From Saprospiraceae bacterium (GTDB lineage Bacteria > Bacteroidota > Bacteroidia > Chitinophagales > Saprospiraceae): a stretch of DNA of 64,000 bases. This document shows positions 1-64,000 of this stretch, piece after piece (position 1 is the stretch's first letter; each line of letters opens with the position of its first letter). A model generated the notes under the pieces. That model was not told where the DNA came from and did not search any database. It worked only from the letters and a program-made list of their open reading frames with translations. The translations under genes and the position numbers were made by a program. The stretch is from positions 1 through 64,000 of the forward strand of contig JABAQQ010000011.1 in NCBI GenBank assembly GCA_019187225.1. The letters are read 5' to 3'.

Positions 1-26
1 TTATATTTGTCCCGTATATACATGAT

Positions 27-79
27 AACCTCCTGTTTTTGTGATTCGACACCACTAAAATACAGGAGGTTCTTTTTTT
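27..79 (+). terminator. Rho-independent terminator of an upstream gene outside the window
   Basis: A perfect 10-bp inverted repeat (AACCTCCTGT at 27-36, ACAGGAGGTT at 62-71) with a 25-nt loop is followed directly by C and seven T. It should end a plus-strand transcript whose gene lies left of the window. Confidence 0.7.
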
Positions 80-94
80 GACCCAAAATAAAAT

Positions 95-121
95 GAGTCA
101 CCCCAAAATTCGGGATGACTC
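95..121. terminator. Short hairpin upstream of rmlA, possibly bidirectional terminator
   Basis: GAGTCA (95-100) pairs with TGACTC (116-121), with further CCC/GGG pairing inside. T-rich stretches lie on both sides. It separates the preceding terminator from the A/C-rich leader of rmlA. Confidence 0.4.
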
Positions 122-177
122 ATGTTTTTGCCCTTCCAAACCCAACTCCGATAACTGCTAACCAACCACCACCACGC

Positions 178-1044
178 ATGAAAGGCATCATACTCGCCGG
201 CGGCCTCGGCACCCGGCTCTACCCATTGACCCTCGCTTTGAGCAAACAACTCATGCCTGTGTACGACAAGCCGATGATCTATTATCCGCTCAGTACCCTG
301 ATGCTGGCGGGTATCCGCGACGTGCTCATCATTTCCACGCCCTACGACCTGCCCAAGTTCCGCCAGCTCTTCGGCGACGGTAGCGAGCTGGGCATGAATT
401 TTTCCTATGTGGAACAACACATTCCCAATGGCCTCGCACAAGCCTTCGTTCTGGGAGAAAATTTCATCGGAAAAGATCCCGCTTCGCTGATACTGGGCGA
501 CAATATCTTTTACGGGGCAGGCCTCGGTGAAATGGTCCGCTCCTGCGTCAATCCCGACGGCGGCATTATTTTCGCCTACCAGGTAGCCGATCCGGAGCGG
601 TATGGAGTGGTGGAATTCGACAAAAATTTTAAGGCCGTCAGCATCGAGGAAAAGCCGAAACAACCGAAAAGCCAATACGCCGTGCCCGGGCTTTATTTTT
701 ACGACAACAGCGTGGTGGAAGTGGCCAAAAACCTCCAACCCAGTCCGCGCGGCGAATACGAAATAACCGATGTGAACAAATATTATTTACAGAAAAACAA
801 ACTCGAAGTACGCGTCATGGGGCGCGGCTATGCCTGGCTCGACACCGGTACCCATGAATCGCTCATGCAGGCCGGACAATTCGTGCAGGCGATCGAAGCC
901 CGGCAGGGATTGAAGATCGGCTGCATCGAAGAAATTGCCTGGGAAATGGGATTTATTGACGATGCCGGCCTGGAGCGACTGGGACAGAAATATCTGAAGA
1001 GCGGCTACGGCGAATATCTGCTCAATATTTTGAAACTTATGTGA
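178..1044 (+). CDS. rfbA: Glucose-1-phosphate thymidylyltransferase
   Basis: Makes dTDP-glucose from dTTP and glucose 1-phosphate, the first step of dTDP-L-rhamnose synthesis for surface polysaccharide, in the cytoplasm. The protein opens with [16 protein letters not shown], the nucleotide-binding signature of the family, followed by [17 protein letters not shown]. The length of 288 residues is normal for RmlA. An ATG at 115 would add 21 residues ahead of the conserved start, so the ATG at 178 is preferred. The leader just before it is A/C-rich with almost no G. No rmlB, rmlC or rmlD is adjacent; they may lie left of the window. Family assignment is very secure. Confidence 0.95.
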
Positions 1045-1088
1045 GATTCCAGTTGTGGATAACTCCTGTTAGCCTGTAAATCAGAAAA

Positions 1089-1646
1089 ATGGAAATATTA
1101 TTTGGCCTTTTTATCCTGGCTGTTCTCATCGTTGGCCTCCTCTATCGCCGCAGGCAAAACAAGACCTGGATACGGGAAGAGCGCTACGACGAAAGCGGCG
1201 CCTGGGTGGACAAACGGGCCGGCGAGCGGGGCACATATGGCTCCCTCGATGCGGAAATGGAAGCAGAACGCCGCCATTTGAGACGCAAAGACCAGGTGAA
1301 TGAACTTTCCCGCCTGATCCGCAATTACGCCATCGAGCATTATCCGGGCTTTCATGAACTGAGCGACGCGCAGATCATGGATTATAGCAATTTTGTGAAA
1401 GCGCAAGCCGCGCCATTTGTGACCATGACGGAGCAATTACTCCTGGGCAAAAAATCCGGCGCCGCCACCCGAACGACTTCAGATACGCCACATGTCGTAG
1501 CGGTGAAAAAATTGATCCTGGATTTCTCGTACCGCCATTTCCCGGGACTACTGGATTTAGAAATTGAAACCATCAAGGAATTCGACCGGTATGCAGGATT
1601 CCTGGCTGCTGACCTGCTAGCAAAAATCGAAGCGCTCAAAGCTTGA
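1089..1646 (+). CDS. Membrane-anchored hypothetical protein
   Basis: 185 residues. Residues 3-19 are a hydrophobic segment followed by RRRQNK, which predicts one N-terminal membrane anchor with the rest in the cytoplasm. The soluble part is charged and probably helical, with two similar stretches (around HYPGFHEL and HFPGLLDL) that suggest an internal duplication of about 80 residues. It starts 44 bp after rmlA and may be cotranscribed with it. I do not recognise the family. Confidence 0.75.
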   Translation: MEILFGLFILAVLIVGLLYRRRQNKTWIREERYDESGAWVDKRAGERGTYGSLDAEMEAERRHLRRKDQVNELSRLIRNYAIEHYPGFHELSDAQIMDYSNFVKAQAAPFVTMTEQLLLGKKSGAATRTTSDTPHVVAVKKLILDFSYRHFPGLLDLEIETIKEFDRYAGFLAADLLAKIEALKA

Positions 1647-1659
1647 AACCCGCCACAAG

Positions 1660-2337
1660 TCATTTATTTTTTATCAACCGCAGCGCCTCCCGCCGTGTCA
1701 GGGGCGCCAGGCGGTTGGCCTCCACGAACTGCCGCACCGCTTCGGGATCGGTCCGGGAATATTGCCGCAGCGCCCACCCCGCGCCTTTTTGCAGAAAAAA
1801 CTCCTTCGAACCGGCTACGCGGCGCACATAATCGAACAACAGCAGAGTGTCTGTCTTGTCCTTGTAGGTCAGTTGGAAGATCAGGCAGACCCGCTGCAGC
1901 CAGATATTACCGGAATCCATCCAGCGTTCCGTAACGGGCCGGGTCAGTTCAGGGAAACGCCTGAAATGTTGTCCGACGAGTTTGTTCACCCAATCCACCG
2001 TGTCCCACCATGAGCGGCTCAGGATGAGTTCCTCCAAAAAATCAATGAAATCCGCCGACTGTTTTTTAAGCGCTTTTTCCACTGTCTGCAATGCAAAATA
2101 GTGCATTTCCCGGTGGTCGTCCTCAAAGCACAAGCGGGCGAGTGTTTTCAGATCATCGCCTTCCGGCAAACCGTGTTGTTGATGGATCTCTTTTGTCAAG
2201 GCCATCCACTGCGGCATTTTCAGACCGAAAAACTCGAATTGGTTGCGCAGATACCACATCTGCGTCTGGGCCATTTCAGGGTTGCCTTTTTCGCGGAAGG
2301 TGTCGCGGACAAATTGAAAATAAGCGTGGGGGGGCAT
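1660..2337 (-). CDS. AlkD-like DNA alkylation repair protein
   Basis: 225 residues, the usual size of the HEAT-like-repeat DNA glycosylases (AlkC/AlkD family) that remove alkylated bases without flipping them out. The N-terminal helices contain MWYLRNQFEFFGLKMPQ, close to the family opening (Y-K-QF-F-G-K-P). The segment SRSWWDTVDWV (about residues 107-117) carries the Trp and Asp residues expected at the active site. Convergent with the gene to its left and co-oriented with the hypothetical gene at 2377. No alkylation-response regulator is nearby. Confidence 0.88.
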   Translation of the reverse strand: MPPHAYFQFVRDTFREKGNPEMAQTQMWYLRNQFEFFGLKMPQWMALTKEIHQQHGLPEGDDLKTLARLCFEDDHREMHYFALQTVEKALKKQSADFIDFLEELILSRSWWDTVDWVNKLVGQHFRRFPELTRPVTERWMDSGNIWLQRVCLIFQLTYKDKTDTLLLFDYVRRVAGSKEFFLQKGAGWALRQYSRTDPEAVRQFVEANRLAPLTRREALRLIKNK

Positions 2338-2376
2338 GAATGGAAGGGTTTGCAGTGTAGCGCAAAGAAAAAAATT

Positions 2377-3135
2377 TCAGGTCGTTACGAACCGGCAAAA
2401 ATCTTCCGCCAGCAATAGGGTTTTTCCCTGAAAATGCCGTGCCGGATGCAGGTGTTTTTTCATCAGACTCCCGATTTCGCCGTCTTTTTCCAAAAACGTC
2501 ATGAGGGTTCGGATCACTTTAAAATAGCGGGGCAGGTCGTTTTGCTGCGGAATGTCGCGCGCACCGAAATGTGCCATTGCCTTTTGAAATGCGGGGAAGT
2601 CGTAGGGCGCATACGACTCCGGGTAGCGGAAGGCGAGATACAACGCGATCATCCGGTAGTCGTCGTGGTAGTGGTTGTTTTCGGGGCTGAGCGGGTGGTC
2701 GCGCCGGTAGTCGCGCAGCAACTCGTCGCATCCGAATAAAAACCGCCCGATGCGCCCTTCCACTTCGCGCGTTTCAGTGAACAGATCGTCGAACATCAGC
2801 CGCACAGTTTGGGGATAATACCGCCAGAATTCGAGCATCATTTTTTTCGGAAACCATTGTTCCGTCTGCCAGAGCCGGCGTGTTTCGGAATTTTGAAAAC
2901 AACGGTCGAACATGGCCACCGGATCGGCAGCATCGGGGTTCCAGTTGGCCTGGAAATGTTGCAGCGATTCCCATTTGTACACGAAGGGGTGGTGGCGGGT
3001 GTCGGTCAGCCATTTTTTGTAGGCGGCGATGGAGGAGTGGATTTTGGCGAGGAGCATTTTTTGGGTCGAATTTACAAAGTGTGCATGGATTGCAGGCAAC
3101 ATGAATAATGCATAACTTGCAGGGTCGGCGCCCAA
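2377..3135 (-). CDS. Conserved hypothetical protein
   Basis: Up to 252 residues. The Met at residue 28 (start 3054, MLLAKIHSSIAAYKKW) is a more natural beginning than the upstream Met codons, so the true protein may be about 225 residues. It is rich in aromatic and charged residues, without signal peptide or membrane segment. The pattern YKWESLQHFQANW and the SYAPYDFPAF stretch remind me of helical modules in front of some Bacteroidota McrB-like ATPases, but this is a weak impression and no function is claimed. It lies 39 bp upstream of the AlkD-like gene, on the same strand. Confidence 0.65.
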   Translation of the reverse strand: MGADPASYALFMLPAIHAHFVNSTQKMLLAKIHSSIAAYKKWLTDTRHHPFVYKWESLQHFQANWNPDAADPVAMFDRCFQNSETRRLWQTEQWFPKKMMLEFWRYYPQTVRLMFDDLFTETREVEGRIGRFLFGCDELLRDYRRDHPLSPENNHYHDDYRMIALYLAFRYPESYAPYDFPAFQKAMAHFGARDIPQQNDLPRYFKVIRTLMTFLEKDGEIGSLMKKHLHPARHFQGKTLLLAEDFCRFVTT

Positions 3136-3228
3136 ACTAAACGGTGTTTCTCTTTTTCAAAAATTCGCAATAACAATCAGGAACTCTTCCTCGACATCAG
3201 ACGGCTGATCGAAGATGCCCGCGCTGCG

Positions 3229-4185
3229 GTGAGCCAAACCATCAATGTCGGCCTGACACTGATGTACTGGAATATCGGCAAGCGGATCAACGAAGAAGTG
3301 CTGAAACAGGAGCGCGCGGAATATGGCAAAGCAATTGTTGCGACACTGTCACAACAATTGACAGAGGAGTACGGTAAAGGCTACACCGAAAAGAGCCTGC
3401 GCCGGATGATCCAATTCCACGAATGTTTTCCTGACCTGAAAATTGTCGCGACAGCGTCGCGACAATTAAGCTGGTCGCATTTTGTGGAGATCATCCCCCT
3501 TAAAACTGACCTCGAACGCGACTTCTACACCCAAATGTGCCGCATCGAACGATGGAATGTGCGTACCCTGCGCAAAAAAATCCAATCCATGCTCTTCGAG
3601 CGCACTGCCATCTCCAAAAAACCGGCAGAACTGGCCAGAAAGGAACTGCAAACCCTTCGGGAAGAAGACCAACTCAGCCCCGACCTCGTGTTTCGCAATC
3701 CGTATGTACTCGATTTCCTGGGCTTGAAAGATACCTATCAGGAAAAAGACCTGGAACAAGCCATCCTGAACAAACTGGAACACTTTCTGCTGGAACTGGG
3801 AGCCGGTTTCACATTTGTGGAACGGCAAAAGCGCATGATCATCGACGGCAAAGATTACAAACTCGACCTGCTTTTTTACCACCGCAAATTGAAGCGCCTC
3901 GTCGCCATAGACCTCAAAATCGGGCCTTTCGAAGCGGCCTACAAGGGTCAGATGGAACTCTACCTGCGCTGGCTGGAAAAGCACGAAACCGAAGCCGACG
4001 AGGGGCTACCTATCGGGCTGATCCTCTGCGCAGAAGGCAACACCGAACAAATCGAATTGCTTCAATTAGATGCGACCAATATCAAAGTGGCGCAATACAT
4101 CACTCAGTACCTGCCTAAAGATTTGTTGAAACGGAAACTGCACCAGTTTGTGGCGGCATCGCGGAAGCAACTGGACAACAAATAG
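3229..4185 (+). CDS. YhcG/DUF1016-type PD-(D/E)XK nuclease family protein, start codon uncertain
   Basis: 318 residues from a GTG. The N-terminal helical DUF1016 region (LMYWNIGKRINEE, YGKGYTEKSLRRM) is followed by a C-terminal nuclease-like domain with KLDLLFYH and AIDLKIG, the Asp and D-x-K elements of the PD-(D/E)XK fold. Such proteins often sit near restriction and other accessory genes. Family-like sequence (NNNQELFLDIRRLIEDARAA) continues in frame for at least 20 codons upstream of the GTG to about 3166, yet the frame (open from 3109) holds no ATG. The native start is therefore lost, non-canonical (ATT at 3163), or the GTG gives a trimmed protein. Confidence 0.82.
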   Translation: MSQTINVGLTLMYWNIGKRINEEVLKQERAEYGKAIVATLSQQLTEEYGKGYTEKSLRRMIQFHECFPDLKIVATASRQLSWSHFVEIIPLKTDLERDFYTQMCRIERWNVRTLRKKIQSMLFERTAISKKPAELARKELQTLREEDQLSPDLVFRNPYVLDFLGLKDTYQEKDLEQAILNKLEHFLLELGAGFTFVERQKRMIIDGKDYKLDLLFYHRKLKRLVAIDLKIGPFEAAYKGQMELYLRWLEKHETEADEGLPIGLILCAEGNTEQIELLQLDATNIKVAQYITQYLPKDLLKRKLHQFVAASRKQLDNK

Positions 4186-4198
4186 CCGGTAGAAATTT

Positions 4199-4503
4199 GA
4201 TCATGTGTCGGGCTGGAAAGCGCCTGGCGCAACGCTTACAAACTCAAACTGATTTTCAAAAACGGTGACCGCCGATTTTTCCCGTATGCCTATATTTCGG
4301 AAGTCGGCTTTGATGTCGAAGGCAAACTGACCATCCTCACCGCCGAACGGGAAATCATCATCGAGGGCCGGGGTTTGGACAACCTGGAGGAGTGGCTTTT
4401 TGAAAGCAAGGTGCGATGGGTGAAGGAGGATAACCGCTCGATGGACCCTTATGAGGAGAATATTTTTGTGGCGAAGATTGAGGTGAGGGATAGGCGGCAG
4501 TAA
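4199..4503 (+). pseudogene. Startless coding remnant downstream of the YhcG-like gene
   Basis: The frame ending in TAA at 4501-4503 reads about 97 residues of protein-like sequence (AWRNAYKLKLIFKNGDRR, then EGKLTILTAEREIIIEGRG and EEWLFESKVRWVKED). It looks like a small beta-rich domain protein. There is no ATG, GTG or TTG between the in-frame stop at 4198 and the conserved-looking region, so its 5' end appears lost. I do not recognise the family. Confidence 0.55.
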
Positions 4504-4511
4504 CGCTTTGG

Positions 4512-4844
4512 CTAATATTCATTTGCCAGCATCACCGTCATCACCCGTTCCGTCACCTCCGGATCAGCCGGGTCTTCACTTCCAAATGTCATACTTTTAT
4601 CGTAGTAGTCAATTTTCCAGAAAATACGCTCCCTTTTAAAATCGAATGCCCCAAAGTCATGCTCTTCGTATGGATCGTTGTCTTCCGAAAAAGCGTTGAA
4701 GGTTTTAACCAGCTTGAACACCTGAAACTGGTCTTCCGGGGGTAAACCCTGTATGCCTTGCGTCATATACACATGGCCGCCCTGCCATGCGGCTTTTCGG
4801 AATTCATCGTTCAGTTGGGCGATCCTCTCGGCCTTATTTCCCAT
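4512..4844 (-). CDS. DUF3768-like small protein
   Basis: 110 residues beginning MGNKAERIAQLNDEFRK and containing GGHVYMTQGIQGL, FSEDNDPYEEHDFGAF, IDYYDKSMTFGSEDP and RVMTVMLANEY, which is the DUF3768 pattern. The function is unknown; the family is common on plasmids and integrated elements, mainly of Proteobacteria. That fits the accessory character of this stretch. Convergent with the startless fragment and separated from it by 8 bp. Confidence 0.8.
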   Translation of the reverse strand: MGNKAERIAQLNDEFRKAAWQGGHVYMTQGIQGLPPEDQFQVFKLVKTFNAFSEDNDPYEEHDFGAFDFKRERIFWKIDYYDKSMTFGSEDPADPEVTERVMTVMLANEY

Positions 4845-4953
4845 ATCGCAGACTCTCCTTTCAGGAATACAAAATCTGTATGGGCATTACCCCAAATTGT
4901 CAAGCCCGGTCACTACGCTATCACAAGCTGCATAAGAAGATGGTTCACGTTAG

Positions 4954-7900
4954 CTAATTTTTTACAACCGAAACAATCTTGACAAACTCATTTCCAGCAA
5001 TCTTCAAATGAAAGGTCCCGCTCGGCAATTTGTCAAGTAATAAAGTTCGTGAAGCCCCGTCAGGCACAAACGAGTTGTCCTCCAAAACCAATCTACCGAG
5101 GTTGTCGAAAATCTGCACCTGCGTTGTGATGCTTCCTTCACATCGGATGTTGAGAGTACCCTGCGTTGGATTGGGCGAGACAGTTAGTTTGTATTTGCTG
5201 TCAAGGTCAGCGGTAGAAACAATGATTGTTACCACGACAGCATCAGTAGCAGTACAGCCTGAACCGTTAGTTACGGTCACAGAGTAAGTCCCCATCGAAT
5301 TTACTGTAATTGTAGGAGTGTTTGCTCCTGTTGACCAAAGATAGGTCAGCCCCGGTCCTGTTGCATTAAGAACCGCTACCTGTCCCTGTTGCAGAGTAGT
5401 ATCAACACCTAAATTAACTGCTGGAAGGGGATTAACAATCACTTGAGTAGAAACAGGTGCGGAAGCACAGCCCGTCGTTGTTCCTGTCACAGTGTAAGTC
5501 GTTATTGTGGTCGGGTTGACGCTGATGCTGCTGCCCGTCATCCCATTGCTCCATAGGTAAGTCGCTGCTCCACTTGCTGTCAAGGTCGCCGACTGCCCGG
5601 CGCAAATGGTATCGCTACTCACCAATACAATTGGTACAGGATTAACCGTCACTTGGGCGGAAGCGGGCGCAGAGGCACAGCCCGCTGTTGTTCCTGTCAC
5701 GGTGTAAGTTGTTGTGGCGGTCGGGCTGACGGTGATGCTGTTGGTTGTTGCCAAGTTGCTCCACAGGTAAGTCGCTGCTCCGTTCGCTGTCAAGGTCGCT
5801 GACTGCCCGGCGCAAATGGTCGGGCTGTTCACCGTTACGGTAGGAATAGGATTAACCGTCACTGATGTTATTGGTGAAGCATCAGTACAGCCATTGATGT
5901 CAGTGATAGTGACCGAGTATTGCCCTGTGGTTGATACAGGAATATTTTGCGTAGTCGCTCCGTTGCTCCACAAATAGGAACTTGCTGAACTTGCCATAAG
6001 TATCACCGAGCCTCCTTGACAAAATGTAGTCGGCCCGTCTGGAGTGATGGTCGCTGTCGGCAAAGGGAGCACTGTCACAGGGACAGCAGACAAGGAAGCT
6101 GCCGTGCAACCGGCGGCATTGCTCACAGTGACCGAATACTGCCCGGCGGTTGAGACGGTGATACTTTGAGTGGTCGCTCCGTTGCTCCACAAATAGGAAC
6201 TCGCTGCACTTGATGTGAGCATTACTGAACCGCCTTGACAGAATGGAGCAGGCATATTAGGAGTGATGTTCGGCGGAGGAGGTGTGGGGTTTACTATAAC
6301 CGTGACAGCAGTTGATGAAGCTGAGCATCCACTCGCATTACTTACAGTAACCGAGTAATTTCCAGAAGTTGTAACCATGATGCTTTGAGTAGTTGCTCCG
6401 TTGCTCCACAGATAAGAATTTGCTGTACTTGCTTCGAGTATAACTGAACTCCCCTGACATAGTGTAGTCGAGCCAACTACATTGATGGTCGGAGTTGCTA
6501 ATTGGCAAAGTTTTTCAATGAAGGCATCAGAGTAAATAAAAGGTCCACCCATATAAACAGGGGTCAGATAGAAAGTGCCGTTAGTGGGGTCAAAGTCAGC
6601 GTTAATAGAAAAAAAACGACCTGTTGTATAGACATTTCCGCTATCATCAACATCAATGGCCGCTCCTCCATCCTCAATTCCACCTCCCATTCGCGCTGCC
6701 CATACGAAATCTCCTGAAGGATTAAGTTTAGAGATAAAAATATCTTCTTCGCCTGCTGAACCTAATGTATATACCCCATCGCCGGGGTCGAAATCAGCTG
6801 CACCCCAAAAATTTCCAGTTGTATAAATATTCTGATTGGAATCAAGAGTAATAGATACCCCTGCATCGCCAAATCCTCCACCCATTTTTTTAGCCCAAAT
6901 GAAATCTCCATTTGCATCAAGTTTGGACACAAAAATATCAAAATAGCCCAAGCCGCTAGTCATATTATACGTTCCAAAAGGACTAGGGTTAAAATCAACC
7001 GTACCAGTGAAAGTTCCTGTTGTAATAACATTGCTGTTGTCATCCAATGCGATAGAGTTAGATTCCACACTTGAACCACTAAATTGCTTTGCCCAAATAA
7101 AATTTCCAGAAGGGTCAAGTTTGGAAATAAAGGCATTGTTATTAGAGACAGCAGTTAAATTGAAAGTTTGAGGGCCGGGATCAAAATCAACCGTCCCACC
7201 AAAATACCCAGCGGTGTGGACATTTCCACCTGCATCAACAGCTATAGACAAACCTCTTTCGCCGGATGTTCCACTAAATTGTTTCGCCCAAAGAAAATTG
7301 CCAGAGGCATCGAGAGTGCACACAAAAATATCTTCTGAAATACCAGAGGAAGAGAGATTAAAGGTTCCCGGGCCTGGATCAAAATCGGCCGTATATCGAA
7401 AAAAACCTGTTATTGAAATATTTCCAATCGCATTCAATGCGATTGAGAAAGCAATATCAGTACCGCCCCCACCTAATCGTTTTGCCCAAATGAGATCTCC
7501 AGAAGCATTCAACTTAACAACAAATATATCTTCGTTGGCTGCGGCAGTTAGATTGAAAGCCCCGGGGCCGGGGTCAAAATCAGCTGTACCAGAGAACTGT
7601 CCCGTGATGTAAATATTTCCATTAGCATCCAGTGCAATAGCACGTGGCACGTCAGTAGAAGTTCCGCCAAATTGTTTTGCCCAGAGAAAGTTTCCAGAGG
7701 CATTAAGTTTCGACACATAAGCATCTTGGTTACCAAAAGAAGTAAGATTGTAGGTCCCGGTATTGGGGTCATCACTTGGATTAAAATCGGCAGTACTATT
7801 AAACGAGCCTATTGTGAAGACATCTCCGTTTGTATCTACGGCAATTCCGCGACCTATTTCTTCGCTCAGCCCACCCAATTGTTTTGCCCAAAGAAAATTG

Positions 7901-7971
7901 AAATTTTGAGCATTTACATTAATGCTCAAGCCCAAAAAGGCGAGCAATGTGATGGCGGAAAGTTGTTTCAT
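4954..7971 (-). CDS. Secreted SBBP-repeat and Ig-like-repeat protein with type IX sorting domain
   Basis: 1005 residues. The signal peptide MKQLSAITLLAFLGLSINVNAQ is followed, over roughly residues 25-490, by about seven SBBP-type beta-propeller repeats of 60-65 residues (GNFLWAKQFGG, AIALDANGNIYITG, ADFDPGPG, DIFVSKLNASG). Residues about 495-910 hold six or seven Ig-like modules of about 70 residues (CQGGSVMLTSS, YLWSNGATTQSI, GQYSVTVSNAAGC). The last 80 residues (LTVSPNPTQGTLNI to FVKIVSVVKN) are a Por-secretion C-terminal sorting domain, so the protein should cross the outer membrane through T9SS and be anchored or released at the surface. Probable role: adhesion or polymer binding. The Ig modules are very similar at DNA level, a substrate for recombination. 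Confidence 0.92.
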   Translation of the reverse strand: MKQLSAITLLAFLGLSINVNAQNFNFLWAKQLGGLSEEIGRGIAVDTNGDVFTIGSFNSTADFNPSDDPNTGTYNLTSFGNQDAYVSKLNASGNFLWAKQFGGTSTDVPRAIALDANGNIYITGQFSGTADFDPGPGAFNLTAAANEDIFVVKLNASGDLIWAKRLGGGGTDIAFSIALNAIGNISITGFFRYTADFDPGPGTFNLSSSGISEDIFVCTLDASGNFLWAKQFSGTSGERGLSIAVDAGGNVHTAGYFGGTVDFDPGPQTFNLTAVSNNNAFISKLDPSGNFIWAKQFSGSSVESNSIALDDNSNVITTGTFTGTVDFNPSPFGTYNMTSGLGYFDIFVSKLDANGDFIWAKKMGGGFGDAGVSITLDSNQNIYTTGNFWGAADFDPGDGVYTLGSAGEEDIFISKLNPSGDFVWAARMGGGIEDGGAAIDVDDSGNVYTTGRFFSINADFDPTNGTFYLTPVYMGGPFIYSDAFIEKLCQLATPTINVVGSTTLCQGSSVILEASTANSYLWSNGATTQSIMVTTSGNYSVTVSNASGCSASSTAVTVIVNPTPPPPNITPNMPAPFCQGGSVMLTSSAASSYLWSNGATTQSITVSTAGQYSVTVSNAAGCTAASLSAVPVTVLPLPTATITPDGPTTFCQGGSVILMASSASSYLWSNGATTQNIPVSTTGQYSVTITDINGCTDASPITSVTVNPIPTVTVNSPTICAGQSATLTANGAATYLWSNLATTNSITVSPTATTTYTVTGTTAGCASAPASAQVTVNPVPIVLVSSDTICAGQSATLTASGAATYLWSNGMTGSSISVNPTTITTYTVTGTTTGCASAPVSTQVIVNPLPAVNLGVDTTLQQGQVAVLNATGPGLTYLWSTGANTPTITVNSMGTYSVTVTNGSGCTATDAVVVTIIVSTADLDSKYKLTVSPNPTQGTLNIRCEGSITTQVQIFDNLGRLVLEDNSFVPDGASRTLLLDKLPSGTFHLKIAGNEFVKIVSVVKN

Positions 7972-8000
7972 GGTATCAGGTTTTAAATGTTAACTTGCTC

Positions 8001-8046
8001 AAAAAAAACATCCCCTGCTACCGGCGTTTCGGGGTAGTAGGGGATG
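8001..8046 (-). terminator. Rho-independent terminator, minus strand
   Basis: A 14-bp stem (8009-8022 with 8033-8046, one G-T pair) is followed on the minus strand by eight T (8001-8008). It should end transcripts coming from the DUF6876 gene and insulate the start of the large T9SS gene at 7971. Confidence 0.8.
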
Positions 8047-8198
8047 GTGCAAAATTTATTAAGGCTTATTGAAGGCTCAAATTTAACATTCCAAATTCAG
8101 GATTTGCAAGATTTAGACAAAAATATATCTTCAAATTAATCATGTTCCTCCTTGCTAGTCGAAGAGGCAGAGGCCCGAAAGCACCTGCCTTGCTCCGT

Positions 8199-8552
8199 TT
8201 ACCATTCGCCCGGCAACAACAAAGTGTTATTGCTGAACCACAGCGTGAACTCTTTCAGTGGAAAGTCGGTGAACTCCAGTTTGAACCGCTTCACTAAGTT
8301 GTCGTTTCCATCTTCTACCCGGATCACGGCGCTGTTGTTGTCTTTGACCGTGATTTTCCAGGCCTGAAATTCTTCGGCCTTGATCTTTTGATCCAGTTGG
8401 TTGGAAAAGACATAATCAATCAGCCAATAGGCTCCGGCATTTTCGGCCAGGTATTTTACGCCTTCGGTATAGACGAATTTTCCGAAAAGCGGATTCCGAT
8501 AAACAATGTCGCTTCCGGTGAATTGCTTTAGTTCTTCAATCATGTTAGTCAT
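8199..8552 (-). CDS. DUF6876 family protein
   Basis: 117 residues from MTNMIEELKQFTG, with YAENAGAYWLID-like, QAWKITVKDNNSAVI, FKLEFTDFPLKEFTLWF and a terminal GEW. This matches the small DUF6876 family, whose function is unknown and which is frequent on plasmids and phage-like elements. An in-frame ATG at 8594 exists, but the inner ATG follows a purine-rich stretch and begins the conserved part. First gene of the plasmid-like cluster running to about 13.1 kb. Confidence 0.75.
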   Translation of the reverse strand: MTNMIEELKQFTGSDIVYRNPLFGKFVYTEGVKYLAENAGAYWLIDYVFSNQLDQKIKAEEFQAWKITVKDNNSAVIRVEDGNDNLVKRFKLEFTDFPLKEFTLWFSNNTLLLPGEW

Positions 8553-8836
8553 GGGATTTTCCTTTCTAAAATGGGTTTTCGGGTTGTAAGGCAATCCGCA
8601 AGCGGGCTTGCGGTGTTGCGCTTACAAGCCGTTGATTGCCAAAAACCGGGGTGAACGCCGGTCAGGGCTTGGGGCAAAAAAAATACGACCCGCAGGGTGG
8701 AGGTTTTTTTAGAACCAACTCGCCTTGGCCTTGACCGGCGCGAGGGGTGCCCCCTCCTGAAAACAAAAGCGTGGCCGCTTACGGCCTCAAAAGCACAAAG
8801 GGCGGCGGGTGGGGGAAACGAACCGAAAAGGGCGTG
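8553..8836. other. Non-coding stretch of the plasmid-like region
   Basis: About 280 bp between the DUF6876 gene and the terminator at 8837. It is GC-rich and contains short hairpins such as AGGGGTGCCCCCT near 8741-8753. Reading frames here give arginine- and cysteine-rich sequence without protein-like character. No gene, promoter or known RNA was recognised. Confidence 0.4.
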
Positions 8837-8867
8837 AAAAAAACCGGGGCAGGTCACCCTGCCCCGG
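8837..8867 (-). terminator. Strong Rho-independent terminator, minus strand
   Basis: CCGGGGCAGG (8844-8853) pairs perfectly with CCTGCCCCGG (8858-8867) around a 4-nt loop and is followed on the minus strand by seven T. It sits 20 bp after the stop of the small gene at 8887-9096. Confidence 0.85.
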
Positions 8868-8886
8868 CTGGACGGCTTAGTTGCCG

Positions 8887-9096
8887 TTACTCTTTAGGCG
8901 GAAAGCCCACCAACTCGATGCGTCCGTCCACCGGGATGGGCATGGCATCCAGGATGATGTTCAACCCTGTTCCGTCTTTGTGATGGAAGGCCACGCCGAT
9001 GCGTGAGCCGATCCGGTCACTGCGTCCGTCCTGGACTTTGACGTGAATGAACAGGTCGGGTTTCCGGCCCTGGTTTTGGTTGGTATTGTCAGTCAT
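8887..9096 (-). CDS. Small mobilome-associated hypothetical protein
   Basis: 69 residues, MTDNTNQNQGRKPDLF then RIGVAFHHKDGTGLNIILDAMPI and GRIELVGFPPKE. The arrangement RIG-A-HKDG-G-LDA-P-GRI-L is familiar from small proteins of unknown function encoded on plasmids and conjugative elements. The protein has no membrane segment. Its own strong terminator follows. Coding is supported by the clean composition and the well-placed terminator. Confidence 0.7.
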   Translation of the reverse strand: MTDNTNQNQGRKPDLFIHVKVQDGRSDRIGSRIGVAFHHKDGTGLNIILDAMPIPVDGRIELVGFPPKE

Positions 9097-9493
9097 GATA
9101 GTCTCCTTTTGTTTGGGGTTACTGACGAAAAGTCGGTTGTCATGCGGATGCCGCCAGGCCCGGCGGAGATGTCAAAGAAGCAAGGAAGTGCTTGCACGAC
9201 TTTACCGGTTTATCGGCTTGCCTTTGATCATCTGCGACGGCGTATGACAGACTTTGATGCTCAGTACCAAAACAAAAGGAGCACAGGACAAAAGTCAATA
9301 ACTTCAAAATCAGGTATGGAAATCCCTTTTTCAGAAACCCCAAAAGTTGGACGGATGGAAGTGTCTGATTTGCATATATGGCTACGAGGCATTCACCACG
9401 AAGACGGCTGAAAAAACACGTCTGGATAATATGCCTATTCCGGTAGTGGGTCATTTGATGGTAGGGCGCTAAAAGAGTTATGGCTAATTGTTG
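9097..9493. other. Stretch without recognised gene, possible plus-strand transcript
   Basis: About 400 bp between the small gene (minus) and the primase gene (minus). Open frames on both strands are unconvincing; the best plus-strand candidate is a 55-codon frame ending at 9411 (starting MTDFDAQYQNKRSTG). A plus-strand terminator follows at 9494-9526, so a short mRNA or untranslated RNA may be made here. Confidence 0.35.
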
Positions 9494-9526
9494 TCCGGAC
9501 GGCAGGGTGCCCTACTCCGGTTTTTT
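9494..9526 (+). terminator. Plus-strand Rho-independent terminator without an obvious gene
   Basis: TCCGGA/TCCGG outer pairing (9494-9499 with 9516-9520) encloses AGGG/CCCT (9504-9507 with 9510-9513) and is followed by six T at 9521-9526. On the minus strand there is no T run after the hairpin, so it is not the primase terminator. Confidence 0.6.
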
Positions 9527-9530
9527 GCTT

Positions 9531-10523
9531 TCAGGATCGGGTAGGTGGAAAAATGGCCAAAGTCTCTGAGTCGAACTCTGCTCTCAAAGCATCGTTCAAG
9601 TCTGAATGTGGTGCAAATTGTTGGCTTCGGACCGTCATCGAGGTCGGAAATTCGGCCAAAAACTTCTCCGTACATTTCTGGCCGGGCGCATTGTTGTCCA
9701 GGAAAGTATCAATATGCTTATATCCGAATTTACGTATCGCGTCCACAGTGCGCTGAAAAGATGAAAGCGAGTGCATGATTATGGCATCCCCTTCAAGCCG
9801 GTCGGCTTTCATAAGCATCAGCAACGACAAAAAGTCCGTCATCCCTTCAAAAACGCTTACTGACTTCCGTTCCAGCCCCTTGCCCCGAATGACGGTAATA
9901 TCCCGCTTGATCAGGGCCGATTTGAATTTATATCGGTCCGAAGCGGTCCGGATTTCGTAGCCGCCACTTTCATTCTCCATGCCGAAAGCGAAAAAGACTT
10001 TGTTGCGGGTTTTGTTGCGATACTGCACCTCCTTCAGGTACAGCCTGGCCAGGTCAGCGGGGATTTTACGTTGCTTTTCCAAGTAATCCAGAATGGCCGG
10101 ATTCCTGATTTCGTGGGCTTCCAAAAATTCCAGTTCGCGCTGCGCTTCCGGTGGAGTCTCCTCCTGCTCGCTCTGCTGTTGAAAGGAGACAAGGCTGGAC
10201 GGATTCCGGGATAGTCCCCCTGCCCTGTCCGAATGTTCGAATAAACTGCCTGGGTACAAGTTTCGCAAAAAAGCCAGAGCCTCTTTGAACTGGATGCCCT
10301 GGTGCCGCATTACGAAGTCAAGGACATTGCCCCCGGCATCTCCGAAGTCGTTCCATATCCATTTACCGCCCAGGAAGGAAGTATGGAAGGACGGTTCTTT
10401 TTCATTCCGGAAGGGCGACCGGTACCAAAGTTCTCGACCGCCTTTAGTCACTTGCACCGGCTCATAACCCAGTCGGGACAGCAAATCAGGAAGATCAATC
10501 TTCTTGGCCTGTTCGCTGTTCAT
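9531..10523 (-). CDS. CHC2-like/Toprim DNA primase of mobile-element type
   Basis: 330 residues. The N-terminal part (YRSPFRNEKEPSFH, then WIWNDFGDAGGNVLDFVM) is the CHC2 fold, but the zinc ligands are replaced (SPFRN instead of CPFHx, and Asn/Asp where Cys is expected), a known variation in element-borne primases. A linker with DLARLYLKEVQYRNK leads to the Toprim domain (SVFEGMTDFLSLL, then DTFLDNNAPGQKC), which holds the Glu and the D-N-x-x-G metal site. It probably primes replication of a plasmid or integrated element. It is preceded by the replication-type helix-turn-helix gene on the same strand. Confidence 0.88.
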   Translation of the reverse strand: MNSEQAKKIDLPDLLSRLGYEPVQVTKGGRELWYRSPFRNEKEPSFHTSFLGGKWIWNDFGDAGGNVLDFVMRHQGIQFKEALAFLRNLYPGSLFEHSDRAGGLSRNPSSLVSFQQQSEQEETPPEAQRELEFLEAHEIRNPAILDYLEKQRKIPADLARLYLKEVQYRNKTRNKVFFAFGMENESGGYEIRTASDRYKFKSALIKRDITVIRGKGLERKSVSVFEGMTDFLSLLMLMKADRLEGDAIIMHSLSSFQRTVDAIRKFGYKHIDTFLDNNAPGQKCTEKFLAEFPTSMTVRSQQFAPHSDLNDALRAEFDSETLAIFPPTRS

Positions 10524-10665
10524 TGCCTTTCAGCCCGTCTCTTTTTTTTCACCAGTAAAAGCCCCCTGCTCTTTTTGGGGTAACTCGGACTAAAACCTTA
10601 CCCCCTGCTTCCATCGAAAGCAATGAACAATCCTCTGAAAATGGGTAAAATGATGACTTATGGAA

Positions 10666-11226
10666 TCAGGAAGGCGGTTTTTCAGGCATGACCAAACCGG
10701 AAGATGCAGCAAAACGCTCCAGGGTGTCCCACAGGCCATCGTCCATACGCCTATTTATATATGTATTACCATTAGTCTCGGCCTTTAATGTCACATCTAA
10801 GTTTTCTGCGGCTTTGCGCTCCGTTTGGGATTTTCGAAACCGCGTGAATCGAATTGCGGGGAAATTCAGCCATACCCGGATGCCGGTGTAGCGGCCAATC
10901 CGGTCTTTGGTGCGATTGTAGTACAGGTAGCCCTCCTCCGCTGCGTCCTGCAAATACCGGAAGATTTGCCTCCGACACCTACCCAAATGCTTAGCCAGGA
11001 TGCCGGTGGTTGTTTCAATCGCGCCTCTCTGCCCTGCCCAGCCGGATATGAGTGTCAGCATCAGCCGGGTCATCGGCATGAGGCGCGGGTTTTTGACGAA
11101 ACATTGTTTAATGGGTTTGACAAAGGTGTTGTTGTCCGGTGGTGCATCCATGTTCTTCCGGCGAGGTTTGGACGGATCACCGCCCTGCCCCACATACGGA
11201 AGCAAAGTCATCATTGGTGCGGTCAT
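10666..11226 (-). CDS. Helix-turn-helix protein resembling plasmid replication regulators
   Basis: Up to 186 residues; the Met at residue 26 (start 11151) is an alternative beginning. The core PRLMPMTRLMLTLISGWAG, followed by IETTTGILAKHLGRCRRQIFRYLQDAAEEGYL and YTGIRVWL, is a winged helix-turn-helix in which GRCRRQIFRYL is the recognition helix. This layout is common in plasmid replication or element control proteins. It lies upstream of the primase on the same strand, so the two may form a replication module. No catalytic motif is visible. Confidence 0.65.
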   Translation of the reverse strand: MTAPMMTLLPYVGQGGDPSKPRRKNMDAPPDNNTFVKPIKQCFVKNPRLMPMTRLMLTLISGWAGQRGAIETTTGILAKHLGRCRRQIFRYLQDAAEEGYLYYNRTKDRIGRYTGIRVWLNFPAIRFTRFRKSQTERKAAENLDVTLKAETNGNTYINRRMDDGLWDTLERFAASSGLVMPEKPPS

Positions 11227-11917
11227 GGCCAGGGGGGGAGAAAGTCCCTGCCCTCCTCCGGGTTGGAATAAATGCAGTTTGATTTTTCATGCTCTGATCA
11301 AAGCGACGATCTCAAAAACCGCCCTTCACCGAGGTTGTGGGAAGGAGCAAAATCAGGATGCAAAAAAGGCTTTGCCCAGTCAGATTTGACTTGCATTCCG
11401 ATTCGCAAAGCGGTACCATTTAAATGGAAAGATTAAAGAGCCCCGCTCAAATTTGAAAAGCCGCAGCGCCAACTGCGGTTTTTTCTATGCCGGTTTTAAT
11501 GGATCGATTGGCTTCCTCCTTTGGGGTTGAAGTTGACATAATGCCTTCCCGCTGAGGGGAAGGGCGGTGATAAAACCGGATTTTAAAGGCCAATCCGAAT
11601 CTATCTCGCTTTACGTTAGCAAAAGTTAAGTGGTTATTCAAGCGTTTAACGGCTTAACGTCAAGCGTAAAGTGAGAAACGAGCATTATCAGCCATTTAGA
11701 AACGCTGAACGGAAAGCAAAACCGGAAAACTTACGGTTACTGACGTCAGGAAACGTCTGTTTCCGTTAAGCTCGGTGCATCGTTTTACGCATCTTGACGG
11801 AAAGAACGATCCTTAACGTCAGGGCAGGGGACTCGCGCTCTTTTTCCCACTTCCCAACCCGCCGGTTTTTACGGTATAGTTTACAGGGATTAACGGTCTT
11901 TTACGGGAGCGATCAGC
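11227..11917. other. Long non-coding control region between divergent plasmid-type genes
   Basis: About 690 bp between the minus-strand HTH gene and the plus-strand KfrA-like gene. It contains the hairpin at 11461-11484 and an imperfect inverted repeat of CTCGCTTTACG with CGTAAAGTGAG (near 11603 and 11664). Many short copies of the words TTAACG and ACGTCA lie between 11600 and 11830. The position and repeat content fit an operator or origin region. No convincing gene was found in it. Confidence 0.45.
11461..11484. terminator. Hairpin terminator, possibly bidirectional
   Basis: CCGCAG (11461-11466) pairs with CTGCGG (11473-11478), followed by six T on the plus strand; AAAAG on the other side gives a shorter T run on the minus strand. 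No gene ends immediately before it on either strand. Confidence 0.5.
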
Positions 11918-12100
11918 ATGTTCATTTCACCAACCGATGCCGTCAAGATGTATGACGTAAGCAAGCCGACTTTGTACAAGGATATGTCGGACGGCACGAT
12001 TTCCTTCACCAAAGACGACCGGGACCGGCGTAAAATTAACGTCGCGGAACTGGACCGCCTTTACGCCAAAAGGCCGGATGCCCCGGAGGGTTTAACGTCA
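11654..12100 (+). repeat. Recurrent TTAACGTCA motif upstream of and inside the KfrA-like gene
   Basis: TTAACGTCA occurs exactly at 11654-11662, 11813-11821 and 12092-12100. Close copies are TGACGTCA at 11741-11748, TTAACGTC at 12036-12043 and TGAACGTCA near 12135. All exact copies are in the same orientation. They may be binding sites for the helix-turn-helix protein encoded here, or iterons. Confidence 0.5.
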
Positions 12101-12541
12101 ACGAACGGAAATAAACTGGACGGCTTGACGGAACTGAACGTCAACGATCAGCACCTTGTCCAGCAGGTAAAATCAATCCGGGAGCAAATCGAGCAATCCC
12201 GAAACCGGGAGATTGAACTTCTGGAAGCGCAGATCGAGCAATTCAAAGACCAGATCGAAAACCTGCACCGGCACCTGGATGAAACGCGGGAAGAGCACCG
12301 GGTTTACGTAAGACTTCTGGAAGATAAACGGGAAGAGCAGGGGGCTAAAACTTCCCAATGGGATCAAAAATTCCAGGCAATGGAGCGGCAATTAAGCACC
12401 CTCCAAGATCAAAACAAACTACTGGTCGCCAGAGAGGAAGAACGGAAAAAACGCATCGAGGAAAGGCGGCGGAAACAGGCAATCGAAAAACGGCTGGAGC
12501 AGGAACGAAAACAGCGTTTTTGGAATCGGCTGTTTGGGTGA
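11918..12541 (+). CDS. KfrA-like plasmid DNA-binding protein with coiled coil
   Basis: 207 residues. Residues 1-50 (MFISPTDAVKMYDVSKPTLY, RRKINVAELDRLYAKR) form a MerR/excisionase-like helix-turn-helix. Residues about 75-200 are a long charged coiled coil (REQIEQSRNREIELLEAQIE and similar) ending in ERKQRFWNRLFG. This organisation, including the basic terminal FW-RLFG, is seen in proteins encoded next to replication genes on small plasmids, where they are thought to assist replication control or partition. The TTAACGTCA motifs ahead of and within the gene suggest autoregulation. Confidence 0.75.
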   Translation: MFISPTDAVKMYDVSKPTLYKDMSDGTISFTKDDRDRRKINVAELDRLYAKRPDAPEGLTSTNGNKLDGLTELNVNDQHLVQQVKSIREQIEQSRNREIELLEAQIEQFKDQIENLHRHLDETREEHRVYVRLLEDKREEQGAKTSQWDQKFQAMERQLSTLQDQNKLLVAREEERKKRIEERRRKQAIEKRLEQERKQRFWNRLFG

Positions 12542-12559
12542 GCGGGCAGGGCAGTGGGC

Positions 12560-12844
12560 TTAGATTTCGATGTCCAGGTCTTCCTTGCGCAGATCGGGGT
12601 TCTTATCCAGGTCTTTATCGGACAAGCCCAGGTCAAAATCTGCATCCATGCCGGGGAACATATCGGCCTTGTCTAATTCCTTTTCGATAACGAATTGCTT
12701 GGCTCCGGCCATGAGACCTTCGAAGTAGGGGAGTTCTACCCCTTCGAGGCCGGGCAGCAACGCTTTTGCCAGTTCCGGCTCGAATTTTTGAAGGAGGTAA
12801 CCGGCGTTGAAGCCTTTGGTGAGCAGTTCTTCATTCATTTCCAT
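12560..12844 (-). CDS. Small acidic conserved hypothetical protein
   Basis: 94 residues (start may be the second Met, MNEELLTKGFNAGYLLQKFE). The opening NAGYLLQKFEPELAKALLPG and LPYFEGLMAGAKQF recall a small conserved Bacteroidota family of unknown function. The tail is strongly acidic (DADFDLGLSDKDLDKNPDLR). It lies 3 bp downstream of the HTH gene on the same strand, so the two are probably cotranscribed. An antitoxin-like or adaptor role is possible but not shown. Confidence 0.65.
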   Translation of the reverse strand: MEMNEELLTKGFNAGYLLQKFEPELAKALLPGLEGVELPYFEGLMAGAKQFVIEKELDKADMFPGMDADFDLGLSDKDLDKNPDLRKEDLDIEI

Positions 12845-12847
12845 GTC

Positions 12848-13141
12848 CTACTTTTCGATATGTTTTTCAATAAATGCGAAGATGGAGGCACGGTTATAAA
12901 GCAGGTGTTTTTCCGTTGTTTTAGAGCGCTGAATGGTCCCCTCCTTACAAAATTTGCTGAGCGTTTCTTCGGAGTTAATTCGCAAAAGACGCATTGCTTC
13001 TTCTTTTTTTACCCATGGGTCATTTTCTATGGCATTCGCTGCCTTAATTTTTTCTACTAGCTTGTCCAACAATTCCTCGACCTCTCTGGCGTTCAGGCAG
13101 ATCAGCTCCGTTTTTTGACTGTTGGGTGGAAGGTCGAACAT
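12848..13141 (-). CDS. Excisionase-like helix-turn-helix protein
   Basis: 97 residues from MFDLPPNSQKTELICLN; an upstream ATG at 13186 would add 15 residues. After a helical segment (REVEELLDKLVEKIK) comes WVKKEEAMRLLRINSEETLSKFCKEG and LYNRASIFAFIEKH, the helix-turn-helix 17/excisionase pattern common on Bacteroidota mobile elements. It heads a two-gene unit with the acidic protein. No integrase partner is present in the window. Confidence 0.72.
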   Translation of the reverse strand: MFDLPPNSQKTELICLNAREVEELLDKLVEKIKAANAIENDPWVKKEEAMRLLRINSEETLSKFCKEGTIQRSKTTEKHLLYNRASIFAFIEKHIEK

Positions 13142-13324
13142 GGAAAGAGAATTCAACGTTTTTATTGATAGGCTAAGGTATGACAATTTTTAAAAGGGAA
13201 GGGAGGGTGAAGTTTCTAAAAGCGCTGTTTTTCTTATGGATTTGAACGGTCATACCGCCGAATCGCCTGCAAAGCCAACATAGTGGGCGACTATAGAAAT
13301 ACAGTGTTTAGAGCGCTTTTATTT

Positions 13325-14416
13325 TCAATGTATCAGTTCTCTAAAAGTTAAGAGACCATTTTTAAATTCAAATTCCACAATCTGCCTTGTTTTGTTTGCG
13401 CCTGTACTTTCTACAAAACTATTGTAAATTCTGCTTTCATCGCCATTCTCAACAAAAACTGTAAATGGAACTTTACTCCGTTTTTCTCTGTCACTATAAA
13501 AATTGACTGAAACTGTATGCTTTCCCATTGGGACAACATCCCAACTCACATTTTCTTGTGGATTGCTTACAAGTGTGCCACCAGCATTTGCATCAACATC
13601 CAACTTGCCAATTGAACCGTTATATTCAAGGATTTTATTTTGATAGTTAATTTTCCTACCTCCATCAGTATTTATATGTAAGTCCAAGTCGTCGGTCGTA
13701 TTCCAAGACAAATTAACTCTTAAACTTCCTCTTTCTCCTTGCAACACTTCCTTACTCAAATTTATCAATCTTGCCAATTCTATTTGTTCCTGTTGCTTAT
13801 TTTCTTCGGGCGAATTTATGTAGGCTCTGTATTGCTTCGCAACCAACTTATCAATAAGTTTATTTCTGCGCGCTTCTGCGGTTTCTACAATTTTAAGGGG
13901 ATCAGTTTTCTCAACCTCTTGTGGTAAAGTTTTTATGTAACGAATAACCTCCTGTAACTCAATGTAAATAAAATACAGTATTGGAATATTCCCTAGTCTC
14001 ATTACACCAAATCTTATATCTTCCTCCTTATATTGTGATTTCGAGAATATTTTCTTATATGGGTATTTATTGGTGTCTCTTTTATACCTTGTTAAATCTC
14101 TATCAAATGAAATCAAGTATTTCGGACTAAATTGCACAATACCATTTTCATTTTTGGAAATTTCATTCATTATTTCTTTGTAAACATAGGTTTTTACAAA
14201 ACTTTCCTGCTCCTTTAAATTTGAAAACTCAACTTCGGTTTTGAGTTTGTCAGGGTCAAGTTCAGAAAATAGGGAAATTCCTCCTTTGTCAGAAAAGAAA
14301 AGTTCGATTATGGGTTTAATAAATTCCTCGTTCACCCTTTTCCGCATTTTCGGGTTAAGAGTAACAACTAGATTAAATGGACTAATTACACTACTTGCAG
14401 AATTATGCTTTATCAT
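13325..14416 (-). CDS. Third component of McrBC-like operon: DUF2135/YfaP-like C-terminal domain
   Basis: 363 residues. Residues 1-225 are a mixed, Lys-rich helical region without recognised motif. Residues about 230-325 (GSLRVNLSWNTTDDLDLHIN, GRKINYQNK, GKLDVDANAGG, ENVSWDVVPMGKHTVSVNFY) match the DUF2135/YfaP beta-sandwich pattern, in which DLDLH and LDVDAN probably bind a divalent metal. No signal peptide is seen, so it acts in the cytoplasm. It overlaps the nuclease gene by 4 bp (ATGA), so translation is coupled. Strongly AT-rich. Its role in the system is unknown; a target- or ligand-recognition subunit is an inference. Confidence 0.75.
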   Translation of the reverse strand: MIKHNSASSVISPFNLVVTLNPKMRKRVNEEFIKPIIELFFSDKGGISLFSELDPDKLKTEVEFSNLKEQESFVKTYVYKEIMNEISKNENGIVQFSPKYLISFDRDLTRYKRDTNKYPYKKIFSKSQYKEEDIRFGVMRLGNIPILYFIYIELQEVIRYIKTLPQEVEKTDPLKIVETAEARRNKLIDKLVAKQYRAYINSPEENKQQEQIELARLINLSKEVLQGERGSLRVNLSWNTTDDLDLHINTDGGRKINYQNKILEYNGSIGKLDVDANAGGTLVSNPQENVSWDVVPMGKHTVSVNFYSDREKRSKVPFTVFVENGDESRIYNSFVESTGANKTRQIVEFEFKNGLLTFRELIH

Positions 14417-16029
14417 GCCAATGATTGTTTTAAATAAAATTCTTGTAGCGTTTTAAAATTAATTTTGACCACTTTTATCTGACTTTTGTTGAAGTATGGG
14501 TTGTTTATCACTTCAACTTGCTCCAATACTGAGGGGTCACTTGAAAAGAAGGGAATCCAAAATTCGCTTTGGGTTTTGGCTGACCAATTTTGCTGAACAG
14601 TCCATTCATAAACCAATTGTTTATGGATGTCTTCTTTCACTTTGTTTTCACCTTTTTCATCAATGTAAAAAGGCGAATATGTTTCATAATCCGATATTCT
14701 CATATATTTGTAATCAATAATCTGATAGGGGGCTTCTGAATACAAATCTTCAAGTTCTTCGTTTGCGACTTTTAAGAATTGCCGAAAATCATTTTCGTAC
14801 ATAAAAAAATATTTCCTTCCTGGCTGTAAGTAATTTTCTTCTATTTGAACATATCTTTCATAAGCATAGAATATCTTGGGATAAGAATTTCGCAGGTTAG
14901 GGTAATCTAAAAAAACAATACTATGTGCCCTCTTTTGGTATTTTATTATTTGCTTTGACGAAAAAATATTGCTAATACTCTTTGCAATTGGCTCTAAGAC
15001 TAAATCAGGTTTTAACTTTCTGACAACTTGCAAATTATTAATCCTTAAATCAAATGGATTAAGAAAATCTTTATAGAGTTCATTTGCGATTAATGTTCCG
15101 TCAACATCAGCATAGATTACCCGGCCTCTATATTTGGTTTCATTGATGGCATATGTTTGACACATATCTTCCCAAACATCATAAAAACTACTAAAACCCC
15201 AATAGATACCGTCATTATCCTCATGTCTTTCGCCATACAAAAACGCCTCAATCGCTTCGTAAAAATGCCAGTAGTCCTCGTCTTTATATGTAGTTTCAAT
15301 ATCAATTTCATCAAGTTTCGCTCTTAAAATATCTACTGTCTCGGCAAATGTTTTCTCTCCAAATAATTTACTATCTGGTTGTAAATGTTCCTCCTTAAAT
15401 TGGTCAGCAAGTTCAATTGCTTTGATTGTGATAGTTTCAACTTCTTCTAATTCTGCTTTTATCTCTGCATAAATGAAGCAAAACAGTTGAAGAATAGGAG
15501 GGCTACTTTTTACAATCACATTTTTAGCAATATTCATCTCATCGAGATAAATTACATCATCTTCAAGATAAATGGCTTGATGTAAATACCTATGAAGTTT
15601 AGAATAATCTATCTCATGGCTCCTTACTTGTTTTTTTTCTAATGCAGAAATTCTTAACTCGTCGTAACCCGCAATTATCTTCTCTATTGAATTAAGTTTT
15701 CCATAAAAAACAGATTGTTCTTTATTTTCGTTGATAAAACTAAACCCATTTTCATTTTCAATAATACCGTCTCTGTCGATTGTTATATCTTCTTCGTTTA
15801 ATTCCTCTTGTTTTTTTTGTAGATAGGTTTTAAAGGTTCGATACATCTTAAAAAAGAAACCTTTTACTTGGTCGAAATCCCCTTCATCAAAGTCTTTGAA
15901 ACCTAATGGCAGCCAAAACTCTAGTTGCTCATCATCTTGTCGGCTTCTTTGGATGCCGACAAATGAGTAGTTTCGACGACCGTGTTCTTCGTCATTTTTT
16001 ATAATTTTTATGTTATTGAGGTCAAACAT
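14413..16029 (-). CDS. McrC/LlaJI-like PD-(D/E)XK endonuclease subunit
   Basis: 538 residues. Residues 1-270 are an AT-rich, acidic helical region that may contact the motor subunit. The catalytic region shows SFYDVWEDMC (281-290), KLKPDLVLEP (338-347), YQIIDYKYM (435-443) and DIHKQLVYEW (467-476). These are the helical Glu, PD, D-x-K and Q-x-x-Y elements of PD-(D/E)XK nucleases of the McrC/LlaJI type. It overlaps the AAA gene by 8 bp and the downstream gene by 4 bp. Expected role: cleavage of foreign or modified DNA after translocation by the motor. The nuclease call is from motifs only. Confidence 0.78.
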   Translation of the reverse strand: MFDLNNIKIIKNDEEHGRRNYSFVGIQRSRQDDEQLEFWLPLGFKDFDEGDFDQVKGFFFKMYRTFKTYLQKKQEELNEEDITIDRDGIIENENGFSFINENKEQSVFYGKLNSIEKIIAGYDELRISALEKKQVRSHEIDYSKLHRYLHQAIYLEDDVIYLDEMNIAKNVIVKSSPPILQLFCFIYAEIKAELEEVETITIKAIELADQFKEEHLQPDSKLFGEKTFAETVDILRAKLDEIDIETTYKDEDYWHFYEAIEAFLYGERHEDNDGIYWGFSSFYDVWEDMCQTYAINETKYRGRVIYADVDGTLIANELYKDFLNPFDLRINNLQVVRKLKPDLVLEPIAKSISNIFSSKQIIKYQKRAHSIVFLDYPNLRNSYPKIFYAYERYVQIEENYLQPGRKYFFMYENDFRQFLKVANEELEDLYSEAPYQIIDYKYMRISDYETYSPFYIDEKGENKVKEDIHKQLVYEWTVQQNWSAKTQSEFWIPFFSSDPSVLEQVEVINNPYFNKSQIKVVKINFKTLQEFYLKQSLA

Positions 16030-17056
16030 TGAATTCTAAAATTCTCTGAACAAACTTTTTGACTACGGCTTGCTGAGTAAACTGCCCGAAAGTGACCAAA
16101 TCTCTCTCGTTCATCTCTAATAAATCTGTCAAAGGTTTTCGATTGGTATTGAAAACACTATCCCATACAAAGAACATCAACTTATTCTTTATGTGTTCAT
16201 GGTTAATTTCATGCTCGTTGATGAAGAGGTAACCAATCTGCTTATCTTCTATCTTTCTAACTGTTTTGTAGTGGCTACGAATGAAACCGTTTAATCTATC
16301 CACGAAATCATTCCATGCACAAATGTTTTGACCATATAGGTTAACTTGTCTGCCTGTTACGACACTTCTTTGATTATCATCTTCAATGTTCACAAACTCC
16401 CAATCCCAACGGCGTTTGAAAGCGTTATCCATAAAGTAGATTGAGTTGTCCGAGGTGTTCATGGTAGCGAGGAGTGAAAGATTGGGGGGTATGAAAATTC
16501 GTTTCTGTTTTAAGTCCATATTCAAGCAATCCACACGATTTTGAAATACTAAGTGATCCTGCACTTCATGGGTTTCTCCTGGAAACTTATATTCGTACTT
16601 GTTATCGGCAAGTGCTTTAAATTTTACGCCAATTAATTCAAGGATTGTAAGTATTTCAAGTTCTGTCACGTTGATAAAATATGATGACCAGCCATTGGGC
16701 TCTCGGTCAAGTAATTGAAATACTGTCCCAAAAATTGCAGCGGAATTACCCCTATTAATTTCATCAATAACTAACACCACGTTGTCGGGGCTATCAACAT
16801 TATCGAGAATATTCTTGTAGGCTTGCGATAGAGCAATCAAAAAATGCCCTGGATGAAATTTATATTCAACTCTACCTGCTTTTGTAAAAGGCACGAGTTT
16901 GCCCACAAAGTCTCCATATGTGTATTCTGGATGGAATACTGTTTTTATTATATTCGAATTGCTGGTTATCAACAATTGATTTGGAATGATGCTATTGACA
17001 ATCCTATGGCTTTTGCCTGTACCTGGGCTTCCGAAGAGAATTTTTTGAATGGGCAT
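16022..17056 (-). CDS. McrB-like AAA+ NTPase
   Basis: 344 residues. Walker A is FGSPGTGKS (8-16). The McrB-type insert is FHPEYTYGDFVGKL (41-54). Walker B is VVLVIDEINRGN (93-104), with sensor 1 at ATMNTSDNS (197-205) followed by NAFKRRWDWEF. McrB normally has MNTADRS, so the Arg after the Asp is replaced by Asn here. There is no N-terminal DNA-binding domain, unlike E. coli McrB, so target recognition must come from another subunit. It is the first gene of a three-gene, translationally coupled, AT-rich operon. It should form the ring motor that drives the nuclease. Confidence 0.88.
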   Translation of the reverse strand: MPIQKILFGSPGTGKSHRIVNSIIPNQLLITSNSNIIKTVFHPEYTYGDFVGKLVPFTKAGRVEYKFHPGHFLIALSQAYKNILDNVDSPDNVVLVIDEINRGNSAAIFGTVFQLLDREPNGWSSYFINVTELEILTILELIGVKFKALADNKYEYKFPGETHEVQDHLVFQNRVDCLNMDLKQKRIFIPPNLSLLATMNTSDNSIYFMDNAFKRRWDWEFVNIEDDNQRSVVTGRQVNLYGQNICAWNDFVDRLNGFIRSHYKTVRKIEDKQIGYLFINEHEINHEHIKNKLMFFVWDSVFNTNRKPLTDLLEMNERDLVTFGQFTQQAVVKKFVQRILEFNV

Positions 17057-17435
17057 GAATTCTTTATTGTGTATTTAAAATTGATGAAACGCAAAAAAAA
17101 ACGACTACAAATATGCCGTTGAATTTGGAATGGCTGTACCTTTTTAACCCAAATTGTTTTACATTTTATCGTTTCTTTTGTTTTATTTTTCTGCACAGCA
17201 CAGCTATTTGCCACATTTGTGTCTGCAAATTTGTAGCCAAAAATGCGTAAGTTTTACTTATTTCTGACAATCCCTTTTATGAGTTTTTGTTGAAAGGCTG
17301 TGCTTATGCCGTTCTATTTTAGCCATAACTAGAGCGGCTCATTTAGTAAGTATCTAAATCTACTCCCTTTTTAGGTTCTCTAAAATTTGAATATAAAATA
17401 TTTTCCCTACTTTTGCCCAAAATAACTAATACCAC
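17057..17435. other. Divergent intergenic region between the McrB-like operon and the XRE regulator
   Basis: About 380 bp, very AT-rich. It holds the promoter of the XRE gene near its right end and must also hold the leftward promoter of the three-gene operon, for which no clear TAnnTTTG box was found. A regulator acting here could control both directions. Confidence 0.5.
17386..17415 (+). promoter_or_regulatory. Bacteroidota-type promoter of the XRE regulator
   Basis: TTTG at 17386-17389 (-33 box) and TACTTTTG at 17408-17415 (-7 box, consensus TAnnTTTG) are 18 nt apart. The ATG of the regulator follows 20 nt after the -7 box. Confidence 0.75.
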
Positions 17436-17696
17436 ATGTCACAAAGAACAGAAATAAACCGCATCCGAGCTGTCCTTCAAGAGCAAGGGCGCACCCAAAC
17501 CTGGCTGGCCAACAGGCTGGGCTTGGCCTTTGCGACCGTAAACGGCTGGTGCAACAACCGGGGACAACCTTATCTGACGGATTTGGTGCGGGCAGCGGAG
17601 CTGCTGGAAGTAGCACCGGCGGACTTAATCGTGGATGGCACAAAAAAAGAAAGAGGCCTGACGGCTAACCATCAGACCTCTTCCATCTTTGCATAA
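17436..17696 (+). CDS. XRE-family helix-turn-helix regulator
   Basis: 86 residues. Residues 8-60 (IRAVLQEQGRTQTWLANRL, FATVNGWCNNRGQPYL, DLVRAAELLEVAPADLI) are a Cro/C1-type helix-turn-helix. Such small XRE proteins often control restriction-type genes. It is divergent from the McrB-like operon and has a clear promoter. The last residues (from about KKERGLTANHQ) are read through the hairpin terminator of the opposite tRNA gene, so the C-terminus looks improvised at a junction. Confidence 0.85.
   Translation: MSQRTEINRIRAVLQEQGRTQTWLANRLGLAFATVNGWCNNRGQPYLTDLVRAAELLEVAPADLIVDGTKKERGLTANHQTSSIFA
17642..17682 (-). terminator. Terminator of tRNA-Asp
   Basis: On the minus strand AAGAGG-CTGA pairs with TCAG-CCTCTT (17651-17661 with 17672-17682, each arm with one bulge) and is followed by TCTTTTTTTG. 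It lies about 100 nt after the tRNA-Asp 3' end and overlaps the end of the XRE coding sequence. Confidence 0.75.
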
Positions 17697-17783
17697 ACCT
17701 TGAAAACGACTGCTGAAATGACTGCTGGCGGCAACCAGAAAGTCATAATTCATTGAAAATCAATCGCATATTCAAAGCCTTTG

Positions 17784-17857
17784 CGGTCCGGACGGGACTC
17801 GAACCCGCGACCTCCGCCGTGACAGGGCGGCATTCTAACCGACTGAACTACCGAACC
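17784..17857 (-). tRNA. tRNA-Asp(GTC)
   Basis: The minus strand folds as a 74-nt cloverleaf. The acceptor stem is GGTTCGG with CCGGACC and discriminator G. The D arm contains GTTCAGTCGGTTAGAAT. The anticodon arm is CCGCCCTGTCACGGCGG with anticodon GTC, and the T arm contains GGTTCGAGTCC. The 3' CCA is not encoded. Confidence 0.95.
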
Positions 17858-17947
17858 AGGTGCTTTTCTTCAAAAGCGGGGCAAAGGTAAGATCACAACT
17901 TACACGTGTGCAAGCGTTTTGAGAATTTTTTCAAAAAAGTTTTTACT

Positions 17948-18850
17948 CTACACGCGGAAACGGCGAATTTCCAGCGTTTTTCCCTGCATACCATAGAGAA
18001 GGGTTTGATTGTCGCGGAAATTCAACACCTGTCCTTCGCGGCGAACTGCTTCGAGCAAAGCGAGATCGAGGTTGGCGTGCAGCCAACCGGGCTGCTGTGG
18101 CGGCAGCGCGGCCACGATGCCTTCTTCGGGCAATCCAAGATCAGGACTGCTGTACACCGCGGCATAACCGTAGTCGATGTCCACGGCAGGCGACCATGGC
18201 GCGTTGCCCACCAGCGGCGACACTAATGTATAACATTGGTTCTCCAGCGCCCGCGCCCGGGCGCCCACGTGTACGCGTGTAGACCCGCGCACCGTTTCGG
18301 TGCAGCTCGGAGCGAGGATGATATTCGCTCCAGCGGCGCACAACACGGCCGCGCCGAGCGGAAACTCAACATCGTAGCAGATCTGGATGCCGAAGCGACC
18401 CCAATCTGCCTCGAAAAGGGAGAATACCGGCGGTGATGCGTGCACTCCCCATTGTTCGTTTTCAAAACGCGTCATCATCAATTTGTCCTGGCAGCCAATC
18501 AGACCCTTGGTGGCGAAGACGTTGGTGCGGTTGAAGACATTTCCGGACGGTTGCACCACCGGAAAGCTCGGTGCAACGATCGCCACTCCGTATTGTCCCG
18601 CGAGGTCGGCGAACACGGTACAAAAATCGCTGTAAAATTGCCCCAGTTCGTGCAATTGCCGGTTCAGATCCTGCTGAACTTCAGCGGGCAACAGGCTCGT
18701 GAGTTCCATAGACCCGTATTCGGGGAAGAGCAGCAACCGGGCGCCCTGACGCGCGGCGTGGGAAACCCATCGGGTCGTGTGTTCGCGCCAGGCATCGAAA
18801 GATGCGTGGTATGTAACAGGATAATTGGCAGAGGCGACGGGTAGGACCAT
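17948..18850 (-). CDS. Carbon-nitrogen hydrolase (nitrilase superfamily)
   Basis: 300 residues with the complete Glu-Lys-Cys triad of the superfamily: Glu44 in LLFPEYG, Lys123 in CQDKLMMTRFE, and Cys158 in IQICYDVEFP. Hydrolyses a C-N bond of an amide or nitrile; the substrate cannot be told from sequence. Cytoplasmic, no signal peptide. Third gene of an apparent minus-strand operon with the SnoaL-like and GNAT genes (3-bp gap to the latter). Confidence 0.9.
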   Translation of the reverse strand: MVLPVASANYPVTYHASFDAWREHTTRWVSHAARQGARLLLFPEYGSMELTSLLPAEVQQDLNRQLHELGQFYSDFCTVFADLAGQYGVAIVAPSFPVVQPSGNVFNRTNVFATKGLIGCQDKLMMTRFENEQWGVHASPPVFSLFEADWGRFGIQICYDVEFPLGAAVLCAAGANIILAPSCTETVRGSTRVHVGARARALENQCYTLVSPLVGNAPWSPAVDIDYGYAAVYSSPDLGLPEEGIVAALPPQQPGWLHANLDLALLEAVRREGQVLNFRDNQTLLYGMQGKTLEIRRFRV

Positions 18851-18853
18851 GGT

Positions 18854-19450
18854 TTAGAGTTTTTTGATCCAAAACAGCATCGGCTTGGCCGTTGATCCGG
18901 TTTCGCCGATGTCGGGCCAGGAGAATGTAGTAGTCAGCGACGGTTGGGGCGCATAGCCGCGTTTTTTCCAAAACGCATCGAGGGGTTGGTAGTCAGCCGG
19001 ACGCGCGGGGTGGTTTTCCGGGCGCTGCACGGCGCAAAAGGCCGTGTATTGGAACGTGCCGAAGCGGCGGGCGTGGTTTTCGCGTTCATCGAAAAAGCGG
19101 TGGCCGATGCCCAGGCCGCGGTATTCGGGAAGCAGGATGCTTTCGCCGAAATAAAACACCTCGTCGGGGTTATAGCCTGCTTTCAGGAAAGGTTCCTGCA
19201 CCTCGTTGGTTTCGTCGGCGAGGGGCAGAGCGGTGGTAGCGCCCACCATTTTTTCTCCGTCGTACACGGCAAAAAGCAACGAACGGGGGCTTTGAGCATA
19301 GGTTTTTAAGTATTCCTTCTCGTATTCCGGTGTGCCTTCGTAGAGGTACGGGAAGTCGCGGAACACGGCAATGCGCAAAGCGGCCAACGGCTCGAATACG
19401 GTGGCGATTTGGGCGCCGATATAGCGCCGATACGTCAGTCCGGGTTTCAT
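18854..19450 (-). CDS. GNAT-family N-acetyltransferase
   Basis: 198 residues. The acetyl-CoA site is seen in SILLPEYRGLGIGHRFFDERE, the motif A loop of GNAT enzymes, preceded by beta strands with AVYDGEKMVGATTALPL. The acceptor substrate is unknown. The start overlaps the end of the SnoaL-like gene by 4 bp, and the nitrilase gene follows, so the three are probably one transcript and may act on one small-molecule substrate. Confidence 0.88.
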   Translation of the reverse strand: MKPGLTYRRYIGAQIATVFEPLAALRIAVFRDFPYLYEGTPEYEKEYLKTYAQSPRSLLFAVYDGEKMVGATTALPLADETNEVQEPFLKAGYNPDEVFYFGESILLPEYRGLGIGHRFFDERENHARRFGTFQYTAFCAVQRPENHPARPADYQPLDAFWKKRGYAPQPSLTTTFSWPDIGETGSTAKPMLFWIKKL

Positions 19451-19848
19451 GCCGACACCATTTTGATCCAGTCGGGGAGGTTGTAATACGTGGTGACGCG
19501 GTAAATTTTGCCGTCGCGCATTTCGAGAAAAGCGCCGGCGGGCAGGGTGTAGGTCTGGCCATGGGCCGGCGGCAGATTGCCGTCGGTTTTTTTATACACG
19601 CCTTTCACTGTGAATTCGCAGGCAAAGCGGTTGCCGGTGGGATCGGCCATAAATACCATGTCTTCCAGCGTTTCGCGGTAACATTCGTCCATGTGTTGCA
19701 AAAACGAGCGGTAAGCTTCGATGCCGACCTGGGTTTCGCCCTGGTTGATGTCGTGGCGTACATCGGGGTGCAAATCATCGAGCATGCCCTGCCAGTCCTG
19801 GCGGTTGAAGCAGTCGTAATAGTGTTGGATGATCTCGAGATGGGTCAT
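19447..19848 (-). CDS. SnoaL-like polyketide cyclase/ketosteroid-isomerase-fold protein
   Basis: 133 residues from MTHLEIIQHYYDCFNRQDW. The pattern YYDCFN-DW-GMLDDLHPDVRHDIN, followed by CYRETLEDMVF and a C-terminal KIYRVTTYYNLPDWI, is typical of the NTF2-like SnoaL family. The reading frame is open far upstream, but the ATG at 19848 begins the family-like sequence. First gene of the operon with GNAT and nitrilase genes. The specific reaction is unknown. Confidence 0.85.
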   Translation of the reverse strand: MTHLEIIQHYYDCFNRQDWQGMLDDLHPDVRHDINQGETQVGIEAYRSFLQHMDECYRETLEDMVFMADPTGNRFACEFTVKGVYKKTDGNLPPAHGQTYTLPAGAFLEMRDGKIYRVTTYYNLPDWIKMVSA

Positions 19849-19984
19849 GGAAAACTGATTTGCCGCAAAGATAGAGATCATTACGTGTGCTATTTCGGCA
19901 GATCGCAGGTTGGAGTGGATCGGTCGGGCACATGAATCAAGCCCCACCAAAATCCTCCGTAGAAATACATTCGTATACATTGCA

Positions 19985-19992
19985 TACCTTTG
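19985..19992 (+). promoter_or_regulatory. Putative -7 box of accA
   Basis: TACCTTTG matches the TAnnTTTG consensus 46 nt before the accA ATG. No good TTTG -33 box is visible at the usual distance. Confidence 0.5.
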
Positions 19993-20038
19993 CACTCCCG
20001 CGCATGCATCCTGCCGGCCATAAACCACGCTGTACACC

Positions 20039-21025
20039 ATGGCAATGACCTTCATGGATTTCGAAAAACCCTTAGAAGCCCTTTACGAACAGTTGGAAAA
20101 ATTGAAGGAGGTAGGGGAAAAGGGAGAACTAGACGTGACCGACATGGTGCGCGAATTGGAAAACAAGATCGCCGCCAAACGCAAGGAGATATTTGCCAGT
20201 CTTACCGGCTGGCAAAAAGTACAACTCTCCCGTCACCCGGAGCGCCCCTACACGCTGTATTATGTGACGACGATGTGTAAAAAATTCATCGAACTGCATG
20301 GCGACCGCTACGCCGGCGACGATCACGCCATCGTGGGGGGGCTTGCGAATCTCGAGGACCAAACCGTCGTGGTCATAGGTCATCAAAAAGGAGTGAACAC
20401 GAAGATGCGGCAATACCGGAATTTTGGAATGGCCAATCCCGAAGGTTACCGCAAGGCGCTCCGGCTGATGAAAATGGCCGAACGTTTCGGTTTCCCGGTA
20501 GTGACGCTGATAGACACGCCCGGGGCTTTTCCCGGTCTCGAGGCCGAACAACGCGGCCAGGCTGAAGCGATTGCGCGCAACCTTTTTGAAATGGCGCAAC
20601 TGCGCGTCCCGATCCTGTGCTACATCATCGGCGAGGGCGCTTCCGGCGGGGCATTGGGCATCGGGCTGGGCGACCGCGTATTTATGCTCGAATATACCTG
20701 GTACTCCGTGATCTCGCCCGAATCCTGCTCCTCCATTCTCTGGCATTCGTGGGATTATAAGGAACAAGCCGCCGAAGCCCTGAAACTCGACGCCGACCAC
20801 ATGCTCGAATTCGGCCTCATAGACGGCATCGTGAAGGAACCGCTCGGTGGCGCCCACAATGCTCCGGAGGAAATGGCCAACGCACTGAAAAAACACATCC
20901 TTACAGAATTGAAAAAACTGACCGTACAGGACCCCGATGCGCGTATCCTCGCCCGCATCGAGAAATACAGCAAGATGGGGCATTATCGCGAACTCGCCCC
21001 CGCCACCCCTTCAAACAGCAAATAA
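20039..21025 (+). CDS. accA: Acetyl-CoA carboxylase carboxyltransferase subunit alpha
   Basis: 328 residues, normal for AccA. With AccD it transfers CO2 from carboxybiotin to acetyl-CoA to make malonyl-CoA for fatty acid synthesis. Clear family stretches are [77 protein letters not shown] and [15 protein letters not shown]. The oxyanion-hole glycines are present. Alternative starts at 20045 and 20054 would remove two or five residues. accD is not in the window. Confidence 0.97.
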
Positions 21026-21040
21026 GACCCGGATTTCGGG

Positions 21041-21213
21041 CGTTAGACGCATTGACATTAGACGTTGGACTTTTTGACATTGGATTTTTTGACATTTGAT
21101 TTTTTGACATTAGACATTGGACATTAGACATTGGACAAAACCTTGATTTTCGATCTCCAACGTCCAATGTCAAAAAGTCCAATGTCCAACGTCCAATGTC
21201 AATGCGTCCAACG
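21041..21213. repeat. Inverted tandem repeat built from GACATTGGAC/GTCCAATGTC words
   Basis: The left arm (21041-21084) and right arm (21163-21213) are inverted copies, differing by a few A/G changes and one 10-bp insertion. Between them are further tandem copies of GACATTAGACATTG. It fills the whole gap between accA and the next gene and could fold into a long hairpin at the 3' end of accA mRNA. Confidence 0.85.
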
Positions 21214-21241
21214 TCCAAATTCCACAAAAAATGAATTCGCC

Positions 21242-21793
21242 ATGCTGGAATCTATCCGCAGCGCTTTGTACAAAAAATCCCTGCAACGGGTGCTGGCGAC
21301 GCAAAAGCGCCGCCGCCAGGCCCACAACCTCGACAGCGCCAAAAAAATAGGCATTCTCTTCGACGCCACTACGGAAAAGACCCGCCATGAGGTTATGGAA
21401 TACGCCAGGGAGTTGGTAGAGAAAGGGAAAAGTGTGCGTTTGTTCGGCTATTTCAAAACCAAACAGCCGCCGGAAGGACACGCGTTCAACTTTTTTTTCC
21501 AAAAAGAAACGACCTGGGCGGGGGTGCCGAAAAGTGAAAAAGCGAGCGCTTTTGCCGAGGAAAAATTCGACATGTTGATCTATCTCGATCCCGAAGAATG
21601 CCTTCCGCTCGAATGGCTCGCCGCCGCATCACAAGCAGCCATGAAAGTAGGCTATGCCACCGACCGGCCCAACGACTTCGACCTCCTGCTGGAGACGCCC
21701 GATGGCAAGGGGCTCCTGTTTTTTACTGAACAATTGCACCTGTACTTAGATAAAATCGTCCTGAGCAAAAATGAATCCGCACGAGCGATTTAG
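21242..21793 (+). CDS. DUF6913-like hypothetical protein
   Basis: 183 residues from MLESIRSALYKKSLQRVL. A basic N-terminal helix (ATQKRRRQAHNLDSAK) precedes a Rossmann-like stretch KKIGILFDATTEKTR, then VRLFGYFKTKQPPEGHAFNFF and LIYLDPEECLPLEWL. I associate this with the Bacteroidota family DUF6913, of unknown function. The longer frame from 21131 reads through the repeat and is not real. It overlaps dapA by 23 bp, and this order next to dapA suggests cotranscription. Confidence 0.8.
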   Translation: MLESIRSALYKKSLQRVLATQKRRRQAHNLDSAKKIGILFDATTEKTRHEVMEYARELVEKGKSVRLFGYFKTKQPPEGHAFNFFFQKETTWAGVPKSEKASAFAEEKFDMLIYLDPEECLPLEWLAAASQAAMKVGYATDRPNDFDLLLETPDGKGLLFFTEQLHLYLDKIVLSKNESARAI

Positions 21794-22661
21794 AGGCACC
21801 GGCGTTGCCTTGGTCACGCCCTTCAAAAATGGCGCCATTGACTGGGAAGACCTCGAAAAGATCATCGAGCACGTCATCGCCGGCGGGGTCGAATTTCTCG
21901 TCAGTCTCGGCACTACCGGCGAATCGGTCACTTTGTCGGATGATGAGCAACGACAGGTGCTTGATTTTACGATCAAAGTCAATCGCGGCAGACTGCCGCT
22001 CGTGGCCGGCGTATTCGGCGGCAACAATACCGCCGCGATGGTGGAAAAAATCCAAAATTTTGATTTCGAAGGCATAGATGCCCTTCTGTCGAGCAATCCC
22101 GCTTACAACAAACCCGGCCAGGAAGGTATTTTTAAACATTACATGGAATTGGCGGAAGTGTCGCCCCGGCCCATCATCATTTACAATGTGCCGAGCCGCA
22201 CCGCTTCCAACATGAACGCCGAAACGACCCTGCGCCTCGCCAACGCGAGCGACAAATTCCTCGGCGTTAAGGAAGCTTCCGACGACATTTACCAGATCAT
22301 GAAGATCATCAAGGGCAAGCCGAAAAACTTTCTCATGCTCAGCGGTGACGACTTCATCACGCTGCCTTTGATCGCTGCCGGCGGCGACGGGGTGATTTCT
22401 GTGATCGCCAACACCACCCCGCGTCCGTTTACCGATATGGTGCGCGCCGCCCTGCGCCAGGACATGCCCACTGCCCAGCAACTCAACATGAAACTGCTGG
22501 AACTCTATAAATTACTTTTTATCGAAGGCAACCCGGTGGGCGTGAAAGCCGCACTCGAACTCCAGGGCCTTTGCAGCCGCGAAGTGCGCCTGCCATTGGT
22601 GCCGATGACCGAACAAGGGGTACACCTGGTGATGGCAGAGATGGAGAAGGTACTGGGGTAA
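21771..22661 (+). CDS. dapA: 4-hydroxy-tetrahydrodipicolinate synthase
   Basis: 296 residues, family length. Condenses pyruvate with aspartate semialdehyde in lysine and diaminopimelate synthesis. Schiff-base Lys167 lies in FLGVKEASDD, Tyr138 in IIIYNVPSRT, and the TTGES loop is at 48-52. The start overlaps the DUF6913-like gene, so translation is likely coupled. Confidence 0.96.
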   Translation: MNPHERFRGTGVALVTPFKNGAIDWEDLEKIIEHVIAGGVEFLVSLGTTGESVTLSDDEQRQVLDFTIKVNRGRLPLVAGVFGGNNTAAMVEKIQNFDFEGIDALLSSNPAYNKPGQEGIFKHYMELAEVSPRPIIIYNVPSRTASNMNAETTLRLANASDKFLGVKEASDDIYQIMKIIKGKPKNFLMLSGDDFITLPLIAAGGDGVISVIANTTPRPFTDMVRAALRQDMPTAQQLNMKLLELYKLLFIEGNPVGVKAALELQGLCSREVRLPLVPMTEQGVHLVMAEMEKVLG

Positions 22662-22734
22662 GAAAACGATGACCTTCCCTATAATGGAATAAAAGAGTAT
22701 TTGCCGTACCGGGAATTTCCATTTTCGTCGTCTC

Positions 22735-23685
22735 TCAAAACTCCTTTTTTCTTTCCCAGTAATTCTGCTCCTCCACTTCATCGAGCAAAGCCAGGTAATT
22801 CGCATAGCGCAATTCGCTCACTTCGCCCCGGCGCAGGGCTTCGTGCACGGCGCAACCGGGTTCGTCGCGGTGAAGGCAGGCGCCGCCGAACTTGCAGTGT
22901 TTGGATAAAGCGAAAAACTCGCGGAAACTGTGGGCGATATTCGCCTTGTCTTTGTCGTTGAATGCCAGGGTTTTAATACCCGGCGTATCAATCAAACGGC
23001 CACCGAAGTCGAGTTCGAACATCTCTGCGAAAGTGGTGGTGTGCTGCCCTTTGCCGGAGTAGTCGCTGATTTCGCCGGTGCGCAGTTCGAGTTGGGGCTG
23101 GATGGCATTGACGAGGCTGCTTTTTCCGACGCCCGACTGGCCGCTCACGAGCGTTGTTTTGTCTTTCAATACATTTTTAAAAGCTTCCAGGCCGAGTTTT
23201 TGCGGAACAGAGGTAAGCAGGATGCCGTAGCCGATCTTTTCATAAATCTCTTTCATTTCCACAAATCGCTCTAAATCGGCTTCGTCGTACACATCCGCTT
23301 TATTGAATACGATCGTCACAGGTATCTCGTCGCGTTCGGTCATCACGAGGAAGCGGTCAATAAATCCCGGCTTCAGGTCGGGCTGCACGATCGTGGTGAT
23401 GAGTACGGCCTGGTCAATATTGGCAGCGAGCAGGTGCAGGTCGTGTTTGCGGCGCGGCGACTGGCGCACAACATAGTTTTTACGCGGCATGATTTTTTTG
23501 ATCATACCCTGCCCTGTTCCTTCGGGCTGCACCTCCACGCGGTCACCGACGGCGACCGGGTTTGTGAGCGGCACATCTTCGAGGCGGAATTTGCCTACGA
23601 TGCGGCATTGCAGTACTTCGTTCGACGCATCGAGGCGGACATTATACCAACTGCCGGTGGATTTGATAACGGTTCCGGTTTGCAT
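22735..23685 (-). CDS. rsgA: Ribosome small subunit-dependent GTPase A
   Basis: 316 residues. Helps late maturation of the 30S subunit. The order is OB-fold (1-75), then a circularly permuted GTPase: NKAD (128-131), the P-loop SGQSGVGKSS (181-190), and DTPGIKTL. The C-terminal zinc site has the CKFGGACLHRDEPGCAV pattern (Cys-Cys-His-Cys). Convergent with dapA. Confidence 0.96.
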   Translation of the reverse strand: MQTGTVIKSTGSWYNVRLDASNEVLQCRIVGKFRLEDVPLTNPVAVGDRVEVQPEGTGQGMIKKIMPRKNYVVRQSPRRKHDLHLLAANIDQAVLITTIVQPDLKPGFIDRFLVMTERDEIPVTIVFNKADVYDEADLERFVEMKEIYEKIGYGILLTSVPQKLGLEAFKNVLKDKTTLVSGQSGVGKSSLVNAIQPQLELRTGEISDYSGKGQHTTTFAEMFELDFGGRLIDTPGIKTLAFNDKDKANIAHSFREFFALSKHCKFGGACLHRDEPGCAVHEALRRGEVSELRYANYLALLDEVEEQNYWERKKEF

Positions 23686-23777
23686 TTTTTTCGCAACAAA
23701 AATCTGAATAACGGGCGGTACAACTCAAATTAATGGATAAATCGTTCCGGGGGCCTCCAATTTATCCTTCCAGCAGA

Positions 23778-24575
23778 TTAAACAATTTTAATTGTATGAT
23801 GGTCTTTCACCGCCGCAGTCATTTCCCTGATCACACCGGGGTCCTGCTCCACCGTATTCCCCACTACGATCAGATCTGCCCCGGCGCGGAGATTGGCCGC
23901 TACTTTTTCCGGCGTACGAATGCCGCCACCGATAATCAGCGGCACGCTGATGGCGCCGCTGACGGATTCGATCATACTTTCCGAAACGGGGGTTTTAGCG
24001 CCGGAGCCTGCGTCCAGGTACATCATTTTAAGCCCCAGCAATTCGCCCGCCAGTGCGGTACAAACGGCGATGTCGTCTTTGTTCGCCGGGATGGGGTAGG
24101 TATTCGACATGTATTGTACGGAGGTCATTACACCGCCGTCCACAAGGATATAACCGGTGCTGATGATCTCGAGTGGCGACATTTTGAGGAAAGGTGCGGA
24201 TATAACGTGCTGCCCGATGAGCAATTCCGGGTTGCGCCCGCTGATGAGGGAGAGAAAAAGAATGGCGTCGGCGCGGTAACTGAGTTGAAAGGAGTTGCCG
24301 GGGAAAAGCACAAGTGGAATGGGGCAGCGCTGGCGGATCTGGGTAAGCAGGCTGTCGAGCATATTGTTCACCACCAAGCTGCCGCCGATGAAGAAATAGT
24401 CCACTCCGCATTCGACGGCGAGGTCGAGCGTCTGCTCCATTTTTTTGAGCCTCAATTTATCGGGATCGAAGAGGATAGCCAGCCGTTTTTCACCGCGTTG
24501 TTTGGCTTCGAGTAAACCGGCGTAGATGCCTTTTTCGTTGATTATCATCGGTCTGTGCTTGTCAGGTGAATCCAC
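23778..24575 (-). CDS. PcrB-like geranylgeranylglyceryl/heptaprenylglyceryl phosphate synthase
   Basis: 265 residues, or 256 if Met10 (24548) is the start. TIM-barrel prenyltransferase that joins sn-glycerol 1-phosphate to a polyprenyl diphosphate; Bacteroidota members belong to group II of the family. Diagnostic parts are RLAILFDPDKL, DYFFIGGSLV, IPLVLFPGN, MMYLDAGSGAKTPV and PLIIGGGIRTPEK, with the phosphate-binding GGGIRT and GNTVEQDP at the end. The exact chain length of the substrate cannot be read. Confidence 0.9.
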   Translation of the reverse strand: MDSPDKHRPMIINEKGIYAGLLEAKQRGEKRLAILFDPDKLRLKKMEQTLDLAVECGVDYFFIGGSLVVNNMLDSLLTQIRQRCPIPLVLFPGNSFQLSYRADAILFLSLISGRNPELLIGQHVISAPFLKMSPLEIISTGYILVDGGVMTSVQYMSNTYPIPANKDDIAVCTALAGELLGLKMMYLDAGSGAKTPVSESMIESVSGAISVPLIIGGGIRTPEKVAANLRAGADLIVVGNTVEQDPGVIREMTAAVKDHHTIKIV

Positions 24576-24595
24576 TACCGGAATATTGCGTCGTG

Positions 24596-26026
24596 TCAGT
24601 ATGACCTTGCCGCGAGTTGAAGCAATTGATTTTTAATGTCTTCGGGCTGGTTGCCGGCAGGTTTGTCGGCGAAAGAGCCGTTTTTGGAGATGATGAAATA
24701 TTGCGGCACCGTCTCCACGCCGAACACCAATGCGATGTTGCGCTCATATCCCGATGATGCCAGCAAATTGTGTCCCTTGAATCCGCGGGCATCGAGCGAA
24801 GCCTGCCAGTTGGCCGGATTCTCGTCAATGGAGATATTGACGATCTCCACGCCCCGGTTATTGAGTTCGGCGGCGTAATCGTTGAATATTTCCATCTTTT
24901 TCAGGCAGGCGCTGCACCAACTCGCCCAAAAATTGAGATAAACGACCCTCCCGCGAAACTGCGCGAGCCTGACAGCCCTGCCATCCACGTCGTTTCCGGT
25001 AAATGCGGGCGCCGCCACACCGGGAGACACGCGCACAATTTTTTCATACAAGCCGGTTATTTTCGCATCGTAGGCGGGATATTCGTTCGTTTGCAGAAAA
25101 TTGGTGTAGTAAGGTAAAATTTCGCGGTAACGCTCTCCGGTGAATGCCATGCGGATCATTTCGGAGCGAAAAAAAGCAAGCGATTTACCGGAAAGCATCT
25201 CGCCGGCCAGAGCGTATTGGTTGGCGTAAAAATTATCCGTTTGTCCGGTTTTGGCAACCTGCCGCGCCATCAGTGCCTGTAAAAAACTGCGGTACCAATC
25301 ACTGCCAATGGCGTCATTGATGATCGGCGCGTCGTTCAGGAAGTCAAAAAATTCGGGTTGGATCTGGTAGCGGTTAGTGTATACGTGCCCGTAAAACAAC
25401 AAGTGATAGCCCCAGAAGTAAGTGATCTCGGCAGCCATCCAGTCAAAAAAAGCGGGGCTGAGTGCACCGGGGTTTTTAGAGGAAAAATCGTCGAGCAGGT
25501 CGGAAGATGCTTTCTTGCGGTCATCCAAATACGCTTTGAACTCTGCCGGCGGCAGCGCCTCCATGCGTTCGTTCATGGTCTGTTCGACTACCGCCCACCA
25601 TTGGCCGATTTTGAAGCGGATGTTGTTGAGTTCGTCGAAGTCCGGCGGGAATTGCTTGAAATACTGCTGCAACAGGCGGTTGTTGGCGCTTCCGCGCCCG
25701 GCAAAATGGACCACTACCGGAAACTGGAACACGTCGGCGCGGATGACAAGGGTATCGTTCGGTTCAAGGAAAACAGGCAGGCGGTCGTCGTTGTATTTGA
25801 GAAAAGCCAGTTGGGGTTCCGCCAGCCGGGCTTCGATGGTGAATGCGCGGTCTCCATCGAGTTCAGCCCAAAAGTTGTCGCTGTGTCCATCTACATAATA
25901 ATGGGGTATGAAGAGCTCGACCCGGTCGCCTGCAGCCGCGTTTTTAAAGATGCCGGTAATGTGAGCGGCGGAAGCGGAGGCAACCAAACAAGTAAACAGG
26001 AGGGGGAGTATGTATTTTTTCAACAT
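24596..26026 (-). CDS. Secreted TlpA/ResA-like thiol-disulfide oxidoreductase
   Basis: 476 residues. The signal peptide is MLKKYILPLLFTCLVASASA. A long N-terminal domain (25-330) contains the DUF4369-like opening ITGIFKNAAAGDRVELF. The C-terminal redoxin domain has WASWCSACLKKM with Cys371 and Cys374, and cis-Pro in TVPQYFII. Probably reduces or rearranges disulfides in the periplasm, as in cytochrome c assembly or envelope redox balance. It lies 20 bp upstream of the PcrB-like gene on the same strand. Confidence 0.88.
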   Translation of the reverse strand: MLKKYILPLLFTCLVASASAAHITGIFKNAAAGDRVELFIPHYYVDGHSDNFWAELDGDRAFTIEARLAEPQLAFLKYNDDRLPVFLEPNDTLVIRADVFQFPVVVHFAGRGSANNRLLQQYFKQFPPDFDELNNIRFKIGQWWAVVEQTMNERMEALPPAEFKAYLDDRKKASSDLLDDFSSKNPGALSPAFFDWMAAEITYFWGYHLLFYGHVYTNRYQIQPEFFDFLNDAPIINDAIGSDWYRSFLQALMARQVAKTGQTDNFYANQYALAGEMLSGKSLAFFRSEMIRMAFTGERYREILPYYTNFLQTNEYPAYDAKITGLYEKIVRVSPGVAAPAFTGNDVDGRAVRLAQFRGRVVYLNFWASWCSACLKKMEIFNDYAAELNNRGVEIVNISIDENPANWQASLDARGFKGHNLLASSGYERNIALVFGVETVPQYFIISKNGSFADKPAGNQPEDIKNQLLQLAARSY

Positions 26027-26096
26027 GGTGAAGAAGAAAAATTACGTCGGTTACTTGAAATAAAAATGGTATTTCATGCTCCGCAAAATCCGCGCC

Positions 26097-27092
26097 TTAC
26101 TGCAACAACACCCTTACCGTTTCGATCTTCCGGTCGCTTACCAATTCCAGTACAAAAATTTTACCGTCCAGTTCCAACCGGGCGCCCTGCTCGGGGATGG
26201 TTTGGGTCATTGTAACAATATAACCGGACAAAGTATTGTAATCGCCGGTTGGCAAATCGAGGGTGGGGTATTTTTCGTTGAGGTGATCCACGTCGAGTCG
26301 TCCTGAAAACAGGAACTCATTTTCAGCGAGTTGTACTTCAATAAATTCTTCCTGGTCATGCTCGTCGTCAATGTTACCAAAAAGCTGTTCGAGTGCGTCC
26401 TCGAGGGTGACCAATCCGGCGAGGCTGCCGTATTCATCCACCACACAGGCGATGTTTGTGCGGTTTTTGATGAATTTGTTCAACAGGTCGTTCACCTGGA
26501 TCGTCTCCGGGACAAACCGGATGGGCATCACCATGCTGCGGATGCTGCGCGGATGTGCGAACAGTTGTTGCACATGGACGTAGCCCAGCACCTTGTCGAG
26601 ATCGCCATCGGTCACGAGGATGCGCGAAAGACTGCTTTCGATAAAAAGCTGGCGCAGTTCTTCTACGGATGCCTGCACGTCGATATGCACAATTTCCGGG
26701 CGAGGGGCCATACAGTCGTGGGCGCGCACCTGTTTGAGGTGCAGGGCGTTTTCGAGCAATTCCATTTCCACTTCCTCTTCACCGGCCGTGCCGGACACGT
26801 TCTGCTGGACCAGGTATTCCAACAGCGCTGCATCGCCGTCGCCAGGGGCGTTTTTGTATATATTTTTGAAAATCAGATGCTTAAAAAGCATCAAAACAAA
26901 AAAGAGCAACAAAACGACTGCCAAAGGCGCCACCCGGCCTGTGCCGAAAACGAAGGACAGTACCGGTATCAATCCCAATGCAGCGAAGGTCGCCAGTGCC
27001 GTCAGCAACAACGTGGCAGGGAAAGTATGGCTTCCGATACGAAGGGCCGAAGCCCATGAAAAGAGTCGTTTTGATGAGGATGGGTCGTCCAT
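26097..27092 (-). CDS. CBS-pair/CorC-HlyC domain membrane protein (GldE/CNNM-like)
   Basis: 331 residues. Two membrane segments near residues 27-70 replace the larger DUF21 domain of typical members. They are followed by a CBS pair (KQVRAHDCMAPRPEI, LSRILVTDGDLDKVLGYV, VDEYGSLAGLVTLEDALEQLFG) and a CorC/HlyC transporter-associated domain at the C-terminus (FLFSGRLDVDHLNEKYP). Full-length relatives are linked to Mg/Co efflux, and GldE to gliding. The short membrane part makes transport doubtful, and a regulatory role is possible. Confidence 0.85.
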   Translation of the reverse strand: MDDPSSSKRLFSWASALRIGSHTFPATLLLTALATFAALGLIPVLSFVFGTGRVAPLAVVLLLFFVLMLFKHLIFKNIYKNAPGDGDAALLEYLVQQNVSGTAGEEEVEMELLENALHLKQVRAHDCMAPRPEIVHIDVQASVEELRQLFIESSLSRILVTDGDLDKVLGYVHVQQLFAHPRSIRSMVMPIRFVPETIQVNDLLNKFIKNRTNIACVVDEYGSLAGLVTLEDALEQLFGNIDDEHDQEEFIEVQLAENEFLFSGRLDVDHLNEKYPTLDLPTGDYNTLSGYIVTMTQTIPEQGARLELDGKIFVLELVSDRKIETVRVLLQ

Positions 27093-27171
27093 ATGTTTTT
27101 ATTGGAGAAAGGTGAAAGGTAAAAAGAAGAGCGGACTTTACCTCCATGCTCTATTTCCTTTCCCCTTTTTC

Positions 27172-27735
27172 CTACTTCAATACTTCGTCTAATTGTTCCA
27201 CTTTAATCCTTCCCTTTGGCACCGTGATCTTCCAGTAGGAAAAATCCTGTTCCGCTTCGAGGCCATAGCCGTAGATGATCTCGCCGGGTTTGGTCACTTT
27301 CACAAATTTTTCGGTGTAGACTTTGGCTGTTTTTTCATCCCAGATCAGTTCTTCCGTTTCGAGTTTTTCCTGTTTGGATGAAATAAGGATCACGCTGTCG
27401 CGGGCTATGATTTTTCCTTTTTCCTGGTAGCGAAAGGCAGTTTTGGCGGTTAAGGTGCTGCGAACCGACAGATCTTTTTCCAGAAAAGTAATTTTAACGC
27501 CCGCCGGGAACTCCTGTCGTGGATTTTCGCGGTCGGTATAATTGTGCAGCAAAGGCCCCGTCACCCGCACCCGGACGATGGCGCTGTCCGAATACAATAT
27601 TTCCACATCGCGTCCGACTTCTATTGCCACATCGTTCTCGGTGAATACCTGGCGTTTCTCTTCTTTCAAGTCGTTGCAAGCGATAAGCGAAGCGCCGCAG
27701 GCTATGGTCAAAAACCAATGAACTAATTTTGACAT
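27172..27735 (-). CDS. lptC: LPS export periplasmic protein LptC
   Basis: 187 residues. A lipoprotein-type signal (LTIACGASLIAC, lipid Cys near 20) is followed by a beta-jellyroll with FTENDVAIEVGRDVEILYSD, AKTAFRYQEKGKIIARDSVI, KLETEELIWDEKTAKVYT and EIIYGYGLEAEQDFSYW, the LptC pattern in Bacteroidota. It bridges the LptBFG transporter and LptA in lipopolysaccharide export. The start overlaps the end of the membrane-protein gene upstream by one base, and the CBS gene follows 80 bp downstream. Confidence 0.9.
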   Translation of the reverse strand: MSKLVHWFLTIACGASLIACNDLKEEKRQVFTENDVAIEVGRDVEILYSDSAIVRVRVTGPLLHNYTDRENPRQEFPAGVKITFLEKDLSVRSTLTAKTAFRYQEKGKIIARDSVILISSKQEKLETEELIWDEKTAKVYTEKFVKVTKPGEIIYGYGLEAEQDFSYWKITVPKGRIKVEQLDEVLK

Positions 27736-28241
27736 CAGGAAATAAAACTTTTAAGCGCAAACCGGAACGCCAGTAACAAGCCGGCCACGATCAGCAACAG
27801 GTATTGCACCGGCACGTTGACCCAGGCCACCAAATGCAGGCGGTCGAGAAAATACATGAGTACAAAAACGGAGGCGATCATCAGCATCAGATTAGAGAGT
27901 TTGTCAAAACCTGGTATATAATCGAACGATGCATTGCGGCGAATGAGGCCCAACGTAAGTACCATCGAAGCGATGGGTAATACCTGTGTCAGCAGGTTTA
28001 CGTTGAAAATGCTGCCGCCCCGCTCGAACAAAAACAGATAAACGGCCAATGCCGCTGCAAAGATGCCCGGGATACACACCAAATAGATCAATATCGCATA
28101 CAGGTATTTCCAGGGGGCCAGATGGCCTTCTCCTTTACCCAATACGCCGGCAAGAAATGCGGTGAACGGCACGCTCAGAAAATAAAATATCATCACCGCC
28201 GGATTGGCGCTGAGGTAGTCGAATAATTCGCGGAGTGTCAT
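27735..28241 (-). CDS. Hypothetical integral membrane protein
   Basis: 168 residues with about five hydrophobic segments (around 13-35, 45-70, 85-105, 120-135 and 140-160) and little soluble sequence. I do not recognise a family. Directly coupled to lptC (1-bp overlap), which suggests a role in the envelope or simple cotranscription. Its leader carries the ACCAACA-type repeat just before the ATG. Confidence 0.8.
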   Translation of the reverse strand: MTLRELFDYLSANPAVMIFYFLSVPFTAFLAGVLGKGEGHLAPWKYLYAILIYLVCIPGIFAAALAVYLFLFERGGSIFNVNLLTQVLPIASMVLTLGLIRRNASFDYIPGFDKLSNLMLMIASVFVLMYFLDRLHLVAWVNVPVQYLLLIVAGLLLAFRFALKSFIS

Positions 28242-28248
28242 AGTTGCG

Positions 28249-28349
28249 TGGTTGGTTGTTGGTTCCTGGTTCTTAGTCGTTGGAGATCAATTGGTAAAAT
28301 TCAGGTAACCAATAACTAAGAACCAATAACTAAGAACCAGTAACTAACA
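28249..28349. repeat. Inverted tandem repeat in a divergent leader region
   Basis: Left half GTTGGTTGTTGGTTCCTGG and right half with AACCAATAACTAAG in two exact copies plus one variant. Read in the sense direction of each divergent gene (the membrane protein to the left, the FemAB-like gene to the right), both leaders are A/C-rich tandem repeats with very little G. Confidence 0.8.
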
Positions 28350-28376
28350 GATATTTGCAGCAAAAGTACCGTTTCC

Positions 28377-29330
28377 GTGACCGGGCGCAAAACCCATTAC
28401 ACTGATTTCTGTCAAAATCACCATGTGCCACTACAGCTCCAACCCTGGTGGCTCGATGCAGTTTGTCAAAGCGGTGAGTGGAATGTTTGCCTGTCGAGAG
28501 ACGGAAACGGAGCTGTGACAGGGGTTTGGCCTTACTACCTGACCCGGCGTTTCGGTTTTTCTGTCATTCAACAACCGCCTCTTACTTCTTATGGCGGGCC
28601 CTGGTTTCGCTATCCGGACAATGCACAAAAACACCCTGAATTTGAAAAAAAAGCCCTGGATGATCTGGTAAAACAATTGCCGCGCACAGCATTTTTTCAG
28701 CAACATTTTTTCCCCGAAGTTCAAAACTGGTTACCGCTGTATTGGGCGGGTTTCCGGCAAACGACGCGGTACACATATATTTTCGATTCGTTGTCCGATC
28801 TTGAAAGGACCAAAACGGGGTTTAAAAACACTTTGCGCACCGATTTGAAAAAGGCAGAAAGGGCTGTTGATATTCACTGTGAAGATGATGCCGACCTGCT
28901 TTTCCAACTCCATGATCTGTCTTTCCATCGAAAGGGGCGCCGCCCGCCTTATCCGCTTGAATTATTCCTGCGATTGTATGCAGCCCTCGCCGAACGCGGT
29001 CATTCTATCATTTTTATTGCCCGCGACCGGCATTCAGGAGCGCCCCACGCCGGCTTATGTCTTGCTTTCGACACGCGCCGGGCTTCGGTATTGCTCACCG
29101 GCGCCAACCCCGTTTACAAAACGCACTGCGCCGTGTGGGGTTTGTTCTGGGAAGCGATGCGATTTTGTTCGGAGCGGGGTTTGAGCCTTGATTTTGAAGG
29201 CAGTATGGACCGCGACATCGAGCGCGGATTTCGTGCATTCGGGGCGCGACTCACGCCTTACCACCGGATATGGAAGGCGGGCAACAAATGGCTGGAAATG
29301 GTTTATTTGAGCGTCATTAAGCGTCATTAA
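28377..29330 (+). CDS. FemAB/GNAT-fold (BioF2-like) acyltransferase-like protein
   Basis: 317 residues from a GTG; no better ATG is present. Two GNAT-like lobes are suggested: LQPWWLDAVCQSGEWNVCL in the first, then TLRTDLKKAERAVDIHCEDD, LHDLSFHRKGRRPPYP and GLSLDFEGSMDRDIERGFRAFGA in the second. This follows the FemAB/CelD-like acetyltransferase layout used for peptidoglycan bridges or polysaccharide decoration. The substrate is unknown. Its last codons lie inside a GCGTCATTAA tandem repeat. Confidence 0.8.
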   Translation: MTGRKTHYTDFCQNHHVPLQLQPWWLDAVCQSGEWNVCLSRDGNGAVTGVWPYYLTRRFGFSVIQQPPLTSYGGPWFRYPDNAQKHPEFEKKALDDLVKQLPRTAFFQQHFFPEVQNWLPLYWAGFRQTTRYTYIFDSLSDLERTKTGFKNTLRTDLKKAERAVDIHCEDDADLLFQLHDLSFHRKGRRPPYPLELFLRLYAALAERGHSIIFIARDRHSGAPHAGLCLAFDTRRASVLLTGANPVYKTHCAVWGLFWEAMRFCSERGLSLDFEGSMDRDIERGFRAFGARLTPYHRIWKAGNKWLEMVYLSVIKRH

Positions 29331-29390
29331 GGGTCATTGTACGTCATATTGATACAGATAAAATGACTCCAATTACCCTTAATAACCCTC
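29310..29390. repeat. GCGTCATTAA tandem repeat spanning the end of the FemAB-like gene
   Basis: Two exact and two degenerate copies of GCGTCATTAA follow each other from 29311 and include the stop codon (29328-29330). A partly inverted copy (ATGACTCCAATTACCCTTAATAACCC) follows to the end of the convergent regulator gene. Confidence 0.6.
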
Positions 29391-30338
29391 ACTTACCTTC
29401 ACCTCCAGCCGGTATCCCACGCCGTGCACATTAATAATTTGCACTGACTGGTCGTCTTTCAGCAATTTGCGTAGCCGCGACACGAATACATCCACGCTGC
29501 GCCCAACGATGACGCCTTCATCTTCCCATACCGCTTTGAGGATGTGATCGCGTTCGAGCAACTGGTTGGGATGGCGGCAAAACAATTGGAGCAGTTTGGT
29601 TTCGCGATAGGTCAGATTCTTTTCGATTCCGTTGGCGATCAGTTTTTGATTGTCAACATGGAACACTGACCGGCCAAATTTGAATGGCTTCATTCCATCG
29701 TTTGTTTCCTGCATAGCGGCCATTTCGGCAGCACCACCGTTGTCCTCCCGAAGTATTGCCTTATCCAAACCTTTCTTTTTCCAAAAATCAATCCCGCGAT
29801 AGACCGGATAAATCAGCAGTGCCAAAAAAATGGCTGCATAATAATTCCGGTGTGCTGCGCCCCGGCCGGTCGTCGAAGCCCTGCCGGGAAATGTCACTTT
29901 CAGGTTGTAGCATCCAGCCGACTGTTCGCGTCCGCCGCAGGGAATTTCTTTTCCGGCAGTGAGGAGGCTGGCTGTGTAGCCCAACATCAGGGCATCGCTG
30001 CTACAATCCAGCACCGCCACCTGATAGTCGCCACTCACCCGGTACCACGCGAACGATTCCTGTAGTACCGGTGGCAGGCTATCGTAGTCGAAGTTGTGTT
30101 CCAACCGGATCAACCAGGTATTTTCCTCCAATTGTTCTACGGGCGGGATATGGCTGCTGCGATCGCCCGCCAGCACGAGCAACCGGTGTGCAGCCTGGCG
30201 CAGTGCGAGATTGACTTGCTCGGAAAACTGCCGTTCACCGACTTCACTGTTGCGTTGTTCGACGGCCTGCATCGCCAACAGACCCGCAGCAGCGAGGAGG
30301 GCAACAGCGAACAGGTTGATGTTCAACGTTCGGCTCAT
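29379..30338 (-). CDS. Membrane-tethered OmpR-type winged-helix regulator
   Basis: 319 residues from MSRTLNINLF (a longer frame starts at 30365). A first membrane segment (NLFAVALLAAAGLLAM) is followed by a periplasmic domain of about 140 residues with three cysteines, a second membrane segment (YYAAIFLALLIYPVYRG), and a cytoplasmic DNA-binding domain. That last part has LTYRETKLLQLFCRHPNQLL, RSVDVFVSRLRKLL and VHGVGYRL, the Trans_reg_C fold. There is no receiver or kinase domain. It looks like a one-component ToxR-like sensor that binds DNA from the membrane. Confidence 0.85.
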   Translation of the reverse strand: MSRTLNINLFAVALLAAAGLLAMQAVEQRNSEVGERQFSEQVNLALRQAAHRLLVLAGDRSSHIPPVEQLEENTWLIRLEHNFDYDSLPPVLQESFAWYRVSGDYQVAVLDCSSDALMLGYTASLLTAGKEIPCGGREQSAGCYNLKVTFPGRASTTGRGAAHRNYYAAIFLALLIYPVYRGIDFWKKKGLDKAILREDNGGAAEMAAMQETNDGMKPFKFGRSVFHVDNQKLIANGIEKNLTYRETKLLQLFCRHPNQLLERDHILKAVWEDEGVIVGRSVDVFVSRLRKLLKDDQSVQIINVHGVGYRLEVKVSEGY

Positions 30339-30567
30339 GCGCCCAAAAGTAAGGGTAAAACCCATGCAAAAACACCTTTTACACTTCTTTTACACTGTTT
30401 TACAGGGGGTTTGTTATCCACCATTTATGCGTTCATAGTTTTGCTTTCGATTTGAATCGCCCGTATTTTTTCACTGTTAAAACCTGAACGCAAGAATATT
30501 CACATCGTCCAAAGTCCAAGGTCTGGAAGTCCAACGTCCGGCTTTTCAAGTTCAAAAAATTAGCAAC

Positions 30568-30984
30568 ATGAATAAACTCAATTTTCTGTTTTTCAGCCTC
30601 ATCTGGCTGCTATTTTCGTTCAACCTGACTGCCCAGCAGAAAGATTTTTCCAGTTGTTCCGCAGCATTTTTAAATGAAAAAATCATTGTCAATGAATACA
30701 CGACGGTGGGAAAATGCGTCGTGTCGTCCACAGCAACCGGTAAACTCACCTTGCACCCGGTCACCCTGTCCGAGGACAAGATTCCCATTCCCGGCGAAAA
30801 AATCCAATTCAAGGTAGCCATTCGCGACGGCGACAGCAAGACACTCATGCTGTTTTCGGAAAAGACCTGCAAGGAAATTGAAATCCGGGACATCCTGAAG
30901 GCGTGCAGGAAAGGCGACCACATCGTTCTACTTACACTCGAACGCACGTGGGCCGTACCACATTCGGAAATTTTAGTGGAATAA
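30568..30984 (+). CDS. Secreted hypothetical protein
   Basis: 138 residues with signal peptide MNKLNFLFFSLIWLLFSFNLTAQQ. The mature part is about 115 residues with three cysteines and predicted beta structure (KLTLHPVTLSEDKIPIPGEK, QFKVAIRDGD). No family recognised. Its leader contains GTCCAA-type repeat words (30507-30540). It is flanked by a convergent GbsR-like gene. Confidence 0.7.
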   Translation: MNKLNFLFFSLIWLLFSFNLTAQQKDFSSCSAAFLNEKIIVNEYTTVGKCVVSSTATGKLTLHPVTLSEDKIPIPGEKIQFKVAIRDGDSKTLMLFSEKTCKEIEIRDILKACRKGDHIVLLTLERTWAVPHSEILVE

Positions 30985-30985
30985 G

Positions 30986-31018
30986 CACCCTCTACCCTCC
31001 ACCCTCCATCCTCTACCG
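30986..31018 (+). repeat. CCCTCYA tandem repeat between convergent genes
   Basis: Four to five degenerate heptamers of the type CCCTCTA/CCCTCCA lie between the ends of the secreted protein gene and the GbsR-like gene. Confidence 0.6.
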
Positions 31019-31522
31019 CACCATATTCAAAAAGGTATGTGTAAACCAGTTGGCTTCCGCTTTCACCAGTGAGTCGAGGGTCTGGCTTGCTTTGTGTGAA
31101 AATTTGCGGATATCGCGTACTACTGTGCAAAAATGCTCCGATTCGGGGCAGTTCTCTTCCACGCCCGCCATTTCATCGAGCACCCGGAGCATGGGGTCGA
31201 GTTCTCTTTTTTTGCGGTTGATGATGATCTGTCGAACCACCGTCCACATATCTTTTTCGGCGATGAAATATTCCTTGCGTTCACCCGGCCGGAGTTGTTT
31301 GTGCACCAGCCCCCAATCCAGAAGGGCACGGATGTTCATATTGGCATTGCCGCGGGCGATATCGAGTTCTTCCATTACCTGATCGGCCGTAAGGGGTTCC
31401 GGCGAAATAAGCAGCAGGGCGTGCACCTGCGCCATCGAACGGTTGATGCCCCATTCGGAGGCCATTTTGCCCCAGGACTCGATGAATTTGGCTTTCGCTT
31501 CTTTGACATCCATGATTCTCAA
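31013..31522 (-). CDS. GbsR/MarR-family transcriptional regulator
   Basis: 169 residues. The winged helix comprises WGKMASEWGINRSMAQVHALL, PLTADQVMEELDIARGNANM and NIRALLDWGLVHKQLRPGER, the GbsR family signature. The C-terminal helices probably dimerise. Relatives respond to osmolytes such as choline in Bacillus; the ligand here is unknown. Divergent from moxR at 31814. Confidence 0.88.
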   Translation of the reverse strand: MRIMDVKEAKAKFIESWGKMASEWGINRSMAQVHALLLISPEPLTADQVMEELDIARGNANMNIRALLDWGLVHKQLRPGERKEYFIAEKDMWTVVRQIIINRKKRELDPMLRVLDEMAGVEENCPESEHFCTVVRDIRKFSHKASQTLDSLVKAEANWFTHTFLNMVR

Positions 31523-31813
31523 AACGGTTGATTGATTGCGTATAGATTTCGCCTTATGAAATGCGAATCCGCCATTTTTGTTTTCAAAATAAATTGAAAA
31601 TTAGGAACGAGGTGTGGAATATGCTGCAGATCGTAAAAAAAAGCATTATTGAATGGCTGTTTTTTGCGAAAAACAAGCTCTGTGTCCGCCAAACGTTTGG
31701 AACTGACTGCGAACCGCTATTTTTGCTGCTTCATCGGGCGAGGTTTTTGCCCGATATTAATTGTTTTTTAAAAACCAATTACAGTGAGCGGACCGCAAGG
31801 TTCGCAGTAGCAT
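31523..31813. other. Intergenic region upstream of moxR
   Basis: About 290 bp between the divergent GbsR-like gene and moxR. AT-rich in the middle. No gene, clear TAnnTTTG box or long repeat was recognised. Confidence 0.4.
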
Positions 31814-32797
31814 ATGGATATCCAGGCGCTCAACTATCGCATTCACGCCGAAAGTGCTTTCGTAGAACAACTTACTTCCGAGACCTCCAAAGTCATCGTC
31901 GGCCAGGAAGCCATGATCGAAAGACTGCTCATCGGCCTTTTGACCAAAGGCCACATCCTGCTGGAAGGCATGCCCGGACTGGCAAAAACACTGGCCATCA
32001 AAACATTGGCGCAGGCGGTGGACGCGCAATTCAGCCGCATCCAGTTCACACCTGATCTGTTGCCCGCCGACGTCATCGGTACGATGATATACAATCCGGC
32101 GCGCTCCGAATTCACCGTGCGCAAAGGGCCGATTTTTGCCAACTTCGTATTGGCTGACGAGATCAACCGCGCCCCGGCAAAAGTGCAAAGTGCCTTGCTC
32201 GAAGCCATGCAGGAGCGCCAGGTGACCATCGGTAACGAGACTTTTCGGCTTGAAGAACCTTTCCTTGTACTTGCCACCCAAAACCCCATCGAACAGGAAG
32301 GTACCTATCCGTTGCCCGAGGCGCAGGTAGACAGGTTCCTGCTGAAAGTCAAGATCGGGTACCCGACCAAGGAAGAAGAGCGCGACATCGTGCGACGCAA
32401 CCTGACGGGCGAACAACCCAACGTGCACAAAGTGGTGTCGCCGGGCGCCTTGTTGCGCGCCCGTGAGGTGATGCACGGCATTTACATGGACGAGAAAATA
32501 GAACAATACATTCTCGACCTCGTATTTGCCACCCGTTCTCCGGGCGATTACGGCTTAAAAAGCCTTGCGCCCTTGATCAATTACGGCGCTTCGCCCCGCG
32601 CCAGTATTTCTATGGCACAGGCGTCGAGGGCACTGGCCTTTTTGAAACGACGCGGCTATGTGATTCCGGAGGACGTACGCGCTGTCGCCGCCGATGTGCT
32701 GCGCCACCGCCTCGGTCTTACCTATGAAGCAGAAGCCGAAAATGTGACGCCGGAGGATATCATCAACAAGGTGTTGAATACGGTGGAAGTACCTTGA
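31814..32797 (+). CDS. MoxR-family AAA+ ATPase (first copy)
   Basis: 327 residues. Walker A is EGMPGLAKT (near residue 54), Walker B is VLADEINRAPAKVQSAL, and sensor 1 is LATQNPIEQEGTYPLPEAQVDRF. MoxR ATPases act as chaperones or metal inserters with partner VWA proteins. It is the first gene of a plus-strand Bat-type cluster that continues with DUF58 and the VWA proteins. It is close to the second MoxR at 41005-42000 along its whole length. Confidence 0.93.
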   Translation: MDIQALNYRIHAESAFVEQLTSETSKVIVGQEAMIERLLIGLLTKGHILLEGMPGLAKTLAIKTLAQAVDAQFSRIQFTPDLLPADVIGTMIYNPARSEFTVRKGPIFANFVLADEINRAPAKVQSALLEAMQERQVTIGNETFRLEEPFLVLATQNPIEQEGTYPLPEAQVDRFLLKVKIGYPTKEEERDIVRRNLTGEQPNVHKVVSPGALLRAREVMHGIYMDEKIEQYILDLVFATRSPGDYGLKSLAPLINYGASPRASISMAQASRALAFLKRRGYVIPEDVRAVAADVLRHRLGLTYEAEAENVTPEDIINKVLNTVEVP

Positions 32798-32892
32798 AAG
32801 GATGGGGGAGTGGATCGTGGTGATGCCAACGAATAAAATCAGGGCATTTATGGAAGAGAAACCGGTTTTTTTAATCTTTTAAATCTTTGACT

Positions 32893-34275
32893 ATGAGTGC
32901 TTTTAATAAAATGCTTTGCTGGGCGCAATTTGTTTTTCTGTTGATCCCGGTACTGGTATTTTCTCAAAAAAAGGATACCCCACCGGCCAAAACGCAACCC
33001 ACCGCAGCCAATCCGGCGATAAAGGACACTGCTATTGCCAAACTTTTTGACAAACCCGCCGACATCAAGTGGGTCAAATATTTCAAGGGCCGGATGGATG
33101 ACGTATCGGTGGTAGATATAGCGCTTGGTTCGGATGGCAAAAGCTGCAAGGGTTACCTCACTTATGGGAAAAGCCGTGCCCGTCTCCGCCTCGATGGTGC
33201 GCTGAACGGCGACTCCCTGCGCCTGCAAGAACGCGACGGCAAGAACCTGACGGGCAATCTGAAAGGCACCTATAAAAACCGCCGCCTCGAAGCCGATTGG
33301 ACCAACCACAACAATTCGCTCGGCAGCCGTCTTGAAGCCGATGAAATCAACTCCGGTCAAACCCTGACCATCGGCTGCAGCGACGGCAAATGGGCCAGCC
33401 GTTACATTGCCCGGTTCAACGGCGCCCGCGCCGATATGATCCTGCTCCGGATGCACAATGGCCAACTCTACGGTTACCTGTGGGTGGAAGCCGATGCCAA
33501 AACATACGATCTGCGCGGCGATATCCGCCGCGACGGCAACTACGAAATCGAAGCGCTTTCGTCCAACGATAAAATTGCAGGATTGCTGCATGGCAACCTG
33601 GCCAACCCGCAAAAGACAGATTGCAACTGGGTGGGCAGCGGGGAAAAACGCACCTTCAACTTCACACTCAAGGACAACTTTCAACTGGGCTGTTATGAAT
33701 ATGCAGACTTTTTATCGAGCTACGACGCCCTTTATCCACGTACGCCCTGTTCGGGGTGCAATACCTGGCTTGATCAACAGGTGAACAACTGGGTCAACAA
33801 ATGCAAATCAACGCTCGCGGCGAAAAAAGATTCCCCTTCGGCTGCAAACCGCAGCTCCCAACGCGCCAGTTGCTGGGCCGAAATTGCGTGTTTGACGGAG
33901 AACATATTTTCCGGCTACCTTACTTTTTCAGAGACCTGGAACCCTCAGGCTTCGGGTCAGGGGTTCAACTTCGACCTGCGCACCGGCAAACAGATCACTT
34001 TCAACGAATTGTTCAATAAAAGTTTCAATGCCCGGGGATGGCTCGATGATTTTGCCAAGAAGGAGTCTCCCAAATTAGCGCACTTTGCCAATGATCCCGA
34101 ATACCGTCAATGGGTGGCAAAAGAAGGATTTCCGATGTTTACACTGCGGCGCGACGGATTGGAACTGAGCACGTTATTTCATGCACAATACGGCAGGCAA
34201 ACGCTACTCGTGCCTTACGTCAGCCTGAAACCCTACATGAAAAAAGACAACCCCGTAGCCGATTTTGTTAAATGA
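32893..34275 (+). CDS. Secreted hypothetical protein in the Bat cluster
   Basis: 460 residues from MSAFNKMLCWAQFVFLLIP, a signal peptide ending before QKKDTPPAK. The middle part holds repeated beta-rich stretches with LRLDGALNGDSLRLQERDG and YGYLWVEADAKTYDLRGDI. The C-terminal third has ITFNELFNKSFNARGWLDDF and a terminal KPYMKKDNPVADFVK, which recalls DUF3298-type extracytoplasmic domains. No enzymatic motif was identified. Its placement between moxR and DUF58 is unusual and may tie it to Bat function. Confidence 0.75.
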   Translation: MSAFNKMLCWAQFVFLLIPVLVFSQKKDTPPAKTQPTAANPAIKDTAIAKLFDKPADIKWVKYFKGRMDDVSVVDIALGSDGKSCKGYLTYGKSRARLRLDGALNGDSLRLQERDGKNLTGNLKGTYKNRRLEADWTNHNNSLGSRLEADEINSGQTLTIGCSDGKWASRYIARFNGARADMILLRMHNGQLYGYLWVEADAKTYDLRGDIRRDGNYEIEALSSNDKIAGLLHGNLANPQKTDCNWVGSGEKRTFNFTLKDNFQLGCYEYADFLSSYDALYPRTPCSGCNTWLDQQVNNWVNKCKSTLAAKKDSPSAANRSSQRASCWAEIACLTENIFSGYLTFSETWNPQASGQGFNFDLRTGKQITFNELFNKSFNARGWLDDFAKKESPKLAHFANDPEYRQWVAKEGFPMFTLRRDGLELSTLFHAQYGRQTLLVPYVSLKPYMKKDNPVADFVK

Positions 34276-34278
34276 TTG

Positions 34279-34372
34279 ACTTTTTGTGGATTTGGTTATT
34301 TGTTTATGCATCTCCGCTGAGCATAAACAAATCCACAAATAACCAAATAACCAAATAACCAAACAACCAAAC
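34279..34372 (+). repeat. Inverted repeat and G-free AACCAAAT tandem repeat ahead of DUF58
   Basis: TTTGTTTATGC (about 34299-34309) pairs with GCATAAACAAA (34321-34331). From 34330 on, ACAAATAACCAAATAACC-type units follow to 34375 with no G after the GC at 34321-34322. The DUF58 ATG follows directly at 34376. Confidence 0.8.
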
Positions 34373-34375
34373 AAA

Positions 34376-35257
34376 ATGGATACCGCAGAACTCATCAAAA
34401 AAGTCCGCAAGGTCGAAATCAAGACCCGCAGGCTGTCGCGCAACCTTTTTACGGGAGGCTACCACAGTGCGTTCAAGGGTCGGGGCATGTCGTTCAGTGA
34501 AGTGCGGCAGTACCAGTTTGGCGACGACATCCGCGCCATAGACTGGAACGTGACCGCGCGCACCGGTGAGCCGCACGTCAAGATTTTTGAAGAAGAGCGC
34601 GAACTGACTGTGATGTTGATGGTGGATGTCAGCGGCTCGTCGTTTTTCGGTACTACCGGCCAATTCAAACAAGAGTTGCTCACGGAAATCTGTGCTCTGC
34701 TGGCCTTTTCAGCTGACAGCAACAACGACAAAGTTGGGCTGCTCCTGTTTTCCGATAAAAACGAACTGTATATAGCACCCAAAAAAGGGAGGCAACACAC
34801 CCTGCGCATTATTCGTGAACTCCTGAACGTACAACCGTCCGACCGGGGCACTGATATAGCAGCCGCCTTTCAATATACACGCAATGTTTTGAAAAAGAGA
34901 AGCGTATGCTTTGTTCTGTCCGATTTTTGGGCACACGACTACGATGCCGCCCTTCGGGTGCTCGCACGGCGTCACGACTGCATCGGCATTCATTGTTGGG
35001 ATCCCCGTGAGCGAAAGTTGCCGGACGTAGGGTTGCTCCGCGTGCGCGATGCAGAGTCGGGCCAACAGGTTTGGATAGATACCACCGACCCAACCCTCCG
35101 GGCCCACTACACCGAGCGTTTTGATGAAAACCGCGACTACGCAGCAGGAGCCTTTCGGCGCGCAGGGGCTGATTTTTTGAGCCTGCAAATGACTGATTCC
35201 TACGCCTCTGCATTACTCCGATTTTTTGAACAAAGAGCGCGGGTGGGGGCCCATTGA
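34376..35257 (+). CDS. DUF58 domain protein (first copy)
   Basis: 293 residues. N-terminal RRLSRNLFTGGYHSAFKGRG and EVRQYQFGDDIRAIDWNVTA are the DUF58 signature. A VWA-like fold follows with MLMVDVSGSSFFGT (MIDAS-like D-x-S-G-S) and VCFVLSDFWAH. DUF58 proteins are partners of MoxR ATPases. Nearly the same sequence is encoded by the second copy at 40104-40988. It is 3 bp upstream of the BatD-like gene. Confidence 0.93.
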   Translation: MDTAELIKKVRKVEIKTRRLSRNLFTGGYHSAFKGRGMSFSEVRQYQFGDDIRAIDWNVTARTGEPHVKIFEEERELTVMLMVDVSGSSFFGTTGQFKQELLTEICALLAFSADSNNDKVGLLLFSDKNELYIAPKKGRQHTLRIIRELLNVQPSDRGTDIAAAFQYTRNVLKKRSVCFVLSDFWAHDYDAALRVLARRHDCIGIHCWDPRERKLPDVGLLRVRDAESGQQVWIDTTDPTLRAHYTERFDENRDYAAGAFRRAGADFLSLQMTDSYASALLRFFEQRARVGAH

Positions 35258-35260
35258 ACG

Positions 35261-36301
35261 ATGAATAAGGGTTTTGGACATTGGACTTTTGGACGATGGA
35301 CGTTGCACCTCGGCGGCGCTGTCATCAACGCAGCTCGAGGCATAGGGCATACCTTAGCGAACGATTTGATAAAAAATGCCAAACCCTGGCGTACAATTCT
35401 TATTGGCCTTTTTGCTGGTATAAGCGTCGGCTCACATGCCCAGGCCACGGCAGTACCTGACAGCAATTACGCTGAAACCGGCAATCCTTTTGTCATTCAT
35501 CTCATCGTACCCCAATCCGCCGGCCGACCCGGTCAAATTGATCTGACAGGGTGGGACAGCATCTTGCCCGAACAGAACATCCTTCACCAAACCGAATGGA
35601 CATCCGATGGCCAGGCCAACAGGAAAGACCTGACCCTCATATTCTTTGACACTGACACCATTACCCTGCCGCCGCTACCGGTGCATCTGAATGGCAAAGG
35701 CATCATCACGACCAATCCCCTGGATATTATCATCCTTCCCACCCCTTCGCCCGATGATTTGGTGGATATGCGCAGTATCAAGGACATCCGCCGCGAACCA
35801 GCCCAGTGGACGGATTATCTTCCATGGGCGTTGGCGGCTGGGGCACTCATTCTTCTTGTCCTGGTAACGGCCTGGCTGATCAAACGAGCCGAACGAAAAA
35901 AGAAGCAAGCCGCTCTGAGCCGCACGATAGGCTTGCCACCGCACGAACTGGCCTGGAAAAAATTGGATGTACTCGCGCAGAAACAATTGTGGGACAAAGG
36001 TTTGGTAAAAGAATACTGTGCTGAACTGACTTATATCATCCGGGAATATCTGGAAAAGCGTTACTTCGTACTTGCCCTGGAATCCACTTCGGAAGAAATT
36101 TTAAAATACCTGCAAAAGACCGATTTCCCCGGTAAGCTGCGACCCGGATTACAAGATCTTTTGACCAAAGCCGATCTCGTAAAATTCGCCAAAGCTATGC
36201 CCCCTGAAAATTTCAAGGAGGAATCCATGTCATTTGCCCGAAAAATAATTCTGGAAACAAAACCAGTTCCGGTTCCCAATCTCCAATCCCCTGTGCGATG
36301 A
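35261..36301 (+). CDS. BatD-like/DUF4381-type membrane protein
   Basis: 346 residues as read. A signal segment (TILIGLFAGISVGSHAQ, residues 45-61) is preceded by about 44 residues translated from GGACATTGGAC-type repeat DNA (GHWTFGRWTLH). The real start may therefore be later, although no ATG lies between. A periplasmic beta domain (65-180), one membrane helix (YLPWALAAGALILLVLVTAWLI) and a cytoplasmic helical domain (HELAWKKLDVLAQKQLW, AELTYIIREYLEKRYFV) follow. This is the Bat cluster layout for BatD or DUF4381 proteins. The end overlaps batA by 4 bp. Confidence 0.78.
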   Translation: MNKGFGHWTFGRWTLHLGGAVINAARGIGHTLANDLIKNAKPWRTILIGLFAGISVGSHAQATAVPDSNYAETGNPFVIHLIVPQSAGRPGQIDLTGWDSILPEQNILHQTEWTSDGQANRKDLTLIFFDTDTITLPPLPVHLNGKGIITTNPLDIIILPTPSPDDLVDMRSIKDIRREPAQWTDYLPWALAAGALILLVLVTAWLIKRAERKKKQAALSRTIGLPPHELAWKKLDVLAQKQLWDKGLVKEYCAELTYIIREYLEKRYFVLALESTSEEILKYLQKTDFPGKLRPGLQDLLTKADLVKFAKAMPPENFKEESMSFARKIILETKPVPVPNLQSPVR

Positions 36302-37290
36302 CCTTTGCTGCTCCCATTTGGCTCCTTTTATGGTTGCTCATCGGCGGCCTTTTCTGGCGCAATCGCCGCCGGGCCGGGCGTGGCATTGCATTGCGATTGC
36401 CCCAGGACAATGCTCTTTTCGGTGGATCAACCTGGAGAGCGAGGGCGCAGCGCCGGCTGGTACACCTGCGTTGGTTGGCCCTGGGACTGCTGGTATTGGC
36501 CATGGCCCGCCCCCAAAAAAAATGGGAACAGGAAAAAGTGAAAGCTGATGCAGTGGACATCGTGTTGGCGATTGACATTTCGCCGTCCATGCTCAGCAAG
36601 GACTTCGACCCCGATCGCCTCACTGTTGCCAAGCGTGTCGCCACTGCATTTGTAGAAAAGCGTCCCTACGACCGCCTCAGCCTTGTAGCTTTTTCTGCAG
36701 AGGCTTTTACCCAATGCCCGCTTACGACCGACCGTCAGGTGGTACAGGCTTTTATCCGCGAACTCCAGGTGGGGCGCCTCGAAGACGGCACCGCCATCGG
36801 CATGGGATTGGCGACGGCGGTGAACCGCCTGAAAGACAGCCCCTCGCGCAGTAAAGTGGTCATCCTGCTTACCGACGGTGAAAACAACTCCGGGTATATC
36901 TCGCCCATGCAGGCCGCAGAAATTGCCCACTCGCTGGATGTGCGGGTATATACTGTAGGCATCGGCACCGAAGGCATCGTGATGTCGCCCGCGCAACGCC
37001 TGCCCGACGGCTCCTATGCTTTCGCGCCGCGCCACATGACCTTCGACACGGATTTGCTGCGGCAGATCGCTCAATTGACCAACGGCAAATTTTACCGGGC
37101 CTATTCCGAGCAGGACCTGGAAGGCATTTACGACGAGATTGACCGGCTCGAAAAAACCAGGATAGAAGTGAGCACCGTGCGCCGAACGACCGACTATTTT
37201 CATTGGTTCATCAGTGCGGCGGTGGTGTTGCTGCTGCTGGAAATACTGGGAAGATGGTGGCTGTTAAGGACGGTAACGCCGGGATTTTAA
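36298..37290 (+). CDS. batA: VWA-domain membrane protein BatA
   Basis: 330 residues. N-terminal membrane segments (PIWLLLWLLIGGLFW and LALGLLVLAMARP) flank a short loop. The VWA domain has IVLAIDISPSMLSKD (MIDAS D-x-S-x-S), LTVAKRVATAFVEKRP and VVILLTDGENNSG, and a C-terminal membrane helix (WFISAAVVLLLLEILGRW). Bat proteins are linked to envelope stress tolerance in Bacteroides and Leptospira. The 4-bp overlap with the preceding gene shows operon structure. Confidence 0.92.
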   Translation: MTFAAPIWLLLWLLIGGLFWRNRRRAGRGIALRLPQDNALFGGSTWRARAQRRLVHLRWLALGLLVLAMARPQKKWEQEKVKADAVDIVLAIDISPSMLSKDFDPDRLTVAKRVATAFVEKRPYDRLSLVAFSAEAFTQCPLTTDRQVVQAFIRELQVGRLEDGTAIGMGLATAVNRLKDSPSRSKVVILLTDGENNSGYISPMQAAEIAHSLDVRVYTVGIGTEGIVMSPAQRLPDGSYAFAPRHMTFDTDLLRQIAQLTNGKFYRAYSEQDLEGIYDEIDRLEKTRIEVSTVRRTTDYFHWFISAAVVLLLLEILGRWWLLRTVTPGF

Positions 37291-37291
37291 A

Positions 37292-37299
37292 TATTTTTG
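37292..37299 (+). promoter_or_regulatory. Putative internal -7 box ahead of batB
   Basis: TATTTTTG fits TAnnTTTG directly after the batA stop. The nine heptamer repeats and the batB GTG follow, so the repeats would make up the leader of a batB transcript. Confidence 0.45.
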
Positions 37300-37302
37300 C
37301 CC

Positions 37303-37365
37303 AACCAACAACCAATAACCAACAACCAACAACCAACAACCAATAACCAATAACCAATAACCAAT
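37303..37365 (+). repeat. Nine tandem AACCAAY heptamers before batB
   Basis: AACCAAC and AACCAAT units follow each other nine times without interruption (order C, T, C, C, C, T, T, T, T). The stretch is free of G. AAC and then the GTG start of batB follow at 37369. Confidence 0.95.
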
Positions 37366-37368
37366 AAC

Positions 37369-38358
37369 GTGTTTCGCTACGAACATCCCGAACATCTCTG
37401 GCTTCTCGCCGCCCTACCTCTGCTGGCACTAGTGGTGGCGGTGTATTGGTTTTGGCGAAAAAATGCGTTGGCGCGATTGGGCAGTGTAGAGCGGGTAATG
37501 ACTGGGTTTTCAGAAGCAAAGTTTTGGTTGAAAAACGCGTTGCTCGCCCTCGGTCTGGCACTCCTTGCCATCGCCTGGGCCAACCCGCAGTTGGGCGCCA
37601 GGAAACAAACGGTCACCCAGGAAGCCTCCGACGTGTTCATCGCGCTGGATATTTCGCAAAGTATGCTGTGTCAGGATGTTGCGCCCAACCGCCTCGAACT
37701 GGCCAAAGCCTTTACCCAAAAACTGGTGCAAGCACTCGAAGGCGAACGCATCGGCCTTATTTTTTTTGCTGGCAATGCCTTTATGCAAATGCCACTCTCG
37801 ACCGATTATTCTTTTATTATACAAAGCATCCAAAGCGCGGCTCCCGATCTTATTACCGAACAAGGAACGGCCATTCCAGCAGCCATTGAGTTGGCGCAAC
37901 AGTCTTTTGGCTACGAACCCGGCGGGGGGCGTGCCGTTATCCTGATCACCGACGGCGAAGACCACGATGAGGGTGCGGTGGAAAAAGCGGACCGGGCGTT
38001 CGACGAAGGCATCGTCGTCTATGCGGTGGGCGCCGGTACCCTTGGAGGTGGTCCCATTCCATCGGACGGATTGGGTACTGCTCAATATAAACGCGACGAG
38101 GATGGAGAGATCGTGCGAACCCGGTTGAATGAAAATCTGCTGCGGCAAATCGCACTGAGCGGCGGGGGACGCAACTTCAATATTAGCCAAGGCGACGCAG
38201 CCGTATCCGCCCTTCGCCGGGAAGTGGACAACCTGCAAAAGCGGGAATTGGAAGTGCGTTCTTTTGCTGAATTCGAATCCTGGTATCAATGGTTTTTATT
38301 GCCTGCACTACTGCTGCTTTTGCTGGAGGTTTTGATTTCATTCAGAAAAAGAAATTGA
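37369..38358 (+). CDS. batB: VWA-domain membrane protein BatB
   Basis: 329 residues from a GTG that follows the heptamer repeats. N-terminal membrane helices (LWLLAALPLLALVVAVYWFW, LLALGLALLAIAWANP) precede a VWA domain with VFIALDISQSMLCQD (MIDAS), VQALEGERIGLIFFAG and AVILITDGEDHDEG. A C-terminal membrane helix (WFLLPALLLLLLEVLIS) ends the protein. It pairs with BatA in the same membrane complex by family knowledge. Confidence 0.92.
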   Translation: MFRYEHPEHLWLLAALPLLALVVAVYWFWRKNALARLGSVERVMTGFSEAKFWLKNALLALGLALLAIAWANPQLGARKQTVTQEASDVFIALDISQSMLCQDVAPNRLELAKAFTQKLVQALEGERIGLIFFAGNAFMQMPLSTDYSFIIQSIQSAAPDLITEQGTAIPAAIELAQQSFGYEPGGGRAVILITDGEDHDEGAVEKADRAFDEGIVVYAVGAGTLGGGPIPSDGLGTAQYKRDEDGEIVRTRLNENLLRQIALSGGGRNFNISQGDAAVSALRREVDNLQKRELEVRSFAEFESWYQWFLLPALLLLLLEVLISFRKRN

Positions 38359-38365
38359 TCGTCAG

Positions 38366-39181
38366 ATGATTGGGAAATTAATGCGTATCCACTCTTTTTC
38401 CGGAGCCCATGGCGGCCTGGGTCGTATAAATTCAAAGGAAAGGCCGGTAAAGGGTTTGATCCTCCTGTTCATCGTCTTTTCCGGCATCTCCCTTTCCGCA
38501 CAATCGTCGCATAAGAAGCTGCGCAAAGGCGATGAACTTTACGATTTGGAACATTACAAAGAAGCCGAGCAACAGTACCGGGAGGCTGCTGATCTGAAAT
38601 ACGGCGATCCTGTTGCCCAATATAACCTTGGCAATGCCCTCTACCAGCAGGGCCATTGGGAGACTGCTGCTACCCGGTTTGAACAGGCTGCACGCTCCGC
38701 ACCCGACGCCACTTTTAAGGCGGATGCGCTGCACAATCTTGGCAATGCGCAATTGAAGCAACATAAATTCAAAGAAGCGGTAGAAGCTTATGAAAACAGC
38801 CTGCGGCTCCGGCCCGGCGATGCCGAGACGAAGCAAAATTTACAGATGGCCAAAAAGAAACTGAAAGAAGAGCAGCAACGCCAGCAACAGGAACAACAAA
38901 ATAAAAATCAACAGCAGCAGGACCAACAGCAATCGCCACAAAATCCTCAGGAGCAGCAACAGCAGGAGCAGCAACAAAAACAACAAAACCAACCGCAACA
39001 ACCCGATCAGGGTCAACCGCAACAGGAACCACAACCAGCCAACCAGCAACAAAAATTAAAAAAAGAAGAAGCCCGGCGGCTGCTTGAAACGGCCATTGGC
39101 CCGGAAGACCAGAAGAATGCCCGCAAGTATCGCGAACAGCGGCAACAACCAAAGCCCAGTGGAAAAGAAAAAGACTGGTGA
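38366..39181 (+). CDS. TPR protein BatC-like with Gln-rich tail
   Basis: 271 residues. A membrane or signal segment (KGLILLFIVFSGISLSAQ, residues 29-46) is followed by two to three TPR units (YDLEHYKEAEQQYREAADL, VAQYNLGNALYQQGHWETAA, HNLGNAQLKQHKFKEAVEAY). Residues 170-235 are almost only Gln, Pro and Glu. The tail has KKEEARRLLETAIGPEDQ. This matches BatC or BatE of Bat operons. It is the last gene of the plus-strand cluster. Confidence 0.85.
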   Translation: MIGKLMRIHSFSGAHGGLGRINSKERPVKGLILLFIVFSGISLSAQSSHKKLRKGDELYDLEHYKEAEQQYREAADLKYGDPVAQYNLGNALYQQGHWETAATRFEQAARSAPDATFKADALHNLGNAQLKQHKFKEAVEAYENSLRLRPGDAETKQNLQMAKKKLKEEQQRQQQEQQNKNQQQQDQQQSPQNPQEQQQQEQQQKQQNQPQQPDQGQPQQEPQPANQQQKLKKEEARRLLETAIGPEDQKNARKYREQRQQPKPSGKEKDW

Positions 39182-39201
39182 AATTATCGGGACGCGTTCA
39201 C

Positions 39202-40086
39202 CTACTTCCGTCTCGCAACGCGAAATCCCACACTGCTATCGCGAAAGTCAGGATAACGGCTGCTACGGTTGGTAATCCTGAGATGTTTGCCGCTGTTGTT
39301 CCACGAACCGCCCCGCAGGACGCGGGTTTCGCCGGAAGCAGGCCCGGAAGGGTCTTGGGTATTGCGGCTTTTGGAATAGTAATTTTTGTCGTACCAATCG
39401 TGACACCATTCCCATACATTTCCGCTCAGATCAAAAATCCCAGTTGCGTTCGGGCGTTTTCCGGCAACGGAATGAGGATGTCCCCCTGCATTTCCCGAGT
39501 ACCAGGCAAGGGCGCCAAATGAACCGGAACCGGCGTATTTTTTACGCCTGACCGCTGTTCCTTCTGCAGCAGCATATTCCCACTCCGCTTCTGTCGGCAA
39601 CCGGTAACCTTTGGCAGTCAGGTCAACATAGGTGGTATCTCCCTGATGGTCATACACTTTTTGCAAGCCAGCCAATTCACTGAGCCAATTGCAGTATTGC
39701 GTCGCATCGTTCCAACTGACATGCAGCACCGGGTAATCGCCCTGTTCGGGCGACCTCAACCGCCCCCGCTCGTCGTATCGCCAGCAGATGCTATCCGATT
39801 TGTGCCAGCCAAGGCTGTCCCACACGTAGCTACCCTCGCCCAATTCAGCGTCGGTACGGTAGCCCGTCGCAACTGCGAAAGATTTGAATTGTGCCAGCGT
39901 CGTTTCGGTTTTGGCGATATAAAAATCGCTGATCAGAACAACGTGAACTGGCTTTTCGTCTGCGTCACCGGTGCTATCGCCTAAAAAACAGGAGCCGCCC
40001 GGTATAAAAATCATTTCAGGTTGACTACCGGCGGGTACAAAGCCGCAGCATAGAGCGATCAGAAGGAAAAAATAGCATCCTTTCAT
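39202..40086 (-). CDS. Formylglycine-generating-enzyme (SUMF1)-like secreted protein
   Basis: 294 residues from MKGCYFFLLIALCCGFVPAG, a signal peptide. The domain has EMIFIPGGSCFLGDSTGDAD, ISDFYIAKTETTLAQF, YPVLHVSWNDATQYCNWLS, YRLPTEAEWEYAAA, GIFDLSGNVWEWCHDWYD and VLRGGSW, the FGE-sulfatase fold. Many relatives in Bacteroidota are not sulfatase activators, and no sulfatase is nearby. It sits between the two converging MoxR/DUF58 units. The frame is open for 100 codons upstream but is not protein-like there. Confidence 0.88.
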   Translation of the reverse strand: MKGCYFFLLIALCCGFVPAGSQPEMIFIPGGSCFLGDSTGDADEKPVHVVLISDFYIAKTETTLAQFKSFAVATGYRTDAELGEGSYVWDSLGWHKSDSICWRYDERGRLRSPEQGDYPVLHVSWNDATQYCNWLSELAGLQKVYDHQGDTTYVDLTAKGYRLPTEAEWEYAAAEGTAVRRKKYAGSGSFGALAWYSGNAGGHPHSVAGKRPNATGIFDLSGNVWEWCHDWYDKNYYSKSRNTQDPSGPASGETRVLRGGSWNNSGKHLRITNRSSRYPDFRDSSVGFRVARRK

Positions 40087-40103
40087 TTTAAAAAAATGTG
40101 TCG

Positions 40104-40988
40104 TCACCCGTGCGCCACCACTTTCGAGCGGCGGGAGAAGAACTGCAACAACGCCTGGATATAAGGCTGGTCGGTTGCGAGGCTCAGAAAATCCGCTCCG
40201 GCACGGCGGAAAATATTTTGAGTAACCGCCAGGTGCGCATCGAAAGTCTGTGCGTATTGAAGCCGCAGGCGAAAACTGGTGGTATCTACCCAGATTTGAT
40301 CGCCCGTTTCGGCATCGGCGACGCGCAGGACGCCGACATCGGGCAAGCTGCGTTCGAGTGCATCCCAGACGTGTATGCCAATGCAATCGTGTTGCCGGGC
40401 CAATATCCGCAACGCCTTTTCGTATTTTTCATCCAAAAAGTCGGACAGGACAAAACACACGCTGCGCTTGCGCAAGGCGTTGTGTATGAATTGCAAAGCG
40501 CCTGCGATATCGGTGCCGCGTCCGGTCGGCCGCGCGCTGAGTATCTCCCGGATGATGCGCAGAATATGTTGTTTGCCTTTTTGAGGCGGTATGAACAATT
40601 CGATGTGGTCGGAAAAAAGCATCACACCCACTTTGTCGTTGTTGGCTATGGCTGAAAATGCGAGCACAGCGCACAGTTCGGTCAGGTATTCTTCCTTGAA
40701 TTGGGTATGACTCCCAAAAACAGCCGAACCGCTGATGTCCACCAGCAACATCACGATGTTTTCGCGCTCTTCTTCAAACACCTTAATAAAAGCTTCACCC
40801 GTACGGGCGGTTACGTTCCAGTCTATGGCCCGCACGTCGTCGCCGGGTTGATATTGCCGCACTTCGCTGAACGACATACCCCGCCCTTTGAATGCGCTGT
40901 GGTAGCCTCCCGTAAACAAGTGACTGCTCAGGCCCCGGGCTTTGATCTCTATCTTGCGGACTTTTTTAAGGAGGTCGGAGGTGTGCAT
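40104..40988 (-). CDS. DUF58 domain protein (second copy)
   Basis: 294 residues. The N-terminal half (HLFTGGYHSAFKGRGMSFSE, YQPGDDVRAIDWNVTA) is nearly identical to the copy at 34376. The VWA-like part has MLLVDISGSAVFGSHTQF and VCFVLSDFLDEKYEKAL. It is 16 bp downstream of the second moxR on the minus strand, forming a MoxR-DUF58 unit. The FGE-like gene follows 17 bp downstream and may be cotranscribed. Confidence 0.93.
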   Translation of the reverse strand: MHTSDLLKKVRKIEIKARGLSSHLFTGGYHSAFKGRGMSFSEVRQYQPGDDVRAIDWNVTARTGEAFIKVFEEERENIVMLLVDISGSAVFGSHTQFKEEYLTELCAVLAFSAIANNDKVGVMLFSDHIELFIPPQKGKQHILRIIREILSARPTGRGTDIAGALQFIHNALRKRSVCFVLSDFLDEKYEKALRILARQHDCIGIHVWDALERSLPDVGVLRVADAETGDQIWVDTTSFRLRLQYAQTFDAHLAVTQNIFRRAGADFLSLATDQPYIQALLQFFSRRSKVVAHG

Positions 40989-41004
40989 GCTAAAAGTTAC
41001 GGGT

Positions 41005-42000
41005 TTACGGAATCACGATGGTTCCCAGAATTTTTCCGATAATATCCTCCTGCGTGATGTTCTCTGCCTGCGCTTCATATGTCAGGCCGATGCGGTGGCG
41101 CAACACGTCGGCGCAAATGGACCGCACATCGTCGGGTGTCACATAGCTGCGGCGGTCGAGAAATGCCATGGCGCGGGCAGCACGGGCCAGCGAAAGACTG
41201 GCCCTGGGAGAAGCGCCATAACTGATAAGCGGCGCCAGGTTCTGCAATCCAAACTGGTCGGCATTGCGTGTCGCGAACACGATGTCGAGGATATATTGTT
41301 CGATCTTTTCGCTCAAATAAATTCTGGTCACCGCCTGCCGGGCACGCAGCAGGGTTTCTACCGACACTACTTTCTGGACGACTGTTTCTTCCTCATTCAG
41401 GAAACGGCGCATGATACCGCGCTCTTCTTCCTGCGAAGGGTACCCGATCTTTACTTTCAGCAGAAAACGGTCCACCTGCGCTTCGGGCAGCGGATAGGTG
41501 CCTTCCTGTTCAATGGGGTTTTGGGTGGCGAGTACAAGGAACGGTTCTTCGAGGCGGAAGGTCTCATTGCCGATGGTCACCTGGCGCTCCTGCATGGCTT
41601 CGAGCAAGGCACTTTGCACTTTTGCCGGGGCTCGGTTGATCTCGTCGGCCAAAACGAAGTTGGCAAAAATTGGTCCTTTGCGCACAGTGAATTCACCTTT
41701 GGCTGGATTGTAGATCTGCGTACCGATGACGTCGGCGGGCAACAGGTCGGGTGTGAACTGGATACGCCTGAAGGTAGCATCCACCGCCTGGGCCAAAGTT
41801 TTGATAGCCAGCGTTTTTGCCAGTCCGGGCATGCCCTCCAGAAGGATATGACCTTTGGTGAGCAGACCGATGAGCAGGCGTTCGATCATGCCTTGCTGGC
41901 CGACAATGACTTTCGCGGTGGCGGCGGCGAGTGGTTCGAGAAAAGCGCTTTCCGATTGCACATACCGGCCCAGCGCTTCCATCTCCGTATGTTGACTCAT
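41005..42000 (-). CDS. MoxR-family AAA+ ATPase (second copy)
   Basis: 331 residues. Walker A is EGMPGLAKT, Walker B is VLADEINRAPAKVQSAL, and sensor 1 is LATQNPIEQEGTYPLPEAQVDRF. Long stretches are identical with the copy at 31814; the N-terminus and the C-terminal lid differ more. It is the first gene of the minus-strand unit with DUF58 and FGE-like genes. Confidence 0.93.
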   Translation of the reverse strand: MSQHTEMEALGRYVQSESAFLEPLAAATAKVIVGQQGMIERLLIGLLTKGHILLEGMPGLAKTLAIKTLAQAVDATFRRIQFTPDLLPADVIGTQIYNPAKGEFTVRKGPIFANFVLADEINRAPAKVQSALLEAMQERQVTIGNETFRLEEPFLVLATQNPIEQEGTYPLPEAQVDRFLLKVKIGYPSQEEERGIMRRFLNEEETVVQKVVSVETLLRARQAVTRIYLSEKIEQYILDIVFATRNADQFGLQNLAPLISYGASPRASLSLARAARAMAFLDRRSYVTPDDVRSICADVLRHRIGLTYEAQAENITQEDIIGKILGTIVIP

Positions 42001-42332
42001 GGGAAAATGGTGGATCTGAAAATTTGTGTTGCGCTAAGTAACGCAGAGGGGCCGGTTTTGGGGTACGGAGATGCAGTTTTTTTCAGAATAGTTATGAGGC
42101 CCGGGTTTGAGCATTGAAGATCAATCAAACCGGTTTAGGTATGCGGCACTTGAGAACACACCCGAAAAACGAGGCTGTCTCATCAGCCGGTGATTTGTTT
42201 ATATGGTGATTTGTTTATTTGAAAAGAACCCTGGTTATGAGGGTGTAACGCAATAACCAAATCCACAAATAAACGAATAAACAGCCTCACGAGACAGCCT
42301 CAAGCCCGCCCCAAATCTTCAAAAACCGACAC
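42001..42332. other. Intergenic region with inverted repeat, between moxR and aminopeptidase P
   Basis: About 330 bp. Its right half is the inverted repeat at 42171-42301. The left part holds the A/C-rich (sense) leader of the second moxR. No gene was seen. Confidence 0.45.
42171..42301. repeat. Long imperfect inverted repeat
   Basis: GAGGCTGTCTC (42171-42181) pairs perfectly with GAGACAGCCTC (42291-42301). Inside, two copies of GGTGATTTGTTTAT face CAAATCCACAAATAAAC. The words are shared with the repeats near 34290 and 48932. There is no T run; it could be a processing or 3'-end structure of the aminopeptidase mRNA. Confidence 0.7.
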
Positions 42333-43634
42333 TTAATTCAATACCCCCGAATGCATCAGTTCTTCGATCTCTTCCGCTTCGATGGGAATATTGCCGAATA
42401 AGTCCACCGGTCCGTCGTCGGTGATGAGAATATCATTCTCGAGCCGGATGCCGAGGTTCTCATCCGGAATATAAATACCGGGCTCGCAGGTGAACACCAT
42501 ACCGGCGCGGAAGGGTTCGTAGCGGTGCATCAGGTCGTGTACATCCAGGCCGAGGTGATGGCTGGTGCCGTGCATGAAATACTTTTTATAGGCGGGTTTT
42601 TCTTTGTCCTGCTTTTCGATATCGTCGCGACTGATCAGTCCAAGGCCAAGCAACTCACTTTCCATGAATTTACCCACTTCTTTATGGTATTCTTCGAGCG
42701 TGTTGCCCGGCACCAACATTGCCTTCGCTTCCTTCATCACCCGGTGTACGGCATTGTAGACGGCGCGCTGGCGGTCGGTAAATTGACCGTTCACGGGGAT
42801 GGAGCGTGTGAGATCGGCGTTGTAGTTGGCGTGTTCGCAACCAAAATCCATCAGCAATACGTCGCCGTCCTTGCATTGCTGGTTGTTTTCAATATAATGC
42901 AAAACGCAGGCGTTTTTACCGGAAGCGATGATCGGCGTGTAGGCATGGCCCGTGGTTCCGCGGCGAATGAATTCGTGGATGACCTCCGCTTCCACTTCGT
43001 ACTCCCAGGCACCCGGGCGCACGAATTCCAGCACCCGCCGGAAAGCATGGCCCGTCACATCAATACAATGCTGGATGGCTTCCACTTCCCAATGGCTTTT
43101 CACCGTCTGGAGTTTTTTCAGCACAGGCTGTGTGCGGTAGATCGCATGCGCCGGGTAGCGTTCGCGGATGTATTTTGCGTAGCGCAGATCGCGGGTTTCC
43201 ACTGGCGACAGGTAGCGGTCGTTTTCGTTGAGATTCAGGTAAATGCCTTCGGAGAGCAGGATCATTTCGTTCAAAACAGATTCTGCTTCATCGAGAAAAT
43301 ATACCTTTTCAATGCCCGAAACCTGTTTTGCTTCTTCTTTGGTATATTTGTGCCCCTCCCAGACGGCAAGGTGTTCGTTGGTGCGGCGAATGATCAGCAC
43401 CTCTTTGTGGCCTTCCCTCGGGCAGTCGGGGAACAACAACAACATGGACTCTTCCTGGTCAATGCCGCAGAGGTAGAACAAACCTGCATTCTGCCGGAAA
43501 GGGAAATACTGGTCGCCGGAGCGCGGCATCTGGTCGTTCGAGTTGAAAATGGCGACTGTGCCGGGCTTCATTTCGCGGGTAAAACGTTTGCGATTGTGTT
43601 GGAAAAGTTCGGGGCTGAGCGGCTTGTATTTCAT
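42333..43634 (-). CDS. pepP: Xaa-Pro aminopeptidase (aminopeptidase P, M24 family)
   Basis: 433 residues, usual for bacterial aminopeptidase P, which releases N-terminal residues ahead of proline. The N-terminal creatinase-like domain contains [20 protein letters not shown]. The pita-bread catalytic domain shows the metal ligands in [20 protein letters not shown] (two Asp), [13 protein letters not shown] (His), [11 protein letters not shown] (Glu) and [11 protein letters not shown] (Glu). Cytoplasmic. Confidence 0.94.
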
Positions 43635-43853
43635 GCTTATTGATTATGATGAATGGCTGAGTGACGGTTGAAAAAACGCCGTATTCAAAATTTTACATCG
43701 CCGGCGCCTTTTCAGGGCGAAAGAATGAGACTTTCAATGAAATGTGCAAGTCATACCGGCTGTTAAAATTCATGTTTGTCAGGTCATAGCCAGGTAAATC
43801 CCCTGAAAAGCAATTTTTTTTGCCGTCAAAATTTTCCCCCACATCAAAAACAC

Positions 43854-43861
43854 TACTTTTG
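43854..43861 (+). promoter_or_regulatory. Putative -7 box of gcvH
   Basis: TACTTTTG matches TAnnTTTG 48 nt before the gcvH ATG. The leader after it (AACAAATCAACAATTCAAC and on) contains no G in its last 30 nt. Confidence 0.6.
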
Positions 43862-43909
43862 CCGCGTCCTATCGGCAAATTAACAAATCAACAATTCAAC
43901 ATTTAAAAA

Positions 43910-44305
43910 ATGAATTTCCCGAGCAATTACAGATACACGGAAGACCACGAATGGATCCACCTGGAAGGCGGCAATGTGGCGCTGGTCGGCATCACCGATT
44001 TTGCCCAAAGCGAACTGGGCGAGTTGGTATATATCGAAGTCGAAACCGTCGGAGATGTGTTGAATGCCCACGACGTATTTGGCACGGTAGAGGCCGTCAA
44101 AACCACCAGCGACCTGTTCATGCCGGTCAAAGGAAAAGTAGTGGAATTCAACGCCGCGATTGACGATTCGCGGGGCGGCAATCCGGCCCTTATCAATGAA
44201 GATCCCAACGGCGAGGGCTGGATCATCAAAATAGAAGTGTCCAATCCTTCCGATCTCGACGCTTTGATGACTGCCGCTGAATATCAGAAACATATCGGGA
44301 AATAA
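43910..44305 (+). CDS. gcvH: Glycine cleavage system H protein
   Basis: 131 residues. Carries lipoyl-bound aminomethyl groups between GcvP, GcvT and the lipoamide dehydrogenase. The lipoyl-lysine is Lys64 in GTVEAVKTTSDLF. Typical stretches are YTEDHEWIHLEG, VGITDFAQSELGELVYIE and NEDPNGEGWIIKIE. gcvP and gcvT are elsewhere. Confidence 0.97.
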   Translation: MNFPSNYRYTEDHEWIHLEGGNVALVGITDFAQSELGELVYIEVETVGDVLNAHDVFGTVEAVKTTSDLFMPVKGKVVEFNAAIDDSRGGNPALINEDPNGEGWIIKIEVSNPSDLDALMTAAEYQKHIGK

Positions 44306-44469
44306 ATTTCAAAGCCCGTACATTCCAGGGATTGTCATCGTCAGGAATGTATCATTGCCTTTAACGCCGGTTTTCGTTTACTTTTGTGACGAAAACCGGC
44401 GTATTCGTTTAAAAAAACCACTAATTTCGCATAACCATAACTTAATCCTGCCAAAACCCGCCGTCTCGG

Positions 44470-44477
44470 TACTTTTG
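44470..44477 (+). promoter_or_regulatory. Putative -7 box of the glycosyltransferase gene
   Basis: TACTTTTG lies 18 nt before the ATG at 44496. A second identical box is at 44379-44386. The position supports the ATG at 44496 over the longer frame from 44355. Confidence 0.5.
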
Positions 44478-44495
44478 CCGGTCATTTCAAAGATC

Positions 44496-45242
44496 ATGTT
44501 GGAAAAAGTCGAACTGAGCATCGTTATCCCCACTAAAAACGAGGGGAAGTACATCGGCCACACCATCGGCCAGTTTGAAGATTACCTCGAAAAATACAAC
44601 CTCGAAATTATTATTTCCGACGCCGACAGCCGCGATGAAACTGCCGAAGTGGTGCGTCGCTGGCAGGAAAAATGCGGCAACCGCGTCAAACTTGTGGTCG
44701 GTCCGGCCCAACAAAATATTGCCATCGGGCGCAACCTGGGCGCCATGGAGGCTACCGGCGAATTGCTTTTCCACACCGACGCCGATGTGCGTATTCCCAA
44801 CAAAGACAAATTTTTTCAAACGATTTTCGCCAGGTTCCGGCAATCCGACGCTGTGGCTGCTACCGTGCCGATCTGGGTATATCCTGAAGAGTCGGGTTTG
44901 CCCGACAAGCTGTACCATATTTTGATGAATGCGGTGATCCGGCTGTCATTCACAGCAGGAGTTTATCTGGCAAAAGGGGAGTGTCAGTTGGTGCGGCGCT
45001 CCGTTTTTGAAAAAATAAACGGGTACAATGAAAAAATCGTGGCGGGAGAAGATTGCAACCTGTTTTATCGCCTGCACAAGGAAGGCCGCATCGGGTATTT
45101 TTACCGGCTGGCGGTGCATCACTCGCCCCGGCGTTTTCGCCAGTACGGATACGTCAAACTGAGCCTCATCTATTTGCGGGAAGGACTTTCGCTGTTGTTT
45201 TTGCGGAAATCGTATATGAAGGAATGGACGCCGGTGCGGTGA
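44496..45242 (+). CDS. Family 2 glycosyltransferase
   Basis: 248 residues from MLEKVELSIVIPTKNEGKYI. GT-A fold with IIISDADSRDETAEVV, GRNLGAMEATGELLFHTDADVRI (D-x-D metal site) and YNEKIVAGEDCNLFYRL. The donor and acceptor are unknown; surface polysaccharide or lipid glycosylation is likely. A C-terminal hydrophobic stretch (LSLIYLREGLSLLFL) may associate with the membrane. Confidence 0.9.
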   Translation: MLEKVELSIVIPTKNEGKYIGHTIGQFEDYLEKYNLEIIISDADSRDETAEVVRRWQEKCGNRVKLVVGPAQQNIAIGRNLGAMEATGELLFHTDADVRIPNKDKFFQTIFARFRQSDAVAATVPIWVYPEESGLPDKLYHILMNAVIRLSFTAGVYLAKGECQLVRRSVFEKINGYNEKIVAGEDCNLFYRLHKEGRIGYFYRLAVHHSPRRFRQYGYVKLSLIYLREGLSLLFLRKSYMKEWTPVR

Positions 45243-45318
45243 TTGTTTGATTTATTACAAACATTTATCCTTGCCCTTGCGTTTCCGTTGATCCATATCA
45301 ATTACAAACCGCCGGATT

Positions 45319-45954
45319 ATGAAACATTACGAACGTCTGTTGCTCGAAAACAAGTCCTGGGCCAAAGTAAAGGTACAGGAAGATCCTCAGTTCTTCGAAC
45401 GCCTGGTCAATATCCAACGACCCGATTTTTTATGGATCGGGTGCTCCGACAGCCGAGTGCCGCCCGACCAGATCACCCAGACACAACCGGGTGAAATATT
45501 TATCCATCGCAATGTGGCCAACCTGGTCGTGCACACCGATCTGAACATGCTCAGTGTGCTGCAGTATGCGGTGGAGGTGCTCGAGGTCAAACACGTGATC
45601 GTATGCGGACACTATGGCTGCGGCGGTGTTAAGGCCGCCATGTCGCGTCATTCTTTTGGCATCATCAACAAGTGGCTGCGCAATATCAAGGACGTTTACC
45701 GGCTGAATGCCCAGGAAATTGATGTGCTGCCAACAGAAGAAGAACGCGTCAACAGGTTGATCGAACTCAATATCAAACATCAGGTGTTGAATCTTGCCGA
45801 GACATCCATCATCCAGGCATCTTGGAAAAAATTCAACCGGCCGTACCTGCATGGCTGGGTCTACGACCTCCACGATGGGCTGCTCAAGCCAATCTCGGAA
45901 ATGCCGCCCAACACCCCGCTGCCTTATCCGATTTACCAATTCGATAATCTCTGA
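45319..45954 (+). CDS. can: Beta-class carbonic anhydrase
   Basis: 211 residues. Interconverts CO2 and bicarbonate. Zinc ligands and the catalytic dyad are Cys42, Asp44 and Arg46 in WIGCSDSRVPPD, and His98 and Cys101 in VCGHYGCGGV. The dimer-type fold has GEIFIHRNVANLV and LHGWVYDLHDGLLKP. The stop lies 3 bp before the end of the isocitrate dehydrogenase remnant on the other strand. Confidence 0.96.
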   Translation: MKHYERLLLENKSWAKVKVQEDPQFFERLVNIQRPDFLWIGCSDSRVPPDQITQTQPGEIFIHRNVANLVVHTDLNMLSVLQYAVEVLEVKHVIVCGHYGCGGVKAAMSRHSFGIINKWLRNIKDVYRLNAQEIDVLPTEEERVNRLIELNIKHQVLNLAETSIIQASWKKFNRPYLHGWVYDLHDGLLKPISEMPPNTPLPYPIYQFDNL

Positions 45955-45957
45955 CGC

Positions 45958-46231
45958 TCACTGACCCTGGCCTTGCGTAAAGTCCGGTTCGCTATCGAAC
46001 GTGTACAGGTTTTCGGTTTTGATGATGTAATCCTGCGAGATTGATCTTGAACAGCAGATCGAATACCTGTTGATATTCCGAAGGTTGGAAGTCCGGCGAC
46101 TTGAAACGGCAACGCCAATGGTCTGTACAAAAAGTCGCCGGATTGCCGTTGGGCCACACCTTGACGCCGCGGTTGGTGATCATGGTGAGCTGCAAGTTGC
46201 CTGCCTGGAAGTTGCACAGCGCGTTGCCCAA
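45958..46231 (-). pseudogene. C-terminal remnant of NADP-type isocitrate dehydrogenase, frameshifted
   Basis: The minus strand reads GNALCNFQAGNLQLTMITNR, GVKVWPNGNPATFCTDHWRC, RFKSPDF and VFDLLFKINLAG. After a one-base frame change near 46030 it continues DYIIKTENLYTFDSEPDFTQ and ends in GQGQ and TGA. The TNRG-KV-P-GNP-TFCTDHWRCRF block and the IKTENLY-FD ending belong to the C-terminal domain of the longer isocitrate dehydrogenases of Rickettsia and Bacteroidota type. The rest of the gene (over 350 residues) is absent; the upstream side goes straight into a hairpin terminator. Confidence 0.72.
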
Positions 46232-46236
46232 AAAAG

Positions 46237-46268
46237 AAGCCCGGTGGCTCGTTAGCCCCGGGCTTTTT
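46237..46268. terminator. Hairpin terminator at the edge of the pseudogene
   Basis: AAGCCCGG (46237-46244) pairs with CCGGGCTT (46258-46265), followed by T on the plus strand. The minus strand also has CTTTTTT next to it. It may serve the carbonic anhydrase transcript. Confidence 0.65.
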
Positions 46269-46748
46269 CACTAAACCGTTTCTATTGTATGAAGCTACAA
46301 TTTGATACGCCAAACGTGTGCCAAAAAGAAAAAATTTCCCCAACAGGCAAAAAAATTTTCTTATCTGACCAATTTTCTTTTGAAACGCAGGCGTCCTTGC
46401 ACAAAAAACCCTGTTAAATATTGCTACTTAACAGGGACAAAACAAAAAACAAACACTATGAACAATTGAAAATGGATTGGCAGGAAAAAATTTGGCAATG
46501 GGTGATGCGAGTTGTCTTATGCAAAATAATATTCTAAGAGGGTGAGAAACAGCCAAATTCTAACGGCAAATATACGGCAAATTCCATGCACTTGAATATT
46601 TTGAACTGAAGGAAATAAATTTTTGGAACCCAATCAGCTGCCTCTCCTAAACCAATTGTCAGCGCCCTGATCCAACTTTGACCAAAAATTAAAAACACTG
46701 CGCAACTTTGCGGGTTTTTAGTCCGATGCCGGTTGCCATCCACCGGGA
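46269..46748. other. AT-rich intergenic region
   Basis: About 480 bp. It contains the hairpin at 46401-46436 and otherwise AT-rich sequence with stops in all frames; a 69-codon minus-strand frame at 46534-46743 is not protein-like. No gene was recognised. Confidence 0.45.
46401..46436 (-). terminator. Orphan minus-strand terminator hairpin
   Basis: CCCTGTTAA (46409-46417) pairs perfectly with TTAACAGGG (46428-46436), and six T follow on the minus strand. No minus-strand gene is seen upstream of it; it may be left from the gene whose remnant lies next to it. Confidence 0.5.
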
Positions 46749-47105
46749 ATGAATTTGTTTATGCGAATCTTTTTTTTGTTTACATGTGCCATAGCTGTCC
46801 TCTCAGGAACAGCATGCGGCTCTGCCGGAGACCAGATCAATCGTCCTGCTGCCACAGCGCAATCCTCGCCGGCGCCGGCGACACCCGACGGAAGGGCCAT
46901 CTTCCGCAAATACTGCGTTACCTGCCACGGCGCCGACGGTAAACTCGGACTGAACGGCGCCAAAGACCTTACCGTCAGTACCTTGGCACTTGAAGAACGC
47001 ATCAACGTCATCACATACGGTAGAAAAGTGATGACGCCTTTCAACGAAGTACTGACACCGGAAGAAATAAAAGCCGTGGCGGAGTACACCCGGCAGCTGA
47101 ATTAA
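46749..47105 (+). CDS. Lipoprotein c-type cytochrome
   Basis: 118 residues; Met5 at 46761 is an alternative start. The lipobox is VLSGTAC. One heme site is seen in FRKYCVTCHGADG (CxxCH), with a distal Met ligand probably in KVMTPFNEVLT. Class I cytochrome c fold of about 80 residues. Probably an electron carrier anchored in the envelope. The gene is 4 bp upstream of the SDR gene, suggesting cotranscription. Confidence 0.9.
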   Translation: MNLFMRIFFLFTCAIAVLSGTACGSAGDQINRPAATAQSSPAPATPDGRAIFRKYCVTCHGADGKLGLNGAKDLTVSTLALEERINVITYGRKVMTPFNEVLTPEEIKAVAEYTRQLN

Positions 47106-47109
47106 AGAC

Positions 47110-48156
47110 ATGGATAAAAACAATTCTCTTGTTTTAGTTACCGGTGGGACAGGTTTTCTCGGCTCTTATCTGGTTCGGCTTTTGGTGAAAAACGGCTACA
47201 AAGTGCGCGCCCTGCGCCGCCGTGAAAGTCCTATGGACCTGGTACAGGAAGCAGCAGATCAGGTAGAGTGGGCCGAGGCAGGAGTGACGGATGTTGTTGC
47301 GTTAGAAGATACCTTCCGTGGAGTGACGCACGTCATGCACTGTGCGGCCATCAGTTCGTTCCATCCCAAGGATGCCCAAAGGCTCAAGAACATCAATGTG
47401 GACGGCACGAGAAACATGGTGAATCTTGCGCTGGACTTTGGGATCCAAAAATTTATCCACGTCAGCAGCATCGCGGCATTCGGGCGCGCGAAGGAACGTC
47501 CGCGTCTCGACGAGACATCCAAATGGGTACAAAGCAAAAGTAATACCCGTTACGCCGTCAGCAAATACCTGAGCGAACAGGAAGTATGGCGTGCGCATGC
47601 CGAAGGGTTGCCCGTGGCGATCGTCAACCCTTCGGTCATTCTCGGAAGCGGCTTTTGGGATGCCGGTTCTCCGCGTTTTTTCAGCCAGATTGACCAGGGG
47701 CTGAAGTTCTGGCCGGTTGGTCGCGGCGGCTTCGTGGATGCGCGCGATGTGGCGCAGTTCATGCTCTACTTGCTTGAAAGCGATATTTCAGGTGAACGTT
47801 ACATATTGAATGCCCAAAATGCCTCTTTTAAAGAACTCTTCGAATTGATTGCCATTGCCCTGGGTACCAAACCACCTCCGATTAAAGTAACGCCGCTACT
47901 TGCCGAAGTTGCCTGGCGGGTGGAGTGGTTGAAGGAAAAACTGCTGGGCATGGAGCCGGTAGTCACCAAAGAAAGCGCCCGCAACAGCGTTTCCTCCTTT
48001 TACTATGAAAATGCCAAATCCTTGTCCGTTTTCAACTTTAAATACCGGTCTTTAGAAGAGACAGTCCGGGAAACGGCGCTACAATTTTTAGAAGCAAAGA
48101 AAGAAGGAATGCGGGCAAAGGTGTTGCCGTTTAATGGGGTGGACGGTAGACGGTAG
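47110..48156 (+). CDS. NAD-dependent epimerase/dehydratase (extended SDR) protein
   Basis: 348 residues. The nucleotide site is VTGGTGFLGSYLVRLLVKNG. The catalytic Tyr-Lys pair is in TRYAVSKYLSEQE, with Ser in HVSSIAAFG upstream. The C-terminal half resembles the dihydroflavonol reductase/3-beta-HSD group (PVAIVNPSVILGSG, GGFVDARDVAQ). Substrate unknown. The last codons and the stop lie in a GGTAGAC tandem repeat. Confidence 0.92.
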   Translation: MDKNNSLVLVTGGTGFLGSYLVRLLVKNGYKVRALRRRESPMDLVQEAADQVEWAEAGVTDVVALEDTFRGVTHVMHCAAISSFHPKDAQRLKNINVDGTRNMVNLALDFGIQKFIHVSSIAAFGRAKERPRLDETSKWVQSKSNTRYAVSKYLSEQEVWRAHAEGLPVAIVNPSVILGSGFWDAGSPRFFSQIDQGLKFWPVGRGGFVDARDVAQFMLYLLESDISGERYILNAQNASFKELFELIAIALGTKPPPIKVTPLLAEVAWRVEWLKEKLLGMEPVVTKESARNSVSSFYYENAKSLSVFNFKYRSLEETVRETALQFLEAKKEGMRAKVLPFNGVDGRR

Positions 48157-48183
48157 ACGGTGGACGGTAGACGGTAGACGGTG
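48138..48183 (+). repeat. GGTAGAC/GGTGGAC tandem heptamers across a stop codon
   Basis: Six heptamers of the form GGTRGAC run without a gap from inside the SDR gene, over its TAG stop (48154-48156), to the end of the convergent LytTR gene at 48184. Confidence 0.9.
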
Positions 48184-48924
48184 TTATAAATTTTCCAGCA
48201 GTTCCACCACTTCCGCCCGCTTGCGCACCGAAACCGGTATCAGGTTGCCGTTTTTCAACAACAGGTAACCACCGTCTTTTTTGACAAATTCACGTATGTA
48301 TTTCAGGGATACCAAATGCGACTGATGCACGCGGATAAAGTCATGTTTTTCTAAAAGTTGCTCAAATTGCTTGAGGGTGCGGGTCACGAAAATCTTTTCA
48401 CCGGAGGCCAAAACGAACCAGGTGTTGTTGCCGTCCGATTCGCAGCGGACGATATTGGCGATTTCTACCACTGCGATACGTTCCTGCGAGGTCAGCGAAA
48501 TGCGGGAAGGTAACGCCTCCGGCCGGCGAATGGTCTCACGCAACAAATGCAGACTTTCGGATGTGCCCGACAAGCGGGTTTTTGCCCGTTGCACCGCTTC
48601 TTTCAGTTGTCCGGGCTCCACGGGTTTGAGCAAATAATCCACTGCCGCGTAGCGGAAAGCGCGGATGGCGTGCTCGTCGGAAGCAGTAATAAAAATGATG
48701 CGCGATGGCAGGTGCGGAAAAATTTCCAGCAAGTCGAAACCCGTGCCGTCGCCGAGCAGGATGTCGAGGAAAATCACGTCCGGCACAGCCTGGCGCAGGA
48801 ATTTGGCGGCAGTGACGATGCTTCCGGCCGTGCCGATAACTTCCACTTCGGGGCAATATTCGGCGAGATCGTTTTGCAGTACCTGGACGGCTTGGGGCAT
48901 GTCTTCCACAATTAAGGCAGTCAT
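48184..48924 (-). CDS. LytTR-family response regulator
   Basis: 246 residues. The receiver domain (1-120) has MTALIVEDMPQAVQVL, the phospho-acceptor Asp in VIFLDILLGDGTGF and Lys in DYLLKPVEPGQL. The LytTR DNA-binding domain (145-245) has RISLTSQERIAVVEIANIV, DGNNTWFVLASGEKIFVTR, FIRVHQSHLVSLKYI and LIPVSVRKR. Partner of the sensor kinase encoded just upstream (49031-52093). The leader is two copies of a G-free 16-bp repeat directly before the ATG. Confidence 0.95.
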   Translation of the reverse strand: MTALIVEDMPQAVQVLQNDLAEYCPEVEVIGTAGSIVTAAKFLRQAVPDVIFLDILLGDGTGFDLLEIFPHLPSRIIFITASDEHAIRAFRYAAVDYLLKPVEPGQLKEAVQRAKTRLSGTSESLHLLRETIRRPEALPSRISLTSQERIAVVEIANIVRCESDGNNTWFVLASGEKIFVTRTLKQFEQLLEKHDFIRVHQSHLVSLKYIREFVKKDGGYLLLKNGNLIPVSVRKRAEVVELLENL

Positions 48925-48931
48925 ATTTGTA

Positions 48932-48963
48932 GGTGATTTGTTGAGATGGTGATTTGTTGAGAT
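48932..48963 (-). repeat. Two exact 16-bp repeats in the leader of the LytTR gene
   Basis: GGTGATTTGTTGAGAT occurs at 48932-48947 and 48948-48963. In the sense (minus) direction the unit is ATCTCAACAAATCACC, without G, and ends 7 nt before the ATG. Confidence 0.95.
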
Positions 48964-48972
48964 GGTGCGCTT

Positions 48973-49010
48973 CCACGTTTACGAAACTTACAAAAGTTTC
49001 GTAAACGTGG
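48973..49010. repeat. Perfect 16-bp inverted repeat between kinase and regulator genes
   Basis: CCACGTTTACGAAACT (48973-48988) and AGTTTCGTAAACGTGG (48995-49010) are perfect inverted copies with a 6-nt loop. No T run follows on either strand, so it is not a standard terminator. It could be an operator, a processing site or an RNA structure controlling the downstream regulator gene. Confidence 0.9.
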
Positions 49011-49030
49011 CTAAATTTGAGCAATTGCTT

Positions 49031-52000
49031 TTAATAGGTCATCGCTACGGGCAAACGTACAATCACTTGTGTGCCAACGATTTTCCCTTCCGAATCGGTC
49101 AAATCCGAGTAGTCCAGCACTTCATAAGTCTGTCCGTTTTTCAAGGCTTCCAAACGCTCGCGAGTGACTTCGACGGCAACAGAAGCGTGACCGGGTGTTC
49201 GTTCCTGGCGCAGCAACGCGGCTTTTTCGCGGCCTATACCGTTGTCGAGGATGCGGCATTCGAGCAACTCCTTGGCCGTATCTAACTGGAAAGCCACCTC
49301 AATTTTTCCGGCATATTTCAAATGCGACACCCCATGCACCACCGCATTTTCCACAAAGGGCTGAAGCAGCATGGGCGGCAATTCTACTTCCGCAGCGTCC
49401 ACATTTTCAGGGAGTTGGATGGAAAAATCGAATTTATTCTGTTGGCAAAACTGCTCGAGGCGGAGGTATTGTTCGAGCGTGTCGGCTTCTTCCTGCAGCG
49501 AGATCGTCTGCTTGCGGGAGTTGTTCAGAATGGAGCGCATCAGTTTGGCAAAGGCATTGAGTTCCTGCCGGGCAGAGGCTGTGTCGCCGGTGCTGACGAG
49601 CGACTGGATGCTGTTGAGTGCGTTGAAAATGAAATGCGGGTTCATCTGGAGTTGCAGCGCCTTTTGTTCGAGTTGGAGCAGGTGGTTTTGCATTTCGAGT
49701 TTTTCGCGCCTGGCTTGTTCGGTTTTGCGAACCTGGCGGATGCGGTTTCTGGCGAATAAAAAAATCAGGCCAAGCACGAAAAATCCGGCGGCAAATTGAA
49801 AGCGGCCGTTTTGCCAAAAAGGAATTTTAATGGAAAATGAGGCTTTTATCGGCTCGGAGAACGTCTCTCCATCGGAGGTGGCCTGCACCTGGAAGCTGTA
49901 CTGCCCCGGTGGCAAACCTGCGAAATTGACCGAACGTTGCGGAGATAGCGGCGACCATCCGGCACTGCCGGAGCCGTCGAGTTTCCAGCGATACTGTACG
50001 GCATCGGGGCGGTTGAGGTCAATGGCGTGAAACTCGAAACTCAGGTGGTTTTGATCCCAGGGAAGTTCCAAACCTTCAAGGATGCCACCATTCGGGTCAG
50101 CCCATTTTGAGTAATTTGTCTCACTTAAAGGCTTGTAAAACAAGGCGGTATTTTCAAAATGCAAAACCGGCACAGAGCCGGTGAACTTCCGGTTGGAAGG
50201 CGTGTACTTCGTCAGGCCGTTCATCGTGCCGAACCAAAGATTGCCCGTGCGGTCGCAAATCGCCGCATCCTGACAGGTTTCGATGCCGAGAAATCCCTCG
50301 TTTTTGCCAAAATGCTCGACCGATTTCACGGCAAAGCCATTTTTCTCAAAACTGATCTTGTCCACGCCGTTTTCCGTACCGACCCACAGATTGCCCCCAT
50401 GGTCGAATTGGAGGAGGTAGATATTTTTAGAGGAAAGAGGGCGGGGCGTTTGGAACGGGGTGAAAGTGTAAGCATTTGAACCCGCGTCGGATAAAAGCCT
50501 GTATACGCCTTCTCCTTTTGTGCCAATCCAGACTTTGGTGTTGCCGTTGAATGCCAAACACCGGAAAGGCACTGACGGCAGGTTTTCGTTGCCATCAAAA
50601 ACCTTCCCAACGTGATTTTCAGGCGTGGCAAAAGTTTTAACAGGAGAAATCCAGCCTGCTTTCCCCGACTGCGTGGCAAACCAAATCGAATGATGGCTAA
50701 AAGTATCCAGCGCCATCGTCGAAAGTCGTTTGTCCTTCAAGCCCTCTTTTTCACTTATTATTTTGACTGCGAACGAATTAGAATCTGGAAAGATCACCCG
50801 TGCAACGCCGTCGGAAGCGGTCGCCACCCACATGTCGCCGGAAGGGTCGGCTACTATTTTTTGGATCCAGTCGCTTGGCAAGCCGTTCGTTTTGCCCAAA
50901 ACCCGCATCCCGGCGCTGTCGAAAATGGCGACGCCCTTGCCTTCCGTGCCGACCCAGAGACGGCCAAATTTGTCTTCGGCAAGGGTGCGGCATTTCACGT
51001 TGAGGTAGCCACTGTCGCGCTCGAAGCGATGGATGCCGGCGGAGTCGAGCCATTGCAGACCGTTTTGCGACACGGAAAACCAGATGCGCCCGTGCCGGTC
51101 TTCCATGACAGCATAGACGCGGTCGCCCGTGAGGCCGTCGGAGCGGTCGTAGTGGGTGAAATCCTGCGCAACGAAGCGCACCACGCCGCCGCCAGAAGTC
51201 GCAGCCCACATTTGGCCCGTGTTGTCGCGCACAAGCGCGCGGACGTGGTTGTGTGGAAGCCCTTGTTTTTCAGTGATTTGAGTCCAGGTTGAATCTTTCG
51301 GTGACCAGATGGAAATTCCGTTTGCTGCCGTGCCGACCCACATATTGCCTTCGCTGTCGGCTTGCAGGCAAAGGGCGTTTTCAAGCAAAGGGTTTTTGTG
51401 GACGGTCAGAATTTTCAAACTCGATTCGTCCACGACGGCGATGCCGGAAGGGGTGGCGAGCCAAAGATGGCCCTGCGCGTCGGGCGCAAAGGCGCGCACA
51501 GTGTTGGAAGGCAAACCTTCTGCGGTGGTGAGTCTTTGCGCGGTTTTTCCTAAAGGCATAGCCCCCTGGTTCGTCCCTATCCAAAGTCCTGTATTAGAAG
51601 GAGAAATAGCGTAGATACTGGGCATTTTTGGAAAGCCGTGTCCAATAGAATGCAGCCCTGCCGAATCAAAACGTACCAGGCCGCCGCCATTTCCCAAGCC
51701 TATAAGTATCTGGCCTTTTTTGATTTGCCCGAAAGCATTGACCGGCTCATTAAAATCGGTTCGCTGTGTGTGCCATTTTTTCCCATCAAAACAGCCATAG
51801 CGCCCATCTCCAGCCACCCATATACGATGTTCGGCGTCTTCAAAAATGGCGCTTACAAAATTAGATGGAATGCCGTCGTCGGTAGTAAAGGTTTGAAAAT
51901 CAAGCCCGTCGAAGCGGCAAACGCCGCCGCCCTGCGTGCCGAACCACATATATCCCCGGCTGTCCTGCATGGCCGCGAACACCTGCGACTGCGGCAGCCC

Positions 52001-52093
52001 CTCGGCGAGGGAATAGCGCCGGAAGTCGTATTGCTGGGCCGTTGCAGTGGCAGCGAGCAGGAGCAGTGACAGGAGCAGGGCGTGTGGTCTCAT
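49031..52093 (-). CDS. Two-component propeller sensor histidine kinase (LytS/His_kinase type)
   Basis: 1020 residues. A signal segment (MRPHALLLSLLLLAATATA) is followed by about twelve to fourteen propeller repeats (SLAEGLPQSQVFAAMQDSRG, YMWFGTQGGGVCRFDG, IWVAGDGRYG). A Y_Y_Y Ig-like domain comes next (LSFEFHAIDLNRPDAVQYRW), then a membrane helix (FQFAAGFFVLGLIFLFARN) and a kinase domain with the phospho-His near 820 in MNPHFIFNALNSIQ. The ATPase N box is PFVENAVVHG and the G box region is LDNGIGREKA. The periplasmic propellers should sense an outside ligand, often a glycan breakdown product in Bacteroidota. The partner regulator lies 106 bp downstream. Confidence 0.94.
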   Translation of the reverse strand: MRPHALLLSLLLLAATATAQQYDFRRYSLAEGLPQSQVFAAMQDSRGYMWFGTQGGGVCRFDGLDFQTFTTDDGIPSNFVSAIFEDAEHRIWVAGDGRYGCFDGKKWHTQRTDFNEPVNAFGQIKKGQILIGLGNGGGLVRFDSAGLHSIGHGFPKMPSIYAISPSNTGLWIGTNQGAMPLGKTAQRLTTAEGLPSNTVRAFAPDAQGHLWLATPSGIAVVDESSLKILTVHKNPLLENALCLQADSEGNMWVGTAANGISIWSPKDSTWTQITEKQGLPHNHVRALVRDNTGQMWAATSGGGVVRFVAQDFTHYDRSDGLTGDRVYAVMEDRHGRIWFSVSQNGLQWLDSAGIHRFERDSGYLNVKCRTLAEDKFGRLWVGTEGKGVAIFDSAGMRVLGKTNGLPSDWIQKIVADPSGDMWVATASDGVARVIFPDSNSFAVKIISEKEGLKDKRLSTMALDTFSHHSIWFATQSGKAGWISPVKTFATPENHVGKVFDGNENLPSVPFRCLAFNGNTKVWIGTKGEGVYRLLSDAGSNAYTFTPFQTPRPLSSKNIYLLQFDHGGNLWVGTENGVDKISFEKNGFAVKSVEHFGKNEGFLGIETCQDAAICDRTGNLWFGTMNGLTKYTPSNRKFTGSVPVLHFENTALFYKPLSETNYSKWADPNGGILEGLELPWDQNHLSFEFHAIDLNRPDAVQYRWKLDGSGSAGWSPLSPQRSVNFAGLPPGQYSFQVQATSDGETFSEPIKASFSIKIPFWQNGRFQFAAGFFVLGLIFLFARNRIRQVRKTEQARREKLEMQNHLLQLEQKALQLQMNPHFIFNALNSIQSLVSTGDTASARQELNAFAKLMRSILNNSRKQTISLQEEADTLEQYLRLEQFCQQNKFDFSIQLPENVDAAEVELPPMLLQPFVENAVVHGVSHLKYAGKIEVAFQLDTAKELLECRILDNGIGREKAALLRQERTPGHASVAVEVTRERLEALKNGQTYEVLDYSDLTDSEGKIVGTQVIVRLPVAMTY

Positions 52094-52102
52094 GTAAGCA
52101 TA

Positions 52103-52699
52103 TCAGTATTTTACCACAACGGTTTTCAAGGTATGATTGGGCGAATCATATTGGATAGTGACTTTTCTGGTTTGGGGATTTATCTTTTCACAGTAAGGAG
52201 CGGCAAACGCGTCGCCCGAAACATCCAGAGGTATCAGGACAGCGGTTTTGAGGGTACCGAGGTCCAATACTTTTATAAAAAAGCGATTGGTTTTGTCTTC
52301 GGGGGTGAAATATACCAGTTTTCGGTTCAGGGTATCGAGGTTCCGGGGCGGTTGGTTGTCGTCATAAAGTTGCACATATCCTCTTTTTTCGAGCACTACA
52401 GACTTGCGGTACACATTCATCACCCGGATACGTTCGTAATTGCGGTTGCAATATTCATACAAAATCAGGCTGTCGTTCAGCCAGTGATAATAAGGCCCTT
52501 TGCGGTCGTGAGCTGAGCATTTGGCTAATTGGGTAGTTGCCCCTGTGCTGTCTGTCAGCACCAAAGCGATAGAGACAAAGTCTTGTCCGGGGTTAATCGT
52601 TTTATACTGCACCTTGTATGGCGTGGGTGGGAGTGAGCCTGGCTGGGCGACGGAAAGCATCGGGGAAAATGCAAACAAGACAATAAAGAGCGAGCGCAT
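52103..52699 (-). CDS. Secreted hypothetical protein
   Basis: 198 residues with signal peptide MRSLFIVLFAFSPMLSVAQ. The mature part is predicted beta-rich (VQYKTINPGQDFVSIALVLT, RIRVMNVYRKSVVLEKRGYV, KLVYFTPEDKTNRFFIKVLD). No family recognised. It lies 9 bp upstream of the sensor kinase gene on the same strand, so it could be cotranscribed and might be an accessory sensor protein. Confidence 0.72.
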   Translation of the reverse strand: MRSLFIVLFAFSPMLSVAQPGSLPPTPYKVQYKTINPGQDFVSIALVLTDSTGATTQLAKCSAHDRKGPYYHWLNDSLILYEYCNRNYERIRVMNVYRKSVVLEKRGYVQLYDDNQPPRNLDTLNRKLVYFTPEDKTNRFFIKVLDLGTLKTAVLIPLDVSGDAFAAPYCEKINPQTRKVTIQYDSPNHTLKTVVVKY

Positions 52700-52742
52700 G
52701 AGATTTAATTTTTTATCTGAAAATCAATTTGTTACTTCCGGA

Positions 52743-53510
52743 TCAGCAGGAACATACTGAAGTAATCACGGCCATTTTTTCCTCCGGCAAATACAAGATT
52801 TTGTACTCACAATTGATGTTTCCAAATCTCCATTCATACTTGCCTGCTTGCGTATGTATCCACTGGGTAGCATTCGGCTCGTTCGACTGGTGCCTGATCT
52901 CCCATTCATATTGGTGCAGATAATTGAAAAGCAGGAAGGCCTCTTCTAAGGACACATCGGGCAGAATGAAGCGCGACTGCCCGGATTTTTCTACCCAGTT
53001 GTCGCGGGAAAAACCGTTGGCGTAAACCTGTTTGGCAGTATGATAAGACCCGTACTCGGCGACACCGCTTTTTTGTTCAGCTGCCAGCCTGAAATTCCTT
53101 TTTGCCCAAACGTCGAAATCTTCAAAATCGGGCCAGTCATTTGAGGCCTTTACTGGCTTCAATACAGGTAATCTGGACAAATACCCGTCGAACACATAGC
53201 CGGTGTCGCCCTGAAAAATGACTTTGACAAACGAGCCTTCGAGCATCACAGCGGGGCTTTTTTGGCCGTCACTCGAATGAGCAGGTACCGCCTCGACCTC
53301 CACTTTATCATCGTAGGGATAGTTTTGAGCAACCACGAGCGTGCCGTAGGGAATCGTCGCCAGTTTGGCTGATTTGAGTGATGCTTCTTTTCGGAGTGTA
53401 AGGCCCGACACCGCCCAGACGTAGAGCGTATCACCCGGCTGGTAATAGCCGATGGCTTGCAGGGAAAAGTTGCTGACTAAAAGGAGCAGCGGCAAGATTG
53501 AAAATTTCAT
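52743..53510 (-). CDS. Secreted protein with bacterial SH3 domain
   Basis: 255 residues. The signal peptide ends near SNFSLQA. Residues 25-115 form an SH3b-like domain (GDTLYVWAVSGLTLRKEASL, KLATIPYGTLVV, GSFVKVIFQGDTGYVFDGYL), which often binds peptidoglycan or protein. The C-terminal part has VSLEEAFLLFNYLHQYEWE and a final CSC. The exact role is unknown. It is 43 bp upstream of the preceding secreted protein gene on the same strand. Confidence 0.8.
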   Translation of the reverse strand: MKFSILPLLLLVSNFSLQAIGYYQPGDTLYVWAVSGLTLRKEASLKSAKLATIPYGTLVVAQNYPYDDKVEVEAVPAHSSDGQKSPAVMLEGSFVKVIFQGDTGYVFDGYLSRLPVLKPVKASNDWPDFEDFDVWAKRNFRLAAEQKSGVAEYGSYHTAKQVYANGFSRDNWVEKSGQSRFILPDVSLEEAFLLFNYLHQYEWEIRHQSNEPNATQWIHTQAGKYEWRFGNINCEYKILYLPEEKMAVITSVCSC

Positions 53511-53666
53511 GACACATCCGGTATTTCCTGCAAATATGCTGGATTACGCTTCAAAACACATTGGGGACTATTTATCCTGCCATTTTGTCAACTATCCGTC
53601 GCCTTTTTCCGAGTATTTGCAAAACGTTGACCACGTCGCAGTTCCCAAGCGGCGCAGTTTTTCCCT

Positions 53667-53674
53667 TACTTTTG
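53667..53674 (+). promoter_or_regulatory. Putative -7 box of the first thioredoxin-fold gene
   Basis: TACTTTTG matches TAnnTTTG about 108 nt before the ATG at 53782; the hairpin-forming repeat at 53700-53759 lies between them and would be part of the leader. Confidence 0.5.
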
Positions 53675-53699
53675 CGAAAAATCGGACGTCGGATTATTT

Positions 53700-53759
53700 G
53701 ACTTTGGACGTTGGACAACAAATCGAGGTTGAATGTCCAAAGTCAAAAGGTCCAACGTC
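53700..53759 (+). repeat. Alternative hairpins of GACTTTGGAC/GACGTTGGAC words in a leader
   Basis: GACTTTGGAC (53700-53709) pairs perfectly with GTCCAAAGTC (53735-53744), and GACGTTGGAC (53707-53716) pairs perfectly with GTCCAACGTC (53750-53759). The two left arms overlap by 3 nt, so the two stems compete in part. Confidence 0.8.
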
Positions 53760-53781
53760 AGTAAAAATCATATCGTCGCTC

Positions 53782-54954
53782 ATGAAACAAGTTCTCGCTT
53801 TCATCACCCTCTCCTTTCTCACTTCTCTCTCCCTCTCCGCTCAGGGCATCGAGTTCTTTCACGGCACCTGGGCCGAAGCGCAGGAAAAAGCCAAATCCGA
53901 AGAAAAACTCATTTTCGTGGATGCCTACGCTTCCTGGTGCGGCCCCTGCAAACGCATGGCAGCTCAGGTGTTCCCGCAGGAAAAAGTCGGCTCGTTTTTC
54001 AACGCCAACTTCGTCAATCTCAAAATTGATATGGAAAAACCGGAGAACGCCGAGTTCGCCGGAAAATATCCCGTGAGCGCCTACCCGACGCTCATGTTCC
54101 TGGATGCAACAGGTAAAGTCGTGCAAAAAGCCGTCGGCGCCAAGGATGCCGACCAATTGCTCGAATTTGCCCAAAAAGTGCTGGGCCGTGCCGACAAATC
54201 CGTCAATTACGAAAAGCAATACGCCGAAGGCAACCGCGACCCCAAATTCCTGCTCGATTACATTCGCGCCCTCAACGCGGCCGGCAAACCCTCGCTGAAG
54301 ATCACCAACGAGTACCTCGCTACGCAAAAAGACCTGACGACCGATCTCAACCTGCAATTCCTCTATGAAGGCACGGTGGAGGCCGACAGCCGCGTATTCG
54401 ATCTGCTGGTGAAAAATCAATCGAAAACCGTCGCGCTGCTTGGTGAGGAGAAAGTGAGCGCCCGCATCGAAAAAGCGTGCAAAAACACGGTGAAAAAAGC
54501 CGTCGAGTTCAAAAGCGAGGAATTGCTTGCCGAGGCAAAGACCAAAATGAAAACCGCTTTGCCCGCAAAAGCCGCAGCATTCGGCTACGAAGCCGATATG
54601 AATTATTACGGCGCTACGAAGGATTCGAAGAACTACCTCAAAGCCGCGCAGGCATTCCAGAAGGATGAGATAAAAAACAACTCCGCCAAACTGCACGACC
54701 TCGTCGTCGGCCTGCTCCGGACTTTTCCTGATGACGAGAAAGTGCTCGACCAGGCTGAGAAATGGGCAAAAAACGCTGCTGAGAATGGCGGACTGCCGGA
54801 ATATTACCTCACCCTTGCTGAAATATACAAACGCCAGGGCAACAAAGCCAAAGCCAAAGAAGCCGCGGAAAAAGCCCGTAAAGCCATCGGTGAAGAAGAC
54901 AAGAAAAACATGGGCGGGAAGATTGACTACTTCCTGCGGACGCTGGAAGGCTAA
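53782..54954 (+). CDS. Secreted thioredoxin-fold protein with helical repeat tail (first copy)
   Basis: 390 residues from MKQVLAFITLSFLTSLSLSA, a signal peptide. The thioredoxin domain (20-140) has IFVDAYASWCGPCKRMAAQ with an intact CxxC, and cis-Pro in SAYPTLMF. The rest (145-390) is helical and TPR-like (FLYEGTVEADSRVFDLLVKN, EYYLTLAEIYKRQGNKAKAK). Probably a periplasmic disulfide reductase or chaperone. A long frame upstream from 53452 is not real. It is followed by a paralogue of the same length. Confidence 0.9.
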   Translation: MKQVLAFITLSFLTSLSLSAQGIEFFHGTWAEAQEKAKSEEKLIFVDAYASWCGPCKRMAAQVFPQEKVGSFFNANFVNLKIDMEKPENAEFAGKYPVSAYPTLMFLDATGKVVQKAVGAKDADQLLEFAQKVLGRADKSVNYEKQYAEGNRDPKFLLDYIRALNAAGKPSLKITNEYLATQKDLTTDLNLQFLYEGTVEADSRVFDLLVKNQSKTVALLGEEKVSARIEKACKNTVKKAVEFKSEELLAEAKTKMKTALPAKAAAFGYEADMNYYGATKDSKNYLKAAQAFQKDEIKNNSAKLHDLVVGLLRTFPDDEKVLDQAEKWAKNAAENGGLPEYYLTLAEIYKRQGNKAKAKEAAEKARKAIGEEDKKNMGGKIDYFLRTLEG

Positions 54955-55065
54955 AATTTGATGGACGAATGCCGATTATATGATTGTTGATTTTTGATGT
55001 TTTGAATACCTCTCCGCAACTTCTAAAATCAACAATCATGGAATCGGCAATCTTAATTCAAAAAA

Positions 55066-56238
55066 ATGCGACAAAAACTTACTCTCTCTTTTTTACCCGC
55101 CGTAGTCTTGACGACGGCGGGTTTCCTCTCCGCCCAAAACGGCATCCAGTTTGAGCACGATCTCTTGTTTGCCGATGCGCTGCAAAAAGCAAAAGCCGAA
55201 AACAAGATCGTCTTTATGGATGCCTACACCACCTGGTGCGGTCCCTGCAAAATGATGGCCGCCAGGGTTTTTCCCGATTCGGCAGTGGGCGTTTTTTTCA
55301 ACACCCGGTTTGTCAACCTGAAAACCGATATGGAAAAGGGCGAAGGGCCGGCACTGGCACTGCGCTACGGCGTGGAATATTATCCTACTTTGTTGTTTTT
55401 CAATACCGAAGGCAAGGTGATACACAAGGCCGTGGGATACCACAACGCGGAAGAATTTGTCAAACTGGCGCACACTGCCGCCAATCCCGAAGCCAACCTG
55501 CTTGCCTTAGAGACCCGCTATCGAAAGGGCGAACGCAGCGCTGTGCTGCTCCGGGCTTACACGGAGGTGAAAAGCGCCGCCTTCGATCCGGCTGCCGGCC
55601 AGTTGGCCAGCGATTATTTGAAAACGCAAACCAATCTGAGCAGTCCGGAAAACATGGATTTTATCATGCGCTATGTGGATGATCCGTTCTCCGATGGCTT
55701 TCGGTTTTTGCAGCAGAACCGTCGTGTATTCGAAGAGAAATTTTCCGAAAAAGAGGTGAAGCAAAAATTGGATATGGTGTTTGAAGACTATCTCCTGCGC
55801 CATCCGGATCTTCAACTCGGCGAAGTTCAGCGGCTCTATGGCACGGTGTATCCTGAACAAGGCGAACGCCTCGCTTCCAACTACCGCCTGACCTATTACC
55901 GCCAGCGCGAGGACATGCAAAAATTTGCCCTCTCGGCAGTAGATCACTATACTCGTTTCCCTACCAACGACGCTGACGAACTCAACGAAATCGCCTTTCT
56001 CTTCGCTCAAAACGTGACCGATCCGGCTATGCTCCAAAAGGCGATCGAATGGGCCGAAAAATCCGTTTCCACCCACGAAAGCAATTACAATCAGGATACA
56101 TTGGCCCGTTTGTATCTGAAACTGGGCAAGAAAAAACAAGCCGCCGCTGCCGCCCGCCGCTCCATCGAACTGGCGAAAAACGCCGGGGAGGACGCTTCGC
56201 AGACGGAGGAATTGTTGGAGAAGATCAATGGCAAATGA
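55066..56238 (+). CDS. Secreted thioredoxin-fold protein with helical repeat tail (second copy)
   Basis: 390 residues with signal peptide MRQKLTLSFLPAVVLTTAGFLSA. The thioredoxin domain has VFMDAYTTWCGPCKMMAARV and VEYYPTLLFFNTEG. The helical tail has LNEIAFLFAQNVTDPAMLQK and TLARLYLKLGKKKQAAAAAR. It is 111 bp after the first copy and shares its layout and exact length, so a tandem duplication with later divergence is clear. Confidence 0.9.
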   Translation: MRQKLTLSFLPAVVLTTAGFLSAQNGIQFEHDLLFADALQKAKAENKIVFMDAYTTWCGPCKMMAARVFPDSAVGVFFNTRFVNLKTDMEKGEGPALALRYGVEYYPTLLFFNTEGKVIHKAVGYHNAEEFVKLAHTAANPEANLLALETRYRKGERSAVLLRAYTEVKSAAFDPAAGQLASDYLKTQTNLSSPENMDFIMRYVDDPFSDGFRFLQQNRRVFEEKFSEKEVKQKLDMVFEDYLLRHPDLQLGEVQRLYGTVYPEQGERLASNYRLTYYRQREDMQKFALSAVDHYTRFPTNDADELNEIAFLFAQNVTDPAMLQKAIEWAEKSVSTHESNYNQDTLARLYLKLGKKKQAAAAARRSIELAKNAGEDASQTEELLEKINGK

Positions 56239-56297
56239 GTCAGGCGAAACAAGGGCTAACAAGCATTTGACCTTTTACGGAGTGTTTCCCACAGATT

Positions 56298-56422
56298 GAC
56301 GCAGAGTCATTTCCCGCAGATTACCGCAGAAAAATTTGCGCAGATTGACGCAGATTTTGATCTTGATCTGCGAAAATCTGCGGTATTTTTCTGCGGTAAT
56401 CTGCGGGAAATGACTCTGCGTC
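56298..56422. repeat. Perfect 38-bp inverted repeat made of CGCAGATT-type words
   Basis: The arms 56298-56335 and 56385-56422 are exact reverse complements. The 49-bp centre contains further inverted copies (CGCAGATTTT and AAAATCTGCG). It could extrude as a cruciform in DNA or fold as a very stable hairpin in the RNA between the thioredoxin-like gene and mnmA. Confidence 0.95.
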
Positions 56423-56510
56423 GCGTACGCCGCCGGGTTGGTTGTTTTTAATCGCTGATTCGCCTGGCTCACCTTGAACTCCACTAACCACTTTTTTGTT
56501 AATCCAAACT

Positions 56511-56574
56511 CTCAAACCCTCAAACCCTCAAACCCTCAAACCCTCAAACCCTCAAACCCTCAAACCCTCAAACC
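56511..56574 (+). repeat. Eight exact CTCAAACC octamers directly before mnmA
   Basis: Eight uninterrupted perfect copies of CTCAAACC, free of G, followed by six T and the mnmA start codon. An upstream ATG at 56474 would read them in frame as a Thr-Leu-Lys-Pro-Ser-Asn-Pro-Gln type repeat. Confidence 0.97.
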
Positions 56575-56581
56575 TTTTTTT

Positions 56582-57682
56582 ATGTCCAAACACGGCAAAG
56601 CACTCGTCGCCATGTCCGGCGGCATTGATTCCACGATGACTGCCGTCCTTCTGCACGAAGAGGGATGGGAAGTCGTGGGCATCACCATGAAAACCTGGGA
56701 CTACGCCACTGCCGGCGGCAGCAAGAAAGAAACCGGTTGCTGCTCGCTCGACAGCATCAACGACGCGCGCGCGGTTGCCGTCCATTTGGGCTTCCACCAC
56801 TTTATCGTGGACATTCGTGAGGAGTTCGGCGACTACGTGATTGACAATTTTGTAGACGAATACATGGCCGGCCGCACGCCCAACCCCTGCGTCCTCTGCA
56901 ACACGCACATCAAATGGAACAGCCTGCTGCGCCGCGCCGATATGCTCGACTGTGAATTCATTGCGACGGGACACTACGGTATCATCAACGAATTAGACGG
57001 GCGCAAATACATCACCCGCGCGGTAGACCGGCAGAAAGACCAAAGTTATGTGCTTTGGGGCCTGAGTCAGGAATGCCTGCGCCGCACCCGAATGCCGCTC
57101 GGCGTCTTTACCAAACCCGAAGTGCGCGCCATGGCCGCCGAACGCGGCTGGGACGAACTCAGCAAAAAAGCCGAGAGCTACGAGATCTGCTTCGTGCCCG
57201 ACAACGACTACCGGGGTTTCCTGCGCCGCCGCGTCGAAGGTCTGGACGAACAAGTAGCAGGCGGCCATTTTGTGGATGTGTCGGGCAATGTGCTGGGCAA
57301 ACACGAAGGATACCCGTTTTACACCGTCGGCCAGCGTAAGGGCCTGGGCATCGCATTGGGCGAACCTATGTTCGTGACGGAGATCCGCCCCGAAACCAAT
57401 ACTGTTGTGTTGGGGCGCGAAACAGATCTCATCCGCAACGGTATGATGGTCGGGAAAGTCAACCTGATGAAATACGGTGCATTGCCCCCGGAAGGCATCG
57501 AAACCGTGACCAAAGTGCGCTACCGCGACGGCGGTACGCTGAGCACCGTCCGCCAAATCGGCGCCGACGTGGAAGTGCAGTTCCACGCCAATGTGAAAGG
57601 TGTGGCGCCCGGCCAAAGCGCCGTGTTTTATGAAGGCGACGACGTGGTGGGCGGAGGGATCATTCAGGGGAGTTTCAACTAA
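56582..57682 (+). CDS. mnmA: tRNA-specific 2-thiouridylase MnmA
   Basis: 366 residues from MSKHGKALVAMSGGIDSTMT. Makes s2U34 in tRNAs for Lys, Glu and Gln. The PP-loop is AMSGGIDSTM. Catalytic cysteines are in NPCVLCNTHIKWN (first) and SYEICFVPDNDY (second). FIATGHYG and PFYTVGQRKGLGIALGEP are further family marks. The longer frame from 56474 reads through the octamer array and is unlikely. Confidence 0.95.
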   Translation: MSKHGKALVAMSGGIDSTMTAVLLHEEGWEVVGITMKTWDYATAGGSKKETGCCSLDSINDARAVAVHLGFHHFIVDIREEFGDYVIDNFVDEYMAGRTPNPCVLCNTHIKWNSLLRRADMLDCEFIATGHYGIINELDGRKYITRAVDRQKDQSYVLWGLSQECLRRTRMPLGVFTKPEVRAMAAERGWDELSKKAESYEICFVPDNDYRGFLRRRVEGLDEQVAGGHFVDVSGNVLGKHEGYPFYTVGQRKGLGIALGEPMFVTEIRPETNTVVLGRETDLIRNGMMVGKVNLMKYGALPPEGIETVTKVRYRDGGTLSTVRQIGADVEVQFHANVKGVAPGQSAVFYEGDDVVGGGIIQGSFN

Positions 57683-57711
57683 TCCTGAAATTGGCTTCAT
57701 GAAACACACAC

Positions 57712-57763
57712 ATAGGCACATAGAGCACATAGCCTGCAGAAGCTATGTGTCCTATGTGCCTAT
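57712..57763. repeat. 22-bp inverted repeat after mnmA
   Basis: Arms 57712-57733 and 57742-57763 match in inverted orientation at 20 of 22 positions, with an 8-nt loop. Each arm itself consists of CACATAG-type tandem words. It may be the 3' end structure of mnmA mRNA; no long T run follows. Confidence 0.85.
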
Positions 57764-57789
57764 ATGTTTAAAAATCTGCTTAATAAACC

Positions 57790-57797
57790 TATTTTTG
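57790..57797 (+). promoter_or_regulatory. Putative -7 box of the TPR lipoprotein gene
   Basis: TATTTTTG matches TAnnTTTG 26 nt before the ATG at 57824. A weak TTTA lies at about the -33 distance. Confidence 0.5.
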
Positions 57798-57823
57798 CCC
57801 GCTATTTCAAATAAACACTGCAC

Positions 57824-58840
57824 ATGACAAGCCGTATCCTCTCCCTTTGCGGGCTGTTTCTTTTTGTCTTTTTTTCCTGCAAAAACGACTCAAAGCCTGC
57901 TGTGGCCAATGAACCGCAGATTGACCCCGAACTTGCGGCACTCGATGCGTTGCTCGAAAAAAATCCGGACAACGATTCGCTGTTCTACCGCCGCGCTGCG
58001 GTATACTACAAACTTGACGGCTACGACGAAGCATTGAAAGACCTTACCCGCGCCATCGAACTGGATTCGATGCAACCGGCTTATTACCACTTACTGGCTG
58101 ACGTATTGCTGGACTATGCCCGCCCGAACGATTCGAAACGGGCCATTGACGTGCTGCAAACGGCGGCGGCCAAATTCCCCGCCAATTTCCACACCCTGCT
58201 GAAATTGAGCGAATTCCAACTCATCGTCAAACAACACGGCGAAGCGCTTATTACCCTCGATAAAATCCTGCGGCGCGACCCGCAAAATGCCGAAGCCTTT
58301 TACATGGCCGGACGCGTGGCGCTCGACAAGGGCGACACCACTGCCGCCATCGCTTCCTTCCAAAAATCGGTAAAAATAGACGCGACCAACGGCGATGCCT
58401 GGATGTTTCTGGGGCGCATTTTCACCCAACGCAGCAGCCCGCTGGCTCTGCAATACTTCGACAACGTGCTGCGGCTCGACTCCACCGACCTGGAAGCCCG
58501 CGAATTCAAAGGAGTGTATTACAAACGCCGCGGCGAGTTCGCAAAAGCCTTCGAAGTGTATCAGGACATTGTGACGCGCAATCCCGACTATTCGAATGCG
58601 TGGTTCGATATGGGTACGATCTACCTCGAACAGGATTCCCTTTCAAAGGCCTACGATCATTTCAACATCGCCGTCAAAACCGATCCGCTGTTCGTAAAAG
58701 CCTACTACTACCGGGGGCTTTGCTCCGAATTGCAGGGGAACACAGACGCGGCGCTCGCCGATTACCGGCAGGCGAACGGCATGTCGCCCGATTACAAGGA
58801 GGCGAAAGAGGCATTGGAGCGCCTGGGTAAAAAACAATGA
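57824..58840 (+). CDS. TPR-repeat lipoprotein
   Basis: 338 residues. The lipobox is in LFVFFSCKND (Cys near 19). Seven or eight TPR units follow (SLFYRRAAVYYKLDGYDEAL, AYYHLLADVLLD, AEAFYMAGRVALDKGDTTAA, AYYYRGLCSELQGNTDAALA). Probably a scaffold in the envelope; no enzyme motif. Similar lipoproteins are frequent in Bacteroidota. Confidence 0.9.
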   Translation: MTSRILSLCGLFLFVFFSCKNDSKPAVANEPQIDPELAALDALLEKNPDNDSLFYRRAAVYYKLDGYDEALKDLTRAIELDSMQPAYYHLLADVLLDYARPNDSKRAIDVLQTAAAKFPANFHTLLKLSEFQLIVKQHGEALITLDKILRRDPQNAEAFYMAGRVALDKGDTTAAIASFQKSVKIDATNGDAWMFLGRIFTQRSSPLALQYFDNVLRLDSTDLEAREFKGVYYKRRGEFAKAFEVYQDIVTRNPDYSNAWFDMGTIYLEQDSLSKAYDHFNIAVKTDPLFVKAYYYRGLCSELQGNTDAALADYRQANGMSPDYKEAKEALERLGKKQ

Positions 58841-58913
58841 TTTGATTGCCAGCCTGTTGCCGGGATGTTTCAAATTTTAACAGACCTAAAAGTTACAAAA
58901 CTCTACACACTCC

Positions 58914-58921
58914 TACCTTTG
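58914..58921 (+). promoter_or_regulatory. Putative -7 box of the lipocalin-like gene
   Basis: TACCTTTG matches TAnnTTTG 36 nt before the ATG at 58958. The leader from 58924 to the ATG has no G. Confidence 0.55.
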
Positions 58922-58957
58922 CGCCCTTTCACAACCAAACTCATTCTCATCTTAACT

Positions 58958-59398
58958 ATGAAATTTTCAATCAAATCCTTGCTGCTGCTCCTGGTTGTTT
59001 CAACCTTCGCATTCGTTGCCTGCAAAGGCGACGACGACAAATCGGCAGAAGAACTTCTCGCGGGCGCTTCCTGCTGGTCGCTGGTCAAAGACGAACTCTA
59101 CAATCCTGCCACCAGCCAATGGGAAGACCAGGGCGTGGACGACTGCACAAAAGACGACTGTACAAAACTCAACAGCGACAAAACCGTTTCTTTCGACGAA
59201 GGCGCGACGAAATGCGACCCGGATGATCCGCAAACTTCCACCGGTACCTGGAGCATCAGCGCCGATGGCAAAACGCTGACGCTGACGGTTGATGGGGAAA
59301 CCCTTGCCGGAACGATTATCGAGTTGAGCGCAAGCAAATTGGTGTTGGAAACCGATTTCCTCGGCTTCAAAATCCGCTCTACTCTGGAAGCGAAGTAA
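58958..59398 (+). CDS. Lipocalin-like lipoprotein
   Basis: 146 residues from MKFSIKSLLLLLVVSTFAFV with lipobox Cys near 22 (FVACKGDDD). The mature part looks like a lipocalin-like (lipocalin_4/5) barrel: CWSLVKDELYNPATSQWED, CTKLNSDKTVSFDEG, TGTWSISADGKTLTLTVDGE and KLVLETDFLGFKIRSTLEA. The ligand is unknown. It has its own promoter and terminator, so it is probably monocistronic. Confidence 0.85.
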   Translation: MKFSIKSLLLLLVVSTFAFVACKGDDDKSAEELLAGASCWSLVKDELYNPATSQWEDQGVDDCTKDDCTKLNSDKTVSFDEGATKCDPDDPQTSTGTWSISADGKTLTLTVDGETLAGTIIELSASKLVLETDFLGFKIRSTLEAK

Positions 59399-59421
59399 TT
59401 CCGGTTTTAAAAATTTTACAG

Positions 59422-59461
59422 CCGCGCAGCACTGGTCTTCGGTTCGCTGCGCGGTTTTTTT
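59422..59461 (+). terminator. Rho-independent terminator of the lipocalin-like gene
   Basis: CCGCGCAGC (59422-59430) pairs perfectly with GCTGCGCGG (59446-59454), followed by seven T. Confidence 0.9.
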
Positions 59462-59640
59462 ATGCTTTCAATCAATATAGATTTTTTTGAGAAGCTGATC
59501 AAAATGGTGAAATGTGTTTCGCTCCGGACAAAAGGTCCGAAGCCGGAAAGGCGGTAGCCGTACAGCGTTCGTTGCATGTCATGCATCTTATTAAAAGATT
59601 GTATATTTTTACAAAATAAAATGACCGGCAACCAACGCTT

Positions 59641-62600
59641 ATGAAACACAACTCTACCTCCGCTTTCCGCTTGCTTTCCATTGCGCTTTTTCTTTTTACA
59701 GCAAGCGTTCACGCACAGATAACAATTACTGCAACAACCTCATTTTCCGCTTGTTACGCCTGTACAGGCACAATATTTTTGAATGTGACAGGTGGTACGC
59801 CGAACTACACATACCTCTGGTCAACTGGTTCCACAACAAAAAATCTCAACAATCTTTGCCCCGGCACTTATTGTGTCACAGTCGCCGATGCAAGCGGCGC
59901 TACTGCGGTACACTGCGCCACAATAGCCCAACCGGCGCCGGTATTTGTGACCGTTTGTGCTACAAGTCCCTCCTGTAATGGAACGGATGCTACATTGGAA
60001 GCGACGGTCACAGCCGGTACCGCGCCATACACTTTTATCTGGTCGGCTATGGGAGGTGGTAATATTATCTCCGGTGCGACTACGGCAAGTCCCGTCGTGA
60101 ATGGCTCTGGAACTTACATTATTATAGTCACCGATGCTTTGGGCTGTACCGGCACCGCCACTGCGACGGTGGCGATTCCTTATCCCCTGACTATTGCTTC
60201 CAGCGTCACCAATTCCGGTCCTAACGGCGACCAGGGTGCTATAGACCTGACCGTCACGGGCGGCACCACTCCTTATTCTTATTTGTGGTCGAACGGATCC
60301 AATCAGTCCGATCTCTACTCGTTGCCTCCGGGTGTTTATACCGTCACAGTCGTGGATGCCAACGGTTGTTCGCAGGTACATTCCGCTACCGTCGAATATG
60401 GACCCGGAAGCAACGATTCGACCCTGACGCTGGCAGCGCAGATAACCGACGCAGGGTGCGGTACAGGTTGCAACGGCCAGATTGGTTTAAACATAAGCGG
60501 TGGCAGCGGTGCGTATACCTATGCCTGGACAGGTCCGGGGGGCTTTACCACCTATTTGCAAAATTTAAATAACGTCTGTCCCGGTTATTACTGCGTCACG
60601 GTCACTGACGCGGTGACCGGATCTACTAAATCCGCATGTTACACTGTCAGCCAAAGCCAAACACAATCTGTTGACATTCAATCTACCAACGCTGCTTTTT
60701 GCAATTACGATTCTACCGGCAGTTTGTCAGTTTGTGAAAAAGTCTGTCCGCATTCCGCCGTCACCTATTTTGTCGAACCTCCGGCGAACTGCGGCCAGCC
60801 GCTCAATTTGCAAAGTGCGATATGGACTATCAACGGGGCAGAGAGTTATGCTGTCAGCGCCAACAAAACCGAAGTTTCAGTCGTGTGGGGCAACGCAGGC
60901 GCGGGTCTTGTAAAAGTGGAAGCCAACGACATCCAGCAAGGGTTTTGTTTTCAAAGTACGAAATGTATCACCATCGTGGAAGAACCGGTATCGGAATTCG
61001 TCAGCGATCCGCCTGCCCCCCTCAACGCGGCGTTGCAGGTGTGCAAAGGCCAAACCGTCAAATTTCAAAACCAAAGCCTCGCCTACGATGTGCTGGAATG
61101 GCAATTCAGCGACGACCTTTCCGTGCTGAACGAGGAAAATCCGCTGCATACTTTCCAAACCTCCGGCACGTTCACGGTGATGCTCATCGCCCGCAGCAAC
61201 TGCCTTTGCGCCGACACCTCGACCCTGTTCGTCGAAGTACTCGACACCGAACCGCCCTTGCTCGAATGTGTGGGTTCCGTCTGCCCAGGCGAATCGGTAA
61301 CGTACACTACCGCGAGCAATTGCAGCGCATACACCTGGGTAGTGTCATCCAACGGCACCGTGCAAAGTGGCGGCCAGGCAAGCGACAACAGCATCACGGT
61401 GCAATGGAACAGCGGCTCGCAGGGCAGCATCGCGCTCAGCGCATCAGGCTGTGGCGGCGCGGCATGCCCGCAGGCGAGTGTGTTTTACATGCCTATTATT
61501 TCCGATGAAGCGGAAATACGCGGTCCCGAAATCGTCTGCTTGGGCAACGAAGAGGAATACAGCATCGAGGCCTTCGATGGTACTGACTTCGTGTGGACGC
61601 TGCCGGGTGGTGGCAGCATTATTGCCGGACAGGGTACGAACAAGGTTGTTGTTGCCTGGACGGGACAGCCCAATCCCACCGCCACGTACTTGCTCTCCGT
61701 AAAATACAACAACTGCTACCTGGGCTGCGGCGGCGAGGACGACATTCCGGTAAAAATCCTTTCACCCTTCGTTATAGACGGCCCTGTGGAAATGTGCGAA
61801 AGCGCCACTGAGACGTTTACCACAAAATTCACCGCCTATCCCGGCAATGTCAACTGCAACTGGAGCATCAATGCGCCCGACGGAACGACGGCGTGGACTT
61901 CGCCCGGAGCAACAGCGAGCATTAATTTCACGCCGGCTAACGGCGCTGGCACATACCGCATTTTTGCAGTGCCGAGCACAAACAATACCTGTTCCGACGG
62001 CGCGGAGTGGCGTATAAAAGTCGTCGCCAATCCGCCGAAACCTGTTGGTATTTCAGGGCCCGCTTTGATTTGCCCCGGCACGCCTTATACATACACTTTG
62101 TCGGGCAATTCGTCTTATGCTCTGGAATGGAAAATAAAAAACGGTGCGCCTGCGCCAACAACGCAATTGGGTGAAAACGTGAATGTGAACTGGGGTAACG
62201 CGGATCCGCGCTGGATTTCCGTCGCGCAAATTTCTACCGACGGACTGGGTTGCGTGTCCGATACGGTGCGAATGAGCGTTCAATCCTTGCCACCGGTTGT
62301 CGTTACAGGCACTTCGCAAGTGTGCATTGGCGCGCTCGGTTCTTATTCGTCAGTTTTATTTCAAAACATTGATTATCAATGGGAAATAATCCCAGCGGAC
62401 GCGGGAGCCATCAAAAGCGGGCAGGGGAAAAATGCAGCGGAGATCTTCTGGCAACTGCCTGGCAATCACACCGTGAAGCTCACGCGCTGCGGATCGTCGG
62501 CTACTTTCCCTGTGACCGTTCACGCCGAACCTGAGCCCATTCCCGCTTATCCCGTCGGCCTTTGCCCGAATGAAACGGGCACCGCATTGGCAGCCGCCAT

Positions 62601-64000
62601 TTACACCGGCTACGTCTGGAAAAATGAAACGGGCAGTACGATTAGCAACTCGACTTCAACGCCAGTCACACCCGGCACTTATTCCTTGATTGTCACGGAT
62701 TTGAACGGCTGCAAAGGCACGGCGGAATTTACAGTGAATCAATACCCAAAGCCCAACGTGACCGTCACGACCGCCGATCCGACGGGTTTTTGCAATAACA
62801 GTCTTTACGTATCCCTCACAGCGCTCACGCCGGACGACGGTGATTTTGACTACGAATGGTACAGAGACGGCATTCCACTCGGTGTGAATGCACCTGTTTA
62901 TGTCACCAACCAATACGGTTATTATTCAGCCTCCGTGACCAATGAATACGGCTGCAAAGCGAGCGATGGCACAGTACAAGTTTTTGAATATTGTGGTGGC
63001 GGTGTTTGCCACAACCCTACACACAAGCCCAAATGCGATACCAACGACGTGAATTTCAAGATCACTCCTTCGGTGCGCTGCGACTCTTTTCAATTTGATC
63101 TTATTAATTTGTCAGGTATGTACCAGCCGGGTTCGGCGGAATGGCACTTCGGCGAATCGGGCAGCGATTATTTGGGAAATTCCACCGAAGAAAATCCTGC
63201 TTTTACTTTCCCCAATGCAGGAAAATATATTGTCGTCTTGTATGCCCAATTGACGAACGGCGCCGAATGTACGGTACTCGATTCTGTTGACGTAGAAGCC
63301 GTTGCGCAATTTTCACAGGTGATGGCCTGTCCCGGCGATTCCACTTTTTTTACCGATGAAAGCACTCGTTTGCCAGAGGCGGGTTTTGCAAGTTGGCATT
63401 GGGACTTCGGCGAACCGGGTGCTCCTGCGAGCGGTATTCCTTCACCCGGCCATCCCTACGCCAGCGCTGGAAACTACACCGCCACGCTCACGGTCACTAC
63501 TGCTTCCGGCTGTACGTCAACTTATTCGGAAAACGTCTTTGTGCCCGCCTCGCCCACACCCACTTTCGCGCCTCCCGCTGCCAATTGCGTGAACAATGCT
63601 ACCGAGTTCAACGCCCTGGTTTCCAATGATGTTACCTCCGTCGCATGGAGTTTCGGCGACCCTGTTTCAGGGAATCTGAACGCTTCTACTTCGGCATTAG
63701 CCTATCACAAATTTACCCCGGCAGGCGCCTACAACGTGAGCCTCACGGCGACCAATCTCTATGGTTGCAGGGCGACATTTTCGCAACCTGTCAACATAAC
63801 ATCCAATCCTTTCAACGGCAACATTACGCCTGCGGGCAACAACGTTATTTGCGAAGGGAAGACCATTGTACTCACCGCGCCCGTCTTTGGCGGCGCCAAT
63901 TATTTGTGGTCAACAGGCGCCGGTTCCTCCACGATCACAGTCGGCGAAGAAGGCGTTTACGACGTGACTTTAACGAACGCGAACGGCTGCACTTATTCAC
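59641..64000 (+). CDS. Giant secreted adhesin-like protein with SprB-type and PKD repeats (partial)
   Basis: At least 1453 residues; the frame is open at the window end. The signal peptide is MKHNSTSAFRLLSIALFLFT followed by ASVHAQ. Residues about 25-340 hold SprB-like repeats (GGTPNYTYLWSTGSTTKNL, CPGTYCVTVADASG). Then come many Ig/PKD-like modules, with typical ends such as VWTLPGGGSIIAGQG, ASWHWDFGEPGAP, YASAGNYTATLTVTT and NYLWSTGAGSSTITVGEEGV. The composition, rich in Thr, Ser, Gly and Cys, suits a surface filament or adhesin secreted by T9SS; its C-terminal sorting domain would lie beyond the window. SprB-like proteins act in gliding and adhesion. Confidence 0.9.
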   Translation, partial: MKHNSTSAFRLLSIALFLFTASVHAQITITATTSFSACYACTGTIFLNVTGGTPNYTYLWSTGSTTKNLNNLCPGTYCVTVADASGATAVHCATIAQPAPVFVTVCATSPSCNGTDATLEATVTAGTAPYTFIWSAMGGGNIISGATTASPVVNGSGTYIIIVTDALGCTGTATATVAIPYPLTIASSVTNSGPNGDQGAIDLTVTGGTTPYSYLWSNGSNQSDLYSLPPGVYTVTVVDANGCSQVHSATVEYGPGSNDSTLTLAAQITDAGCGTGCNGQIGLNISGGSGAYTYAWTGPGGFTTYLQNLNNVCPGYYCVTVTDAVTGSTKSACYTVSQSQTQSVDIQSTNAAFCNYDSTGSLSVCEKVCPHSAVTYFVEPPANCGQPLNLQSAIWTINGAESYAVSANKTEVSVVWGNAGAGLVKVEANDIQQGFCFQSTKCITIVEEPVSEFVSDPPAPLNAALQVCKGQTVKFQNQSLAYDVLEWQFSDDLSVLNEENPLHTFQTSGTFTVMLIARSNCLCADTSTLFVEVLDTEPPLLECVGSVCPGESVTYTTASNCSAYTWVVSSNGTVQSGGQASDNSITVQWNSGSQGSIALSASGCGGAACPQASVFYMPIISDEAEIRGPEIVCLGNEEEYSIEAFDGTDFVWTLPGGGSIIAGQGTNKVVVAWTGQPNPTATYLLSVKYNNCYLGCGGEDDIPVKILSPFVIDGPVEMCESATETFTTKFTAYPGNVNCNWSINAPDGTTAWTSPGATASINFTPANGAGTYRIFAVPSTNNTCSDGAEWRIKVVANPPKPVGISGPALICPGTPYTYTLSGNSSYALEWKIKNGAPAPTTQLGENVNVNWGNADPRWISVAQISTDGLGCVSDTVRMSVQSLPPVVVTGTSQVCIGALGSYSSVLFQNIDYQWEIIPADAGAIKSGQGKNAAEIFWQLPGNHTVKLTRCGSSATFPVTVHAEPEPIPAYPVGLCPNETGTALAAAIYTGYVWKNETGSTISNSTSTPVTPGTYSLIVTDLNGCKGTAEFTVNQYPKPNVTVTTADPTGFCNNSLYVSLTALTPDDGDFDYEWYRDGIPLGVNAPVYVTNQYGYYSASVTNEYGCKASDGTVQVFEYCGGGVCHNPTHKPKCDTNDVNFKITPSVRCDSFQFDLINLSGMYQPGSAEWHFGESGSDYLGNSTEENPAFTFPNAGKYIVVLYAQLTNGAECTVLDSVDVEAVAQFSQVMACPGDSTFFTDESTRLPEAGFASWHWDFGEPGAPASGIPSPGHPYASAGNYTATLTVTTASGCTSTYSENVFVPASPTPTFAPPAANCVNNATEFNALVSNDVTSVAWSFGDPVSGNLNASTSALAYHKFTPAGAYNVSLTATNLYGCRATFSQPVNITSNPFNGNITPAGNNVICEGKTIVLTAPVFGGANYLWSTGAGSSTITVGEEGVYDVTLTNANGCTYS

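What the first reader, a model, noticed from the sequence alone, without database searches (positions are those of the whole stretch)
13325..17056. Three-gene McrBC-like operon with a DUF2135/YfaP-like third subunit
The three genes overlap by 8 and 4 bp. They encode an McrB-like motor without DNA-binding domain, a PD-(D/E)XK nuclease with PD, D-x-K and Q-x-x-Y motifs, and a protein with a beta-sandwich domain of DUF2135 type. Classic McrBC has two subunits with target recognition on McrB. Here that task has no obvious holder other than the third protein or the N-terminal half of the nuclease. The operon is AT-rich, next to plasmid-type genes and a divergent XRE regulator. I infer an antiphage or anti-plasmid system that is not one of the textbook types.
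Basis: partly seen in the sequence, partly recalled or inferred. Interest (0 to 1): 0.85.

Follow-up and report, generated by a model that had tools for sequence, protein, structure and literature searches.

The report
Three-gene McrBC-like restriction cassette
A mobile three-gene cassette pairs a DNA-motor protein and a probable DNA-cutting protein of the McrBC/LlaJI kind with a third protein of an unnamed family; it is probably a phage or plasmid defence system and a new variant of a known kind.

Summary
Three minus-strand genes encode an McrB-type AAA+ motor without an N-terminal domain, a LlaJI/McrC-type nuclease (by motifs), and a third protein. Relatives occur in Bacteroidota, Cyanobacteria and Gammaproteobacteria. 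The third protein has two parts: its N-terminal ~165 residues ("T") are the conserved subunit, which no library searched names; the YfaP-like tail is an add-on in one subclade. T stays with motor and nuclease: in 339 cyanobacterial genomes all 11 T copies adjoin or are fused to them. No similar methyltransferase was found near T-type loci with 12 queries. Three-gene layouts are not new: LlaI and BsuMI have short motors in three-ORF cassettes (PMC1459862, passages). T shows no detectable similarity to the third protein of the LlaI-type cassette I read. Best reading: a methyltransferase-free, GTP-driven restriction nuclease in which T, on the nuclease, replaces the lost recognition domain. T's role is inferred. 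Structure prediction failed and was then switched off, so the folds of nuclease and T are untested. A T-less sister group exists. New variant of a known kind.

The parts
16022..17056 (-). B: McrB/LlaJI-R1-type AAA+ motor, 344 aa, no N-terminal DNA-binding domain; Walker A, Walker B, MNTSDNS (NxxD) signature
14413..16029 (-). C: LlaJI-R2/McrC-type nuclease by motifs and distant profile similarity, 538 aa; PD 341-342, D-x-K 439-441, Q-x-x-Y from 471
13325..14416 (-). Third protein, 363 aa: residues 1-167 = conserved T subunit; about 168-222 linker; 223-362 = YfaP-like tail
17436..17696 (+). Divergent XRE-type (HTH_3) gene, 86 aa; possible regulator of the cassette (inferred)
17783..17857 (-). 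tRNA-Asp(gtc); similarity to same-genus relatives stops at its 3' end: probable island boundary (inferred)

Best explanation
An island-borne, methyltransferase-free restriction cassette of the McrBC/LlaJI superfamily with three subunits. B forms a GTP-fuelled AAA+ ring. C docks on the ring, activates it and carries the PD-(D/E)xK nuclease. T, encoded directly after C and sometimes fused to C's C-terminus, sits on the nuclease side and stands in for the missing N-terminal domain of B: it recognises or loads foreign DNA, or licenses cleavage. The YfaP-like tail of the window's subclade adds a further binding surface. Shown here: homology of B; motifs and distant homology of C; linkage and natural fusion of T; absence of B's N-terminal domain; no adjacent methyltransferase with the queries used; horizontal spread. 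Inferred from McrBC and LlaJI: ring, GTP use, translocation, cleavage. Inferred and untested: T's role, restriction of phage or plasmid DNA, dependence on modified bases.
For: B: 31% identity to the motor half of LlaJI R1 (E 5e-38); McrB structures found by profile. C: RE_LlaJI matches 2 of 42 rows of A5 (best 2.7e-8); profile of 39 C proteins against eight R2-type proteins 82% (E 1e-5). T: in 43 of 84 loci, 40 of them with C; in L052, L057 and L078 B and T are found but not C. T-anchored search: 11 copies in 10 of 339 cyanobacterial genomes; 9 re-read with flanks, 2 are loci L029 and L021 already read; all 11 adjoin or are fused to C, with B upstream. At least 4 of the 11 (L029, L021, L026 and the Geminocystis plasmid L013) were already among the 84 loci, and L026 and L029 are rows of the query. 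C-T fusions: L053, L054, L056; L121, L123, L124. Methyltransferases: 12 queries against 993 neighbours of 84 loci hit 3 loci, none with T. PMC1459862 (abstract and passages) makes R1 the sole specificity subunit of LlaJI. Mobility: the tree mixes phyla; low G+C; boundary at tRNA-Asp.
Against: The window's C matches no Pfam, NCBIfam or PADLOC family, shows no pairwise similarity to LlaJI R2 by BLASTP (E 0.26), and a first profile comparison with one R2 failed (0.5%); adding the LlaI-type C lowered 82% to 70%. A 35-row sister group has B, and C in 32 of 35, but no T, so T is not needed by every motor-nuclease pair of this branch. T's pI is not clearly basic (median 6.8, range 4.8-9.5, 42 proteins; 9.0 in the window). 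N6_Mtase domains occur in 2 of 137 neighbours.
Confidence: 0.6

Rival explanations
1. T is not a recognition subunit but an activator, assembly factor or brake on C, and target choice lies in C itself, in its long N-terminal region or in the variable segment between VWEDMC and D-x-K. (Overlaps in part with the best explanation, so the odds do not add up to 1.)
For: The T-less sister systems have a longer C, mostly about 610-625 aa against about 515-565, and the stretch from WEDM to the end has a median of 332 residues (26 proteins) against 239 (32 proteins). C-T fusions fit a regulator as well as a specificity subunit. T is not clearly basic.
Against: B lacks the domain that holds specificity in LlaJI R1 and McrB; T is kept in every cassette of its clade in which B and C are complete and the contig runs on.
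Confidence: 0.3
2. The restriction half of a Type II system whose methyltransferase lies elsewhere in the genome (LlaI/BsuMI-like), hence modification-blocked rather than modification-dependent.
For: Of 12 related LlaJI- or LlaI-type loci that I read on plasmids and phages, 11 have a methyltransferase gene or fragments of one beside the restriction genes; L128, read with 3-kb flanks, has none listed.
Against: No similar methyltransferase among the neighbours of any T-type locus, window included (contigs are often short); the cassette moves across phyla with varied neighbours. The whole own genome was not searched for a methyltransferase.
Confidence: 0.15
3. Not a DNA-restriction system but an RNA- or protein-targeting defence, as predicted for CoCoNuTs.
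For: Some McrBC relatives are predicted to target RNA (PMC11090510, abstract).
Against: B has NxxD, not the NxD motif that marks the CoCoNuT clade (section 6), and C keeps its nuclease motifs.
Confidence: 0.06

Closest known systems
LlaI-type cassette on Lactococcus plasmid pUCCL629C (L139), and BsuMI (literature only)
   Same: Short motor of 337/343 aa without N-terminal domain in a three-ORF restriction cassette; in L139 the order is motor, LlaJI-family nuclease, third gene. That L139 is LlaI is inferred from the 337-aa motor and the AbiA neighbour.
   Different: The third protein of L139 (413 aa) shows no similarity to T or the tail; methylase fragments lie upstream. BsuMI's sequences were not examined.
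LlaJI (pNP40, L127)
   Same: Motor half 31% identical; distant profile similarity of the nuclease.
   Different: R1 has a long N-terminal specificity half; two cytosine methyltransferases; no third restriction gene.
McrBC (E. coli, T. gammatolerans)
   Same: McrB-type AAA+ motor with NxxD, PD-(D/E)xK-type partner next door, no adjacent methyltransferase found.
   Different: No N-terminal DNA-binding domain; signature ends DNS, not DRS; extra T subunit.
YfaP / DUF2135
   Same: The tail profile finds E. coli YfaP (E 6.4e-8).
   Different: Only a tail, in one subclade; Pfam PF09906 does not match, and the PF09906 protein of L098 is not listed by the tail profile.

Membership tests
McrBC (Type IV) | McrB-type AAA+ motor with Walker A/B and NxxD signature | tested here: met
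   variant MNTSDNS in place of MNxxDRS (consensus from PMC7680126, passages)
McrBC (Type IV) | Adjacent PD-(D/E)xK nuclease partner | tested here: inconclusive
   motifs and gene order met; fold not tested, jobs failed
McrBC (Type IV) | N-terminal DNA-binding domain on the motor | tested here: not met
   AAA+ match starts at residue 6 of 344; the match to LlaJI R1 covers only R1 residues 268-547
McrBC (Type IV) | GTP-dependent cleavage of modified DNA | not testable with these tools
   needs biochemistry
LlaJI | R2-type nuclease (RE_LlaJI) | tested here: inconclusive
   PF09563 in 2 of 42 rows of A5, not in the window protein; hhalign 82%, 70% with the LlaI-type C added, 0.5% against one R2
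LlaJI | Cognate methyltransferases beside the restriction genes | tested here: not met
   12 queries, no hit among neighbours of T-type loci
LlaI/BsuMI three-ORF cassettes | Motor of about 340 aa lacking the N-terminal domain, in a three-gene cassette | tested here: met
   344 aa, order B-C-third as in L139
LlaI/BsuMI three-ORF cassettes | Third protein homologous to that of the LlaI-type cassette | tested here: not met
   hmmsearch E 0.22, hhalign 0.1%
LlaI/BsuMI three-ORF cassettes | Third protein homologous to BsuMI's | not tested
   BsuMI sequences not fetched
CoCoNuT | NxD variant of the McrB signature | tested here: not met
   NxxD
DUF2135 (PF09906) | Match to the curated profile | tested here: not met
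   but the tail profile finds YfaP

The most novel reading that the evidence does not exclude
T founds a new family of target-recognition subunits that ride on the nuclease of an McrBC-type machine, so that specificity has moved from the N-terminus of the motor to a detachable third protein, with an exchangeable YfaP-like tail as a second reader.
Probability: 0.4. Interest if true: 0.68.

Novelty: new variant of a known kind. Interest (0 to 1): 0.5.

Why it matters
In the McrBC relatives described in the passages I read, the N-terminal part of the motor reads the DNA. Here that part is gone, no methyltransferase was found next door, and a small conserved protein travels with the nuclease, even fused to it. 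If T reads the target, recognition in this superfamily is modular in trans, and the cassette is a compact system in which to test how a restriction motor is aimed.

Tried and rejected
T as a relative of LlaJI R1 or R2, of the LlaI-type third protein or of C's nuclease region: no support (reversed-T control). Weak T matches near residues 475-580 of several T-less C proteins (E 0.1 and worse) were not confirmed by profile comparison (1.3%; 0.97%). The C profile also gave second matches inside the T part of the three fusions (L121, L123, L124); direct profile comparison of T with C's nuclease region gave nothing, and I did not follow it further. Viral contigs: three scans found nothing. PDB: the T profile gave one chance-level row, the alignment with tails none. 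No repeat of 13 bases or more of the tRNA region within the window. PADLOC hits among neighbours (for example mad2 in 6 of 137) rest on one threshold and are not taken as systems. That DUF2135 defines the third subunit was dropped. Literature: searches listed no paper that I recognised as describing this trio; I saw listings only, except for passages or sections of PMC11090510, PMC7680126, PMC1459862 and PMC3874153. Most subscription papers are not held; LlaI's paper was not held.
Full report
What is there. Three minus-strand genes overlap by 8 and 4 bp at 13325-17056. Frames in shuffled DNA reach at most 155 aa (200 shuffles). The operon is 34.1% G+C in a 50.1% window. It lies left of a tRNA-Asp gene (17783-17857). 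In a DNA search of 60 genomes, own genome included, no listed match outside the own genome covers the operon; weaker rows were not listed. Many same-genus matches of the tRNA block run past the 5' end of the tRNA but start at query base 6781-6784, window 17780-17783, its 3' end; one (G710) runs from 6781 to 8876. One relative (G722) matches window 17391-17798, the XRE gene and the tRNA end. This fits an island at a tRNA 3' end; ordinary drift of intergenic DNA could also end the similarity there, and no repeat of 13 bases or more was found in the window.

The motor. B has Walker A and B and MNTSDNS. Across 84 loci MNTSDNS was found in 39 and MNTSDSS in 5, and most T-less relatives read INTSDES. 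The profile of four B proteins finds T. gammatolerans McrB (E 1.9e-22) and E. coli McrB (E 1.2e-11) among solved structures. BLASTP with LlaJI R1 gives 31% over the motor half only (E 5e-38). PADLOC names a Type II restriction enzyme (E 3.4e-34), and NCBIfam gives an McrB match far below its cut-off.

The nuclease. C shows PD, D-x-K and Q-x-x-Y in the order known for McrC and LlaJI R2. In the window the D of PD lies 97 residues before the D of D-x-K; in cyanobacterial relatives where a regular expression found PD it lies about 13-18 residues before. Pfam's RE_LlaJI matches 2 of 42 rows of A5, which holds 31 nuclease or fusion rows and 11 T rows. The profile of 39 C proteins against eight R2-type proteins, one of them unnamed in its record, gives 82%. 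This fell to 70% when the LlaI-type C was added, and single sequences gave nothing. I call C a distant LlaJI-R2-type nuclease; the fold is untested.

The third protein. Small third proteins of Nostoc and Geminocystis plasmids (189 and 171 aa) align with the first ~165 residues of the window's and stop there. In 84 loci (window, three plasmids, the 80 best of 345 relatives) a profile for this part, T, is found in 43 and a profile for the tail in 8. Of the 43, 40 also have C; L052, L057 and L078 do not. T is fused to the end of C in L053, L054 and L056, and in three further copies (L121, L123, L124). In a tree of 82 B proteins (L078 and L084 dropped as short) 41 of 42 T or tail rows fall in one 45-row group. 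The exception is L080, on a long branch. A 35-row cyanobacterial group has no T, and C in 32 of 35. All 8 tail rows fall in one 11-row clade (98/91). The other three there are L019 (cut by its contig end), L022 and L032. Within the 45-row group T is missing in L024, L034 and L050, cut by contig ends, and in L055, which also lacks C. The tree mixes Bacteroidota, Cyanobacteria and Pseudomonadota; some rows are MAGs and may be misassigned.

Does T occur alone? A T search of 339 cyanobacterial genomes gave 11 copies in 10 genomes. Nine were re-read with flanks: all lie directly after or in C, with B upstream; one B lies in two parts 2.3 kb apart (L118). The other two are the loci L029 and L021. 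In 296 genomes of the window's phylum C was found only in the own genome. The third protein matched in 8 of 296, and the 7 besides the own match only within residues 216-348, the tail side.

Comparison with known systems. PMC1459862 (abstract and passages) says that LlaIB and BsuMIB are shorter than R1.LlaJI, align over their whole length and lie in cassettes of three ORFs; it assigns specificity to R1. The LlaI-type cassette L139 has 337, 464 and 413 aa in the same order, methylase fragments before it and AbiA after it. Its motor matches the B profile (E 6.3e-63); its C only at chance level; its third protein matches neither T nor the tail. PMC7680126 (passages) lists N-terminal domains of McrB relatives (DUF3578, YTH, B3); the window's B has no room for any. 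The CoCoNuT census (PMC11090510: outline with abstract, passages, section 6) has no occurrence of 'LlaJI' or 'third gene' and defers several NxxD branches to a later paper, so the present family may lie inside that census.

Methyltransferases. Twelve MTase proteins from LlaJI-type loci, searched against 993 proteins around 84 loci, hit L066, L070 and L074, none with T. A Pfam scan of 137 neighbours (up to two either side, 130 aa or longer, drawn from 43 loci of the T group, 4 of them without T) found N6_Mtase in 2 of 137; only the 25 commonest of 212 families are shown, so rarer ones may be hidden. The window's whole genome was not searched for a methyltransferase. Of 12 related LlaJI- or LlaI-type loci, 11 have a methyltransferase gene or fragments.

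Mechanism. Knowledge of McrBC and LlaJI supports a GTP-driven ring with a nuclease. The missing N-terminal domain and the linked, fusible T make T the likeliest holder of recognition or loading, but the evidence is genetic linkage only. A regulator role is the main rival, helped by the T-less sister group and by T's unremarkable charge.

Noticed in passing
L012:20387-25563 (Nostoc sp. NIES-3756 plasmid): Genes annotated DpdA and tRNA-guanine transglycosylase with helicases (7-deazaguanine DNA-modification type) lie about 6 kb from the cassette.
   Followed up: no
L058-L097, for example L075:1613-3454: A 35-row cyanobacterial sister group has B and a usually ~615-aa C but no detectable T; its motor signature mostly reads INTSDES.
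   Followed up: partly
L139:7432-8673: The third protein of the LlaI-type cassette carries HECVH, which by eye looks like an IrrE-type HExxH metallopeptidase motif (recalled, no call).
   Followed up: no
L016:5107-12120; L014, L015, L017: The YfaP-like tail domain occurs in plasmid proteins of 420-690 aa, in Cereibacter just before an SrfB/Virul_Fac gene pair.
   Followed up: partly
L011:1-16910 (Hymenobacter canadensis plasmid): Around the cassette lie a DruA-annotated gene, an FtsK/SpoIIIE protein, an integrase and an AbiEii-type gene.
   Followed up: partly
window 9531-13186: A DnaG/Toprim-like primase gene and HTH_17 genes left of the cassette suggest a replicating or integrating element.
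   Followed up: partly
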